DNA from: Desulfovibrio sp.
GTDB lineage: Bacteria; Desulfobacterota; Desulfovibrionia; Desulfovibrionales; Desulfovibrionaceae
Length of the DNA: 46,158 nt
Assembly (NCBI GenBank): GCA_031260965.1
Contig: JAISKK010000003.1
Location: forward strand, 1-46,158
Reading direction: 5' to 3'
The translations under genes were made by a program, and so were the position numbers. Positions 1 to 46,158 of the stretch are shown piece by piece (the stretch's first letter is position 1; each line of letters starts with the position of its first letter). The notes beneath the pieces were generated by a model. The model had not been told where the DNA came from. It ran no database searches and worked only from the letters and a program-made list of their open reading frames with translations.

Positions 1-148
1 CTTTCCTCTGAACTTTCGTAATCAACAAGTACCTTTTTTGCCCACAAAACGGATATCCGCGCCGGGATCCGGAAGCGACAAGGGCGGCTTGCGCGGCGAA
101 CAGGCACAACAGGGCGGCAAACAGAACCGATAGGCAGGTGCGTTTCAT
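1..148 (-). CDS. Partial secreted protein, N-terminal part only
   Basis: Reading the minus strand from an ATG at 148, the frame stays open for 49 codons to the window edge, so only the N-terminus is visible. It is too short and too truncated for the ORF track. The first 22 residues are a clear Sec signal peptide: MKRTC, then a hydrophobic core (SVLFAALLCLFAA), then a small-residue cleavage site AQA-A. After it comes a short basic stretch with one Cys. The ribosome site is weak (GAAG about 11 bases upstream). The ATG lies one base after the stop of the remnant ORF at 150-335, so both could belong to one transcript. The family cannot be told from 49 residues. Confidence 0.5.
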   Translation of the reverse strand, partial: MKRTCLSVLFAALLCLFAAQAALVASGSRRGYPFCGQKRYLLITKVQRK

Positions 149-149
149 A

Positions 150-335
150 TTATTTTACTTCGGTAACCTGACCGGCAATGTCCACATCATAATAACCGGT
201 GTTGCCAGGATTATAAAGTCTAAAATTGGGTGCGATGACGGCACTGTCAATCACCGTCCCAAGGGTGAGATCAGCAAGGAACCCTTCAAGAGAGGTACTT
301 GCACCTGCCGAATATGGACCAGCAGCAGCACCCAT
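150..335 (-). pseudogene. Possible 3' remnant of an unidentified gene
   Basis: This 61-codon minus-strand ORF has a protein-like composition (ends GNTGYYDVDIAGQVTEVK) and stops one base before the signal-peptide ORF. Its ATG has no ribosome site. The frame stays open upstream only to a stop at 393, inside the antitoxin gene on the other strand, and has no other start codon there. I read it as the surviving 3' end of a gene whose 5' part was lost where the YefM-YoeB module now lies. A genuine small protein cannot be excluded. No family recognised. Confidence 0.3.
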
Positions 336-338
336 ATA

Positions 339-356
339 TGTACTATATTTTGTACA
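339..356 (+). promoter_or_regulatory. YefM-type operator (TGTACt / TGTACA pair)
   Basis: A TGTACT hexamer at 339-344 and a TGTACA at 351-356 lie 12 bases apart, centre to centre, just upstream of the antitoxin's GAGGTG ribosome site. They also form one inverted repeat, TGTAC-8 nt-GTACA. E. coli YefM-YoeB is autorepressed through paired sites with a TGTACA core at similar spacing. The match in core, spacing and position makes autoregulation of this operon likely. Function is inferred from the family. Confidence 0.7.
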
Positions 357-371
357 AGAACGAGGTGAATC

Positions 372-638
372 ATGCTTGACGCCGTCAATTATTCAGAGGC
401 CAGAAAGAACCTGTCCTCGCTCATGGAAAGCGTGTGCGCTGACAGCGATGTTATCGTCATCACGCGCAGAAAAGCTCGCCCGGTGGTCATGATGTCGCTG
501 GACGAGTATAACAGCATTCAGGAAACGGGCTATCTGCTGCGGAGTCCGGCCAATGCCGAGCGCCTGTTTGAAAGCATTGCCGATATGCGAAAAGGCAATA
601 CCCTGAAGCAGGGACTTGCGCCTGTGGAAAAGGACTGA
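372..638 (+). CDS. yefM: YefM/Phd-family antitoxin
   Basis: An 88-residue antitoxin of the Phd/YefM family. It should bind and neutralise the YoeB-like RNase encoded immediately downstream and, with it, repress its own promoter. The N-terminal half (residues 1-50) is the YefM DNA-binding fold: NYSEARKNLSSLMESV, then ITRRKARPVVMMSLDEYNS, the typical 'R+ K/G + PVV(M/L)(M/I)S xx(E/D)Y' segment. The C-terminal 35 residues (ERLFESIADMRKG) are the usual intrinsically loose toxin-wrapping tail. It starts after a good GAGGTG site. Its TGA overlaps the toxin ATG (TGATG), which indicates translational coupling. Upstream lies a YefM-like operator. Confidence 0.93.
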   Translation: MLDAVNYSEARKNLSSLMESVCADSDVIVITRRKARPVVMMSLDEYNSIQETGYLLRSPANAERLFESIADMRKGNTLKQGLAPVEKD

Positions 639-910
639 TGGCTCTGCTGACCTGGACCCCCGGAGCTTGGGAAGATTATCAGCACTGGCAGGGGCAGGAC
701 AAAAAGAAATGCCGACGCATCAATCTGTTGATCAATGCCGCCCTGCGCACTCCATTTGCAGGCGAAGGAAAACCAGAAGCGCTCAAGTTCCAGCTTGCCG
801 GGTTCCGGTCGCGCCGCATCGACCAGGAACACCGGCTTGTTTACGCCTGGGATGAAGAGGCGGATACCTTGACTATTATGCAATGCCGCTACCATTACGC
901 CAAGAGCTGA
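638..910 (+). CDS. yoeB: YoeB-family mRNA interferase toxin
   Basis: A 90-residue RelE-superfamily toxin very close in layout to E. coli YoeB (84 aa), a ribosome-dependent endoribonuclease that cleaves mRNA in the A site. The catalytic set is present. GKPEALK carries the Glu that aligns with E46 (E47 here). EHRLVY carries the His-Arg aligning with H64-R65 (H65, R66). The terminal CRYHY supplies the His-Tyr pair (H86, Y87; H83-Y84 in E. coli). Three extra residues, AKS, follow the usual C-terminal YHY. The toxin therefore looks catalytically intact. It is translated from an ATG overlapping the antitoxin stop. Such modules are often mobile; here it abuts a broken gene on the left. Confidence 0.95.
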   Translation: MALLTWTPGAWEDYQHWQGQDKKKCRRINLLINAALRTPFAGEGKPEALKFQLAGFRSRRIDQEHRLVYAWDEEADTLTIMQCRYHYAKS

Positions 911-978
911 ACATCCTCTTTGTGCTTTGCCTTTTGCGGGAATGAAAATTGCATCAAAAGCAGTGGAGTCAAGATTCC

Positions 979-2748
979 ATGAACATACTGCTTTTGAATC
1001 TGGCCCGCTTCGGGGACATTCTGCAAAGCCGGGCCGCTGTTGCGGACCTGATTCGCAAGGGGCACCGGGTAGGCATGGTCTGCCTGGAAAATTTCGCCCC
1101 GGCAGCGGATCTGTTGCCCGGTCTTGCTTTGGTCGCTCCTTTGCCGGGCGCGATTTTTCTGGCCTGCCTCAAATCCCCGCCGGATGCCGCAGGGATAAAC
1201 CCTGGACCCAACCGCGCAGAAGAAGGCAGCGACGCCTTCCCCCGCCCCAGCCGGGAAAACTGGCCCAGAGCTTTGGCTGTTCTGGCGGATTTTCGCCGTT
1301 CTATCCACGCCGCCTTCCCGCCGGATATCGTCTGCAATTTGACTCCGGACGCTTCAGCCAAGGTTTTGACGCGTTTTCTCGCCCGGGGCCGCGCCTGCTC
1401 CGGCTTTTTTGTGGACGATTACGGCTTCGGGGTAAACGGCAACGCCTGGGCGGCCTTTTTTGTGGGTTCCAGCCTGGAGCGCGGGATAAGTCCTTTTAAT
1501 GTTGTGGATCTTTTTCGCAAAATCGCCGCCGGCGACAATGCTTGCAGGGGGTCCGCATCACCGGAGCGGAAGCGCGCGCCGAACTCTCCCCCCGGCGACG
1601 TTTCGACAAACGGCAGTACGCACGCACCGGTGATCCGGTCGAAGCCACCCCCCGGCGGCCTTTCCCTGCGCCGGCCCTCGGCTGCCGCGCGTAAAAGCGT
1701 GTCCGGACTGATCAAACAGGCAGGCGTAAAAGAGGCGCGGGCCTATGTCGCCTTTCAGCCGGGCGCAAGTGAAGACAGACGGCGCTGGCCGGTGGAATAT
1801 TTCGCGGCCCTGGGCGATATTCTCTGGCGCGAGGAAAGGCTCTGCCCCCTTATTCTGGGCGGAAAATCCGAGCGTAGTCTGGCCGAAGCTTACAGCGCCC
1901 TGGCCGCGCATCCGCACATCGACCTCTGCGGGCGCACGGATCTGCCGAGCCTCTCCGCCGCCCTTTGCCGGACGAAACTTCTGGTCAGCAACGACACCGG
2001 CACCATGCATCTGGCCGCCGGTTTGAAAATTCCAATCCTGGCCGTTTTTCTTGCCACGGCGCAGCCTTTCGACACCGGCCCCTATTACAGCGGAAGCTGC
2101 TGTCTGGAACCGGATCTGCCCTGTCATCCCTGCGCCTTCGGGAGCAGATGCGCCCATGAGCAGCGCTGCGCGCGCCTGATCCGGCCGGAATTTTTTGCCT
2201 CCCTCGTCTTATCCCGCCTGCGCGGGGGGGACTGGATCCTGCCGCCGGCTGGCGGCGCAGACCGGGCCAGGGTCTGGGTCACGGACTTTGACGCAGCCGG
2301 TTTTATGGATTTACGATCCATTTCCGGGCATGAACGCGAACAGCGTACGCTCTGGCTTGCCCTGCAACGGGATCTGCTGCGCCATTTTCTGGACGGGCGC
2401 GAGCGCAGGCGGACAGCTCCGGCCCCGGAGCTTGGCGTCGAAGCCAAAACTCTGGAGGCCGTAAAACGCGCCCTGGCGCTTACGGAGCTTTTACGCCAAC
2501 AGTTCGAACTAGCGCAACGCCCGGCCGGCGCCTCCGCGCGGCAGCGTCTGCCCGGCACCTGGCGCAGGGTATATGAAGCCTTAAACTCAAGTCCCCGGCT
2601 GCGTGCTCTGGCCCTGCTCTTTGCGCAGGAATGCCAGGGAGAAAATGAGAACGCTGCGACGGGACTTGGCGGACTTGACGGACCGGCGCAAGGGGTGGAA
2701 AATTTTCGCCTGCTCCTGGCCGATTTTTGCCGGGCTCTGGAAAATTGA
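979..2748 (+). CDS. Glycosyltransferase family 9 (heptosyltransferase-like), extended
   Basis: A GT9-type transferase of 589 residues, related to ADP-heptose:LPS heptosyltransferases and expected to add a sugar to LPS or a similar acceptor at the cytoplasmic face. The N-terminus has the family start MNILLLNLARFGDILQS. The second half has FQPGASEDRRRWPVEYFAAL, the DLCGRTDLPSLSAAL strand and VSNDTGTMHLAAGL, the conserved nucleotide-sugar pocket. GT9 enzymes are usually near 350 aa. Here there is a Ser/Pro/Arg-rich linker (about residues 190-240) and a C-terminal helical extension of about 200 residues beginning near VWVTDFDAAGFMD, of unknown role. I chose ATG 979, preceded by GGAG; the longer ORF start at 949 has no support. 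The acceptor is unknown. Confidence 0.8.
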   Translation: MNILLLNLARFGDILQSRAAVADLIRKGHRVGMVCLENFAPAADLLPGLALVAPLPGAIFLACLKSPPDAAGINPGPNRAEEGSDAFPRPSRENWPRALAVLADFRRSIHAAFPPDIVCNLTPDASAKVLTRFLARGRACSGFFVDDYGFGVNGNAWAAFFVGSSLERGISPFNVVDLFRKIAAGDNACRGSASPERKRAPNSPPGDVSTNGSTHAPVIRSKPPPGGLSLRRPSAAARKSVSGLIKQAGVKEARAYVAFQPGASEDRRRWPVEYFAALGDILWREERLCPLILGGKSERSLAEAYSALAAHPHIDLCGRTDLPSLSAALCRTKLLVSNDTGTMHLAAGLKIPILAVFLATAQPFDTGPYYSGSCCLEPDLPCHPCAFGSRCAHEQRCARLIRPEFFASLVLSRLRGGDWILPPAGGADRARVWVTDFDAAGFMDLRSISGHEREQRTLWLALQRDLLRHFLDGRERRRTAPAPELGVEAKTLEAVKRALALTELLRQQFELAQRPAGASARQRLPGTWRRVYEALNSSPRLRALALLFAQECQGENENAATGLGGLDGPAQGVENFRLLLADFCRALEN

Positions 2749-2856
2749 TCCGCTTTTCAGGTTCCGGGAACCCAATTGAAAAAGTGGAACATAAATTGCA
2801 TAAACTCCGACAACAGTAAAAAATTGCCCCTGCGGGGGGGAAATAAGGAGATTGCC

Positions 2857-3465
2857 ATGATTGTTATAGACGGACAGGAAAGCGCGCTTTCGCTTTCCAA
2901 TTATGCCAATCTGGAGGAACTGCTGGTCAAGGTTATCGAGGAAGAAGGCCTTGGCGACCGTATTGTCACGGATGTGCTGGTGGATGACGAGGCTTTTTCC
3001 GAGCTCTATCCCCATCAGGCCGAGGATATCGAATCCGACGGCTTCAGCCGCGTGGAAATACGCACGGTGTCCGCTGACCAGATGGCGGGAGATATTGTCG
3101 AAGAACTGCCCAAAGTAATCAACATCATGGCCGTCGGCAGCCGCCGGGCGGCGGAACTGCTGCGCGAGGCGGATCTGTCGGAAGGTCTTGAAGTGCTCCA
3201 GGATATTATCGCGGTCAGCCGGGAACTTCTGAACACCATCTATGTTCTGCGCAGCCAGTATTCGTCCGGTCCATGTCGGGAGCTTGACGCCATGTCCGAG
3301 AGCCTCGGCGATTTGCTGGGCGAGATTGCGGACGTTATGAGCAATGAAGACTGGATGCTGGTCGCCGATTTGCTTGAATACGAATATGTACCCGCCTGCG
3401 AAGGCTGGCGTGGAGTTATCGACGCCCTGGAGCGGGATGTGCGCGCGGCGAAAAAGGCGGCCTAG
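2857..3465 (+). CDS. Conserved-looking protein of unknown function, 202 aa
   Basis: An acidic, mostly helical soluble protein (MIVIDGQESALSLSNYANLEELLVKVIEEE...). It has no signal peptide or membrane segment. The N-terminal 80 residues look like an alpha/beta domain and the rest is helical with many Leu and Glu (VLQDIIAVSRELLNTIY; DLLGEIADVMSNEDWMLVADLLEYE). I recognise no catalytic motif. ATG 2857 follows AAGGAG at ideal spacing; the ORF-track start 27 codons upstream is in non-coding sequence. It is followed after 18 bp by another small helical protein, so the two are probably co-transcribed. A link to flagellar export or assembly is possible but only a guess. Its TAG stop lies inside a palindromic repeat. 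Confidence 0.75.
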   Translation: MIVIDGQESALSLSNYANLEELLVKVIEEEGLGDRIVTDVLVDDEAFSELYPHQAEDIESDGFSRVEIRTVSADQMAGDIVEELPKVINIMAVGSRRAAELLREADLSEGLEVLQDIIAVSRELLNTIYVLRSQYSSGPCRELDAMSESLGDLLGEIADVMSNEDWMLVADLLEYEYVPACEGWRGVIDALERDVRAAKKAA

Positions 3466-3498
3466 AGCAGATGAACGTTAAAAATGTATATCCGCTCC
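3463..3498. repeat. Dispersed palindromic repeat, copy 1 (degenerate)
   Basis: The segment TAGAGCAGATGAACGTT...AATGTATATCCGCTCC matches, arm for arm, the near-perfect palindrome at 21871-21909 and the right arm at 23866-23882. The arms here pair at about 11 of 16 positions. It begins with the TAG stop of the 202-aa gene and contains the first possible ATG (3484) of the next ORF in its right arm. This suggests an insertion at the gene junction that now supplies coding signals. Confidence 0.6.
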
Positions 3499-3879
3499 GC
3501 AGGGCGCTCTGAGATGTGCGCGATCGCGGCCCTGATCGACGAGGCCATGGCCTTGGCGCAGGAAGAAGGACAAGCCCTGTCGGATCAGGATGTGGACAGG
3601 GCCGAAGACCTTTCCCTGAAAAGAGCCAAACTTGTCAGGAAAATCATGGAAAGGGCCGCCGCTACGGCAGAGCCGGGGCAGGACGGAGAATTTGACCTCA
3701 GAGCGGCTTTGCTGCGTATGCGCACAGTCCAGGAAGAACTTCTGGACAAGGCGGAAAAGCTGCGCGATGACTTGCTCAGGCAACGCCAGACCGGGCGCAA
3801 AGTGACGGTCTATTTTGACGGGGACCGCCGCCTCAGTCAGGAAAACAAACGCGCTCTTTATTGCGACGCTTTATCCTGA
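3484..3879 (+). CDS. Small helical protein, unknown function
   Basis: A 131-residue hydrophilic, almost wholly helical protein. It has heptad-like stretches (ALSDQDVDRAEDLSLKRAKLVRKIMERA; LLRMRTVQEELLDKAEKLRDDLLRQ) and a short basic/aromatic tail (KVTVYFDGDRR). This shape resembles small secretion or flagellar chaperones of the FliT/FlgN sort, but no diagnostic motif is visible, so this is a weak inference. The start is uncertain. ATG 3484 falls inside a palindromic repeat and gives an atypical leader, MYIRSAGRSE. ATG 3514 (MCAIAALIDEAM) begins at the first helix and may be the ancestral start (121 aa). Neither has a strong ribosome site. It probably shares a transcript with the gene before it. 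Confidence 0.65.
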   Translation: MYIRSAGRSEMCAIAALIDEAMALAQEEGQALSDQDVDRAEDLSLKRAKLVRKIMERAAATAEPGQDGEFDLRAALLRMRTVQEELLDKAEKLRDDLLRQRQTGRKVTVYFDGDRRLSQENKRALYCDALS

Positions 3880-3944
3880 ATGAGGCGGAAGACTGCTGCG
3901 GCTTTTTTCGCGTTGTCGCAAGCAAAGTTTGCAGTGTTAAGCCC

Positions 3945-4478
3945 CTAAAATGAGTAGCCGTAGGAAAGGCCGTAGGTCGAGTTTCCATCGTTGTTCTTGG
4001 TGATGCCCCAGGTCGAGTGGTTGATATAGTCACCCTGGACACGATGCTGATAGCTGTCGCCAAAGCTGACCCCAACCGCGCCGCGGGTGCGGAAAAGCAC
4101 ATGGCTGCCAAGCTTGCGATCGTCCATTTTATCATCGCTGTTTACCGCTCCGCCGACCGTGCCTTCAACATAGGGCCGGACAGGAGCCTCGGTGTTCAAG
4201 GTCAGCCGCAGGCCCGGCGCCAGAAAGCCGCCCCAGACCGAGGGGGAATCGTTTTTCGGCACCCAGACATGCGCGCCTATCTCCGCCAACGGGGTTATTT
4301 CCAGAATATCATTGCTCAGCACCGGTTGATATTTTTGCGTCAGGTTCAAACTGTAGGCCATGCTGTCGCTTTCGCCCCGGCTTACATTGAGCCCGACCGA
4401 GGTGGTGGCGGCAGAAACTGCCGACACTGTTATTAAAAGCGCGGCCAGCCCTGCGCACAGAATGACGATGCTTCTCAT
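3945..4478 (-). CDS. PagL-like outer-membrane beta-barrel protein
   Basis: A 177-residue secreted protein. It has a signal peptide (MRSIVILCAGLAALLITVSAVSA) and then alternating amphipathic strands, ending in Tyr-Ser-Phe, the usual C-terminal outer-membrane insertion signal. Size, barrel pattern and the C-terminal block (INHSTWGITKNNDGNSTYGL) resemble the PagL lipid A 3-O-deacylase / acyloxyacyl hydrolase family. PagL normally shows H-x-S-N-(A)-G-I. Here the His and Ser are adjacent (NHSTWGI), so the catalytic pair is displaced or lost and activity is doubtful. A strong GGAAGGAGG ribosome site precedes the ATG. It is divergent from rplM and convergent with the upstream gene pair. It may be a non-enzymatic relative. 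Confidence 0.7.
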   Translation of the reverse strand: MRSIVILCAGLAALLITVSAVSAATTSVGLNVSRGESDSMAYSLNLTQKYQPVLSNDILEITPLAEIGAHVWVPKNDSPSVWGGFLAPGLRLTLNTEAPVRPYVEGTVGGAVNSDDKMDDRKLGSHVLFRTRGAVGVSFGDSYQHRVQGDYINHSTWGITKNNDGNSTYGLSYGYSF

Positions 4479-4593
4479 GGTCAGCCCTCCTTCCTTTGTT
4501 ATGGACAGTGCGCAATTCCACCGTGTTACTGTTTCTAGAAAAAGTCAAGATATTTTCTTAATATTTATTTTTGACATTAAATAAACCGGCTTC

Positions 4594-4622
4594 TTGACTC
4601 CGCTATGGCAAGAGCGTATAAA
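4594..4622 (+). promoter_or_regulatory. Sigma-70 promoter for rplM-rpsI
   Basis: TTGACT (4594-4599), a 17-base spacer and TATAAA (4617-4622) give a near-consensus housekeeping promoter about 60 bases before the rplM start. The flanking DNA is AT-rich compared with the neighbours, as expected for a strong ribosomal-protein promoter. Confidence 0.8.
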
Positions 4623-4683
4623 GCCCCACTTCTGAGCCGCTTTGTCGTTTCCGGAAGCGTCCCTGAAGACCGAAGGAGCTGAT

Positions 4684-5112
4684 ATGAAAACATTTTCGCC
4701 GACACCGGCCGATATAAACCGCGAGTGGTTTGTTGTGGACGCGACGGACCAGATTCTCGGCCGTCTCGCAGCGGCCATAGCCCATCGTCTGCGCGGCAAG
4801 CACAAGCCGGAATTCGCCCCGCACATGGACAACGGGGACTTCATCATAGTGGTGAACTGTGAGAAGATACGCGTGACCGGCAACAAGCTTGCCCAGAAAA
4901 CATACTACCGCCACAGCGGCTATGTGGGCGGACTCAAGGAAAGAACCCTGGACAAGGTGCTGGCCTCCAAACCCCAGTTCGCGATCACCCACGCGGTCAA
5001 GGGCATGCTGCCCAAAAACCGTCTGGCCCGGGCCGTGCTTAAAAAATTAAAGGTTTACGCAGGTCCGGAGCATCCCCATGCCGCCCAGAATCCCGCCAAA
5101 CTGGACCTTTAG
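4684..5112 (+). CDS. rplM: Ribosomal protein L13
   Basis: A 142-residue large-subunit ribosomal protein L13, which binds 23S rRNA early in 50S assembly. The full-length family pattern is present: [17 protein letters not shown] near the N-terminus, [22 protein letters not shown], the [14 protein letters not shown] signature, and [22 protein letters not shown]. Length matches the family. ATG 4684 follows AAGGAGCTGAT; the ORF-track start 14 codons earlier only reads leader sequence. It is followed after 33 bases by rpsI, the conserved L13-S9 pair, and is driven by the consensus promoter at 4594. Confidence 0.98.
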
Positions 5113-5145
5113 GGTATTTTCACATTAATCAGGACAGGAGAAGAG

Positions 5146-5538
5146 ATGTCCACGGATTTCAAATACGGCACCGGCCGGCGCAAAAACGCTACCGCCCGCA
5201 CCCGCCTGTACGCCGGCAGCGGCGAAATTACCGTTAACGGCCGTTCCATCGACAATTATTTCCCGCGCAAATCCCTGCAGATGATCGTCCGCCAGCCTCT
5301 GGTCCTCACCAGGCAGTCGGATCAGCTTGACGTGAAGGTGATTGTTGAGGGCGGCGGAGTGAGCGGTCAGGCCGACGCCGTGCGCCACGGCATTTCCCGC
5401 GCCCTGCTCGAACTGGACCCGGATCTGCGCGGTCCCCTCAAAAAGGCCGGTTTTCTGACCCGCGACGCAAGAAAGAAAGAACGCAAAAAGTACGGACTGC
5501 GCGCCGCCCGCGCCCGTTATCAATATTCCAAGCGTTAA
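5146..5538 (+). CDS. rpsI: Ribosomal protein S9
   Basis: A 130-residue small-subunit protein S9. Its C-terminal tail reaches the P-site tRNA. Evidence is the [25 protein letters not shown] start, the [18 protein letters not shown] helix and the basic tail ending in YSKR; the terminal Lys-Arg is the conserved tRNA-contacting end. A ribosome site (ACAGGAGAAGAG) precedes the ATG. It is the second gene of the rplM-rpsI operon. A strong hairpin follows 19 bases after the stop. Confidence 0.98.
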
Positions 5539-5556
5539 AAGCGGTCTTGCCTTGCA

Positions 5557-5588
5557 ATTCCGGCTCAAAAGCCATTTTGAGCCGGAAT
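5557..5588 (+). terminator. Perfect 14-bp hairpin after rpsI (terminator or attenuator)
   Basis: ATTCCGGCTCAAAA and TTTTGAGCCGGAAT form a perfect 14-bp stem around a GCCA loop. On the plus strand no U-tract follows; instead the AAGGGG ribosome site of rsfS begins within a few bases. It may reduce read-through from the ribosomal operon, stabilise the rplM-rpsI mRNA 3' end, or modulate rsfS translation. Confidence 0.65.
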
Positions 5589-5598
5589 AAGGGGTTTT

Positions 5599-5976
5599 AT
5601 GTCAGAAGAGCCAAAACTTTTTTCCATCGTCTCCACCCGGGAAAAGGTCGCAGCCATTGTCGGCCTGCTCACGGAAAAAAAAGCCCTGGATATAGTGGCC
5701 CTGGACCTGTCCGGGGAAAATGCCCTTTGCGAGGCCGTGGTCATCACCGGATCTTCCTCGACCCGTCACGGGCAGGGACTGGCCGAAGCCCTGCTCCTTG
5801 CCGCGCGCGAACACAATTTTGAATACCTGCACATGGAAGGGCATTCGCTCGGTCACTGGATACTCGTTGACTTTAACGATGTCATTGTGCATATCTTTCA
5901 GCCGGAAAGCAGGGAGCTTTTCCGTCTGGAAGACATGTGGCCCAAGGCCGATGTGCTGGCCGACACCCGGAAGTAA
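5599..5976 (+). CDS. rsfS: Ribosomal silencing factor RsfS (Iojap/YbeB)
   Basis: A 125-residue RsfS protein. The family binds L14 and blocks subunit joining when nutrients fall. Visible signatures are the ALDIVALDLSGENALCEAVVITGSSSTRH core and the conserved C-terminal block EGHSLGHWILVDFNDVIVHIF followed by SRELFRLEDMWPKAD. Length is normal. The start follows AAGGGG, and a strong hairpin lies directly upstream. gpmI starts 3 bases after its stop. In many bacteria rsfS follows nadD; here it follows the L13-S9 operon. Confidence 0.95.
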   Translation: MSEEPKLFSIVSTREKVAAIVGLLTEKKALDIVALDLSGENALCEAVVITGSSSTRHGQGLAEALLLAAREHNFEYLHMEGHSLGHWILVDFNDVIVHIFQPESRELFRLEDMWPKADVLADTRK

Positions 5977-5979
5977 ATA

Positions 5980-7509
5980 ATGAACGCAGTAAAACCCGTG
6001 CTTCTGCTTATTCTGGACGGCTGGGGACAGGCCCCCCCCGGTCCCGGAAACGCTGTATCCCTGGCCCGCACTCCGCGCCTCGACGCCCTGCTGTCCCTGC
6101 CTTCACGCTCCACCCTCCTTTGCTCCGGGCGCGCCGTTGGCCTGCCTGACGGCTTTATGGGCAATTCCGAGGTCGGACACATGAATATCGGAGCCGGACG
6201 CGTTGTCTACCAGGATATGACGCGTATCGACATGGCTGTGGAAAACGGGACTTTCTTCAGCAATACGGCGATTTGCTCAACTCTTGAAGCCGTCAAAGGC
6301 AGCGGCGGCGTCCTGCATCTGCTCGGTCTTTTATCCGACGGCGGGGTGCACAGTCACATCAACCACCTTTTCTCTCTGCTGGATATGGCCGGAAAAGCCG
6401 GGGTTCCGCTTTGCGTCCACGCCTTTATGGACGGCAGGGATACGGAGCCGGATTCCGGCATCGGCTTTATGCGCGCCCTCAAGGAAAAAATGGGGCCGCG
6501 GGCGCGGGTGGCGAGTATCAGCGGACGCTACTACGCCATGGATCGTGACCAGCGTTGGGAGCGCGTGTCCCGCGCCTGGGGGACCATGGTTCAGGGCCTC
6601 GGGAAACGTTACGCCGATCCCGTTGCGGCCGTTGAGGCGGCTTACAGCGCCGGTCTCGGTGACGAGTTCATCGTCCCCTGCCTTGTGGCCGGGGCGGATG
6701 AAGAACCGGGGCTGATCCGGGATGGGGACGCCGTCTTCTTTTTCAATTTCCGGGCGGACCGGGCGCGCGAACTGGCCCGCTGTCTTTTTGACCCGGACTT
6801 TGACGCTTTTGCGCGCGGAAAACTGCCGCGGCTTTGCGCTTTCTCCACCATGACCGCTTATGAGGATTCTTTCCCCATGCCCGCCGCCTTTGCGCGGCAA
6901 AATCTGAAAATGGGACTCGGTCAGGTGGTTTCCGATCTGGGCATGAAACAACTGCGCATCGCCGAAACGGAAAAATATGCCCACGTCACCTATTTCTTCA
7001 ACGGCGGGGAGGAAGACCCCCTGCCCGGCGAGGAAAGACGCCTCATACCTTCACCCCGCGATGTGGCCACCTATGATCTCAAGCCGCAGATGAGCGTGTA
7101 CGAAGTGACGAAAACCCTGATCCGGGAATGGGAATCCGCTGTCTATAATTTTGTGGTCTGCAACTTCGCCAATCTGGACATGGTCGGACATACCGGGGTC
7201 ATCCCGGCTGCGATCGCGGCCTGTGAAGCCGTGGACGCCTGCGTGGGGAGAGTGTGGGAAAGCGTGCTAAAACGCAACGGGCTCCTGTTTTTGACCGCCG
7301 ACCACGGCAACGCCGATGAAATGCTCACCCCGGAAGGCCGTCCGCAAACAGCGCACAGCAAAAATCCCGTGGCCCTGATCCTGGCCTCGGAGGAAAAACG
7401 CCCTCCCCTGCAAAACGGCTGTCTCGGCGACATTGCCCCCACCATCCTGCGCGCCTGGGGTCTTCCGCAACCGGCGGAAATGACCGGCCGCAGCCTGCTG
7501 GCGAGCTGA
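5980..7509 (+). CDS. gpmI: 2,3-bisphosphoglycerate-independent phosphoglycerate mutase
   Basis: This enzyme interconverts 3- and 2-phosphoglycerate in glycolysis/gluconeogenesis through a phosphoserine. It has 509 residues, the usual iPGM length. The metal site begins with LLILDGWGQAP (Asp13), and the nucleophile Ser63 lies in MGNSEVGHMNIGAGR. The phosphotransferase half ends in LTADHGNADEM and TAHSKNPVALIL, which carry the second metal-binding Asp and His residues. The insert domain includes the substrate-binding DRDQRWER segment. It starts 3 bases after rsfS, with GGAAG inside the end of rsfS as its ribosome site. A small zinc-ribbon gene follows within 3 bases, so these are one operon. Confidence 0.97.
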   Translation: MNAVKPVLLLILDGWGQAPPGPGNAVSLARTPRLDALLSLPSRSTLLCSGRAVGLPDGFMGNSEVGHMNIGAGRVVYQDMTRIDMAVENGTFFSNTAICSTLEAVKGSGGVLHLLGLLSDGGVHSHINHLFSLLDMAGKAGVPLCVHAFMDGRDTEPDSGIGFMRALKEKMGPRARVASISGRYYAMDRDQRWERVSRAWGTMVQGLGKRYADPVAAVEAAYSAGLGDEFIVPCLVAGADEEPGLIRDGDAVFFFNFRADRARELARCLFDPDFDAFARGKLPRLCAFSTMTAYEDSFPMPAAFARQNLKMGLGQVVSDLGMKQLRIAETEKYAHVTYFFNGGEEDPLPGEERRLIPSPRDVATYDLKPQMSVYEVTKTLIREWESAVYNFVVCNFANLDMVGHTGVIPAAIAACEAVDACVGRVWESVLKRNGLLFLTADHGNADEMLTPEGRPQTAHSKNPVALILASEEKRPPLQNGCLGDIAPTILRAWGLPQPAEMTGRSLLAS

Positions 7510-7511
7510 AA

Positions 7512-7748
7512 ATGAACAGGCCTCCGGCAAAGCCTGTCAAGCCAAGCGGCATGGAACTTGTCTTTTTCTATGTCTGCCCCTATTGCCGCCGCCAGATCCC
7601 CGTGCCTTCGCCGCTTCTGCCGGCCATGATCACCTGCAATGTCTGCGGCAGAGATTTCCCCATTGTGCCTGTCGATCAATATACGGCGCATTTCATCCGG
7701 CTCATGATGGGGGACGGCCCGGCCGCCGTGGACCCGGACTATCTGTGA
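7512..7748 (+). CDS. Small zinc-ribbon protein, unknown function
   Basis: A 78-residue protein with two CxxC pairs (CPYC at residues 22-25, CNVC at 42-45) about 17 residues apart, a typical single zinc ribbon. A Pro/Lys-rich start precedes it and a short tail follows (VDQYTAHFIRLMMGDG). There is no membrane segment. It follows gpmI immediately and precedes a weak terminator, so it is the last gene of that transcript. The role is unknown; zinc ribbons of this size bind nucleic acid or protein partners. Confidence 0.75.
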   Translation: MNRPPAKPVKPSGMELVFFYVCPYCRRQIPVPSPLLPAMITCNVCGRDFPIVPVDQYTAHFIRLMMGDGPAAVDPDYL

Positions 7749-7768
7749 TTTCCGGATGTTCCGCATTT

Positions 7769-7786
7769 AAGGCGCCCGCGCCTTTT
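7769..7786 (+). terminator. Short hairpin with T-run after the zinc-ribbon gene
   Basis: AAGGCG-CCCG-CGCCTT forms a 6-bp stem running into TTTTA, a small rho-independent-like terminator between the gpmI operon and rsmG. A 12-base palindrome, GGGGCGCGCCCC, lies at 7799-7810, just before rsmG. Confidence 0.4.
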
Positions 7787-7820
7787 ACGCGGTCCGGCGG
7801 GGCGCGCCCCTGGAACGGAA

Positions 7821-8507
7821 ATGTCCCGGCGCTCGCCTGACTACGCTCCGGCGGTTCCGGAACCGGAAGCCGTGCGTCTTGCGCTCAAGCGCTTCGGTTT
7901 TTTTCTGCCCGATGCAGTCCTGCCCCCTCTCTGCGCTTATCTTGATCAACTCGGCAAATGGAAAAAGGTCGCAAACCTGACCGGACCCGGCGACTGGCTG
8001 GAGATTCTCGGCAAACTTGTCCTGGACAGTTTTCACCTTGCCCCCTTTCTGGACAGCCTGGACCTGCCGTCGAACCCGCTTTGCCTGGACCTCGGGGCGG
8101 GCGCGGGTCTCCCCGGTCTGCCCCTGCGCATGCTGCGACCGGTCGGCCCGCATGTGCTCGTGGAGGCGCGGGAAAAACGCGCCCTTTTTCTGCGCGCCTT
8201 TCTGGCTGCCCACCCCCTGCCCGGAACCAGCGTCTTCCATGGCCGGGCAGAGGACTGCCTGCGAAAATGCGCCTCCGCCGGACTGATCCTGAGCCGGGCC
8301 TTCAAACCTTGGGCGCAAGTTCTGGAAATGGCCGCTCCCCATATGCAGAGCGGCAGCTTTTGCGTTTTCTTGAGCCTTGAGCCACTGCCGGAGATCTTTT
8401 CCGCCCCCCGTACGGACGCCTTTCTCGAAGACTGGACAGGGGATAGGCAGGCAAGCTACATTGTGGGCGGAAAAGCACGCTATTTCTGGGCCTTGAGAAA
8501 AATATAA
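7821..8507 (+). CDS. rsmG: 16S rRNA (guanine-527-N7)-methyltransferase RsmG
   Basis: A 228-residue SAM-dependent methyltransferase that modifies G527 of 16S rRNA in the 530 loop. The SAM-binding motif is CLDLGAGAGLPGLPL (about residues 90-104). It is preceded by the family's helical lead-in (LDQLGKWKKVANLTGP, the 'KWNKxxNLT' segment) and followed by VEAREKRALFLR and a late SRAFKPW (usually SRA..). The length is slightly above the E. coli form (207). The final YFWALRKI replaces the common H..I.K. ending. The ATG follows GGAACGGAA. It is separated from the next gene by only 11 bases. Confidence 0.93.
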   Translation: MSRRSPDYAPAVPEPEAVRLALKRFGFFLPDAVLPPLCAYLDQLGKWKKVANLTGPGDWLEILGKLVLDSFHLAPFLDSLDLPSNPLCLDLGAGAGLPGLPLRMLRPVGPHVLVEAREKRALFLRAFLAAHPLPGTSVFHGRAEDCLRKCASAGLILSRAFKPWAQVLEMAAPHMQSGSFCVFLSLEPLPEIFSAPRTDAFLEDWTGDRQASYIVGGKARYFWALRKI

Positions 8508-8518
8508 AGCGGCGCGTC

Positions 8519-10894
8519 ATGTCAGCAAACCCTTACAGCCTTGTCTTTCCGCGCGAATTCCTTTTGTCCTCGCCCCCCGGACGGCCCAAAATCCCGGCTT
8601 TACGCGCCGATCCCGCCCCCCGGGCGGCGGGAATCTGCCTGCTTTTAACCTTCGTCCTGTCCGTAGCGGCGAGACTCCTGGAGCTTCCTTTCTGGGACAA
8701 CCCCGCTTTCCATCTGGGCGACGAATATCTGCTCGCCACCCACGACGCCTATCACTGGGTGGCCGGAGCCGAAGGTTTTGAATTCGGGGCCGGACACCCC
8801 ATGTCCGAGCTGGCCCGGCTGCTCTCCCTATGGAGCGGACTTAGCCCGGCGCAAGTGGCCTTTTATCTGCCGCCCTTTATGAGCGCGCTGGCGGCCGTGG
8901 GCGTTTTTTTGTGGTGCGCGGGCTTAAACAGGCCCTGGGCCGGACTCTGCGCGGGCGTGCTCTGCTCGCTCTCGCCCGGCTTTTGCGCGCGCACTCTGCT
9001 TGGCTTCTACGACACGGATCTGGTGATTTTACTCTTCGCCCTCCTTTTGGGTCTTATCCCGGCCCTCTGGCTCTCCCCTTTGCTGCGCAGCCCGCTCGAA
9101 GCTCTTTGCCCGCGTTTTTGCGCAAGATTTAATCCCGGGGCGTCCGAAGAAAAGACCCCGAACCCGGAGCGCGCAAAGGACAAGCAAAACCCTCCTTCCC
9201 CGCTCTGGCTGCTGCCCCTTATACTCTCCGGGATCTTTGGCCATGCCGCGCAGGACTGGCATTCTCTTTTCCCCTATCTGGCGCGATTTTACGCCCTCCT
9301 TCTGCCCAGCCTGATCCTGCTCCTGGGCCCTAAAGCCCTGCGCCGGGAACTTATGGCCTGCTCTTTATGCCATGTTCTGCCTTTACTGCTCGGACCCTGC
9401 GCAGGCCTGCCTTTGGCCCTGCTCTGCGCCTTTATCCTGGCTTTTCCCCCCGGTAAAGCCAAATCCCTCGCGCGCGCTCCGCGCTTTTTACTGGACCTGC
9501 GGGTTCTGAGCGCGCTTTGGGCGCTGGCGCTGTTTGCGGCTCTGGACAACACCGTCTTTGAGAATATGCTGCGTTCATTTATCGCCTACACACAGAGGGG
9601 AGGGGATCTTTCCCCTCTCTCCGCCGCCGGCGGCCCTCTGATTTTTCCCTCTGTCTCCCAGTCCATCATCGAAGTACAGACAATCAGCGTCCAGGAAATG
9701 CTCCTCTACGTTTATCCCTTTGAATTGCTGACCCTTCTCGGCATCGGCCTTTTTGTCCTGCGCCTTTTCACCCTGCCCGCCCTGATCTGGCTTGCCCCGC
9801 TTTTCACCCTCTACCTGCTCAGTCTGAACATGGGCGCGCGCATGACCATGTTCGGCGCGGCCGTGATCATGCCCACCCTCTGTCTTGAGGCCGGACGGGT
9901 TCTGGATTTCGTCCGCGGTCCCGCGCGCGCGGACAGGGACGGTCTTTGTTCTCCGGCTGCCGGCCCCGCGCGTTGGGCCTTTTGCCTTTTTTGCGCCCTT
10001 TGCCTGTCCTGGCCGCTCATCCGCTACATTCCCGATTATTCCCAGGGGCCGATTTTCAGCCGGGAACAGGCCGAAGGCTTGTCTTTCCTGAAAGAAAACA
10101 GCGCCGAAGACGCCATGATCTGGAACTGGTGGGACTGGGGCTATGCGACGCACCATTTTGCCAGACGCCACACCATCGCCGACGGGGCGCGTCACGGCGG
10201 ACCCTCGCTTTTTCTGCCCGCAGCCGTTTACACAACAGCTGACCCCCGCTTCGCCCGCCAACTCATCAAATACACCGCGAGCAAAGGCAATATCCCCGGC
10301 AACGTTTTCGCGGGGCTCACGCCCAAAGACGCGCAGCAGCTTATGCGGGATCTGGGCGACAGAAGAAAAGCCCTGCTTGAAACGCCGGGCGAACAATATC
10401 TGGTGGTAAGCTTTGAGCTTCTGCATCTGGGCCTCTGGATTACCCGCTACGGCTCATGGAATTTTGAAAGCAAACAGGCGCCCGGTTCCCTGATGAACAA
10501 CCTGGCTCCTGCCCTGCAGTATAATATTGACACCGGTGTCGTGCTGTCGGACACGGCCCGGCCCATTTATGCGGCTACCATTTCGATTTTCAGCGATCAG
10601 GGTCTGGAATTTTTTGACTTCAACCGTTACGGAGCCTATCATTTCATTTTCAACTCCCGCTCCTCTATTTATGGACAGGATGATAAAGACGGCGTTCTGC
10701 ATAAATTCTGGGCAAATCTGCGCGGAAAGGAGATATTTTCCGGGCAGATCACCGACAAGATAGTTATGGACGACGTTTTTTATAACACCATGCTGGTGCA
10801 GCTTCTGGTCCGCCCGCCGGACGACCCTTTTACCAGCCCTTATTTCAAGTTGGTCTTTGACAATACCTATACGCGGATTTACAAGGTGCTGTGA
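8519..10894 (+). CDS. pglB: STT3/PglB-type oligosaccharyltransferase
   Basis: A 791-residue polytopic membrane enzyme that should transfer a lipid-linked oligosaccharide to Asn of periplasmic proteins. It has a hydrophobic N-terminal part with about 11-13 helices and a periplasmic C-terminal domain. Family motifs are in order: the external-loop acid in THDAYHW (D76), the metal-binding pair in GFYDTDLV (D165, D167), the SIIEVQ loop (the [S/T]IxE motif of EL5), and WNWWDWGY, the WWDxG sequon-binding motif, near residue 537. A hydrophilic insert (about residues 205-232, EEKTPNPERAKDKQNPP) breaks one loop. No glycan-assembly genes sit beside it, so the glycan source is elsewhere. Single-subunit OSTs occur in Campylobacter and in Desulfovibrio. 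Confidence 0.93.
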   Translation: MSANPYSLVFPREFLLSSPPGRPKIPALRADPAPRAAGICLLLTFVLSVAARLLELPFWDNPAFHLGDEYLLATHDAYHWVAGAEGFEFGAGHPMSELARLLSLWSGLSPAQVAFYLPPFMSALAAVGVFLWCAGLNRPWAGLCAGVLCSLSPGFCARTLLGFYDTDLVILLFALLLGLIPALWLSPLLRSPLEALCPRFCARFNPGASEEKTPNPERAKDKQNPPSPLWLLPLILSGIFGHAAQDWHSLFPYLARFYALLLPSLILLLGPKALRRELMACSLCHVLPLLLGPCAGLPLALLCAFILAFPPGKAKSLARAPRFLLDLRVLSALWALALFAALDNTVFENMLRSFIAYTQRGGDLSPLSAAGGPLIFPSVSQSIIEVQTISVQEMLLYVYPFELLTLLGIGLFVLRLFTLPALIWLAPLFTLYLLSLNMGARMTMFGAAVIMPTLCLEAGRVLDFVRGPARADRDGLCSPAAGPARWAFCLFCALCLSWPLIRYIPDYSQGPIFSREQAEGLSFLKENSAEDAMIWNWWDWGYATHHFARRHTIADGARHGGPSLFLPAAVYTTADPRFARQLIKYTASKGNIPGNVFAGLTPKDAQQLMRDLGDRRKALLETPGEQYLVVSFELLHLGLWITRYGSWNFESKQAPGSLMNNLAPALQYNIDTGVVLSDTARPIYAATISIFSDQGLEFFDFNRYGAYHFIFNSRSSIYGQDDKDGVLHKFWANLRGKEIFSGQITDKIVMDDVFYNTMLVQLLVRPPDDPFTSPYFKLVFDNTYTRIYKVL

Positions 10895-10966
10895 AGGCTC
10901 ACCCTCGGCTGAAAGGACAGCCTGAAGCAGTTTACGCTCTAATATAACCGCAACGCTGGATTCCAC

Positions 10967-11893
10967 ATGCCCCGGACAGAAAGATACACGGTGACGGAAA
11001 TTAAAGCCGTTTTACAAAAAGAGGCGCGGCGCGTCGAGGATTGTCTGTCCGGCTGCCTGCGCCGGGATGTTCCGGCCGGGTTGCTCGCGGCCATGGAATA
11101 CAGTCTTGCGGCCGGAGGCAAACGCGTCCGCCCGGTCCTCTGTCTGCTTTCGGCCAGGGCCTGCGCGCCGCTTGGGGAAGACAAGGAACGCGCCATACTG
11201 CTTTTTGCCTGCGCCCTGGAATGTATTCATACCTATTCCCTGATCCACGACGATCTGCCGGCCATGGACGATGACGATTTCCGCCGGGGCAAACCCTCAA
11301 ATCACAAACAGTTCGGCGAGGCAACGGCCATTCTGGCCGGGGATGCCCTGCTCACCGACGCCTTTGTCCTGATGGCGCAAAGCGCGGATCTCGGGCTTAA
11401 AGCCGAATGCGTATTGCGCGCCATAGCCCTGACAGCCGAAGCCGCGGGTTCGGCGGGCATGGTCGGAGGGCAGTTTCTGGATATGCTGTACACGGACAAG
11501 AAGGAAGCAGATCTTGCGGACGTTGCGGCCATGCAGGCCATGAAGACCGGAGCTTTGCTGCGCCTGTCCTGTGAGGCCGGCGCGACCTTGAGCGGGGCCG
11601 GACCGGACAGGATCTCCGCTCTGGCCCGCTACGGGGCGGCTTTGGGCGCAGCCTTCCAGATCGCGGACGACATCCTCGACGTGGTCGGCGACCCCGCCTT
11701 GCTCGGCAAAGCGGTGGGCGGCGATGCGGCAGCGCGTAAAGCCACTTACCCCGCCCTGCTCGGCCTCGCGGCCAGCCGGGCAGAAGCCGGGCGCAGGGCC
11801 GAAGAAGCCGCCGCCGCCTTAAGCGCTTTTGCCGACAAAGACGTATCCCTGCTCAAGGGGCTGGCGGACTATGTCGTCAGCAGGGCGCTCTGA
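10967..11893 (+). CDS. ispA: Polyprenyl diphosphate synthase (farnesyl/geranyl type)
   Basis: A 308-residue trans-prenyl chain elongation enzyme that condenses DMAPP/GPP with IPP. The first Asp-rich motif is IHDDLPAMDDDDFRRG (D95, D96, D101) and the second is IADDILDVVGD, near residue 235. GGKRVRP (residues 50-56) and the GGQFLDM block are also typical. The two-residue insert in DDxxxxD is the usual feature of bacterial FPP synthases. The ATG has a poor ribosome site, but the sequence begins at the family's usual N-terminus. The next gene, dxs, overlaps by one base (TGATG), so the isoprenoid pair is translationally coupled. No xseB is visible upstream, although it often precedes ispA. Confidence 0.93.
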   Translation: MPRTERYTVTEIKAVLQKEARRVEDCLSGCLRRDVPAGLLAAMEYSLAAGGKRVRPVLCLLSARACAPLGEDKERAILLFACALECIHTYSLIHDDLPAMDDDDFRRGKPSNHKQFGEATAILAGDALLTDAFVLMAQSADLGLKAECVLRAIALTAEAAGSAGMVGGQFLDMLYTDKKEADLADVAAMQAMKTGALLRLSCEAGATLSGAGPDRISALARYGAALGAAFQIADDILDVVGDPALLGKAVGGDAAARKATYPALLGLAASRAEAGRRAEEAAAALSAFADKDVSLLKGLADYVVSRAL

Positions 11894-13863
11894 TGGAAAT
11901 GACGGGACGCAAAATTGTCGCGGTCGGCGGGGCCGAAAGCAAGCCGGTCCGGCCGCGCGGGGAAGTTCCGGGAAAAACGGATTCACTATTGTCCTCCCTG
12001 ACCCTGCCCCCGGATCTGTCCGCTTGCGATCTTGAAGATTTGACGCAGCTTGCGGCGGAAATCCGCTCCGTTCTGGTGGATACGGTATCCCGCAACGGCG
12101 GACACCTGGCCCCTTCCCTGGGCGTGGTGGAGCTGACCCTGGCCATGCTCTCCGTTTTCAATGTTTCGCGCGACAAAATCATCTGGGATGTCGGGCATCA
12201 GGCTTACGCATACAAACTGCTCACCGGCCGGGCCGGCCAATTTTCAACCCTGCGCAAAATGGACGGACTGAGCGGCTTTCCCTCCCGCCGCGAGAGTCCC
12301 TATGACCATTTCGGCACGGGGCATTCCTCGACCTCTGTTTCGGCCGCCCTGGGCATGGCCCTGGCCAGAGATCTGGCCGGCGAAGATCACCATGTGGTCG
12401 CCGTGATCGGCGACGGGGCGCTGACGGCAGGAATGGCCTATGAGGGCCTGAACCAGGCCGGGGCGATGGCGCGCCGCCTGATTGTCATTCTGAACGACAA
12501 TGCCATGTCCATATCCAAAAATGTGGGCGCGCTGTCTTTATTTATGAGCCGCAAACTCTCGGCGCGCTGGCTCAGGCGCGTCAAACGCGAGGTTGAGGAT
12601 CTGCTCGGCGCCGTGCCCGGCATCGGCGAGGATCTGGTGGAAATCGCCCGGCGGAGCAAACACAGCTTCAAAAATTTCTTCACGCCCGGCATGCTTTTTG
12701 AGGCCCTGCACTTCAATTATATAGGGGCAGTTAACGGGCACGATATCGCCGAGCTGCAAAAAACCCTGCGTCTCGCGGCTTCCCTGGACCGGCCCGTGCT
12801 GGTGCATGTGCTCACCCAAAAAGGCAGGGGTTATGCCCCGGCCGAGGCGAACCCGGAACTTTTCCACGGCATCGGAACCTTTACGCCGGAAACGGGTCTC
12901 CCCTGCAAGTCCAAAGAAATCATAAGCCACACCGAGGCCTTCAGCCGGGGCATTTGCAAGCTGGCCGCAGGGGATCCGCGCGTTTTCGCCATAACGGCCG
13001 CCATGCCGGACGGCGTGGGCCTGAAACAGTTCGCCGCTTCTTTTCCGGAGCGCTTCGTCGATGTGGGCATCTGCGAACAGCACGCCGTTACCCTGGCCGC
13101 CGGTCTGGCCGCAGGCGGATTGCGCCCCTTTGTGGCCGTTTATTCCACCTTTCTGCAACGTTCCTATGATCAGATTGTCCACGATGTCTGCCTGCAAAAC
13201 CTGCCGGTGACCTTCTGTATAGACAGGGCCGGGCTTGTAGGCGAGGACGGGCCAACGCACCACGGGGCTTTTGATCTGGCCTATCTGCGCCATATCCCCA
13301 ATCTTCTGTTCATGGCTCCAAAGGATGAGGCTGAACTGCAACAAGGACTGGCCACGGCCCTTGCCCAGAATGGTCCTTTTGCCCTGCGCTATCCGCGCGG
13401 TCCGGGCGCGGGCGTTACCCTGCCGGATCAAATCAGCCCTCTGCCCATAGGCCGGGGAGAATTTCTGCGCCGGGGCGCGGGGCCGCTGGCGGTTGTGGCC
13501 ATCGGCAACCGTGTTCTGCCGGCCTTTTACGCGGCCGAAAAACTGGAGGCGGAAACAGGCAGGTCTGTTACAGTGTTCAACGCCCGCTGGATAAAACCTT
13601 TGCCGCAAGAGGATCTGCGCGCCCTTTGCTCCTTGTGCGACATTATTTTATTGCTGGAGGAAGGAGTGCTGGCCGGGGGCTTTTCCTCCGCCGTCCTGGA
13701 ATTTTTTAATGACAACAATCTGGCGCAGGACAAGAAAATTATTCGCCTCGGTCTGCCGGACTCCTTTGTGGAACACGGCTCGGCCGGGGAACTGCGCGTT
13801 CGCCTCAAACTGGACTCGGCCGCCATATATGAAAAACTCCGGGATCTGACGGTAAAAAAATGA
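11893..13863 (+). CDS. dxs: 1-deoxy-D-xylulose-5-phosphate synthase
   Basis: The first enzyme of the MEP isoprenoid pathway, which joins pyruvate and glyceraldehyde-3-phosphate using thiamine diphosphate. It has 656 residues. The order of domains is standard: SRNGGHLAPSLGVVELTLA and WDVGHQAYAYKLLTGR, the ThDP motif GDGALTAGMAYEGLN...LNDNAMSIS (about residues 174-206), the transketolase-like second domain with VDVGICEQHAVTLAAGLA (catalytic Glu), and [22 protein letters not shown]. The C-terminal domain follows. The first 35 residues (GRKIVAVGGAESKPVRPRG) are an extra, non-conserved leader, so an internal start is possible. It overlaps ispA by one base. Confidence 0.97.
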   Translation: MEMTGRKIVAVGGAESKPVRPRGEVPGKTDSLLSSLTLPPDLSACDLEDLTQLAAEIRSVLVDTVSRNGGHLAPSLGVVELTLAMLSVFNVSRDKIIWDVGHQAYAYKLLTGRAGQFSTLRKMDGLSGFPSRRESPYDHFGTGHSSTSVSAALGMALARDLAGEDHHVVAVIGDGALTAGMAYEGLNQAGAMARRLIVILNDNAMSISKNVGALSLFMSRKLSARWLRRVKREVEDLLGAVPGIGEDLVEIARRSKHSFKNFFTPGMLFEALHFNYIGAVNGHDIAELQKTLRLAASLDRPVLVHVLTQKGRGYAPAEANPELFHGIGTFTPETGLPCKSKEIISHTEAFSRGICKLAAGDPRVFAITAAMPDGVGLKQFAASFPERFVDVGICEQHAVTLAAGLAAGGLRPFVAVYSTFLQRSYDQIVHDVCLQNLPVTFCIDRAGLVGEDGPTHHGAFDLAYLRHIPNLLFMAPKDEAELQQGLATALAQNGPFALRYPRGPGAGVTLPDQISPLPIGRGEFLRRGAGPLAVVAIGNRVLPAFYAAEKLEAETGRSVTVFNARWIKPLPQEDLRALCSLCDIILLLEEGVLAGGFSSAVLEFFNDNNLAQDKKIIRLGLPDSFVEHGSAGELRVRLKLDSAAIYEKLRDLTVKK

Positions 13864-13944
13864 GCTTTTTTAAATCCGCCTGCACACGGCCCGCATTTGC
13901 GCTTTGCATCCGGGCGGAAGTTGTGTATGGTTTCATGAATTGTA

Positions 13945-13974
13945 TTGCAGATTACGGCGTGACCGCATTACAAT
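13945..13974 (+). promoter_or_regulatory. Candidate promoter for motA-motB
   Basis: TTGCAG (13945-13950), an 18-base gap and TACAAT (13969-13974) lie 27 bases before the motA TTG start, in the 137-base gap after dxs. The -10 is good and the -35 partial. I did not find a sigma-28 pattern here. Confidence 0.45.
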
Positions 13975-14000
13975 AGAAAATACCGAAAAGGATCGATAAC

Positions 14001-14846
14001 TTGTTTGTTCTTATCGGCTTTGTCGTTGTTCTTGGCTCTGTGCTCGGCGGTTACGCCATGCACAGTTCAAATTTTGCCATACTGGCACAGCCCAATGAAT
14101 TGCTGATCATTTTCGGAGCGGGCGTCGGCGCCTTTGTCGCCTCCAATTCAGCTTTCACCCTGAAACTGACCGTGGGCGGACTGAAGCACGTTTTTTCCAA
14201 TGGCCCCTCCAAGGCCAAATATATGGATATGCTGGCCCTGCTTTACGGAATTTTTGCCAAGATGCAGCGCGAAGGCATAATCAGCGTGGAAAAAGACATC
14301 GAACAGCCGGACTCCAGCGCCCTGTTCCAGCGTTTTCCCAATATGGCCAAAGACAAGCACGCCTGTTTCTATATCGGCGACACGTTGCGCATCTATCTGA
14401 CCACCGGCAATGCCGGGGAACTTGACAAGCTGATGGGTGTGGATATGGGCGCCATGCACGATGAGGAAATGCTGCCCGCCCATGCCCTTTCGCATATGGC
14501 GGATTCCCTGCCCGGTCTCGGCATCGTCGCGGCCGTGCTGGGCATTGTGGTAACCATGGGGCATATCAGCGACGGCGCGGAGATCCTCGGACGCTCGGTG
14601 GCGGCGGCCCTGGTCGGAACTTTTCTCGGTATTCTGCTCTGTTACGGATTTGTGGGGCCGCTGGGCGCCAAACTCGAAGTCCTGGCCCATGAGCAGCATC
14701 TTTTCTACCGGGCCATGCGTGAAGCTCTTGCGGCAGCGGTACGCGGATCTTCACCCATTGTGGCCCTGGAATACGGACGCCGCGCCATCCCCCTGACTTT
14801 CCGTCCCACTTTTCTGGAGATGGAGCAAAAACTCAAGGGATCATAG
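14001..14846 (+). CDS. motA: Flagellar motor stator protein MotA
   Basis: A 281-residue MotA, the proton-channel and torque-generating stator subunit that works with MotB in the inner membrane. The N-terminus FVLIGFVVVLGSVLGGYAMHSSN is the first membrane helix. The second follows at NELLIIFGAGVGAFVAS. A long cytoplasmic loop comes next, and the last two helices are ALSHMADSLPGLGIVAAVLGIVVTM (with the conserved stator Pro) and GRSVAAALVGTFLGILLCYG. The start is TTG at 14001, with AAAAGGA upstream; no in-frame ATG fits the family N-terminus. motB follows after 82 bases. Confidence 0.95.
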   Translation: MFVLIGFVVVLGSVLGGYAMHSSNFAILAQPNELLIIFGAGVGAFVASNSAFTLKLTVGGLKHVFSNGPSKAKYMDMLALLYGIFAKMQREGIISVEKDIEQPDSSALFQRFPNMAKDKHACFYIGDTLRIYLTTGNAGELDKLMGVDMGAMHDEEMLPAHALSHMADSLPGLGIVAAVLGIVVTMGHISDGAEILGRSVAAALVGTFLGILLCYGFVGPLGAKLEVLAHEQHLFYRAMREALAAAVRGSSPIVALEYGRRAIPLTFRPTFLEMEQKLKGS

Positions 14847-14928
14847 GCCCCGCTTCGAACACTAAAGGCGCTTCCCTGTTGCCTGGCGGCAGAATCATAA
14901 GGAAGCGTCGAGCAAATTGGAGGAATAA

Positions 14929-15648
14929 ATGGCCGGTTCATCCTGGAAAGTCGCTTATGCCGACTTCATGACCGCCATGATGGCTTTTTTTCTTGTCATG
15001 TGGCTTCTGAACATGGCTCCGCCGGAGACTCTGAAGGGGCTGTCCGGATATTTTCAGGCCGATGCCCAGTTCAGTTCCAATACGATATCACCATACGGAA
15101 TGTCCAACAATCCGCTTATTCAGTATGTGGACAAGCTGGATATGCGCGAATTCAAAATGAGCGAGATTGAAGAGTCCAACTATGCCATAGCCCAAAGCCT
15201 GAAACAGTTTCTTCTCAAAGACGCTATCCCCTCCGCCTCCAGCGGCCTGACCTCGGACGGGGTTGGGGTGTTGTTGCATATTACCTCTGATCTCATGTTC
15301 AAGCCCGGAACGGTTGAATTTACGCCGGAAGGGGAGAAGGTGATGCAGGAGGTGCTCAATGTCATGCATAAATACAAGGTCTATCTGGTGGTGCGCGGGA
15401 ACGCGGATTCCTCGGAAACCGGAGCCCCGACCTATCCCTCCAAATGGGAACTGTCGGCGGCCAGGGCGAATTCGGCCGTGCGCTGGCTTATCGCCAACGG
15501 CATAACTCCCGGTCTGATACGCAGCGTGGCCTATGCGGACACCAGACCGCGCGTGCCGTCCACCATACCCGGCGCAGCCGCCCAGAACAGCCGCGTGGAA
15601 TTCAATTTCCACCGGCCCGAGGTCATGTCAACTATTGTCGGCTACTAG
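14929..15648 (+). CDS. motB: Flagellar motor stator protein MotB
   Basis: A 239-residue MotB. It has one membrane helix near the N-terminus carrying the proton-binding Asp (AYADFMTAMMAFFLVMWLL, D12). A linker/plug region follows, then a periplasmic OmpA-like peptidoglycan-binding domain (about residues 115-235) with VVRGNADSSE and WELSAARANSAVRWL, the usual cell-wall-anchoring pattern. The N-terminus is short: most MotB proteins have 15-30 basic residues before GGSWKVAYADF, but here an in-frame TAA lies directly before the ATG, and a good TTGGAGG site confirms this start. It is in the motA operon. Loss of the basic tail may affect insertion or stator activation. Confidence 0.94.
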   Translation: MAGSSWKVAYADFMTAMMAFFLVMWLLNMAPPETLKGLSGYFQADAQFSSNTISPYGMSNNPLIQYVDKLDMREFKMSEIEESNYAIAQSLKQFLLKDAIPSASSGLTSDGVGVLLHITSDLMFKPGTVEFTPEGEKVMQEVLNVMHKYKVYLVVRGNADSSETGAPTYPSKWELSAARANSAVRWLIANGITPGLIRSVAYADTRPRVPSTIPGAAAQNSRVEFNFHRPEVMSTIVGY

Positions 15649-15674
15649 CCTCCTTTAAATCTCTGTAAATACGC

Positions 15675-15703
15675 GCCGGCCTGCGCGCAAGAGCAGGTCC
15701 GGC
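15675..15703 (+). terminator. Hairpin between motB and ftsH
   Basis: GCCGGCCTGC pairs with GCAGGTCCGGC (one bulged T) across an 8-base loop, and the GGAGGG ribosome site of ftsH begins right after it. No U-tract follows, so it could be a weak terminator for motAB or a structure that controls access to the ftsH ribosome site. Confidence 0.45.
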
Positions 15704-15717
15704 GGAGGGAATATACA

Positions 15718-17796
15718 TTGAATCATCGTAACTATCTGATTTGGGGGCTGATCGCGATGATCCTGGTGATCGCCTTCAACATGTTTTACCAGCAGCCGGT
15801 GCGCTCCAATGAGGTAACTTACTCCGAACTGCTGGACCGGGTAAAAAAGCAGCAGGTCGCCGAGGTGCTGATTCAGAGCGCCAAACTCTCCGGCAGCAAA
15901 CTTTCCGGCACTTTCAAGGACGGCATGACCTTCACCAGCTATGCGCCGGAAGACCCCGCCCTTGTGGAGACCCTGGTCCAGAACGGAGTAAGCGTCAAGG
16001 CCGGTCCCATTGAGGATTCGCCCTGGTATATAGTTTTTCTCACTTCCTGGGCGCCGATGATCCTGCTCATCCTTTTCTGGGTCTTTTTCATGCGCCAGAT
16101 GCAGGGCGGCGGCGGAAAAACCATGAGTTTCGGGCGTTCCAGGGCAAGAATGATCTCCCAGGAATCCGCCAAGGTGACCTTTGCGGATGTGGCCGGGGTG
16201 GATGAAGCCAAGGAAGAGCTGACCGAGGTTGTGGATTTTCTCTCCAACCCGAAAAAATTTACCCGTCTGGGGGGGCGCATTCCCAAGGGCGTTTTGCTGA
16301 TCGGCCCGCCCGGCACCGGCAAAACCCTGCTCGCCAAGGCGGTGGCCGGCGAGGCCGGAGTTCCTTTCTTCTCCATATCCGGCTCGGATTTTGTGGAAAT
16401 GTTTGTGGGCGTCGGCGCGTCCCGGGTGCGCGATCTCTTTGCCCAAGGCAAAAAGAACGCGCCCTGTCTGATCTTTATTGATGAAATCGACGCCGTGGGC
16501 CGACAGCGCGGGGCCGGTCTCGGCGGCGGACACGACGAGCGCGAGCAGACTTTGAATCAGCTTCTGGTGGAGATGGACGGTTTTGAGGCCAACGAAGGGG
16601 TAATCCTCATCGCGGCCACCAACCGCCCGGATGTCCTTGACCCGGCCCTGCAACGTCCCGGCCGCTTTGACCGTCAGGTGGTCGTGCCGCCTCCGGACAT
16701 CAGAGGACGCAAACATATCCTGGAAGTGCACAGCAAACGCACCCCCCTGGCCGGCGATGTCGATCTGGACACCCTGGCCAAGGGCACGCCCGGTTTCTCC
16801 GGGGCAGACCTGGAGAATCTGGTCAATGAGGCCGCGCTTACCGCCGCCAAAGAAAACAAGGACTCTCTTTCCATGCTGGACTTTGAGAACGCCAAGGACA
16901 AGCTGCTCATGGGCAAGGAGCGCCGCACCCTGGTCCAGACCCCCGAGGATCTTAAAACCACCGCCTATCATGAGGCCGGGCACGCTATTGTCAATCTGCT
17001 CCTGCCCGAGACCGACACCCTGCACAAGGTGAGCATAATTCCGCGCGGCCGGGCGCTGGGCGTGACCATGTATCTGCCGGAAGAAGACAAGAACACCTTG
17101 AGCAAGGTTGAGCTGGAAAGCAAGATCACCATGGCCTTCGGCGGACGGGCGGCGGAGATGATTGTCTTCAACAAGATGACGACGGGCGCGGCCAATGACA
17201 TCAAACAGGCCAGCGGCATGGCCAGGTCCATGGTCTGCAAATGGGGAATGAGCGAACTCATCGGTCCCATATCCATTGGCGAGCAGAACCAGGAGGTGTT
17301 CATCGGCCGGGAATGGGTGGCCAACCGGGATCACAGCGAGGAAACCTCTCGTCAGGTTGACTCCGAAGTCAAGCGCATCATAGACGCCGCAATGAGCGAA
17401 GCCGACCGGATTTTGCGCGCAAATATGGATTGTCTGCACCGTATGGCCGAAGCCCTGCTGGATCGTGAAACCATTACCGGAGAAGAGGCGAAACGCCTGA
17501 TGCAGGGCGAAACCCTGCCTCCCCTGGATCTGAAAACCAATCCGCGCAAGCTCGTTACCACCAAGGATCTGGAAAATAAGCGCAAAAACGAAAACCGGAC
17601 GCCTCCCGAAGATCCGGCAGGTCTCAAAGGGGAAAGCGGAAAGGGGGAAGAAGAGCAAGGCAAAGACGCTTCTTTAGCGCGTCAGGGTGGCGCATCTTCG
17701 CCCCTCGGCGCCGCTTTATCCGCCCCGCAAAAAGATGAAGCGGACAAGAATGAAAAAGACTCTGCGGGCAGGGAGCGGGAGAAGATGGACGAGTGA
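15718..17796 (+). CDS. ftsH: ATP-dependent zinc metalloprotease FtsH
   Basis: A membrane-anchored AAA+ protease of 692 residues that extracts and degrades membrane and regulatory proteins. Helix 1 is [20 protein letters not shown] periplasmic domain (about 30-100) and helix 2 ([19 protein letters not shown]) follow. The AAA module has Walker A GPPGTGKT, Walker [10 protein letters not shown], the pore FVGVG segment ([19 protein letters not shown]) and the second region of homology with arginine fingers (RPGRFDRQV). The protease has HEAGH as zinc site. The last 80 residues are a low-complexity charged tail. The start is TTG 15718, preceded by GGAGGG; no ATG fits. The TGA overlaps the folP ATG. 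The gene heads ftsH-folP-cdaA-ybbR. Confidence 0.97.
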
Positions 17797-18758
17797 TGTC
17801 CCCTATGTTCCCGGCTGCTGCGGGTAAACAGGGATCCGAGGTCTGCGGCGGCGGAAAAAAACTGCGCCTGCGCCTTGGCGGAGGGCGTCTGCTGGATGTG
17901 GACGCCTTTCTTGTAGCCGGTATAGTCAATATCACCCCGGATTCATTTTCCGACGGGGGCGCCCTTTCCACCCCGGAGGCGGCCCTGGAACGGGTGCGGC
18001 AAATTGTGGGTCAGGGCGCGACCTTTGTGGATATCGGAGCGGAATCCACCCGACCGGGATGCGCGGACATAGGGCAGGCTGAAGAATGGCGGCGTCTGGC
18101 CCCGATTCTGGAGCGCGTCCTTGCCCTGCGCAGAACGCAGGATGAGCCGCCCGCCCCGGCTGCGCCTGCCTTTTGCCTGTCCATAGACACTTTTCGGGCC
18201 GAAACGGCGGCCGCAGCGCTACGGGCGCATGAAAACAATCCCGCCCGGGACGTCTTGCCCCTGGACATGATCAACGACATCTCCGGGGGTTTTCTGGACC
18301 CGGACATGGATGAGGCGCTTATAGCCCATAAGCCGGCCTATGTGCTCGGGCACTGTCCGCTTCCCCCCCCGCGCATGAAAGGGCGCGCGCATCAGGGGGA
18401 TGTGGTTGAAGATCTGCTGGACTGGTTTAATAAACGCATGGAAAGCCTGGTCCGGCGCGGATTGCCCGAGGAGTGTATCTGCCTGGATCCGTGCATCGGA
18501 TTTGCCAAAAGCACGGAACAGACCCTGGAGATAATCGCCGCCCTGCCGCGTTTCGCCGCTCTCGGCCGGCCTTTGTATTTCGGACTTTCCCGCAAGAAAA
18601 TTATCGGCGAGTTGACCGGTCTGCCCCCGGACAAAAGGGACGCCGCCACGGCTGCGGCCTGCGCTTTGCTCGGAAAAGCCGGGGTCGCCATACACCGCGT
18701 GCATGACGTGGAGAATTGTCTGGCCGCCCTTAAAATAGCGGCCGCCTTTCCTTTTTAA
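17796..18758 (+). CDS. folP: Dihydropteroate synthase
   Basis: Condenses p-aminobenzoate with the pterin pyrophosphate in folate synthesis; the target of sulfonamides. A TIM-barrel protein of 320 residues. It shows both family signatures: VAGIVNITPDSFSDGG with GATFVDIGAESTRPG, then CLSIDTFRAE, MINDISGG, CLDPCIGFAKS and FGLSRKKIIG. The usual SRK Lys-Arg pocket and the GIGF-like loop (here CIGFAKS) are present. An Ala/Pro-rich loop (RRTQDEPPAPAAPAF) is inserted after the third strand. ATG 17796 overlaps the ftsH stop (TGATG); the ORF-track start one codon earlier is GTG and less likely. cdaA follows after 23 bases. Confidence 0.95.
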   Translation: MSPMFPAAAGKQGSEVCGGGKKLRLRLGGGRLLDVDAFLVAGIVNITPDSFSDGGALSTPEAALERVRQIVGQGATFVDIGAESTRPGCADIGQAEEWRRLAPILERVLALRRTQDEPPAPAAPAFCLSIDTFRAETAAAALRAHENNPARDVLPLDMINDISGGFLDPDMDEALIAHKPAYVLGHCPLPPPRMKGRAHQGDVVEDLLDWFNKRMESLVRRGLPEECICLDPCIGFAKSTEQTLEIIAALPRFAALGRPLYFGLSRKKIIGELTGLPPDKRDAATAAACALLGKAGVAIHRVHDVENCLAALKIAAAFPF

Positions 18759-18781
18759 CCTTTGTTACAGCGAATCGCTTT

Positions 18782-19552
18782 ATGGATATCCCCGGAATCA
18801 GCGGCTTGAACATGGGTTGGCGCGATGTGCTAGACATCGCCGTGCTCACGACGCTGTTTTATTACGTCATAGCCATGATCCGCCAGACCAGGGCCGTTAC
18901 GGCCATTTACGGACTGCTGCTTATCCTCGTCCTCTATCTGATCTCCCGCATCATCGGCCTGAACACCCTGAACTGGCTCCTGGACGACATTCTCACTTCA
19001 CTTTTTTTGCTCGTAGTCATAGTTTTTCAGCGTGACATCCGCCAGGCTCTGAGTTCACTCGGTTCGCATAGTTTGTGGCTGCCGGGGTTCTTTCGCAAAA
19101 AAACGAACAATTCCTTCATTCCCGCCGTTACCGGTGCGGCCATGCACATGGCGCAACGTAAAATCGGCGCCCTGATCGTCATTGAGCGCAACACCCCGCT
19201 CGGAGACGCGATGGAGCGGGGTGTGCTCCTTGACGCTTTGCCCTCGGTGGAACTGCTGGTCAATATATTCTGGCCGAACAGCCCCTTGCATGACGGGGCC
19301 GTGATTATAAGCCGGGGCCGGATCAGCGCGGCCGGATGCATTCTCCCCCTGTCCACGGCTGTGGCCAAACGCGACTACGGAACCCGGCATCGCGCCGCCC
19401 TCGGCATAACCGAGGAAAGCGACGCCGTGGTGGTAGTTGTGTCCGAAGAACGCGGGGTTATAGCTGTGGCTCTGGAAGGCAAGCTGACCGGGGTGCTTGA
19501 CGCGGTGAAACTGCCGCGTGTGCTGGCCTCCGCCCTGGAGAGGGAAATATGA
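18782..19552 (+). CDS. cdaA: Diadenylate cyclase CdaA
   Basis: Makes the second messenger c-di-AMP from two ATP. It has 256 residues, with three N-terminal membrane helices (about residues 15-90) and a C-terminal DAC (DisA_N) domain. The two catalytic motifs are intact: LHDGAVII (DGA) and YGTRHRAALGI (RHR). The VFQRDIRQAL segment linking the last helix to the DAC domain is typical of CdaA. It overlaps ybbR by four bases (ATGA), the usual coupling with its regulator CdaR. The c-di-AMP module implies control of osmolyte transport or wall homeostasis, but no target gene is visible here. Confidence 0.96.
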   Translation: MDIPGISGLNMGWRDVLDIAVLTTLFYYVIAMIRQTRAVTAIYGLLLILVLYLISRIIGLNTLNWLLDDILTSLFLLVVIVFQRDIRQALSSLGSHSLWLPGFFRKKTNNSFIPAVTGAAMHMAQRKIGALIVIERNTPLGDAMERGVLLDALPSVELLVNIFWPNSPLHDGAVIISRGRISAAGCILPLSTAVAKRDYGTRHRAALGITEESDAVVVVVSEERGVIAVALEGKLTGVLDAVKLPRVLASALEREI

Positions 19553-20622
19553 AATTGCAGGGCTGGAAGGAACTGCTTTTGGCCTTTATCCTGGCCCTGG
19601 TCATGTGGTACGGCGTCACCGGCAGCGAGAAGGTCGAATCCCAGTTCGAGGTACGGGTTGACTACCGCGGGCTGCCCGTAGGGCTTGTGGTGCGCGATGG
19701 CTTTGTAAACAAGGTTTCAGTGCGTCTGCGCGCCTCCGCCGGAATGCTGCGCTCTATTGCCGGGCGTGACTACGCCTTTAACATGAGCCTCGCCGATGTG
19801 CACAAAGGTGACAACGTCCTGGCGATCAACCCCAATTATCTGCCCTTCCGCAGCGGGGTGGAGGTGATAGACGTCAGCCCCGCGCAGATTTTTTTGAAAG
19901 TCGACGGCATTGAAAGCCGGACCATTCCGGTGAAAGTCGAGCTTCAGGGCGAGATATCCGAAGACTACTCCGTCTCCGTCACCTTAACGCCCCCTCAGGT
20001 CACGATCAGCGGAGCATCCTCCGTAGTTGAGGGCATCAAAAAGATAGAACTGCCCGTGTATATCGGCGCTGCCCCCAATCCCGGCATAACGGAGAGCATA
20101 AAAACCCTGCTTCTGCCCTATGGAGTGGACGCCGCGCCCAGCCAGGTTACGGTGTCCATGAACATATCCGTAAAACGCAAACAGGCAAGCCTGATCAAAG
20201 CGGTGCAGGTGCAGGCCGGGGAAGGTTTTGATAAATCCGCGCAGCCGGACAAGGTCAGGCTGACCTTGTCCTTGCCGGAATCCCTTGCCGCCCAGGCGGG
20301 TACGCTCACTGATCTGCGGGCCTTTGTGCAGGCGGAGGAATTGCCGGTCGGAATCCATACTCTGCCGGTGCGTATTGCGCTGCCTGACGGCGTGGAACTG
20401 CTGAATCTGGACCCGTCCGAGGTGAGCGTGCGCCTGACCCTGAGAAACGCAAATCCCGCGCAGGCCGCGCCGCCAACGCTGCGTCTCCCGGCTCCGGCGA
20501 AGTCAGGCAAGGCGTCCGCCCCAGAACCGGCTTCCGGCAAACGCTCTCCCGCAAAGGGTACACCCGGCAAAACGCCGGTGAAAACCCCGGCCGGGAAAAA
20601 ACCCGCCGGCAGGACCAATTAG
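19549..20622 (+). CDS. ybbR: YbbR-domain protein (CdaR), regulator of CdaA
   Basis: A 357-residue membrane-anchored protein with one N-terminal helix (ELLLAFILALVMWYGVTGSE) and extracytoplasmic YbbR repeats. In other bacteria it binds and modulates CdaA. About three repeats are visible: VDYRGLPVGLVVRDGFVNKVSVRLRAS, then VKVELQGEISEDYSVSVTLTPPQVTISGASSVVEGI, and the stretch near LRAFVQAEELPVGIHTLPV. The C-terminal 50 residues are a Pro/Lys/Ala-rich tail (PAKSGKASAPEPASGK...), probably disordered and able to contact the cell wall. It overlaps cdaA by ATGA. glmM, which commonly completes this operon, does not follow; queA lies convergent. Confidence 0.92.
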   Translation: MKLQGWKELLLAFILALVMWYGVTGSEKVESQFEVRVDYRGLPVGLVVRDGFVNKVSVRLRASAGMLRSIAGRDYAFNMSLADVHKGDNVLAINPNYLPFRSGVEVIDVSPAQIFLKVDGIESRTIPVKVELQGEISEDYSVSVTLTPPQVTISGASSVVEGIKKIELPVYIGAAPNPGITESIKTLLLPYGVDAAPSQVTVSMNISVKRKQASLIKAVQVQAGEGFDKSAQPDKVRLTLSLPESLAAQAGTLTDLRAFVQAEELPVGIHTLPVRIALPDGVELLNLDPSEVSVRLTLRNANPAQAAPPTLRLPAPAKSGKASAPEPASGKRSPAKGTPGKTPVKTPAGKKPAGRTN

Positions 20623-20650
20623 AAGGCTGACTGCGATTCGCCACGAAAAA

Positions 20651-21826
20651 TTACAAAATCAACATGGCGTCGCCATAGGAAAAAAACCTGAAACCCAGGC
20701 GGATGGCCTCTTGGTAAGCGGAAAGGATGCGCTCGCGCCCGGCCAGGGCCGAAACCAGCATGAGCAGGGAGGATTCCGGCAGATGAAAGTTGGTGATCAG
20801 CCCGTCTATCACATGGAAAATCTGGCCGGGATAAAGAAAAATATTGACCGGACCGGCAAAGGGGACAAGTGCGTTTTGCTCCGCAAAAGCCGCCTCCAGG
20901 GCGCGCGCCGAGGTCGTGCCCACGGCTATCACCGCGCGCCCCTCGCTTTTGGCTTTTTGTACGGCTCCGGCCGTCTGGACCGGAATCTGCACATATTCCT
21001 CGTGCATGACGTGATCCCTGATGTCCTCGCACCGCACCGGGCTGAAAGTGCCGTAGCCCACATAAAGACTCAGTTCGGCCCATTCCCGTCCGGAGGCGAG
21101 CAGGGCCTCGCGCAGACCAAGAGTAAAATGCAGGCCGGCCGTGGGCGCGGCCATTGACCCGGTTTTGTCGGCGCGGGCGTAAACCGTCTGGTACCGCTCG
21201 GCGTCAAGATTGCGGGCGTCCAAAACGCCGGATTCCCGGGAAGTTGCGGCAAGGGCGGAACCGGCAGAACCGGCTGCCTGACGCCGGATATAGGGAGGCA
21301 GGGGCGTTTGCCCGAAACGCTCCAGCAGGGCGGACAGATCTCCTTTCCAGAAAAGGCGCAGACGTCCCCTGCCCCAGTCCCCGCGCTCCAGAAAAAACGC
21401 ATAAAAATCCGGGGCAAAACTGATGCGCTCCCCAAGGCGCAACTTTTTTACCGGACGCAGCAGGGCTGCGCATTCGACACTGTGCTCCTGCCCTCCAGGC
21501 GTCTTTGGGGCGCCGGGGGGGGGATTTTGCAATTCGTGCAGGGGAGGCGAGAGCAGAACCTCCACCCGTCCTCCCTGCTCCCGCCGGCCCGCAAGACGGA
21601 CCTTGACCACGCGCGAATTGTTGGCCACCAGCAGACATTTTTCCGGCAGACAGGTCAGGAGGTCCGAAAATAACCCGGTCTTCAGACCATCTTCCGTCCG
21701 GCAAAGAACCATAAGCCGGGAGGCGGAGCGCTCGGGCGCGGGTGTCTGGGCGATACATCGCGCAGGCAGGTCGTAGAAATAGCTTTGCCGCAAAAAATCC
21801 GCTTCCGGCTTGCAGTCCTTGTCCAT
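20651..21826 (-). CDS. queA: S-adenosylmethionine:tRNA ribosyltransferase-isomerase QueA
   Basis: Converts preQ1 at the tRNA wobble base to epoxyqueuosine, using SAM as ribosyl donor. It has about 391 residues. The family pattern is clear: YFYDLPARCIAQTPAPERSASRLMVL at the start, LLVANNSRVVKVRLAGRR, then MAAPTAGLHFT and LYVGYGTFSPVRCEDIRDHVMHEEYVQIP, VGTTSARALEAA, and ITNFHLPESSLLMLVSALAGRE near the end. A Pro/Gly-rich loop (HELQNPPPGAPKTPGGQEHS) is inserted in the variable domain. I prefer ATG 21826 (MDKDCKPEADF), preceded by CTGGAG, over the longer ORF. tgt, the preceding step, is also in this window at 28.4 kb. Confidence 0.96.
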   Translation of the reverse strand: MDKDCKPEADFLRQSYFYDLPARCIAQTPAPERSASRLMVLCRTEDGLKTGLFSDLLTCLPEKCLLVANNSRVVKVRLAGRREQGGRVEVLLSPPLHELQNPPPGAPKTPGGQEHSVECAALLRPVKKLRLGERISFAPDFYAFFLERGDWGRGRLRLFWKGDLSALLERFGQTPLPPYIRRQAAGSAGSALAATSRESGVLDARNLDAERYQTVYARADKTGSMAAPTAGLHFTLGLREALLASGREWAELSLYVGYGTFSPVRCEDIRDHVMHEEYVQIPVQTAGAVQKAKSEGRAVIAVGTTSARALEAAFAEQNALVPFAGPVNIFLYPGQIFHVIDGLITNFHLPESSLLMLVSALAGRERILSAYQEAIRLGFRFFSYGDAMLIL

Positions 21827-21870
21827 TCCAGTTTGCTCCAGGCGGTAAAACAACCGTCGGGGGCACAATA

Positions 21871-21909
21871 TTAGAGCAGATGTACATTTTCAATGTAAAT
21901 CTGCTCTAA
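21871..21909. repeat. Dispersed palindromic repeat, copy 2 (best copy)
   Basis: A 39-base palindrome. The left arm (TTAGAGCAGATGTACATT) and right arm (AATGTAAATCTGCTCTAA) pair over 18 bp with a single mismatch around a TTC loop. It lies between divergent genes (queA and the membrane-protein gene), so it is not a terminator for either. Related copies are at 3463 and 23849. I do not recognise it as a named element. Confidence 0.8.
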
Positions 21910-22001
21910 ATCGTATAATCAGCCGCAGCTTGACTTGCCCGGGGCTATGGCGTAGCGGTGGCGCCATGTAGATTACAGAAGACAGTTCATCGAGATTTAC
22001 C

Positions 22002-22772
22002 ATGTTTTTTTTCTTTTTAAAACTTACCCTTACTCCGCTGATGATTGCCATGGTAACTCTGACCGCCAGACGCTGGGGGCCGGTTGTGAGCGGCTTGCTG
22101 GTGGGTTTGCCGCTTACTTCAGGGCCGATATCTGTTTTTCTGGCTCTGGAACAGGATAAGACCTTTGCGGCGGAGTCGGCGCACAGCTCTCTTTTTGGGG
22201 CTATCGCAGTGGTTTTTTTTTGCATTGCCTATGCGCGAAGCGCTGAAAAATTCTCCTGGCCTGTGGCGGCAACTTTCGGGCTGTCCAGTTTTTTCCTTAG
22301 CGTCTGGCTGTTTTCAGGGTTGGCGCTGCCGCTGCTTCTGTCGGCCGCGCTGACTTTCTGTACGGTTGCGGCCGGTTTTTTTGCCGTGAAAAAGTCCACC
22401 GCAGCTTTCACCAACATAATGGCCCCCCGCTGGGATCTGCCCTTTCGTATGCTGACCGCGACCACGCTGGTACTGCTGCTGACCATGTTGTCGGAGCGCC
22501 TGGGACCGCGATGGGTCGGCCTGTTGTCCACATTTCCGGTCTTTATTACTGTGATGTCGATTTTTTCGCATGCGCTGTATGGTTTATCGGAGGTCAACCG
22601 ATTTGAGCGGGGCGTCATCGCCGGATCCTTTTCCTATATAATATTTTTTCTGTTGGTTGCTTTGTTGCTGCCGACGTGCAATATGCTGCTGGTCTATCTT
22701 GGAGCCAGCCTTGCCGCAGTCGCACTCAACTTTTCCCTGCTGCAACTTCTTACGCGCGTAAAGGCCGCTTGA
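22002..22772 (+). CDS. Polytopic membrane protein, unknown function
   Basis: A 256-residue integral membrane protein with about eight hydrophobic helices and very little soluble sequence. Two halves look related: TARRWGPVVSGLLVGLPLTSGPISVFLAL near the N-terminus, and SERLGPRWVGLLSTFPVFITVMSIFSHAL after residue 160. Each pairs a basic loop containing Gly-Pro with a helix and a short 'P..(S/T)..P/V..' turn. This suggests internal duplication, as in many small transporters. No transport family is recognised. The start ATG has a weak site. It sits between two palindromic repeat copies, directly upstream of a truncated hisC, in a segment with evident deletions. Confidence 0.7.
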   Translation: MFFFFLKLTLTPLMIAMVTLTARRWGPVVSGLLVGLPLTSGPISVFLALEQDKTFAAESAHSSLFGAIAVVFFCIAYARSAEKFSWPVAATFGLSSFFLSVWLFSGLALPLLLSAALTFCTVAAGFFAVKKSTAAFTNIMAPRWDLPFRMLTATTLVLLLTMLSERLGPRWVGLLSTFPVFITVMSIFSHALYGLSEVNRFERGVIAGSFSYIIFFLLVALLLPTCNMLLVYLGASLAAVALNFSLLQLLTRVKAA

Positions 22773-22794
22773 ACGGCATTTAAGAAGATATCGT

Positions 22795-23106
22795 ATGAAC
22801 CTTGACTATACTTCCGTCCGCCCCGAAATTCGCGACTTTACTCCCTATTCGCCCGGTCTTTCCATTGAAGAAATTCGGGGACGCTATGGCTTATCCCGGG
22901 TAATCAAACTGGGCAGCAATGAAAATCCGCTGGGCACATCCCTGCGGGTAAAAGCCGCGATTGAAAAATTTGCCGCAAACGTGTTCCACTATCCGCAATC
23001 CGGTGAACCACGGTTATCCGGAGCCATTGCCCGCCGCCACTCCATTTCTGTCGAAGAAGTGGTTCCCGGCAACGGGTCGGGGGAAATCATTGATTTGCTC
23101 ATCCGC
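22795..23106 (+). pseudogene. hisC: Truncated hisC (histidinol-phosphate aminotransferase), N-terminal third
   Basis: The first 104 codons are a good HisC start: VRPEIRDFTPYSPGLSIEEI, the substrate-binding KLGSNENPLG block, FHYPQSGEPRLSGAIARRHS and VVPGNGSGEIIDLLIR. Family similarity stops abruptly after LLIR at about 23106. The next codons ([15 protein letters not shown]) are ABC-transporter DNA read in the wrong frame, and the ORF ends soon after. The PLP-binding Lys region and two thirds of the enzyme are missing, so this is not functional. The ribosome site (AAGAAG) is still intact. A working hisC, if the strain makes histidine, must be elsewhere. Confidence 0.85.
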
Positions 23107-23840
23107 GTAAGGTGGACGAAAAATAATCCTTGCGTCAGGCGGAGAAGATGCTGGAGATGGTCGGCATACCGGGCGGACGCGCCGGGGAATACCCGCACCA
23201 GTTCTCCGGCGGCATGAAGCAGCGCGTGGTCATCGCCATCGCCCTTGCCTGTGGTCCTGCCCTGCTGATTGCCGATGAGCCCACGACCGCTCTCGACGTC
23301 ACCATTCAGGCGCAGGTTCTAAAGCTTATCAATGATCTCAAGGAGAAATCGCGGATGTCCATGCTCATGATCACGCATGACCTTGGGATTGTGGCGGAGG
23401 TCTGCGACGAGCCGGTCTCCGCTCTTGATGTTTCCATACAGGCCCAGATACTGAATCTTATGAAAAAAGTTCAGCGGGACATGGGCATTACATACATCTT
23501 CATCACCCACGACCTCTCTGTGGTCAAGCATTTTTCCGACGACATCGCGGTTATGTACCTGGGGCGCCTGGCCGAAAAAGCCCCTTCCGAGTCTCTTTTC
23601 GCCAACCCGATGCACCCGTATACCGAGGCGCTGTCGGCAATTCCCGTGCCGCGTATTCACAACCGTCCCGAGCGGATTATGCTCCAGGGTGAAATAACCT
23701 CTCCCATCAATCCCGATCCCGTCTGCCGCTTCGCAAACCGCTGTAACCATGCAATGGAGATATGCAACAAGGAAGAACCCCCTCTGCTTGAGGTGCGGCC
23801 ATCCCACTTTGTGGCCTGTCACCTTGTCCGGGATTTATAG
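23107..23840 (+). pseudogene. OppD/OppF chimeric remnant of a peptide ABC transporter ATPase
   Basis: From about 23107 the DNA encodes the middle of an OppD/DppD-type ATPase, with an in-frame TAA at 23124. It then continues as a 236-codon ORF (first possible start TTG 23130) with signature FSGGMKQR, Walker [15 protein letters not shown] and switch His [13 protein letters not shown]. At 23400-23411 it passes in frame into OppF sequence: [36 protein letters not shown] and the C-terminal family tail ([19 protein letters not shown] ... CRFANRC). It therefore has two Walker B/switch blocks, one signature motif and no Walker A, and cannot bind ATP normally. It is a deletion scar of an opp/dpp operon. 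Confidence 0.85.
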
Positions 23841-23848
23841 CGTCTTTA

Positions 23849-23882
23849 ACATCTGTATACATTTCCAATGTTTATCTGCTCT
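23849..23882. repeat. Dispersed palindromic repeat, copy 3 (right arm conserved)
   Basis: The right arm AATGTTTATCTGCTCT matches the repeat at 21871-21909. The left side is degraded, and only the inner TATACATT pairs well around a TCC loop. It lies at the junction of the opp remnant and lysA (convergent). On the minus strand its right arm forms the last two codons and stop of lysA (AGC AGA TAA). Confidence 0.6.
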
Positions 23883-25143
23883 GGTCCGGATAAACCCGGA
23901 GCAGATCCTCCAGGCAGTCTCTGCGCCGGACAAGACGGCAGCCTCCGTCGGCGCCGATCAGAACTTCAGCCGGACGCAGACGCTGGTTGTAATTGGAACT
24001 CATGGAGTGACCGTAGGCCCCGGCGTCCAGAATACCGACGATGTCGCCCTCGGCCAGTTCCGGCAGTTTCCTGTCTTTGGCCAGCACATCGCCGGTCTCA
24101 CAGATATTGCCGACTATGGTCTGGCGCAGCAGGGGACGCGGCCCCGGCAAGGCGGGGTAGACTTCCACATCGTGGAAGGAATCATAAATCATGGGCCGGG
24201 CCAGGACGGTAAAACCGAGGTCTGTGCCCACATAGCGGACCGGACCGTTGTTTTTTACCGCCAGGGTCGTGCCGAGCAGGATGGAACATTCGGCAGCCAC
24301 GTAGCGCCCCGGCTCAATGATAAATTTGCCGGTGAACGCGTGCCGCCTGCGAAAATTATCAAGCAGGACGTCGAAGCGGCTGCGGAAGTCGGCAAGATCG
24401 AGGCGCTGTTCGCCCTTGTATTTACGGTAGGGGATGCCGAAGCCGCCGCCGAAATCGATAAGCTCCAAACCGGGGAATTCGGCCGCCGTCTCCAGAAGCC
24501 AGCGCGCGGCCTCCAGATATGGAAGAGGGTCCATGAACAGGGAGCCTACATGCTGGTTAAGGCCTATGAGTTTCAGGTCATATTTCTTGAGAGCGACACG
24601 CATGGCCCCGAAATCTTCCGGGGTCACGCCGAATTTGGTGTTCTTGCCGGCCGTCACCACTTTGGAGCTATGTCCGGCCCCGATGCCCGGATTGACGCGC
24701 GCCATAATCTTGCCGCCCGGATTGACGCGCCCGAAACATTCAATCTGGGCGACGGAGTCCACGCTGACGTGGTCCGCTTTGGCATAAGCCAGGGCCAGTT
24801 CCTCGGAGCTTACATTGTTGCAGACATAACAGATTTGTTCCTTTTTGAATCCGGCCCGTTCAAGCAGGGCGACCTCTCCCGGACTCATGGCGTCGGCGAT
24901 CAGGCCTTCCTCACGGATGATGCGCAAAAGATGCGGGTTGCCGTTGGCCTTGGTTGAATAGCAGACCTTGAATCCCGCTTCGCCGGACAGGCCTTTCATG
25001 TCCCGGCAACGTGCCCGCAGGATGTTTTCGTTATATACATAAAGGGGGCTGCCGAAGTCGCGGATCAGGTCATGCGGGTTTTGCGCCCCGAAAAAATTCA
25101 GATCCGCGCTATAGCTGTTTCTAAGTGCTTGGCTTTCTTTCAT
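23872..25143 (-). CDS. lysA: Diaminopimelate decarboxylase
   Basis: The last step of lysine synthesis, meso-diaminopimelate to L-lysine, PLP-dependent. It has 423 residues from ATG 25143, which follows GAAGAAAAG; the ORF-track start four codons earlier is GTG. The fold-III PLP Lys lies in VCYSTKANGNPHLL (about K65). Other family blocks are GFKKEQICYVCNN, ARVNPGIGAGHSSKVVTAGKNTKFG, LNQHVGSLFMD, LIDFGGGFGIPY, IIEPGRYVAAEC, VGNICETGDVLAKDR and GAYGHSMSSNYNQRLRP near the active site. The last residues, DQSR, are encoded by a palindromic repeat, so the C-terminus has probably been remodelled. Confidence 0.96.
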   Translation of the reverse strand: MKESQALRNSYSADLNFFGAQNPHDLIRDFGSPLYVYNENILRARCRDMKGLSGEAGFKVCYSTKANGNPHLLRIIREEGLIADAMSPGEVALLERAGFKKEQICYVCNNVSSEELALAYAKADHVSVDSVAQIECFGRVNPGGKIMARVNPGIGAGHSSKVVTAGKNTKFGVTPEDFGAMRVALKKYDLKLIGLNQHVGSLFMDPLPYLEAARWLLETAAEFPGLELIDFGGGFGIPYRKYKGEQRLDLADFRSRFDVLLDNFRRRHAFTGKFIIEPGRYVAAECSILLGTTLAVKNNGPVRYVGTDLGFTVLARPMIYDSFHDVEVYPALPGPRPLLRQTIVGNICETGDVLAKDRKLPELAEGDIVGILDAGAYGHSMSSNYNQRLRPAEVLIGADGGCRLVRRRDCLEDLLRVYPDQSR

Positions 25144-25274
25144 GCTTTTCTTCACTGGGGTTGGAGTTTTTGCAGTTCATTAAACTGTCTGGGCGGACTG
25201 GTCAAGCGCCGCCAGTACCTGATTCACAGGTCTGCGTAGAAGTTTGCGGATCGGCTGCGGGATTTAAGGAAAAA

Positions 25275-25961
25275 TCACTTCGCGCGTTGTGCGGAAAGTT
25301 TCCGGTAAGCCTCAAGCACCCGGACCACAAAGTCCCGCGTTTCCTGATAGGGAGGAATCCCCCCGTATTTGCGGACTGCTGCCGGACCGGCGTTGTAAGC
25401 GGCAAGAGAAAGTTCCAGGCGCGGAAAATCCCGTAGCTGCGCCGCCAGATAACGCGCCCCGGCGTCAGTGCTGGCCATGGGATCAAAAAAATCCGTAAGT
25501 CCAAGCTCCCTGCCCGTCTCCGGCATAATCTGCATGGCCCCGAGCGCGCCTTTGCCGGAAACAGCGTCGCGCTTGAAGTTGGATTCAATCTGCAGCACGG
25601 CCGTCAGCAAGGCCACATCCACGCCATGCCGTCCGCCCGCCATATATATGATACGTTCCCAATCCGGGCCTACTGCGGCACGGATGACCCCGGCATAGGA
25701 CGAAGGCTTCGCGCGCGCCTTACTCTCCGCTGGGGACCCTTTGCGGGGCAAAGCCCTTATACGCATAGGCGGTGAGCCGCCGCTCCCCTTCTCATAGCCC
25801 CGCAGACGGACAAGTCCTTCCCGCCGCTCCGCGCTGCGGTCCGGCATCGCGTCCCGCTCCGCAGCCGCGCTCCGGGCATGAGAGAAAAAAGCCCCCAGAC
25901 AGCAGATCAAGACAAGAGCGCAGGTGCGGAAAGAGAAAAACGCGCAACCCGTAAAATTCAT
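25275..25961 (-). CDS. Lytic transglycosylase (SLT family), secreted
   Basis: A peptidoglycan-cleaving enzyme that forms 1,6-anhydromuropeptides in the periplasm. From the internal ATG at 25961 it begins with a signal-like helix (CAFFSFRTCALVLICCLGAFFSHARSA). A basic/Ser-rich linker follows, then an SLT domain (about residues 95-215). The catalytic Glu is in LLTAVLQIESNFKRDAVS. GALGAMQIMPETGRELGL, ARYLAAQLRDF and SLAAYNAGPAAVRKYGG are the usual goose-lysozyme-like blocks. The ORF-track start 26 codons upstream adds another short hydrophobic piece and is less likely. The ribosome site is weak. The gene is separate from lysA, with a 131-base gap. Confidence 0.9.
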   Translation of the reverse strand: MNFTGCAFFSFRTCALVLICCLGAFFSHARSAAAERDAMPDRSAERREGLVRLRGYEKGSGGSPPMRIRALPRKGSPAESKARAKPSSYAGVIRAAVGPDWERIIYMAGGRHGVDVALLTAVLQIESNFKRDAVSGKGALGAMQIMPETGRELGLTDFFDPMASTDAGARYLAAQLRDFPRLELSLAAYNAGPAAVRKYGGIPPYQETRDFVVRVLEAYRKLSAQRAK

Positions 25962-26143
25962 TGTCCAAGCATATATAAAAGGCCACACCCTGTCCATCAA
26001 GGAGCAGGAATGATTCGATTTTCTGTCCAGGTTTCCCAAACAGCCAAAAGGATATTGGTTGACTCTTCAAGCTAATTCCTGCGACAAAACCCGTGCAGAG
26101 GATAAAGACATTCAACTCAAGCTCCGCCCTTCATGGGGAAAAA

Positions 26144-26710
26144 ATGATTATCAATATTCACGGGTTCACCGGCAGCGGAAACAATTCAAAATACAGATGG
26201 CTGCAAGACAATATTCAGGATCATGAAATATATTCGCCAACCTTCGACTACAGCTCACAAAGTCCGCAGGGCATTCTGGATCGGCTTTCCGAGAAGGTAG
26301 CCTGCTGTTCCCAGACAAAATCTGACGACCTGACCGGGTTGTATGTGCTGGGCAGCAGCCTGGGCGCTTTTTTTGCCCGTTGTCTCAATTTGCTGTATCC
26401 GAAACTGACGACCGTACTCATCAATCCGGCTCTTGCGCCATTTCTGCCACTGCGCGGATACATTGATTGCAGGGCATATCTTGCCTTGTTGGCAAATCTG
26501 GCCTATGCCGACGACAATTTGGGAGATGAAAGCAGGCTTTACGTCATCATGGGCGATGCCGACGAAGTCATAAATCACGAAAAAATGACCAGGCCCCTGC
26601 TGCCTCCGAATTTTAAACGCATTTATGTGATCCGGGGTGGTGTGCATCGCCTGGATTTGGGACATGAGGTGAGCGGTATTCTGAAGTCAATCTTCGGGAA
26701 CAAAACATAA
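26144..26710 (+). CDS. YqiA-like alpha/beta-hydrolase (UPF0227 esterase family)
   Basis: A 188-residue small esterase-like protein. It opens with MIINIHGFTGSGNNSKYRWLQ (oxyanion region) and carries the nucleophile elbow GSSLGAFFARCL. The Asp is in YVIMGDADEVI and the His in RGGVHRLDLG, a complete catalytic triad in the YqiA/UPF0227 arrangement. The substrate is unknown; relatives hydrolyse short acyl esters or thioesters. ATG 26144 is preceded by GGGGAAAAA; the ORF-track start 17 codons upstream is less likely. Codon use is visibly more AT-rich than its neighbours, and it is divergent from the transglycosylase, which fits later acquisition. Confidence 0.8.
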   Translation: MIINIHGFTGSGNNSKYRWLQDNIQDHEIYSPTFDYSSQSPQGILDRLSEKVACCSQTKSDDLTGLYVLGSSLGAFFARCLNLLYPKLTTVLINPALAPFLPLRGYIDCRAYLALLANLAYADDNLGDESRLYVIMGDADEVINHEKMTRPLLPPNFKRIYVIRGGVHRLDLGHEVSGILKSIFGNKT

Positions 26711-26763
26711 AAGTATTTTCCGACGTAAGCGTCCTTTCAGTCCCTTCTTTTCAAGCCAATCGA

Positions 26764-26804
26764 ATTTGCCATAATGCCCCAGCCAAGGAGACATTATGGC
26801 AAAT
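26764..26804. repeat. Inverted repeat, 13-bp perfect arms, 15-bp spacer
   Basis: ATTTGCCATAATG and CATTATGGCAAAT are perfect inverted arms separated by 15 bases that include AAGGAGA. The right arm starts an ATG followed by a ten-codon ORF (MANHIQRCLQ). It lies between convergent genes (YqiA-like and DUF4139). It may be a bidirectional terminator-like hairpin without U-tract, or the relic of a small mobile element. Confidence 0.5.
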
Positions 26805-26846
26805 CACATACAGCGTTGTCTGCAATAACAGCGACACAACGCCGTT

Positions 26847-28421
26847 CTATCTTCCCGGAATAAAAGGCATATCCGCCGGGGCCTTGACTTCCACAAAGTG
26901 TTTGATCAGCATCTCTCCCTTGGCCTTAAGCTCATTTTTCCAGACATAGATACTGTCTTTCTCCGTTTCCGGGACCGGCTCGGAGCGGATCTGGACGCGG
27001 ATTGCCTCGTCGGAGGGTTTGGGCAAAGGATCTTCAACGCGCAGGTTCACCGGGAAAGAATGTCCGTTGACAACTTTAATCTCCCATTCCCAGATTTCGC
27101 TCCTCTCCTTGTTGATCAACCCCTTCTCCCCCCCAATGCGTTTGACGAGCCGCGCCGAGGAGCTGACCAGGGCATCGGGGCCGAAAAAAAGTTCCGGTTC
27201 ATCGCCGCTGTAAGCAAAAACCGCACTGCCCACCACCCTGCCGTCCAGGGCATAAACCGCCTGCCCGCGCGGCAGTTCCCTGGGCAGGGGCAATTTGGCC
27301 TCCACACCGAGAAAAGCCTTGTCCTGAACGCCAGGACGCAGGATATAACGAAAAACTCCCTTCCATTCCTCATCCCGCACCAGAGTCAGTCGCAGACGCT
27401 CGCCCGAAGGCAGGGATCTCTTGCCCAGATCCCATTGCTGAAAGGTGGACATTTCCCGCATAAGGGCCTGCTGCGGAGCTTCCATCGGCTTCTTGGCATC
27501 CGGCATCGAAACTTCTTCGGAAGACTCCGGCATGGCGGCTGCGCGCATCCTGGCCGCCGGAGCCGGCAGCAGGACCACCGGGCTGGAAATGCGCCATTCC
27601 GGCAGAGGTTGAGGGGCAAGTTTCGAAGAAGGAGCGATGGTGGCCACGGAGATCTCCGTTGCGCTCCAGTCAAATCCGGAGCGCTGCCAGACCTCGGCTT
27701 CCTGCCGGAAAACGACCAGACCGGCGTCGGGCCTGGCCTCAAAACGGTAGGCCGGGCTCCAGCCGCAACCCCGCAACATATAGGTATAGACGATTGGCAG
27801 AGGGGCAGAGGGCACGGCGTTCAAAAACACGCGGGCCCGCCGCACATAAAGGCGCTCCGGACCGATCTGGCGCAAGCGCTTTTCCGTCTCGTTAATACGC
27901 TCCTGTATCCGCTCAAGCTTGCGCTGCAAATCCGGCAGGGCTTTCTGCGCCTCCGGCAAATGACGGAGCATGGCGGCGTCAAGTTTTTCCATCTCATCGG
28001 CTGTGGCTATTTTGTCCGGGCGCGCGTTTTCCCAAAAAGAGACACTGGCCTGTAAAGCTTTGCTTTCGCCGAGCAGTCCCGCCTGCTCAAGGCGCAGTTT
28101 TTCCAGATCCGCGCGCAGACTTTGCCGTAACTGACTCTCCTGTCCGGACATCTGAGCTTCTTCAGGCTCATCCCAAACCAGGGAACTCACTGCATTGCCC
28201 TGAATCTGGATGCTGAGCGTACCGCTCTCCGCCTCCCCCGGCAGGGTTACGACAAAAGAAGCCGCGCCCGCATCAACGGTCTCGCGCACGGTAATCAGGG
28301 CCTTGCCGGGATAGATGATCGCGGATCCCGGCCTGGCGGGCAGGGAGTTTTCCGGTGCGGCCGTCGCGGGCGTTGCGCATACAAGACAGGCTGTCATCAA
28401 GATAAAGAGATATTTGCCCAT
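26847..28421 (-). CDS. DUF4139 / mucoidy-inhibitor-A-like exported protein
   Basis: A 524-residue protein. It has a signal peptide (MGKYLFILMTACLVCATPATAA), an N-terminal beta domain, a long coiled-coil stretch (about residues 85-185, LRQSLRADLEKLRLEQ ... LERIQERINETEKRLRQIG) and a C-terminal DUF4139 beta domain (VFLNAVPSAPLPIVYTYMLRGCGWSPAYRFEAR ... WEWEIKVVNGHSFPVNLRVEDPLP). The architecture matches the MuiA family, known by name from mucoid-phenotype screens but of unknown biochemistry. A Pro/Met-rich linker (PAARMRAAAMPESSEEVSMPDAKK) splits the C-terminal part. The start at 28421 follows GGAG. It lies 19 bases after tgt on the same strand and may be co-transcribed. Confidence 0.85.
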   Translation of the reverse strand: MGKYLFILMTACLVCATPATAAPENSLPARPGSAIIYPGKALITVRETVDAGAASFVVTLPGEAESGTLSIQIQGNAVSSLVWDEPEEAQMSGQESQLRQSLRADLEKLRLEQAGLLGESKALQASVSFWENARPDKIATADEMEKLDAAMLRHLPEAQKALPDLQRKLERIQERINETEKRLRQIGPERLYVRRARVFLNAVPSAPLPIVYTYMLRGCGWSPAYRFEARPDAGLVVFRQEAEVWQRSGFDWSATEISVATIAPSSKLAPQPLPEWRISSPVVLLPAPAARMRAAAMPESSEEVSMPDAKKPMEAPQQALMREMSTFQQWDLGKRSLPSGERLRLTLVRDEEWKGVFRYILRPGVQDKAFLGVEAKLPLPRELPRGQAVYALDGRVVGSAVFAYSGDEPELFFGPDALVSSSARLVKRIGGEKGLINKERSEIWEWEIKVVNGHSFPVNLRVEDPLPKPSDEAIRVQIRSEPVPETEKDSIYVWKNELKAKGEMLIKHFVEVKAPADMPFIPGR

Positions 28422-28440
28422 TGGAGACTCCATTGTAGAA

Positions 28441-29571
28441 TTATATATCATAAAGCGCGGTCACTTCTGCGTAAAATGCGGCAAACTTTCCTTCCCGAAC
28501 AGCCTGACGAGCCTTGCGCATCAGATCCTGGTAATAGGTCAGATTATGCAGGGAATTCAGGCGCAGGGCAAGGATTTCCCCGCTGACGAAAAGATGGCGC
28601 AGGTAGGCGCGGGAAAAAGTGCGGCAGGTATAGCAGGAGCAGGCCGGGTCAAGGGAATTTTCGTCCTGCGCGAATTCCCGGCGTTTGATGTTGATCTTCC
28701 CGAATGAGGTATAGAGGGTCCCGTTACGGGCATTGCGGGTTGGCAGCACGCAGTCGAACATGTCTATGCCGCAGCTTATTCCCACAATCAGGTCCAGGGG
28801 CGTGCCCACTCCCATGAGATAACGCGGCTTGTCCGCCGGGAGCAGGGGCACGGTATGGGCAAGCAGATCATACATCTCTTCCCGGCTCTCTCCCACGGAC
28901 AGGCCGCCTATGGCAAAACCGTCCACGGGAAGTTCCGTGAGCTGCTGCACGGAACGCGTGCGCAGTTCTTTAAAAAATCCGCCCTGGGTGATGGCGAAAA
29001 GCAGAGGTCGCGGCCAGGCGTCTTGCGCATAAGGAAAGGCGGCGAGAGAACGTTGCGCCCAGCGGGTCGTGAGGTCCACGGATCTGGCCGTATAGTCCAA
29101 AGGGGTGTTGTAGGCCACGCATTCGTCCAGGGGCATCAGGATGTCCGAACCCATATTGCTCTGGATTTGCATGACCTTTTCCGGGGTGAAAAGATGTTTT
29201 GACCCATCCAGATGGGAGCGGAAAGTGACACCCTCCTCACTGAAGCGGCTTAAGGCGGAAAGACTGAAGGCCTGAAAACCGCCGCTGTCCGTGAGTATGG
29301 GCCGGTCCCAGGCGCAGAAACGGTGCAAGCCGCCCTGATCGGCAATCAGTTCGTCGCCGGGGCGCAGATAAAGATGATAGGTGTTCCCGAGAATGATTTC
29401 CGCGCCGATATCGCGCAGATCGGCAGGGCTTAAGGCCTTGACGCTACCCGCCGTGCCTACGGGCATGAAAGCCGGCGTTTGCGCCAACCCGTGAGCTGTG
29501 CGCAAGATCCCCGCGCGCGCGCGCTGATCCCGGCCGCTTACGCTAAAAACCCCGCCTCCTGCTGCATCCAA
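28441..29571 (-). CDS. tgt: tRNA-guanine transglycosylase (queuine/preQ1)
   Basis: Exchanges guanine-34 of GUN tRNAs for preQ1, the step before QueA. It has 376 residues, the usual length. Key blocks are [33 protein letters not shown], the catalytic/recognition [22 protein letters not shown]-type helix, [44 protein letters not shown] (nucleophile Asp) and the zinc site [18 protein letters not shown]. The start is TTG 29571: the N-terminus ([15 protein letters not shown]) lacks an ATG in frame. An AGGAGG lies just inside the ORF, so the true start remains uncertain. ihfA and the HIT gene lie upstream on the same strand. Confidence 0.96.
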
Positions 29572-29617
29572 ACTGCGGCCCGCGTCTGCCTGCGAAATGT
29601 CCCGGTGAAAAACCGGA

Positions 29618-29911
29618 TCATTCCTTGTTCAGCTCGGCCCGCAATTTGCGCGAAAGACGAAAGACCACAACCTTGCGCGGGGGAAGGGTAATGGTGGCGT
29701 CAGTCTGCGGATTGCGACCCTTGCGCGCCTTTTTGTCATAGGCTTCGAATTTCCCCAGCCCGCTGACCAGCAGAAAATGATCCTTTTTGATAGCCTGTTT
29801 GCTCAGACGCAATAAAGATTCCACAAGTTTTTTCACTTCATTGCGCTTTTGACCCTTTTTCTCATAAATGAGATCAACAATATCGGCCTTGGTCAAAGTT
29901 TTTTCGCTCAT
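29618..29911 (-). CDS. ihfA: HU/IHF-family DNA-binding protein, IHF-alpha type
   Basis: A 97-residue architectural DNA-bending protein. It opens with [29 protein letters not shown]. The GLGKF turn leads into the arm with the IHF signature [32 protein letters not shown], which intercalates Pro into the minor groove. GRNPxT and the following arm point to IHF-alpha more than HU. ATG 29911 follows GGAGGGAGC and overlaps the stop of the HIT gene (ATGA), so translation is coupled to it; the ORF-track start five codons earlier lies inside that ribosome site. A beta partner is not in this window. Confidence 0.9.
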
Positions 29912-30360
29912 ATGCTCCCTCCGCAATCGAATGCCGCGCGCTCTTTGATGGATTTCGCCAGTTGCCCCATTCCCGCGTTATCTTTATATTTGCCCCCAGG
30001 CCAGGCGGAGAGACCGTCGCCGTCGACCCTGGGCACAATATGCCAGTGAAAATGGGGAACGACCTGTCCGGCCACCCCAAAGTTGTTGGATATACAGTTA
30101 AAGCCGCCGCATCCGCATTCCGCCATAAGCGCCCCGGCCACCCGACGCAGGGCAGAAAGCAGAGCTTCGCCTTCCCCGGCCGGCAGATCCAGCAGGGTCG
30201 GATAATGACCCCTGGGGACAACCAGAGCATGCCCCCGGCTAATCGGGTTTATATCCAGAAAGGCATAAACATCGGCGTCTTCATAAACGCAGGCCGAAGG
30301 AATGGTTCCGGATACGATTTTACAAAAAATACAGTCGGCGTCAAAAGGGCGGCTGGGCAT
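29908..30360 (-). CDS. HIT-family nucleotide hydrolase/transferase
   Basis: A 150-residue histidine-triad protein, related to Hint-type purine nucleoside phosphoramidases. DADCIFCKIVSGTIPSA at the start carries the common zinc Cys pair. AFLDINPISRGHALVVPRGHY forms the nucleotide pocket. The active-site triad is VVPHFHWHIVPR (H-x-H-x-H). The tail after the triad is about 30 residues longer than minimal Hint proteins. The natural substrate is unknown. It overlaps ihfA by four bases, an unusual pairing that suggests a shared transcript rather than a shared pathway. The ribosome site is weak. Confidence 0.93.
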   Translation of the reverse strand: MPSRPFDADCIFCKIVSGTIPSACVYEDADVYAFLDINPISRGHALVVPRGHYPTLLDLPAGEGEALLSALRRVAGALMAECGCGGFNCISNNFGVAGQVVPHFHWHIVPRVDGDGLSAWPGGKYKDNAGMGQLAKSIKERAAFDCGGSI

Positions 30361-30457
30361 CGGCTTTTACTTTATCCCCTGGACAGACGCGTCTCGGACT
30401 TGAGGCGACCTGCCGGCTGACGAAAAACAAAATTATCCCGTTAAACATCTTACGCCT

Positions 30458-30474
30458 TATCATAGCCTGTGATA
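30458..30474. promoter_or_regulatory. Small inverted repeat in the HIT/radical-SAM divergent gap
   Basis: TATCA and TGATA arms separated by 7 bases lie in the 144-base gap between the divergent HIT and radical-SAM genes, about 30 bases before the latter's start. This is a possible operator; nothing identifies the regulator. Confidence 0.25.
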
Positions 30475-30504
30475 CGCTGAAAAATCAAGTAGGTTCGGCA
30501 AACA

Positions 30505-31575
30505 TTGCACAAAATTTTACATCTCGACTCTTTTCCCGCCCCCACGCCCCCCGCCGGCTTTGCCCGGCGTATCCTCCCTGTATTTCTGCCCTTTGCCGGC
30601 TGCGCAACGCGCTGTATTTTCTGCGCCCAGCACATTCAGACCGGACTTGGCCCCAGGACTGTGACCGAGGCTTTGGACGAGACGGCCCGGCAACTGGATC
30701 AGGCCCAGGATCGAGGCGCTCCGGATCTGGCTTTTTATGGAGGCACTTTCACCGCGCTTGCGCCGCGCGATTTTTCCCTTTGTCTGGACTTTACGCGCGC
30801 GCGCCTTGCAGACGGAAAGATCTGCGGCGCGCGCTGCTCGACCCGGCCGGACCAACTGGACGCACAAAAAGCTCGCGCCCTCAAAGAAGCCGGCTTTTCC
30901 CTCCTTGAGCTTGGCGTGCAGAGTTTCCAGGACACGGCCCTCTCTCTGTCCAGACGCGGCTATGACGCAAGAGTGGCGAAAAAGGCCTGCGCCCTGGCCA
31001 AGGCAAACGGACTGGAATTAGGCATCCAGCTCATGCCGGGCATGCCGGGTCTGGATACAGCCGGGGCGCGTGGGGATGTGCGCGCGGCCATAGCCCTGGC
31101 TCCGGCCTGCGTACGCCTTTACCCCTGTCTGGTGCTTGCGGGCACGGAACTTGAGGATCTCTGGCGATCCGGCTCTTACCAGCCCTGGGAACTGGCGCGG
31201 ACGGTGGATTTTCTTGCCGATGCGCTGCTACGCTTCCAGGCGGCGGGCATTCCCGTGATCCGCGCCGGGCTCGCCGATACGCCGGAAACCGTTGCAGGCA
31301 CACTCGCCGGTCCGCGCCACCCGGCCCTAGGCAATATGGTCAGGGCCCTGGCCCTTTATAAATACATCCGGAACCACCTGCGCGGGCTTGTTCCGAAAAA
31401 AACGGACGCCGCCTGTCTGCTTACGGTTCCGCGCCGTCTGCAAGGGGATTTTTGGGGACACCGGGGCGAGCTTGCGGTCAAGTATGCGAAACTCGGCCTC
31501 GGGCGCGCCTCCGTACGCTGGGGGGACCGTGAAGACTTTGTGCTGTGCCGATATTTGGGCGAAACGCCGCCCTAA
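30505..31575 (+). CDS. Elp3-like radical SAM protein
   Basis: A 356-residue radical SAM enzyme. The cluster motif CATRCIFC (CxxxCxxC, about residues 33-40) is followed by LAFYGGTFTAL, the 'GG' SAM-binding strand, then STRPDQLD, LLELGVQSFQDTALSLSRRGY and LGIQLMPGMPGLD. This succession is typical of the Elp3/HemN-like superfamily. The acetyltransferase domain of true Elp3 is missing. The C-terminal part has a lone conserved-looking LAVKYAKLGLG. The substrate is unknown. The start is TTG 30505; no in-frame ATG precedes the cluster motif, so a TTG start is likely although the site (TAGG) is weak. A hairpin-rich gap follows. Confidence 0.88.
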   Translation: MHKILHLDSFPAPTPPAGFARRILPVFLPFAGCATRCIFCAQHIQTGLGPRTVTEALDETARQLDQAQDRGAPDLAFYGGTFTALAPRDFSLCLDFTRARLADGKICGARCSTRPDQLDAQKARALKEAGFSLLELGVQSFQDTALSLSRRGYDARVAKKACALAKANGLELGIQLMPGMPGLDTAGARGDVRAAIALAPACVRLYPCLVLAGTELEDLWRSGSYQPWELARTVDFLADALLRFQAAGIPVIRAGLADTPETVAGTLAGPRHPALGNMVRALALYKYIRNHLRGLVPKKTDAACLLTVPRRLQGDFWGHRGELAVKYAKLGLGRASVRWGDREDFVLCRYLGETPP

Positions 31576-31586
31576 AGCTCTTTAAA

Positions 31587-31702
31587 CAAGCTTTTCGGCT
31601 TTTTCGGGCAAAGTTCCGGAGCGGGATTGGGCTTCGTGTCCGGGGCAAGTGTTTGCCCGGCAACAGCATCCTCCCGGGAACTCCGGAAAAAGAAAAGCTT
31701 GT
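31587..31702. other. Highly structured intergenic region with nested inverted repeats
   Basis: CAAGCTTTTCGGCTTTTTCGG near 31587 is inverted, with gaps, as CCGGAAAAAGAAAAGCTTG near 31684. Matching GTTCCGG / CCGGGAAC segments lie just inside. A central hairpin, CCGGGGCAA-GTG-TTTGCCCGG, sits at 31640-31660. The arrangement is cruciform-like. It could be a terminator complex after the radical-SAM gene, a small RNA, or a non-autonomous mobile element. No ORF of note lies in it. The rest of the 206-base gap, up to the LapG-like gene, is AT-richer and may hold its promoter. Confidence 0.5.
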
Positions 31703-31781
31703 CTGCCCGTCCGCTTTACCATAAAGTGTAAACAGAATTTCATAATTTGCAATATGTGCTAACTCGGCAAACAGTTCAGCA

Positions 31782-32606
31782 ATGGCTCATTCTGAAAAAT
31801 TGGTAAGCCCGATGCGCATCCCCGTATTGGCGACCCTGGCGGTTGCGTTGCTTGTCAGCCTTCCCTGGCCCTATCTGCCCGCCGTAAGGGCCCAGGATCA
31901 CCAAGGCGCGTCGGCAAGCGAGCTGCCTGCCCCCATAAGTACGGCGATTGATGCCTCCCCGTGTCTGACGGGCTATACGGTTGCCTCGGTTTCGCCTTCT
32001 TCCCAGGATGGGGCAAGACTTCGGGAACGCTGGAACCATGCCGCCTCCTTCTCCGATCCGGACAATTTTTTCGGCTATGACGCTCCCTTCCCCCCTGTTC
32101 GCCTTGAGCACTGGAGAAACATTCTGGTCATGATTGAGAGCCAGCCTGTGGAGAAGGCCCTGCGTCTGGTGAACGGTTTCTTCAATTCCTGGCCTTCCCT
32201 GGAAGACAGGGACAATTACGGACAGGACGACTACTGGGCGAGTCCGGAAGAGTTTGTGCGCAGAAACGGCGGCGACTGCGAAGACTACGCGCTGATCAAA
32301 TATATGGCCCTGCGCCACCTGCCCGTCAAGATAAAGGACATGTGGCTGCTACTGGGATTCAACACTCTGCGCAACAATCATCACGCCGTGCTGGCCGTCA
32401 ACACCGGGACGGACATCTTCATCCTGGACAATCTGAGCAAGCCCGGCTACCTGCTCATACCGGAGAAAGTTTTTTTAAAAAATTTCACACCCTTTGCCGC
32501 CATAAACAATAAAGGCCTGTGGCTCTATGCGCACCCGGATGCGGACAAGGAAAGGATGCAGGCTGACAGGGAAGGCAAAATCCCGGCCAGCGGCGGCAAA
32601 CGCTGA
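31782..32606 (+). CDS. LapG-like transglutaminase-type cysteine protease (periplasmic)
   Basis: A 274-residue member of the bacterial transglutaminase-like cysteine proteinase family (DUF920/LapG). It has an N-terminal signal segment (IPVLATLAVALLVSLPWPYLPAVRA). The mature domain carries the catalytic triad: Cys in RRNGGDCEDYALIKYMAL, His in LRNNHHAVLAV, Asp in DIFILDNLSK. In pseudomonads LapG trims a giant adhesin when c-di-GMP falls, controlled by LapD. Neither lapD nor an adhesin gene is visible here, so the substrate is unknown. The start may be ATG 31782 or ATG 31812; neither has a good site. aspA follows after 23 bases. Confidence 0.88.
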   Translation: MAHSEKLVSPMRIPVLATLAVALLVSLPWPYLPAVRAQDHQGASASELPAPISTAIDASPCLTGYTVASVSPSSQDGARLRERWNHAASFSDPDNFFGYDAPFPPVRLEHWRNILVMIESQPVEKALRLVNGFFNSWPSLEDRDNYGQDDYWASPEEFVRRNGGDCEDYALIKYMALRHLPVKIKDMWLLLGFNTLRNNHHAVLAVNTGTDIFILDNLSKPGYLLIPEKVFLKNFTPFAAINNKGLWLYAHPDADKERMQADREGKIPASGGKR

Positions 32607-32629
32607 AACCGCCATGAAGTGGAGGGTCT

Positions 32630-34033
32630 ATGGGGCGCATTGAAACAGACTTTCTGGGCGAGCGGGAATTGTCCGATGACGCTTACTACGGCGTACAAAC
32701 TCTGCGCGGCAAGGAAAACTTTTCCATCACCGGACTGCGTGTAGCCAGAGAGCCTGCCATGGTCAAGTCCCTGGGCTATGTGAAAAAAGCCGCGGCCATG
32801 ACCAACCGGGACCTCGGGGTTCTGGCGCCGGACGTAGCCGAAGCCGTCTGCAAGGCCTGCGACCGCGTGATCGCCGGTGAATTTGACGATCAGTTCGTGA
32901 CCGATTTTATCCAGGGGGGCGCCGGCACCTCGGTCAACATGAACGCCAATGAGGTAATCGCCAACGTGGCCCTGGAAATCCTGGGGCGACCCAAGGGCGA
33001 TTATGCTACGGTCAATCCCAATGACCACGTCAACTGTTCGCAATCCACCAACGACGCCTATCCGACAGCCTTCCGTCTGGCCCTGATCCTGCGTCTTGAG
33101 GAGTATGCGCAAAGCCTGAAGGAACTGGAAGACGCCTTTGCTGTAAAAGGCGAGGAATTCGCCGATGTCCTGAAAATGGGCCGCACCCATTTACAGGACG
33201 CAGTGCCCATGTCCATGGGCGCGGAATTTCACGGCTTTGCCACGACCATCGGCGAAGAAAGCCAGCGCATCAAGGAATCCATGGGTCTTTTGCGGGAAAT
33301 CAACCTCGGGGCCACGGCTATTGGAACCTCGGTGAACGCCCCGGCCGGATATCCGGAACTGGCGACCCGGCACCTGGCCGCTCTGACCGGAGAAAATTTC
33401 GTCCTCTCCCCGGATCTGGTGGAGGCGACCTCCGACACCGGGGTTTATGTTCAGCTCTCCGGAGTCTTAAAGCGCACCTCGGTAAAACTGACCAAGATCT
33501 GCAATGACCTGCGACTGCTGGCCTCCGGTCCACGTTGCGGCTTCAATGAAATCACCCTGCCCCAGTTGCAGCCCGGATCTTCCATCATGCCGGGCAAGGT
33601 AAACCCGGTCATCCCCGAAGTAGTCAACCAGACAAGTTTTTTCGTCATCGGCATGGATCTTACCGTCACCCTGGCGGCTTCGGCAGGACAGTTGCAGCTC
33701 AATGTGATGGAGCCGGTCATCGGCTTTGCCCTGTTCAGTTCCATCTCCGCCATGCAGAACGCCGTCACCAGTCTGGCGCGAAACTGCATACTCCAGATCA
33801 AGGCCAACCGGGAGCGAACCAAACGCATGGTTATGAATTCTCTGGGGATAGTGACCATTTTAAGCCCGATCCTGGGCTACAAGAAATGCTCGGAGATCGC
33901 CCGCAAAGGCTATGAACGGCACAAATCCATCCACGATCTGGTCGTTCTGGAGGACAAACTGCTCAGTCAGGAAAAATGGGATGAGGTGTTTTCTTTTGAG
34001 AACCTGATCCACCCGAAGTTCATCAAGAAATAG
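32630..34033 (+). CDS. aspA: Aspartate ammonia-lyase
   Basis: Reversibly removes ammonia from L-aspartate to give fumarate. It has 467 residues, a member of the fumarase/aspartase superfamily. It begins RIETDFLGERELSDDAYYGVQTLRGKENFSITG, with the AspA-type 'GVQT.RA/GKENF'. It has the substrate site TSVNMNANEVIANVALE and NDHVNCSQSTNDAYPTAFR, the GRTHLQDAVPMSMG helix and the signature loop GSSIMPGKVNPVIPEVVNQ. A good AGTGGAGGG site precedes the ATG. In an anaerobe it can feed fumarate respiration or use aspartate as carbon and nitrogen source. Aspartase is favoured over fumarase C by the N-terminal block. Confidence 0.94.
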   Translation: MGRIETDFLGERELSDDAYYGVQTLRGKENFSITGLRVAREPAMVKSLGYVKKAAAMTNRDLGVLAPDVAEAVCKACDRVIAGEFDDQFVTDFIQGGAGTSVNMNANEVIANVALEILGRPKGDYATVNPNDHVNCSQSTNDAYPTAFRLALILRLEEYAQSLKELEDAFAVKGEEFADVLKMGRTHLQDAVPMSMGAEFHGFATTIGEESQRIKESMGLLREINLGATAIGTSVNAPAGYPELATRHLAALTGENFVLSPDLVEATSDTGVYVQLSGVLKRTSVKLTKICNDLRLLASGPRCGFNEITLPQLQPGSSIMPGKVNPVIPEVVNQTSFFVIGMDLTVTLAASAGQLQLNVMEPVIGFALFSSISAMQNAVTSLARNCILQIKANRERTKRMVMNSLGIVTILSPILGYKKCSEIARKGYERHKSIHDLVVLEDKLLSQEKWDEVFSFENLIHPKFIKK

Positions 34034-34050
34034 CGACAAAGCGCCTTGTT

Positions 34051-34908
34051 TCAGGATTCGGACTCTATACGCACATAAAGGTCGCCGCGCAGATTGCCGA
34101 TCCTCCTGCCCATGCCTTTAAGGCGCATGGACTTGCCGGGCACAAACTCCGGCGGCAGAGTTATCTCGACAATCTGCGCCTGCTCGGCAAAACCGTGCTG
34201 AATCTCCAGACGCACCCGCGCCCCCGGCGTCAAGGACTGCCTGGGCAGCCGCACCACCTGTTCGTCATCAATCTGTTTGAGAAACCAGCCCTTGACCTTG
34301 CCAAGCATACCCGGCGCGGCCGGAGATTCTTCCCGCGCGGCTTTTTTCTTCTCCCCGCCGGACTGCGGGGATTTCTTCTCCTCCCCTTTGGACGGCCCGG
34401 CAGCGGGTCCGGAGGCCGAAGGCTCCCGGATATGGCTGTATATATCTTCAAAGACGCGCCGGGCGAAGGGATCGTTCAAGATGTCCTTGAGCACATCTTC
34501 GCGTTTGCCTCCCCCCCCCGCCCGTGTCCCCGCCCGAGTGTGGGACTTGGCGCCGCTTTTCCCCCCCGACCCTGCGAAACTCTGCTCCCCGGACCTGGCA
34601 TAAGCCTTGCGCGCCTCGTCTTGCCGGCGTCCGCTTTCACTGAAAAAGCCGCCCTCTGCATCCCGCGCGCTTTTGCCCGTTCCGCCTGAATGCGCGCCGT
34701 CCTTTTGTCCGGCGCTATGTTCCGCGAAAGTCTGAAAAAGCAGCACATAGGCTTCGTTGACTTCCTGAAAACGCCGGGATGCGTCCGGGACATCGGGATT
34801 GAGGTCCGGATGCAGGGCAAAGGCCAGCCTGCGATAGGCGCGTTTTATATCCGCCAGATCCGCGCCTTCTTTAAGACCCAGCGTGGCAAGGCTCTGCTTG
34901 CGCGTCAT
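34051..34908 (-). CDS. DnaJ-like cochaperone (CbpA/J-domain protein)
   Basis: A 285-residue protein with an N-terminal J domain ([34 protein letters not shown]; the HPD is present). A long Gly/Ser/Lys-rich disordered middle (about residues 70-200) and a single C-terminal beta domain follow ([60 protein letters not shown]), resembling the second DnaJ substrate-binding fold. Zinc-finger CxxCxGxG repeats are absent, so it is not canonical DnaJ. It should stimulate a DnaK ATPase. It is the last gene of the maoC-paaK-ACT group, 24 bases after the ACT gene. Its stop is close to aspA, with convergent orientation. Confidence 0.85.
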
Positions 34909-34932
34909 GCCGCGTCCCGCGTGGGCAGACGT

Positions 34933-35364
34933 TCAAATGGCGTAAATCTCGTCCGCGTCGGCAATTTTTACGCCCCTGTCGGCCAGAATTTTTTCCGCGC
35001 GCGCGTTGTCCTCAACCCTGAGAATAACATAGGCGTTGCCCTTCTTTCGGGTGATGAAGGCGTAAAGGTATTCGATGCTCACGCCCGCGTCGGCCAGGAT
35101 ACGCAGCACCCCGGCCAGGCTGCCCGGCGTGTCCGCGAGTTCCACAGCCAGCACCGGGGTCACGGAAACAACGCAACCCTTGCTCCGCAGAAGTTCCATG
35201 GCCTTTTGCGGTTCGCTGGAGATCAGGCGCAGGACCCCGAAATCGGCCGTGTCGGCTATGGACACGGCACGCAGATCAATCCCCGCCGTACCCAGAATTT
35301 CCGTTATATCGGCCAGACGCCCCGGACTGTTTTCCACAAACACCGATATCTGATCCATGCTCAT
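34933..35364 (-). CDS. Tandem ACT-domain protein
   Basis: A 143-residue protein made of two ACT domains: ISVFVENSPGRLADITEILGTAGIDLRAVSIADTADFGVLRLI, and VLAVELADTPGSLAGVLRILADAGVSIEYLYAFITRKKGNAYVILRV. Each keeps the Pro-Gly turn that lines the amino-acid-binding pocket. Such proteins commonly sit beside paaK and indolepyruvate oxidoreductase genes and probably sense aromatic amino acids. The ATG follows GGAGCAGACT. It is 71 bases downstream of paaK on the same strand. Confidence 0.93.
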   Translation of the reverse strand: MSMDQISVFVENSPGRLADITEILGTAGIDLRAVSIADTADFGVLRLISSEPQKAMELLRSKGCVVSVTPVLAVELADTPGSLAGVLRILADAGVSIEYLYAFITRKKGNAYVILRVEDNARAEKILADRGVKIADADEIYAI

Positions 35365-35435
35365 AGTCTGCTCCTTGCCTGCGGCTTTTATCAGAACACC
35401 CGCTAGATAATGACCTGAAAAACAAACCCCGCCGC

Positions 35436-36731
35436 TCAGAATTTTCGCCTGTCAATGACGCGCACGGCTTTGCCTTCGCTGCGGGCGATGCTGCGCGGGG
35501 CGACCAGGGTGACCTTAGGCGATATGCCGAGCATGGAACGCAGGGCCGAAACCAGTTCGCCTTCCTGCCGGGCCATATCCTTGACCGTGTCGGAGAAGGT
35601 CTCCTGGGTCATTTCCACCTGTACCTCGATAGTGTCGCTGTAATTTACCCGGTCCACGATAATCTGATAATTGGGGGGATAACCACAGCTCAAAAGCACG
35701 GTCTCGATCTGGGAAGGGAAGACGTTCACTCCCCGGACGATGAGCATGTCGTCACTGCGGCCCGTCACCCGGCTCATCTTGACCAGAGTTCTGCCACAGG
35801 AGCATTTTTCGCGGCTCAATACGCAGATATCGCGTGTGCGGTAGCGCAGCAGGGGAAAGGCCTCCTTGCTGATGCAGGAAAACACCAGCTCCCCCCTGGA
35901 GCCTTCAGGCAGGGGGTCGCCGCTTTTCGGGTCGATAATCTCCGCAATGAAATGGTCCTCGTTAATGTGCATTCCCGTCTGCTCGGAGCATTCAAAAGAT
36001 ACGCCCGGCCCGGAAATCTCCGTCAATCCGTAAATGTCGTAAGCCTTGATGCCCAGCCTGGTCTCAAGATCCCTGCGCATCTCCTCGCTCCAGGTCTCGG
36101 CGCCAAAAATGCCCGCCTTCAGACTGATCTGATCCCGGACGCCCTGCTCGATGATGGACTCGGCCAGAAAGGCTGCGTAGGAAGGGGTGCAACAGAGGAT
36201 GGTCGCGGAAAGATCGCACATCATCTGGATTTGCCTTTCCGTATTGCCCGAGGACATGGGCAGGGTCAGGGAACCGACCTTGTGCGAACCGCCGTTCAAA
36301 CCCGGACCGCCCGTAAAAAGCCCGTAGCCGTAGCAGACGTGCACTACATCTTCCCGGCTGCCCCCGGCGGCGACAATGGCTCTGGCGCAGCATTCCTCCC
36401 AGATGTCGATGTCGCGCTGGGTATAAAAGGCGACAACGCGCTTGCCCGTGGTTCCGCTGGTGGACTGGATGCGTACCGCGTCCGCGCGCGGCACGGCCAG
36501 AAGCCCGTAAGGATAAGCCTTGCGCAAATCTTCCTTGCTGAGGAGAGGCAGTTTGTACAAATCCGCCGGCGTTTTCACATCCGCCGGTTTCACGCCTTTT
36601 TCATCCATCAAAGCGCGATAATAAGGAACATTCTCATAAACCCGCCGCACCGTACGCTCCAGCCGCTCCGACTGGACAGCAAGCATGTCTTCCCTGGAGG
36701 CGAGTTCCATATCCCGCTGGTAGTAGTTCAC
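35436..36731 (-). CDS. paaK: Phenylacetate--CoA ligase
   Basis: Activates phenylacetate or another aryl acid to its CoA thioester via an acyl-adenylate. It has 431 residues, normal for PaaK. The ATP-binding loop is IQSTSGTTGKRVVAFYT. Other blocks are CYGYGLFTGGPGLNGG, the YDIYGLTEISGPGVSFEC adenylate site, LLRYRTRDICVLSREKCSCGRT (with a family Cys pair) and the C-terminal MLIVRGVNVFPSQIE hinge. The start codon is GTG 36731 behind GGCGGAG. It sits between a MaoC protein and an ACT-ACT protein, an arrangement seen with indolepyruvate ferredoxin oxidoreductase in anaerobes. No ior genes are in the window, so the substrate is inferred from family alone. Confidence 0.95.
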   Translation of the reverse strand: MNYYQRDMELASREDMLAVQSERLERTVRRVYENVPYYRALMDEKGVKPADVKTPADLYKLPLLSKEDLRKAYPYGLLAVPRADAVRIQSTSGTTGKRVVAFYTQRDIDIWEECCARAIVAAGGSREDVVHVCYGYGLFTGGPGLNGGSHKVGSLTLPMSSGNTERQIQMMCDLSATILCCTPSYAAFLAESIIEQGVRDQISLKAGIFGAETWSEEMRRDLETRLGIKAYDIYGLTEISGPGVSFECSEQTGMHINEDHFIAEIIDPKSGDPLPEGSRGELVFSCISKEAFPLLRYRTRDICVLSREKCSCGRTLVKMSRVTGRSDDMLIVRGVNVFPSQIETVLLSCGYPPNYQIIVDRVNYSDTIEVQVEMTQETFSDTVKDMARQEGELVSALRSMLGISPKVTLVAPRSIARSEGKAVRVIDRRKF

Positions 36732-36746
36732 AACGTCTCCGCCTTG

Positions 36747-37226
36747 TTATGCGTTTCGTTTCAAAAAGATATTCAGGCCCTTAAAACTCATCACCACTTC
36801 ATCTTTCTGGTTAATGGTTTCGGCAAAAAAAGCCACCGTGCCCCGGTCGCTCCTGGAACGCGACGGCATCGCGTCAACTATGGTCAGACGCAGGCGCAGA
36901 ACATCTCCGGGCCGCACGGGCTTTAGCCAACGCACCTCATCCAGTCCCGGCGAACCGCAACTGGCCTTGCCCGGCAAAAAATTGGGCACAAAAAGCCGGA
37001 AAGTCGCGCTGATGGTATGCGCACCGCTGGCTATCAGCCCTTTATATATACTGTCTGCGGCCCTGACAGGATCCGTGTGAAAATACTGCGGATCATACTG
37101 CCTGGAAAAAGCCGTGATATCCTCTTCACTCAGGGTAACCGTCTCTGCAAACTCATATACCGCACCCGGAACATAGTCCTCAAAAAAGCGCTCTTCACGC
37201 GGCACGGCAAGACTCGTCAGGCTCAT
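36747..37226 (-). CDS. MaoC-like hot-dog dehydratase
   Basis: A 159-residue hot-dog protein of the MaoC (R-specific enoyl-CoA hydratase) type. The active-site block ITAFSRQYDPQYFHTDP has the Asp and His of the family (D-x(4)-H, as in D..P.H.D). It is followed by LIASGAHTISATFRL and the beta-sheet pair VRWLKPVRPGDVLRLRLTI. ATG 37226 follows GAGGAGG; the ORF-track start 14 codons upstream lies in promoter sequence. It is first in the operon maoC-paaK-ACT-dnaJ-like, which suggests hydration of an enoyl-CoA made from an activated acid. Confidence 0.9.
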   Translation of the reverse strand: MSLTSLAVPREERFFEDYVPGAVYEFAETVTLSEEDITAFSRQYDPQYFHTDPVRAADSIYKGLIASGAHTISATFRLFVPNFLPGKASCGSPGLDEVRWLKPVRPGDVLRLRLTIVDAMPSRSRSDRGTVAFFAETINQKDEVVMSFKGLNIFLKRNA

Positions 37227-37240
37227 CTTGTCCTCCTCAA

Positions 37241-37268
37241 AATATTCTGTTAAAGTTACAAAGGTCAA
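37241..37268 (-). promoter_or_regulatory. Candidate promoter for the maoC-paaK operon
   Basis: On the minus strand TTGACC (37268-37263), a 16-base spacer and AATATT (37246-37241) lie just before the GAGGAGG of maoC, in the 125-base gap shared with the divergent Sel1-protein gene. The distance to the start codon is short, so this is moderate at best. Confidence 0.4.
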
Positions 37269-37351
37269 ATCATATTTCGCTTCCTCATACCGCTCTTCGG
37301 CGGATAGCTCAAGACCGGAGACGTCCCAATTTAAAGCGATGGTTTTATCTT

Positions 37352-38089
37352 ATGCACAGAAGCAGTCTAGTTCCCTCTCTCCTGATTCTGGCCTTTCTGC
37401 TCGCCTTCCAGCCCATTGAGGCGGCCTTCGCCGCCCGCAGCCAGCAAAGCCAGAAAAAAGCCCCCGCTGCCAGAACGCAGCCCGCAGGCAAAAAAGATGC
37501 CTCCCTGAGCACCAGTGCGGAACAACTGCAGAAAGGCGCGGCCGCCTATGAATCCGGGGATTTCAACTCGGCCCGGCTAATACTGAAGCCACTGGCGGAA
37601 AAAGGGGACGACAACGCGGGTTTCGCCATGGGGCTTATGGCCGCGCGCGGGGAAGGCGGACAGCAGAATTTCAAGGAGGCCGAACGCTGGTGGACATCTT
37701 CCGCAGCTTCCGGCAACCCATTGTCCCAGTTCAATCTTGGCTTGCTCCATTACACCGGGGCGCTGGGCAAAAAAAATTTTGTCAAGGCCAGGGAATTCTG
37801 GAGCGCGGCTGTTAAGCAAAAACAACCCGACGCCTTTTACGGGATGGGCGTTTTACTGGTCAACGGAGCCGAGGGTGTGCCCAAAGACGTTGCGGCGGGG
37901 GTCAGAAATTTTGAACAGGCCGCTTCTTTCGGGCATCCCATGGCGGAACTTGAACTCGGAAACGCCTACCGGGCGGGCGAAGGTGTAAAAAAAGACAGGA
38001 AGAAGGCGATGGACTACTATAAAAAAGCCGCCGCCAAAGGTCTGAGCGAAGCGCAAAGCGCTCTTGAATCCATGGACGCCGAAAAATAA
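37352..38089 (+). CDS. Secreted Sel1-repeat (TPR-like) protein
   Basis: A 245-residue exported protein with a signal peptide (SLVPSLLILAFLLAFQPIEAAFA), a Lys/Gln/Ala-rich linker and then about four Sel1-type alpha-hairpin repeats. Examples are DNAGFAMGLMAARGEGGQQNFKEAERWWTSSAASGNPLSQ, FNLGLLHYTGALGKKNFVKAREFWSAAV and AELELGNAYRAGEGVKKDRKKAMDYYKKAA, each with the A..LG..Y..G.GV..D..KA..WY..AA pattern. Such proteins act as scaffolds for protein contacts; no partner is evident. The ribosome site is poor. The MerR gene follows after 11 bases. Confidence 0.88.
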   Translation: MHRSSLVPSLLILAFLLAFQPIEAAFAARSQQSQKKAPAARTQPAGKKDASLSTSAEQLQKGAAAYESGDFNSARLILKPLAEKGDDNAGFAMGLMAARGEGGQQNFKEAERWWTSSAASGNPLSQFNLGLLHYTGALGKKNFVKAREFWSAAVKQKQPDAFYGMGVLLVNGAEGVPKDVAAGVRNFEQAASFGHPMAELELGNAYRAGEGVKKDRKKAMDYYKKAAAKGLSEAQSALESMDAEK

Positions 38090-38100
38090 GAGGAATGTCC

Positions 38101-38997
38101 ATGGCTGAAGCCTATAAAATAGGGGAAGCGGCCGCGCTGCTGAATCTCAAACCCTATGTGTTGCGCTTCTGGGAAACGGAATTTCCGGATATCGTCCCCC
38201 TGCGCACGGAGAGCGGACGGCGTCTGTACCGTGAAGAGGATGTGGCCCTTCTGGAACGCATCCGCTTTCTGTTGCACGAGCGCGGCCTGACCATAGGCGG
38301 GGCGCGCAAAATCCTGGGGGAGGAAAAGGAACGCGGGGTCCGCTATGTTTTCAACCTGCGCGGGGCCATCGCCGAAACGGAATTCTTCAGCCCCGTTGCG
38401 GTCACTCCCTCTCCTTTGTCTGCCGCAGCACCCGCAGCCATACCCGCATCTTCGCCCCCCCCCACTGCGCCTTCGGCCTTTCCCCGCTCCGATCCGGGGG
38501 AAGGGATAATTTCCGCCGCCTCCGCCCGGAATAAACCCCTCCAAACTGAACACGCCTGGGCTGAACCTGTGGAGGAGAAGCCGGAAGAGGAGGAAGCGGA
38601 AGAGGAATATCCGGACGAGGAGGAAGCGGAAGACCTGGACCTTTACCCGCCCTATGCCGGTCTCTCCACGCGCCTGGAACGGGGAGGACAGTTCAGTCTG
38701 CCCGGCCTGGAAAAAATTCTTCCCCTTCTGCCCGGACTACTGAACAATTTTGCAGAGAACGTCGCATACGGCGGGACAGACCCTGACACCGCCCCCGCCG
38801 AACCCAAAGGCATATTGCCTCTCTTTACGGCCAGTCCCGCGCGGGATACCTCCGGCAGGACGGGCGGCGCTTTTTTCAGCGCCAAAAGCGGTCCGAGCGG
38901 CAAAAGCTTCCCTGCCTCGATAGTTACGGAGTTGGAAGAGATCGCCGCCCTGCTCCGCCGTCACCCTTCACCTTTGAAAAAAGCCGGCCAGCCATGA
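38101..38997 (+). CDS. MerR-family regulator with long acidic tail
   Basis: A 298-residue protein. Residues 1-75 are a MerR winged helix (YKIGEAAALLNLKPYVLRFWETEFPDIVPLRTESGRRLYREEDVALLERIRFLLHERGLTIGGARKIL). The remaining 220 residues are low-complexity Pro/Ala then Glu-rich (KPEEEEAEEEYPDEEEAEDLDLYPP), ending in a short helix. The classical MerR ligand domain with metal Cys residues is absent, so this is the short 'HTH plus tail' type often found beside pheT/ihfA in these bacteria. The start at 38101 follows AAGAGGA. The operator is unknown. It overlaps rpe by ATGA. Confidence 0.85.
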   Translation: MAEAYKIGEAAALLNLKPYVLRFWETEFPDIVPLRTESGRRLYREEDVALLERIRFLLHERGLTIGGARKILGEEKERGVRYVFNLRGAIAETEFFSPVAVTPSPLSAAAPAAIPASSPPPTAPSAFPRSDPGEGIISAASARNKPLQTEHAWAEPVEEKPEEEEAEEEYPDEEEAEDLDLYPPYAGLSTRLERGGQFSLPGLEKILPLLPGLLNNFAENVAYGGTDPDTAPAEPKGILPLFTASPARDTSGRTGGAFFSAKSGPSGKSFPASIVTELEEIAALLRRHPSPLKKAGQP

Positions 38998-39674
38998 TCC
39001 TCTCTCCTTCCCTTTTGTCCGCCGATTTCGGAAATCTGGCCCGCGAGCTTGACGATCTGGCCAAAGCCGGCGTCGCCTGGGTACATTTTGACGTTATGGA
39101 CGGGCGCTTTGTGCCCAACATTACCTTCGGACCGCCGGTCATCAAAAGACTGCGCGAAAATTCCCGGCTCTTTTTTGACGTGCATCTCATGATCGAAGAG
39201 CCGGAGCGGCACCTGGAAGCCTTCGCCGAGGCCGGAGCGGATATGCTGGTGATCCACGTTGAGGCCGCGCGGCATCTGGACCGCGCCTTGCGCCGGATAC
39301 ACGAACTTGGCCTCAAGGCCGGCGCGGCCCTTAACCCCTCCACCCCGGTGGCCGCCCTGGAAAATGTTACGGATTTACTGGACATGGCCCTGATCATGAG
39401 CGTAAATCCGGGATTTGGCGGACAGAGTTTCATTCCCCGCAGCCTGGACAAGATCCGGGATCTCAGGACCCTGTTGCGCGAGTGCGCAAGCCCGGCCCTG
39501 ATAGCCGTGGACGGCGGAGTGGACCCGGAAAAAGTTCCGGGGCTTTTGCAGGCGGGCGCACAGGTGCTGGTTTCAGGCTCGGCCTTTTTCAATCATCCGC
39601 CCTATCAAAAACGACTGCTGGACTTTGATCGCGCAGCCGCAAAGGAGACGCAATGCCTACACGCAAAGAATTAG
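38994..39674 (+). CDS. rpe: Ribulose-phosphate 3-epimerase
   Basis: Interconverts ribulose-5-P and xylulose-5-P in the pentose phosphate pathway. A 226-residue TIM barrel. Catalytic and metal residues are in [39 protein letters not shown] (His/Asp), [29 protein letters not shown] and [10 protein letters not shown]. Length is typical. It overlaps the MerR gene by four bases and transketolase by 22 bases, so regulator, rpe and tkt are translated as one unit. The overlapping C-terminal residues (ETQCLHAKN) are outside the fold. Confidence 0.97.
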
Positions 39675-41668
39675 CCGACGCCCTGCGCGTTCTCGCCATG
39701 GACGCGGTGGAAAAGGCCCGCTCCGGGCATCCCGGCGCTCCGATGGGTATGGCGGATATGGCGGAAGCCCTGTGGAACGGCTTTTTGAGCCACAACCCGG
39801 CCAATCCGAAATGGAGCAACCGGGACCGTTTCGTACTCTCCAACGGTCACGCTTCCATGCTCCTTTACGGCCTGCTGCATCTTTCCGGCTACGATTTAAG
39901 CATTGAGGACATAAAAAACTTCCGGCAACTGCACTCCAAAACACCCGGTCATCCGGAATACGGTCTCACACCCGGAGTGGAGATCAGCACCGGCCCCCTC
40001 GGACAGGGTTTTGCCGCCGCCGTGGGTATGGCCCTGGCCGAGCGGCTTCTGGCCGAGGAATTCAATCGTCCGGATCTGGAGATTGTGGACCATTACACTT
40101 ACGTCTTCATGGGTGACGGTTGCATGATGGAGGGGATCTCCCATGAAGCCGCCTCCCTGGCCGGGGCACTCGGCCTGGGCAAACTGATCGCCTTCTGGGA
40201 CGACAACGGCATTTCCATTGACGGGAAAGTGAACGACTGGTTTGCCGACGATACCCCGGCGCGTTTCAAAGCCTACGGCTGGCGTGTGCTGACAGATGTG
40301 GACGGACAGGACGGCGAGGCCGTGAAAAAGGCCATAGCCAAAGCCAGACGCGACAAAAGCAAACCCTGCCTGATTTGCTGCCGCACAAGCATCGCCTTCG
40401 GCTCCCCCGGCAAGGGAGGCAGCGAGAAAAGCCACGGCGCGCCTCTCGGCGAAGACGAAATCAAGGCCGTCCGCAAATGCCTGGGTTGGAGCAATCCTCC
40501 CTTTGACATCCCCGCCCCGGTTAAAGCGGCCTGGGACGCGCGCAAAAAAGGTCAGGCCGCAGAAAAACGCTGGCTCGCGCTCTTTGACAAATATTCCAAG
40601 GCCTGGCCTGCACCAGCCGCTGCCTACGAAAGACGCATGCAAGGCTTTCTGCCGGAAGGATGGGAACAGTCGCTCACCGCCTATGCCGAAGCGGCCCAGG
40701 CCAATGTCCAGGCCAAAGCCGGCCGCATCGCCTCCAAAGAGCTGCTGGACCATCTGGCCCCTGCCCTGCCGGAACTGCTGGGCGGCTCTGCCGATCTCAG
40801 CGCCTCCGTGGGCACACGCTGGGAAGGCGCGGTCAACATTACGCGCACGGATTTCAAGGGCCGCTATGTATCATACGGGGTGCGGGAATTCTGCATGGGC
40901 TGCATGATGAACGGTCTCTCCCTGCACGGCGGCTTTATACCCTATGCCGGAACCTTCCTGGTCTTCGCGGATTACGCCAAAAGCGCCATCCGTCTGGCCG
41001 CGATGATGCGTCGGCGTCTTGTCTGGGTGCTCACCCACGATTCCATAATGGTCGGCGAAGACGGCCCCACACACCAGCCCGTGGAACAGATCGCCATGCT
41101 GCGCTCCACTCCGGGCATGGATGTCTGGCGACCCTGCGATGCGGTGGAATGCTCCTTTGCCTGGCGATCCGCCCTGGAACGCGCGGACGGTCCCACAAGC
41201 CTGATCCTGTCCAGACAAAATCTCGCCATACCCCCGCGCGACGGCAAAAAAAATGCCGATATCGGACGCGGCGCTTATATACTCAAGGATTGCAAAGGCG
41301 AACCGGAAATCATCCTTATCGCCACCGGCTACGAAGTGCATCTGGCCCTGGCCGCAGCCGAAGCCCTGGAGAAAAAAGAGCGGCGGGTGCGCCTTGTCTC
41401 CATGCCTTCAGCGGAAGTCTTTGAGCGCCAGGTCCTGGATTACCGGGAAAGCGTGCTGCCTCATAACGTGCGTTGCCGCGTGGCCGTTGAGGCGGCCTCG
41501 GGTGATTTCTGGCGACGTTATGTAGGGCTGGACGGGACTGTGGTCGGCATGTCCAGTTTTGGAGAATCCGCTCCCGGACCCGCCGCTTACGAATATTTCG
41601 GCTTTACCGTCGCCAAGGTCCTGGAAGCCGTCAAACTGGCCTGCCGTCACTGTGGCATCAAAGAATAA
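39653..41668 (+). CDS. tkt: Transketolase
   Basis: A ThDP enzyme that moves two-carbon units between sugar phosphates. It has 671 residues. The N-terminal domain shows [68 protein letters not shown] and the ThDP motif [32 protein letters not shown]. The second domain has [22 protein letters not shown] (catalytic Glu) and ILTHDS-type block [26 protein letters not shown]. The C-terminal domain is complete. The ATG sits inside rpe and follows AAAGGAGACG. Together with rpe it covers the non-oxidative pentose pathway. Confidence 0.97.
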
Positions 41669-41693
41669 GGGTTGATGGGAAAGTTTTTTTGCT

Positions 41694-42842
41694 ATGAAAC
41701 TGATCGAATACTACGAATCCGCGCTGGAGAGACTAAAAAACGACTGCATACAATGCGGGAAATGCGTTTTTGGCTGCAAAGCCATGCAGGCCCTGCCCGA
41801 AGCTCCGGACCCGCGCCGGACCCAGGCGGATATTCTGGATTTTCTGCGCGGCGGCGCATCCCTGTCCGCGTCTGCCCTGCTCAAAACGCGCGCCTGTATG
41901 CGCTGTTACGGATGTCTGGACCTGCCCTGTCCAATTAAAGTCAGCTCCCTGCAGATTAACGAGCTGATCGCGCGTGAGCTGCACAGGCGGGGCGACCTGC
42001 CCTGGGACGGGCCGACATATCCTGTGCATAAGGAGAAGGTGGAAAAGCTGTGCAGCGCCGCCGAGCGGCAACGCATTACGCGTCCGGTCGCAAACCCGGA
42101 CGCCTCCACGCTCTTCTTCCCCGGCTGCAACGTTTACAAGCAGCCGGACAAACTCCTGAACGCCCTGGAGGTGCTGGACGCCATAGGCGAACCCCATTCC
42201 TTCGCCCCCGGCATGAAGTATTGCTGCGGCTCCTCGCCGCGCGGCATGGCCGGCGATGTGGAATGGGTGCAGGGAGCGGCCGGAAAACTCTTCGCCTACG
42301 CCGAAAGCCTGAACACAAAAACCCTGGTCTTCTGGTGCCCCACCTGTCTCTCCATGTTACAGGACAGAATCCGGCATTTTTACAATCCCCCCTTCGAGTG
42401 TCTGTCTTTCGGACAATATGTGCTGGCCCATCTGGACAGACTCAAGTTCCCCGCCGCCGTTCCCCAGCGGGTCGCCTACCACGAACCCTGTAAAAACGCC
42501 TACATGGGCATCGATCCGGACTCCGTACGGCAAATCTTGCGGGCGATTCCGGGGACACAACTGCTGGAAATGGAGCATCACGGCAAAGATACCCTGTGCT
42601 ACGGCTGCACCGCTGTCGATTCCCACCCGGAGACCGGAGAAAAAGCGACCCTGCGCAGGCTGCTCGAAGCCAAAGCCTGCGGGGCCGACACCCTGATCAC
42701 CATGTGCCACAACTGTAACTGGATTTTCACGCCGGCCCTGAAGGCGCGCGGCAAAGCCCATGGGCTTACTTTCAGCATAGAAAACTTGTCCACTTACCTG
42801 ACCAAAGCCATGGGCATAGCGCGCCCGGACAGTTTGCTGTAA
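41694..42842 (+). CDS. HdrD/GlpC-like iron-sulfur (CCG-domain) protein
   Basis: A 382-residue cytosolic electron-transfer protein. Two ferredoxin-type sites lie at the N-terminus (DCIQCGKCVFGCKA; ACMRCYGCLDLPCPIKV), although the second spacing is irregular (CxxCxxCxxxxCP). Two CCG modules follow: FFPGCNVYK...MKYCCGSSPRG...FWCPTCL, then YHEPCKNAY...TLCYGCTAVD...TMCHNCNW. In the second module the Cys-Cys-Gly is replaced by CYGC. The family covers HdrB/D-type disulfide reductases, GlpC and LldE-like subunits, acting with flavin or membrane partners. No partner gene is adjacent. It follows tkt by 25 bases; the ribosome site is weak. Confidence 0.85.
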   Translation: MKLIEYYESALERLKNDCIQCGKCVFGCKAMQALPEAPDPRRTQADILDFLRGGASLSASALLKTRACMRCYGCLDLPCPIKVSSLQINELIARELHRRGDLPWDGPTYPVHKEKVEKLCSAAERQRITRPVANPDASTLFFPGCNVYKQPDKLLNALEVLDAIGEPHSFAPGMKYCCGSSPRGMAGDVEWVQGAAGKLFAYAESLNTKTLVFWCPTCLSMLQDRIRHFYNPPFECLSFGQYVLAHLDRLKFPAAVPQRVAYHEPCKNAYMGIDPDSVRQILRAIPGTQLLEMEHHGKDTLCYGCTAVDSHPETGEKATLRRLLEAKACGADTLITMCHNCNWIFTPALKARGKAHGLTFSIENLSTYLTKAMGIARPDSLL

Positions 42843-42889
42843 GCCGGCGCGCGTTCAAAAAGCCAGGCAGTTTGCGCGAAAGCGCTCTT

Positions 42890-43642
42890 TCATTTCTTCA
42901 CCCACATGCGGACTCTGAGAATCAAGAACACACAAACCAGTCCCGCAACGACAACCAGCACGTAATCCAGCCAGGTTATCTCACGCGGCGGCAAGACCTT
43001 GTTCAGGGCCTTTTCCGGCAGAACCCGCATCGCCCGCACACTTGAAGCAATGGACTCATCGTAGGCCGCATGGGGTGGCCCGTCATACAGGGTCAGCAGG
43101 ACCAGCACTCTGTCCACACTAAATGTCACCTTAATCCAGCGGTTGCGGGTTGTTCCCCGTTCATCAGCGAAATCCAGCACCGTGCGCAGATTGAGAGAGA
43201 AAAAATCATCGCCCAGATGACTGTTAATCAAAATGCTCTGCGGAAAATTCTCCTTGTAGGCCTCCTGCATGGCGTTGGCCATAGCCGCCGTTAACGCTTG
43301 GGGATCATTGGCGATAGCCTGGACGGCATTTTTATCAAGATTGAAGGCGGTATAATCAAGGGCGAACACCATCAGGGCCGGGGAGGCTTGCGCGTCATCC
43401 GGCAGAACCGCCCCCCGCAAGAAGGGCACATCACCAGCAGCGTCCAGAACGAAAACAGCGCGTACCCTGGCGACCAAATCTTCAAGAAGTCCGGGGTCCG
43501 TAACTTCCCGCCAGCCTGCGGGCAGGGGCAGAATATAACCCGCCGCCTCATCGCGCAGAACGGCAGCAGCCATGTCTTCAGCGGCGCGCGCCAAGGCGGG
43601 GAACAGAGAGCAGAGGGCAAGGAGAAAAAATGCTAGGCGCAT
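42890..43642 (-). CDS. Membrane-anchored periplasmic protein, unknown function
   Basis: About 250 residues from ATG 43642, which is preceded by GAAG. It has a signal peptide (MRLAFFLLALCSLFPALARAAED), a soluble extracytoplasmic domain (GYILPLPAGWREVTDPGLLEDL ... RTVLDFADERGTTRNRWIKVTFSVDRVLVLLTLYDG) and one C-terminal membrane helix with a basic end (WLDYVLVVVAGLVCVFLILRVRMWVKK). The domain resembles beta-rich 'PsbP/DUF1795-like' proteins, in which a 'P.GW' motif near the start is common, but this is a weak likeness. It is on the same strand as gntP but separated from it by two strong hairpins, so it is probably a separate unit. Confidence 0.75.
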   Translation of the reverse strand: MRLAFFLLALCSLFPALARAAEDMAAAVLRDEAAGYILPLPAGWREVTDPGLLEDLVARVRAVFVLDAAGDVPFLRGAVLPDDAQASPALMVFALDYTAFNLDKNAVQAIANDPQALTAAMANAMQEAYKENFPQSILINSHLGDDFFSLNLRTVLDFADERGTTRNRWIKVTFSVDRVLVLLTLYDGPPHAAYDESIASSVRAMRVLPEKALNKVLPPREITWLDYVLVVVAGLVCVFLILRVRMWVKK

Positions 43643-43673
43643 GTACACTTCTATATCCCTCATAAATAATCGC

Positions 43674-43717
43674 GCTTGCCGACAAAGCGGGGCAAATCCC
43701 CCCTTTTGCCGGCAAGC
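43674..43717 (-). terminator. Long hairpin downstream of gntP, part 1
   Basis: GCTTGCCG pairs with CGGCAAGC as an outer stem. Inside it, CAAAGCGGGG and CCCCCTTTTG pair with two mismatches around a short AT loop, a stem of about 18 bp. It lies in the gntP / membrane-anchored-protein gap. No U-tract is present. Confidence 0.5.
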
Positions 43718-43725
43718 CCGATGTG

Positions 43726-43749
43726 CCCCGGCGCGCGGGCGCGCCGGGG
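43726..43749 (-). terminator. GC-only hairpin downstream of gntP, part 2
   Basis: CCCCGGCGCG and CGCGCCGGGG form a perfect 10-bp GC stem around a 4-base loop, about 18 bases after the gntP stop on the minus strand. It has no U-tract. It may work as a strong transcript 3'-end stabiliser or terminator together with the neighbouring hairpin. Confidence 0.55.
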
Positions 43750-43767
43750 TAAAATGCTGTAATGGGC

Positions 43768-45174
43768 TTAATACAGGCCGGTGATGTAATATAGGGCAAT
43801 TACAACCGGCACCGCAACCGTTTTGATGACCGTAGTGGCCAGGATAGGCATATATGCCTGGCGGTGGGTCAGTCCGGTCACAAACATGGCGGTGATGACC
43901 GCTCCGTTGTGCGGCAGACTGTCCATGCCGCCCGAGGCCATGGAGGCCACCCGGTGGGCCACCTCCAATGGGATATTGGCCTCGTTGGCCATCTGAATAA
44001 ACATGTCCGACATCGCGCCCATGGCTATGCTTATGCCGCCGGAAGCCGAGCCGACAATGCCGGCCAGCACGTTGACGGTAATCGCTTCGGCCACCAGCGG
44101 GTCGCCGCTGACATGCTTGAAAAATTCAACCAGGAAGAGGAATCCGGGCAGGGCCGCGATAATCGAGCCGTAGCCGTATTCCGAAGCCGTGTTCATGATG
44201 GCTAGAAGCGCGGCGGCCATGGCCTGCTTCATGCCGTCCGTAAAACCCTTGATCACGGCCTTGGGGGCCAGGAGAATGGTACAGAGAATGGCCGCGACCA
44301 TGGCGATTTCCACCGCCCACAGGCCACGCATGGCGGCCACGGAGACGACTATCGGGGCCTTGAGGCCGGGGAAGCTGAGGGAATACTGCTCGCCGAACAG
44401 GGCCGGCACACCGTATTTGGTCATCAGATAGTTCACCACACCCACCAGGACCAAGGGGATAATGGCAATCTGCCAGGGCGGCAGTTTCTGGCTGGGATCA
44501 AAAGGCGCGGGTTCCTGAAGAAGCTCCACGCCGCTGCTGTAGGTTTCGCCCTTGGCTGCGGCTTTTTTCTGCAGGTGCATGAAATAAAGCAGACCCAGCA
44601 CAAAGACGAAGAGGCCGCCGACTATGCCGAGTATGGGGGCGGCATAGGCATCGGTCTTGAAGAAGGAGGTGGGGATAATGTTCTGAATCTGGGGTGAGCC
44701 GGGGAAGCAGTCCATGGTGAAGGTAATGCCGCCCAGCCAGATGGCGCCCGGAATCAGACGTTTGGGGATAACGGCCAGCTTGAACATTTCCGCCGCAAAA
44801 GGATAGACGGAAAAGACGATGACGTGCGCGGAAACGCCGCCATAGCTCAGTATCGCGGCCACCAGAACGATGGTCAGGATGGCGTTTTTCGGCCCGACCA
44901 TCTTGAAGATGGCCAGGGTAATGGATTTGGCAAAGCCGGACATTTCAACGACTTTGCCGAATATGGCCCCGAGCATAAACAGAGGAAAAAAGTTCCGGAC
45001 AAATTCGGAAGTCCTCTGCATGAACAGGTTGGTATAGGCGGGCAATATAGCCAGCGGCTCAAAGAAGAGCACCGCCGCCAGGGCCACAATCGGCGCGAAG
45101 ATAATCACGCTGTAGCCTCTGTAAGCGACTGTAATCAGGGCCGCCAGGGCTATAATAATAATTAACAGATCCAT
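43768..45174 (-). CDS. GntP-family permease
   Basis: A 468-residue inner-membrane transporter with about 12-14 helices in the GntP (gluconate/hydroxy-acid:H+ symporter) pattern. It begins LLIIIIALAALITVAYRGYSVIIFAPIVALAAV. The conserved cores are ILSYGGVSAHVIVFSVYPFAAEMF and GITFTMDCFPGSPQIQNIIPT, with SASGGISIAMGAMSDMF and MASGGMDSLPHNGAVIT near the end. GntP members carry gluconate, 3-hydroxybutyrate, glycerate or related anions. The neighbours (MaoC hydratase, acyl-CoA dehydrogenase) favour a short hydroxy-acid or fatty-acid substrate, but this is inference. The ATG follows CGGAGATTTAA. It lies 15 bases after the MaoC gene, as the last gene of that operon. Confidence 0.9.
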   Translation of the reverse strand: MDLLIIIIALAALITVAYRGYSVIIFAPIVALAAVLFFEPLAILPAYTNLFMQRTSEFVRNFFPLFMLGAIFGKVVEMSGFAKSITLAIFKMVGPKNAILTIVLVAAILSYGGVSAHVIVFSVYPFAAEMFKLAVIPKRLIPGAIWLGGITFTMDCFPGSPQIQNIIPTSFFKTDAYAAPILGIVGGLFVFVLGLLYFMHLQKKAAAKGETYSSGVELLQEPAPFDPSQKLPPWQIAIIPLVLVGVVNYLMTKYGVPALFGEQYSLSFPGLKAPIVVSVAAMRGLWAVEIAMVAAILCTILLAPKAVIKGFTDGMKQAMAAALLAIMNTASEYGYGSIIAALPGFLFLVEFFKHVSGDPLVAEAITVNVLAGIVGSASGGISIAMGAMSDMFIQMANEANIPLEVAHRVASMASGGMDSLPHNGAVITAMFVTGLTHRQAYMPILATTVIKTVAVPVVIALYYITGLY

Positions 45175-45189
45175 TTAAATCTCCGTGGG

Positions 45190-45633
45190 TTAAATCACAT
45201 CCTCAACACGTTTGGCGGCAATAGCCACGGCCTCGCCCTCGGTAACAACCTGTCCATGCTGGTTGATGCAGCGGGTGGCCATGCGGATACGGTTTTTCTC
45301 CATTTTTTCCAGCACCTCGCATTCCGCCCGCAGGGTATCGCCGATGCGGACAGGCATTTTGAAGGTACAGGACTGGGAGACGTACAGAGCGCCTTTCCCC
45401 GGAATGTACATGCCCACCAGGGTAGAAAAGAGCGAGGTGGAAATCATGCCCTGGGCGATGCGACCGCCCATTTTTTTACCGAGTGAACTGGTGGTCGCGT
45501 ACACCTCATCCACATGGATGGGATTGAAATCGGAGGTCACAGCAGAAAAACTGTGGATGTCCGATTCCGTTATGGTTTTGGAAAAGCCGTCTATGTCGCC
45601 TACTTTAATTTCATCATATGTCTTGCCGCGCAT
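45190..45633 (-). CDS. MaoC-family (R)-enoyl-CoA hydratase, PhaJ-like
   Basis: A 147-residue hot-dog hydratase that probably adds water to a short 2-enoyl-CoA. The hydratase-2 motif is ESDIHSFSAVTSDFNPIHVDEVYA, with Asp and His placed as in PhaJ. GGRIAQGMISTSLFSTLVG and YVSQSCTFKMPVRIGDTLRAECEV are the remaining conserved parts. It starts at an ATG behind GGAGGATACA. It lies between an acyl-CoA dehydrogenase gene (39 bases upstream) and gntP (15 bases downstream), which suggests a small acyl-CoA pathway. Confidence 0.93.
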   Translation of the reverse strand: MRGKTYDEIKVGDIDGFSKTITESDIHSFSAVTSDFNPIHVDEVYATTSSLGKKMGGRIAQGMISTSLFSTLVGMYIPGKGALYVSQSCTFKMPVRIGDTLRAECEVLEKMEKNRIRMATRCINQHGQVVTEGEAVAIAAKRVEDVI

Positions 45634-45672
45634 TGTATCCTCCAGGGAAAAAAAGGAGCGGAAACGCCTGAC

Positions 45673-46158
45673 TTAAGCTAGAATTGTTCCGGAAATGACC
45701 ATTTTCTGCACTTCGTTGGTGCCTTCATAGATCTCGGTAATCTTGGCGTCGCGCATATAACGCTCCACCGGATAGGATCTGGTATAGCCTATGCCGCCGT
45801 GAATCTGCACGGCCTTGGTGGTGACTTCCATGGCGGTCTGGGCCGCAAAGAGTTTGGCGCGGGCGGAATGCACCGAATAGCGGCCGCCTTCCATCTTGGC
45901 CAGGGCCGCTCTGTAGACCAGCCAGCGGGCTGCTTCTATCTTGACGTCCATATCCGCAAGCATCCACTGGATGCCCTGGTTGGCGGAAATGGGTTTGCCG
46001 AACTGGATGCGTTCCTTGGAATAGGTAATGGCCGCCTGCAGCGCGCCTTCGGCGATGCCCAGAGCCTGCGCGGCCATGGCGATGCGTCCGCCGTCCAGAA
46101 CCTGCATGGCGATGCGGAAGCCGTCACCTTCTTTGCCGACCAGATTTTCAACCGGGAC
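45673..46158 (-). CDS. Acyl-CoA dehydrogenase, C-terminal part (cut by window edge)
   Basis: The last 161 codons of an acyl-CoA dehydrogenase; the frame is open to the window edge, so the N-terminal two thirds lie outside. The ORF track lists only the part after an internal Met. The visible part is the helical C-terminal domain: [62 protein letters not shown] and the block [33 protein letters not shown]. In short-chain enzymes the Glu of YEGTNE is the catalytic base. The sequence is most like short-chain/butyryl-CoA dehydrogenases. With the downstream MaoC and GntP genes it forms an acid-utilisation operon. Confidence 0.93.

Follow-up and report, generated by a model that had tools for sequence, protein, structure and literature searches.

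Gene junction and inserted element

The window analyzed here, a stretch of DNA of 46,158 nucleotides, is one contig (C147) of the genome of a gut Desulfovibrio (G000), an incomplete MAG of 2.46 Mb in 164 contigs whose nearest named relatives are Desulfovibrio MAGs, with D. cuneatus DSM 11391 within the genus set. Two genes meet on the forward strand at positions 3463–3514. The upstream gene 1 (2857–3465, with ATG at 2857 and the stop codon TAG at 3463–3465) encodes 202 aa and is conserved across the Desulfovibrionaceae; searches of Pfam and NCBIfam gave no convincing match. Gene 2 (3514–3879; 121 aa from the ancestral start, which aligns with that of relatives) belongs to a weakly flagellar-chaperone-like family, FliS/FliT being matched in single members at sub-threshold E values of 0.0075 and 0.031. 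Its frame is intact and its dN/dS is about 0.2 relative to sister species, at which synonymous sites are near saturation, and on this basis the possibility that gene 2 is a pseudogene was rejected.

At the junction lies a 33-nt imperfect palindrome, GAGCAGATGAACGTTAAAAATGTATATCCGCTC (3465–3497). Its right arm holds an ATG (3484–3486) that opens a 131-aa ORF (MYIRSAGRSEMCAIAALIDEA...), and the next in-frame ATG is the one at 3514. Both features had been named in the original prediction. A chance occurrence is excluded: the 24-nt core, with up to three mismatches allowed, had an expectation of 0.00 in shuffled windows, the palindrome pattern matched at two places in the window where 0.01 were expected, and the whole genome contained ten matches to it against none for the reversed control pattern.

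Alignment with three other copies in the same genome (on C64, C1, and C149) showed that the repeat unit extends to the right of the palindrome, to position 3509. The palindrome corresponds to hairpin I, the left end of a longer MITE, and its GAGC is common with the terminal repeat. It is followed by CGCAGGGC (3498–3505), a remnant of the beginning of hairpin II (compare TTGCAGGGC in the C64 copy), and then directly by GCTC (3506–3509), the right terminal repeat, which in the consensus reads ...AAAATGCTC followed by TA. Since the sequence jumps from the start of hairpin II to the right end, the inserted element (3465–3509) is a 45-nt internal-deletion derivative of the form GAGC...GCTC. The TA at 3463–3464 is the left copy of the target-site duplication, as indicated by the TA flanks of the family and by the empty sites described below. 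On the right the flank is TG (3510–3511), one substitution from intact, which would represent a decayed TA; the duplication at this copy is thus inferred through a single change. With only 12 nt (CGCAGGGCGCTC) to go by at the right end, the exact boundary there is placed less securely than on the left. Apart from these two corrections, the observation of the original prediction was confirmed.

Empty sites in relatives

The insert was absent from 12 congeners, and the filled site was found in only one of the 13 congeneric loci compared. In the 12 empty orthologous sites, the gene 1 stop (TAA or TAG) is followed by 1–2 nt and the ATG of gene 2, as in GCG TAA C ATG (G005), GCA TAA A ATG (G014), and GCC TAG TC ATG (G007). 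This arrangement is common in the wider family, where gene 2 starts 1–6 nt past the gene 1 stop in 52 of 79 assessable relatives. The occurrence of both filled and empty sites among relatives is characteristic of a MITE; the junction copy was inserted in this lineage specifically, and its empty site is clean. Together with the dispersed family, its TA duplications, and its IS630-type ends, the empty sites bear out the proposal that a mobile palindrome had inserted exactly at the gene junction. None of the 12 congeners lacking the repeat has the leader MYIRSAGRSE that the ATG at 3484 would give, and the comparison leaves the insertion reading standing.

The target appears to have been the TA of the original gene 1 stop, within CTAAG. 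An element that entered the TA of an ancestral TAAG ATG, followed by one change of TA to TG in the right duplicate, accounts for the sequence of the window, GCC TA(GAGC...GCTC)TGAG ATG (element in parentheses), and the TGAG corresponds to TAAC and TAAA in the sister species G005 and G014. Since the first base of the element is G, the stop was rebuilt as TAG. The original prediction had taken this TAG as the first codon of the repeat, with the repeat supplying the stop signal; this holds for the third base, which comes from the element, but the TA is old target DNA and the position of the stop is ancestral.

Translation start of gene 2

In relatives, the start methionine of gene 2 (MCAIAALIDEA, MSAIRSLVEEA, and MFPTTAMLAEA) aligns with position 3514, and gene 2 almost certainly starts there. 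The ATG at 3484 and the leader MYIRSAGRSE exist only because of the insert. We consider it unlikely that the repeat provides a working start at 3484, with a new 10-residue leader of transposon sequence. No stop codon interrupts the frame between 3484 and 3514, the upstream ATG is nearer to a ribosome that has terminated at 3465, and the Shine-Dalgarno sequence at 3514 (CAGGGC) is weak too, with a predicted energy of −3.1 kcal/mol where the background median is −3.0 kcal/mol. However, the ATG at 3484 has no Shine-Dalgarno sequence (−2.2 kcal/mol) and is located within the palindrome arm, the leader occurs in no relative, and the start methionine of all relatives aligns with 3514 instead. The upstream ATG, to which no homologous residues correspond in relatives, is therefore probably an unused by-product of the insertion, and the suggestion that the repeat now serves as the start signal was not sustained.

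The Shine-Dalgarno sequence of gene 2 in relatives is located in the last codons of gene 1 (AAGGCGG or AAAGGAG, 6–9 nt before the ATG; predicted energies of −4.1 to −8.1 kcal/mol). Its counterpart in the window, the ancestral Shine-Dalgarno in the 3′ end of gene 1 (3448–3459, region of GAAAAAGGCGGC), is now about 55 nt from 3514, and the start at 3514 is probably reached less efficiently than the start in relatives. The idea that the hairpin brings the old Shine-Dalgarno close to 3514 was unsupported, as in the predicted fold this Shine-Dalgarno is itself base-paired.

The dispersed repeat family

The junction palindrome is the left part of a dispersed, non-coding family with a full unit of ~122 nt and three hairpins. 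Copies aligned with their flanks gave the full-unit consensus GAGCAGATTGACATTGAAAATGTATATCTGCTC-TGCAAGGATTTGCCGGCAAATCCTTGC-CGCGGGATTG...CAATCTCAAGCGTAAAATGCTC with TA on either side. The terminal inverted repeats are GAGCA...TGCTC in full copies, compared with GAGC...GCTC in the window copy, and TA was present directly at both ends in 20 of the 27 full-length copies measured. With the strict palindrome pattern we found 38 copies in the congener G007 and 13 in G012, next to the ten in G000. A covariance model recovered more: 76 copies in G000, 144 in G007, and at least 150 in each of G005, G010, and G014. Across the bacterial family, the model matched 25 of the 119 genomes and 11 of the 44 genera sampled. 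In G112, a well-assembled genome from another genus of the same family, over 20 copies scored almost identically with the model; the MITE probably multiplied there in a burst very recently.

The repeat gave no match in Rfam at gathering thresholds, and a repeat search confined to the window missed the family, which the whole-genome pattern and covariance searches found. A literature search on MITE, REP, and IS630 repeats in Desulfovibrio returned nothing relevant, which is not proof that a description is absent. The family, strongly amplified in Desulfovibrio, is apparently undescribed in the literature covered.

Two further copies are found in the window. The copy at 21873–21907 is a solo palindrome, TTA/GAGC...GCTC/TAA, from which the rest of the element is absent; the left hairpin may be able to transpose alone, both its ends mimicking the terminal repeat. 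The copy at 23859–23882, on the reverse strand, is partial. A 428-aa gene (23872–25155, reverse strand) stops at a TAA (23874–23872) inside this element, and its last residues therefore derive from the repeat.

Target preference and stop codons

Target preference was analyzed for 74 copies with flanks by excising the element in silico and calling genes by codon usage; gene calling was heuristic and the counts are low, with intact TA duplications in 35 of the 74. The intact copies favor YTAR as target (26 of 35, against 95 of the 353 TAs that their intergenic intervals contain), a preference that the window site fits (C-TA-A). About one fifth of them (7 of 35) are inserted in a stop codon. As TAA and TAG stops read TAR, part of the YTAR preference falls on stops, and this preference alone explains the proportion: with TAs of the same intervals and YTAR as the null, six YTAR insertions in stops were observed against 5.8 expected. 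A crude null of all other TAs had indicated extra stop-codon targeting (6 of 28 vs 7 of 322), but the excess disappeared with the restricted null and this was rejected. Two other copies in the source genome lie at comparably tight junctions. At C153:32566–32688 the stop of the upstream gene is at the element and the co-directional downstream gene begins 2 nt past it; at C1:26528–26650 the co-directional neighbors are separated from the element by gaps of 3 and 6 nt.

These numbers also bear on the possibility that selection favored the hairpin at this junction because it regulates the operon or terminates its transcription. It does sit between co-directional genes, and compensatory stem changes occur in the family, but the insert is present at only one of 13 congeneric loci, no U-tract follows the hairpin, and the insertions in stop codons are as frequent as YTAR choice predicts; we regard such a role as very improbable. 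Sequences changed on both sides were included in 10 of the 37 predicted pairs, counts that come from few subfamilies. Pairing in hairpins II and III (alignment columns 36–115) was kept through two-sided changes between subfamilies, which may reflect RNA or ssDNA selection or subfamily history.

Candidate IS630 driver

Transposases of the IS630 family (PF13358) are common in the genus. A complete IS630 of 998 bp was identified in the sister species G014 (C41:1–998), with perfect 20-nt ends, TAGAGCATTTTAACTTTGAA, on both sides and two overlapping ORFs of 126 and 224 aa, an arrangement suggesting programmed frameshifting. In G007, a diverged relative has TAGAGCATTTTGACTTTCAT at one of its ends. 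The ends of the MITE match those of this transposon in both the complete G014 copy and the related G007 copy. The G014 end and the MITE right end have TAGAGCATTTTA in common; read inward, the MITE right end is TAGAGCATTTTACGC, and a G007 MITE variant has TAGAGCAGATCAACTTTGAAAA at the left, compared with TAGAGCATTTTAACTTTGAAAA in the IS. The G014 IS630 is thus the likely driver of the family, and the ends and the TA target suggest that its transposase would mobilize the MITE, by the reasoning already used for RUP and IS630-Spn1 (PMC2229807). In the incomplete source genome, neither of the two PF13358 loci carries MITE-type ends and no matching autonomous element was found. A different IS630 element, with long terminal repeats TAGTCGATCCTTAAAAACCG, is located on C103 of that genome. 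In the congener G001, 149-bp units flanked by the G014-type IS630 ends (C8:75645–75793, C32:11225–11373, and C49:3566–3714) constitute a MITE subfamily of their own that shares this type of end.

A REP-type origin, with a RAYT tyrosine transposase spreading the palindrome, is scarcely credible and was rejected on the junction (TA/GAGC with a TA duplication, not a GTAG-type foot), the ends, and the distribution. In its favor, the palindrome is short with many intergenic copies, and single-strand Y1 transposases are present in the genus. Against it, the full unit of 122 nt has three hairpins, TA duplications, and terminal inverted repeats that match IS630. The sole Y1 match of the source genome lies in a frame of 144 aa, which is the length of an IS200-type protein, and copy number does not track Y1 genes, G005 having no Y1 match and at least 150 copies.

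Proposed course of events

The explanation we favor, with a probability of about 0.92, is that an IS630-type MITE inserted in the gene 1 stop, that TAG was thereby restored, and that the start of gene 2 was kept. An IS630-family transposase would have moved a non-autonomous MITE in trans into CTAAG at the gene 1 stop, duplicating the TA; the window copy either was already a 45-nt deletion derivative or became one later. With TAG at the left junction, gene 1 would end at the same codon and its protein would be unchanged. Gene 2 would have been pushed 47 nt away from its Shine-Dalgarno sequence and is now preceded by a short hairpin, so that the close coupling of its translation to that of gene 1 is probably weaker than before. 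Translation of gene 2 may proceed by reinitiation or via a weak AGGG located 9 nt upstream. A broader proposal joins the YTAR preference to the first base G, which would make insertion in a stop protein-neutral on either strand and let the family colonize tight operon junctions, with the window copy also contributing a start that is translated and a leader of 10 residues while uncoupling translation of gene 2; taken as a whole, we find this proposal unlikely.

The locus provides a clean filled/empty-site example of a TA-targeting MITE entering an operon with a near-zero spacer while leaving the upstream protein undamaged. For annotation, the start of gene 2 should not be called at 3484. Knowing the MITE family and its probable IS630 driver helps with masking, with breaks in genome assemblies, and with the typing of strains.

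Comparison with known systems

The family is a bacterial MITE of the IS630/TA class, kin in kind to RUP, and the insertion is a well-supported but ordinary event. RUP, the repeat unit of pneumococcus, is short and non-coding, with a TA target, IS630-Spn1-like terminal repeats, and ~100 mostly intergenic copies (PMC2229807). The family described here resembles it in being non-coding and intergenic, and in its TA target, IS630-like ends, and order of copy number, but sequence and host differ; here the unit has three internal hairpins, and the left palindromic end also occurs by itself, bounded by TAs. BOX elements of Streptococcus pneumoniae supply stop codons to genes without clear truncation in 36 cases (PMC3049150). 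They have the supply of stops in common with the present MITE, but are modular (boxA/B/C) and related to ISSpn2, not to IS630/TA. The Chunjie MITE of Geobacter uraniireducens has many size variants and is reported to have inserted in an operon whose structure was left undisturbed (reviewed in PMC10969869); it differs in size, at 178–235 bp. ERIC and Correia (NEMIS) elements are palindromic, TA-ended, and intergenic, and ERIC is also found at gene 3′ ends and alters transcript stability (PMC2229807, PMC10969869). They occur in other hosts, and no sequence relation to them was seen. The RPE-type elements of Rickettsia are inserted in frame and translated within the host protein; the insert described here is open in frame from 3484, and the conserved start of gene 2 is further downstream.

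Follow-up and report, generated by a model that had tools for sequence, protein, structure and literature searches.

The analysed stretch of 46,158 nucleotides from Desulfovibrio sp. (assembly GCA_031260965.1, contig JAISKK010000003.1; hereafter the window) carries three copies of a palindrome (Table 1). All three were originally predicted and all were recovered, at 3463, 21872, and 23883 (minus strand), as was the claim that one of them lies between divergent genes: the copy at 21873 is flanked by queA and an unnamed gene. This copy matches the pattern AGAGCAGATNNACATTNNNAATGTNNATCTGCTCT exactly over 21873–21907 and folds into a stem of 10 bp and 6 bp with one mismatched position and a loop of 3 bases (−19.3 kcal/mol, z about −7 to −8.2), a stability reached by 0/200 shuffles; its minus orientation was read from the loop GAA. 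The copy at 3464–3498 shows 3 mismatches to the pattern, while in the minus-strand copy at 23849–23882 one arm is kept (the left arm, AGAGCAGATAAACATT, is intact) and the right arm is gone. For ≤3 mismatches, the chance expectation in the window is 0.00.

Table 1. Features of the window. E1 is the repeat element described below, HP1 to HP3 are its hairpins, and R1 is its covariance model.
Feature	Position	Strand	Evidence and layout
Copy A, internally deleted E1	3463..3512	+	R1 31.1 bits, E 3e-6; HP1 at 3464-3498, 7 bases, right end GCTCT(GA); HP2 and HP3 largely lost
Copy B, solo HP1 palindrome between two TA	21872..21908	-	exact pattern; R1 36.5 bits
Copy C, truncated and decayed E1	23835..23883	-	R1 23.4 bits, E 3.3e-4
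queA, neighbour of copy B	20651..21868	-	TIGR00113/NF001140 above cut-off
Unnamed gene, neighbour of copy B, divergent from queA	22002..22772	+	NCBIfam matches weak, below cut-off

Across the 2.46-Mb genome, the 35-bp palindrome occurs 11 times with ≤3 mismatches as compared to 0 for a reversed-pattern control, and the half-site AGAGCAGATNNACATT with ≤2 mismatches yields 52 + 58 matches versus 1 + 0 in the control. The palindrome is a dispersed repeat, with chance ruled out. The original prediction had named a restriction to these three sites as the outcome that would speak against it; the genome instead holds 11 strict copies and 62 to 81 matches to the model R1. A tRNA reading was likewise rejected after a tRNA scan.

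E1, an element of three hairpins

Alignment of 33 palindrome copies from the relative G012 (Desulfovibrio sp. Kf353_bin37; another Kf353 bin has the termite Kalotermes flavicollis as its source, PMC11707648) revealed that most of them extend beyond the palindrome in one constant direction: a second hairpin GCAAGGATTTGCCGGCAAATCCTTGC is followed by a longer third one, and these copies close with the constant end AAGCGTAAAATGCTCTA. The same element, here termed E1, is present in the genome of the window itself (G000; alignment A1). Intact E1 is about 125 bp long, runs from GAGCA to TGCTC between two TA dinucleotides, comprises three successive hairpins (HP1, HP2, and HP3), and contains no gene and no open reading frame of note (alignments A1 and A2). 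The palindrome is its left-end hairpin, HP1. Of the originally proposed unit of 36–39 bases, the palindromes themselves are thus real, while the genomic unit is mostly larger and the window holds shortened forms solely: scanning it with R1 returned exactly copies A, B, and C, each an internally deleted or truncated E1, and these copies are remnants, that is, deleted or one-hairpin derivatives of the element.

At E≤1e-4, the covariance model finds 62 matches in the window's genome, and relaxing the threshold to E≤0.01 raises this to 81, of which about 25 are full-length and high-scoring and some weak ones represent the opposite strand of the same place. E1 was furthermore detected by R1 in 15/15 genomes of the genus, with up to at least 150 candidates listed per genome, and copy numbers in Desulfovibrio relatives range from dozens to well over a hundred. 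Among 120 genomes drawn from the order, 17 carry the element, 13 of them from one other genus of the same family (g23), in which it appears in genome-specific bursts of nearly identical copies (e. g., in genome G116). A comparison of E1 with plasmid and phage records gave no match.

All three hairpins are kept by compensatory changes. In 30 copies from two genera, 90.9% of the cells form standard pairs (79.7% after shuffling), and 165 cells are changed on both sides as compared to 55.6 in shuffled alignments and 16–33 in slid structures. Such changes occur in all helices, including those of HP2 and HP3, neither of which forms a transposon end. Lineages have thus retained the folded form or re-created it repeatedly. 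Within one genome, HP3 comes in two versions that can replace each other, GGAGCAGGCGGGC...GCCCGCCG and TTGCAAGGCGAATT...TTCGCCGTC (alignments A1 and A2), which suggests module exchange between E1 copies. In a further genome of the set (G004, contig C106), one copy has a gene for 6S RNA nearby (L182:1703-1885, minus strand; Rfam RF00013, 62.8 bits).

TA targets and a probable IS630-family partner

Recent copies are bordered by a T before AGAGC and an A after GCTCT (22/22 in G116, 18/19 in G012), while the outer bases vary. That TA is a duplicated target follows from two paralogous empty sites, one for an E1 within a transposase gene (L070 versus L110, with the right TA now TG) and one for an E1 inside another repeat (L075/L080 versus L054). 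Relative to the TA sites of the same genomes, insertions fall preferentially into YTAR (19/22 in G116, P 9e-15; 14/19 in G012, P 3e-11). IS630 likewise favours TA within 5′-CTAG-3′, as stated in the title of Tenzen and Ohtsubo (1991; via PMC2170065), and TA duplication has been observed for an IS630-family element in vitro (PMC2170065).

Two further repeats were noticed around these sites. One, with GGAGYCTGTCGGACTTT following TA at its ends (41 matches in G012, 0 in G000), abuts E1 exactly at the TA of the latter in G012 (e.g., in L053, L059, L062, L064, L066, L067, L072, and L074), which suggests that it inserts at the borders of E1. Many contigs end within this repeat. No transposase of the adjacent IS-X could be recovered. 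The other, E2 (AAAGCAATTTGATTTTGAGACGCCTCCTCCGGCGCTTAACGGCGAAAGC...GCATTTTCAATTTTGAAATGCTCTAA), has similar ends, hosts E1 insertions in G012 (e.g., in L054, L060, L071, L075, and L080), and is probably a second miniature inverted-repeat transposable element (MITE) of the same kind.

IS630-family matches were collected from eight genomes of the genus. Genome G005 contains, on contig C41 (locus L109), a 998-bp element of this family whose transposase (NF033545, E 5.9e-34 for its second part) has DD34E spacing as read from the sequence, and whose perfect 19-bp inverted repeats GAGCATTTTAACTTTGAAA stand beside TA; as its left end coincides with the contig start, the left TA is visible and the flank beyond is not. 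The transposase gene is divided between two overlapping frames, the overlap falling on eight consecutive A (L109:370-400), as though a frameshift produced the protein. E1 ends from G003, G004, and G005 match those of this element at 22–23/25 positions, left fitting best to left and right to right; given the base composition, 22/25 corresponds to a P of about 6e-11 to 6e-8. In the window, the palindrome-type sublineage is more diverged (19/25 at the right end, about 15/19 at the left). Even so, when all 2,449 TA contexts of the window are ranked against the 19-bp repeat, copy B comes out on top (21908, minus strand, 15/19), followed by copy A (3463, plus strand, 14/19), with the next context at 12.

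Among all loci examined, the G005 element alone has E1-like ends, the other inspected pairs enclosing ordinary genes, and it is also the one intact-ended IS630 of matching type that was seen. In the window's own genome, half a gene of a related transposase is accompanied by its end repeat GAGCAAATAACTCTTGAAA and runs off its contig; no complete partner was found there. The intact IS630 of the same genome (C103, L107) was rejected as partner on account of its unrelated ends (AAAACCGAATTTAGCC...), as were two G116 transposases of 363 and 381 residues with weak matches to IS630 models, whose ends are of another type (GTAGT...CTGACAGT) and look IS481-like. No significant hairpin was found at the end of the G005 element (z 0.4), and we therefore make no claim that HP1 was copied from the insertion sequence as a hairpin.

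Given the TA duplication, the YTAR targets, and the match of both ends, each on its own side, to those of the G005 element, the palindrome is very probably the left hairpin of a non-autonomous element of the IS630/Tc1-mariner family, a MITE moved in trans. This bears out the MITE-type reading among those originally offered, with a gene-less unit of about 125 bp, fixed ends, and a TA duplication. An IS630-family transposase supplied in trans would recognise about 25 bp at each end, excise the element, and insert it at a TA, with YTAR (CTAG) as the favoured context and the TA duplicated in the process; the copies would then decay. Mini-elements of ISY100, also of the IS630 family, are fully active with 30 bp of each end (PMC2170065), so that E1 should be equipped for use by such an enzyme.

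Solo palindromes and gene ends

HP1 without HP2, as at 21872–21908, was found in seven distinct places in G000 and G012, each time followed by A. For copy B, a deletion joining two TGCTCT sequences, one in HP1 and one at the right end of E1, would leave HP1 alone; copy A has lost most of HP2 and HP3, and copy C is truncated. The trailing A is predicted by such a deletion, and would be equally by transposition of HP1 alone. We consider deletion roughly twice as likely, which is a judgement, since the deletion in copy A is of an intermediate kind and, within as little as 33 bp, both ends could probably not be used; solo palindromes could nonetheless move by themselves or be of another origin.

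Several copies coincide with the ends of genes. In the window, two of the three supply a stop codon: TA together with the following G at 3463–3465 (copy A) forms the TAG of the reading frame 2776–3465, and copy C is the source of the TAA that ends a lysA-like gene (23872–25155, minus strand; lysA TIGR01048). The junction of target TA and first G of E1 likewise makes up the TAG of a neighbouring gene in the G000 loci L257, L003, L002, L256, and L253. In G116, where genes were called by simple scoring of reading frames and may be inexact, 16 of the 19 copies that have a called gene on both sides are flanked by a convergent pair (47/226 for intergenic YTAR sites, P 6e-9), and 9/22 provide a neighbour's TAG stop (YTAR non-coding background 28/254, P 3e-4); measured against CTAG sites, the stop-codon excess in G116 is not significant (P 0.10). 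The window's own genome shows no convergent bias (3 of about 20). As G is the first base at either end of E1, an insertion that hits the TA of a TAG or TAA stop re-creates TAG, and such TAG-regenerating insertion at gene ends, combined with purging elsewhere, explains the stop-codon pattern without a host function. The hairpins may have a role at transcript ends, and some copies may have a secondary role beside a mobile origin. More speculatively, and with rather low confidence, E1 may be a stop-codon-sparing mobile hairpin that is tolerated and perhaps recruited at gene ends, where it may protect or end RNA. If true, one transcript, or both of a convergent pair, would gain three covarying hairpins in the 3′ region.

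Alternative origins and known relatives

The most serious competitor accepts E1 as a TA-targeting MITE, has it moved, originally or now, by a transposase outside the IS630 family, and attributes the likeness of the ends to older shared ancestry. It draws on the g23 genomes, where near-identical and thus the freshest E1 copies occur in G116 and others in which no IS630 transposase of matching type was found. A transposase may, however, simply have been lost since the burst, and the end-specific matches to the G005 element as well as the IS630-like YTAR/CTAG preference speak against a different engine, which we regard as improbable. Considerably less credible still is a conserved cis-acting site, whether bound by a global regulator, acting as a terminator, or forming a structured RNA that serves the host. 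The dyad symmetry, the compensatory changes in all three hairpins, and the convergent neighbourhood of the fresh G116 copies would suit such a site, but fixed ends, TA duplication, nested insertions, and genome-specific bursts of near-identical copies would not. The binding site of a widespread regulator, one of the options first put forward, is disfavoured in the same way, as the copies are whole units of about 125 bp with fixed ends and TA flanks. An intrinsic terminator was rejected: HP1 is rich in A and T, the sequence behind it is GCAAGG or AATATT/AAATCG, and a run of T is absent after the stems. As for known terminator or riboswitch families, a match to which the original prediction had listed as counting against it, Rfam yielded none in the window at gathering score and none over the E1 copies at E≤1 with a credible score.

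Least probable of all, and hardly tenable, is the spread of single palindromes by a REP-associated tyrosine (Y1) transposase, also among the initial suggestions. The many intergenic palindromes, the REP-like solo HP1, and a single Y1 transposase gene found in the window's genome (L085) fit this origin. According to PMC3733652, most REPs bear a GTAG/CGTC tag at the foot of the palindrome; in all recent copies, however, the base before the stem is T and the stem starts with AGAGC, so that the element begins GAGC directly after TA and the tag is absent. Near the Y1 gene, R1 scores no better than chance (E 0.25), most copies are three-hairpin units, and TA target duplication with inverted ends is typical of DDE transposons.

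We thus return to an IS630-family MITE, for which, among known systems, the closest analogue is RUP, the Repeat Unit of Pneumococcus, of ~107 bp, with ends like those of IS630-Spn1 and ~100 copies (PMC3049150). RUP and E1 share a gene-less format of ~100 bp, IS630-like terminal repeats, target duplication, folded RNA, and an excess between convergent genes (PMC3049150). They differ in sequence and host, and RUP is AT-rich and simple where E1 has three hairpins; the likeness drawn here is one of features. With the autonomous IS630/Tc1-mariner insertion sequences (the G005 element, IS630, and ISY100), E1 has in common the TA duplication, the YTAR/CTAG preference, and the ends described above, but it lacks a transposase gene, and HP2 and HP3 have no recognised counterpart in them. 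Pneumococcal BOX elements are likewise modular, structured mobile repeats with variable parts, although their modules differ and their ends are linked to a different insertion sequence (ISSpn2). REP/BIME repeats of RAYTs resemble E1 as extragenic, palindromic sequences of many copies, and solo HP1 looks like one of them, whereas E1 has a TA duplication and neither the GTAG/CGTC tag nor an associated RAYT.

Searches of open-licence papers for Desulfovibrio MITEs, REPs, and IS630 elements found nothing on E1, which is apparently a MITE family left undescribed in such papers; it reaches high copy numbers in relatives of Desulfovibrio, termite-gut species among them. Judged by its sequence, it is a new family within a known kind. 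E1 accounts for many repeats in these bacteria and probably for some of the contig breaks. Its fresh bursts in complete genomes offer material for studying how MITEs choose their targets, how they decay to solo hairpins, and how hairpins are conserved.
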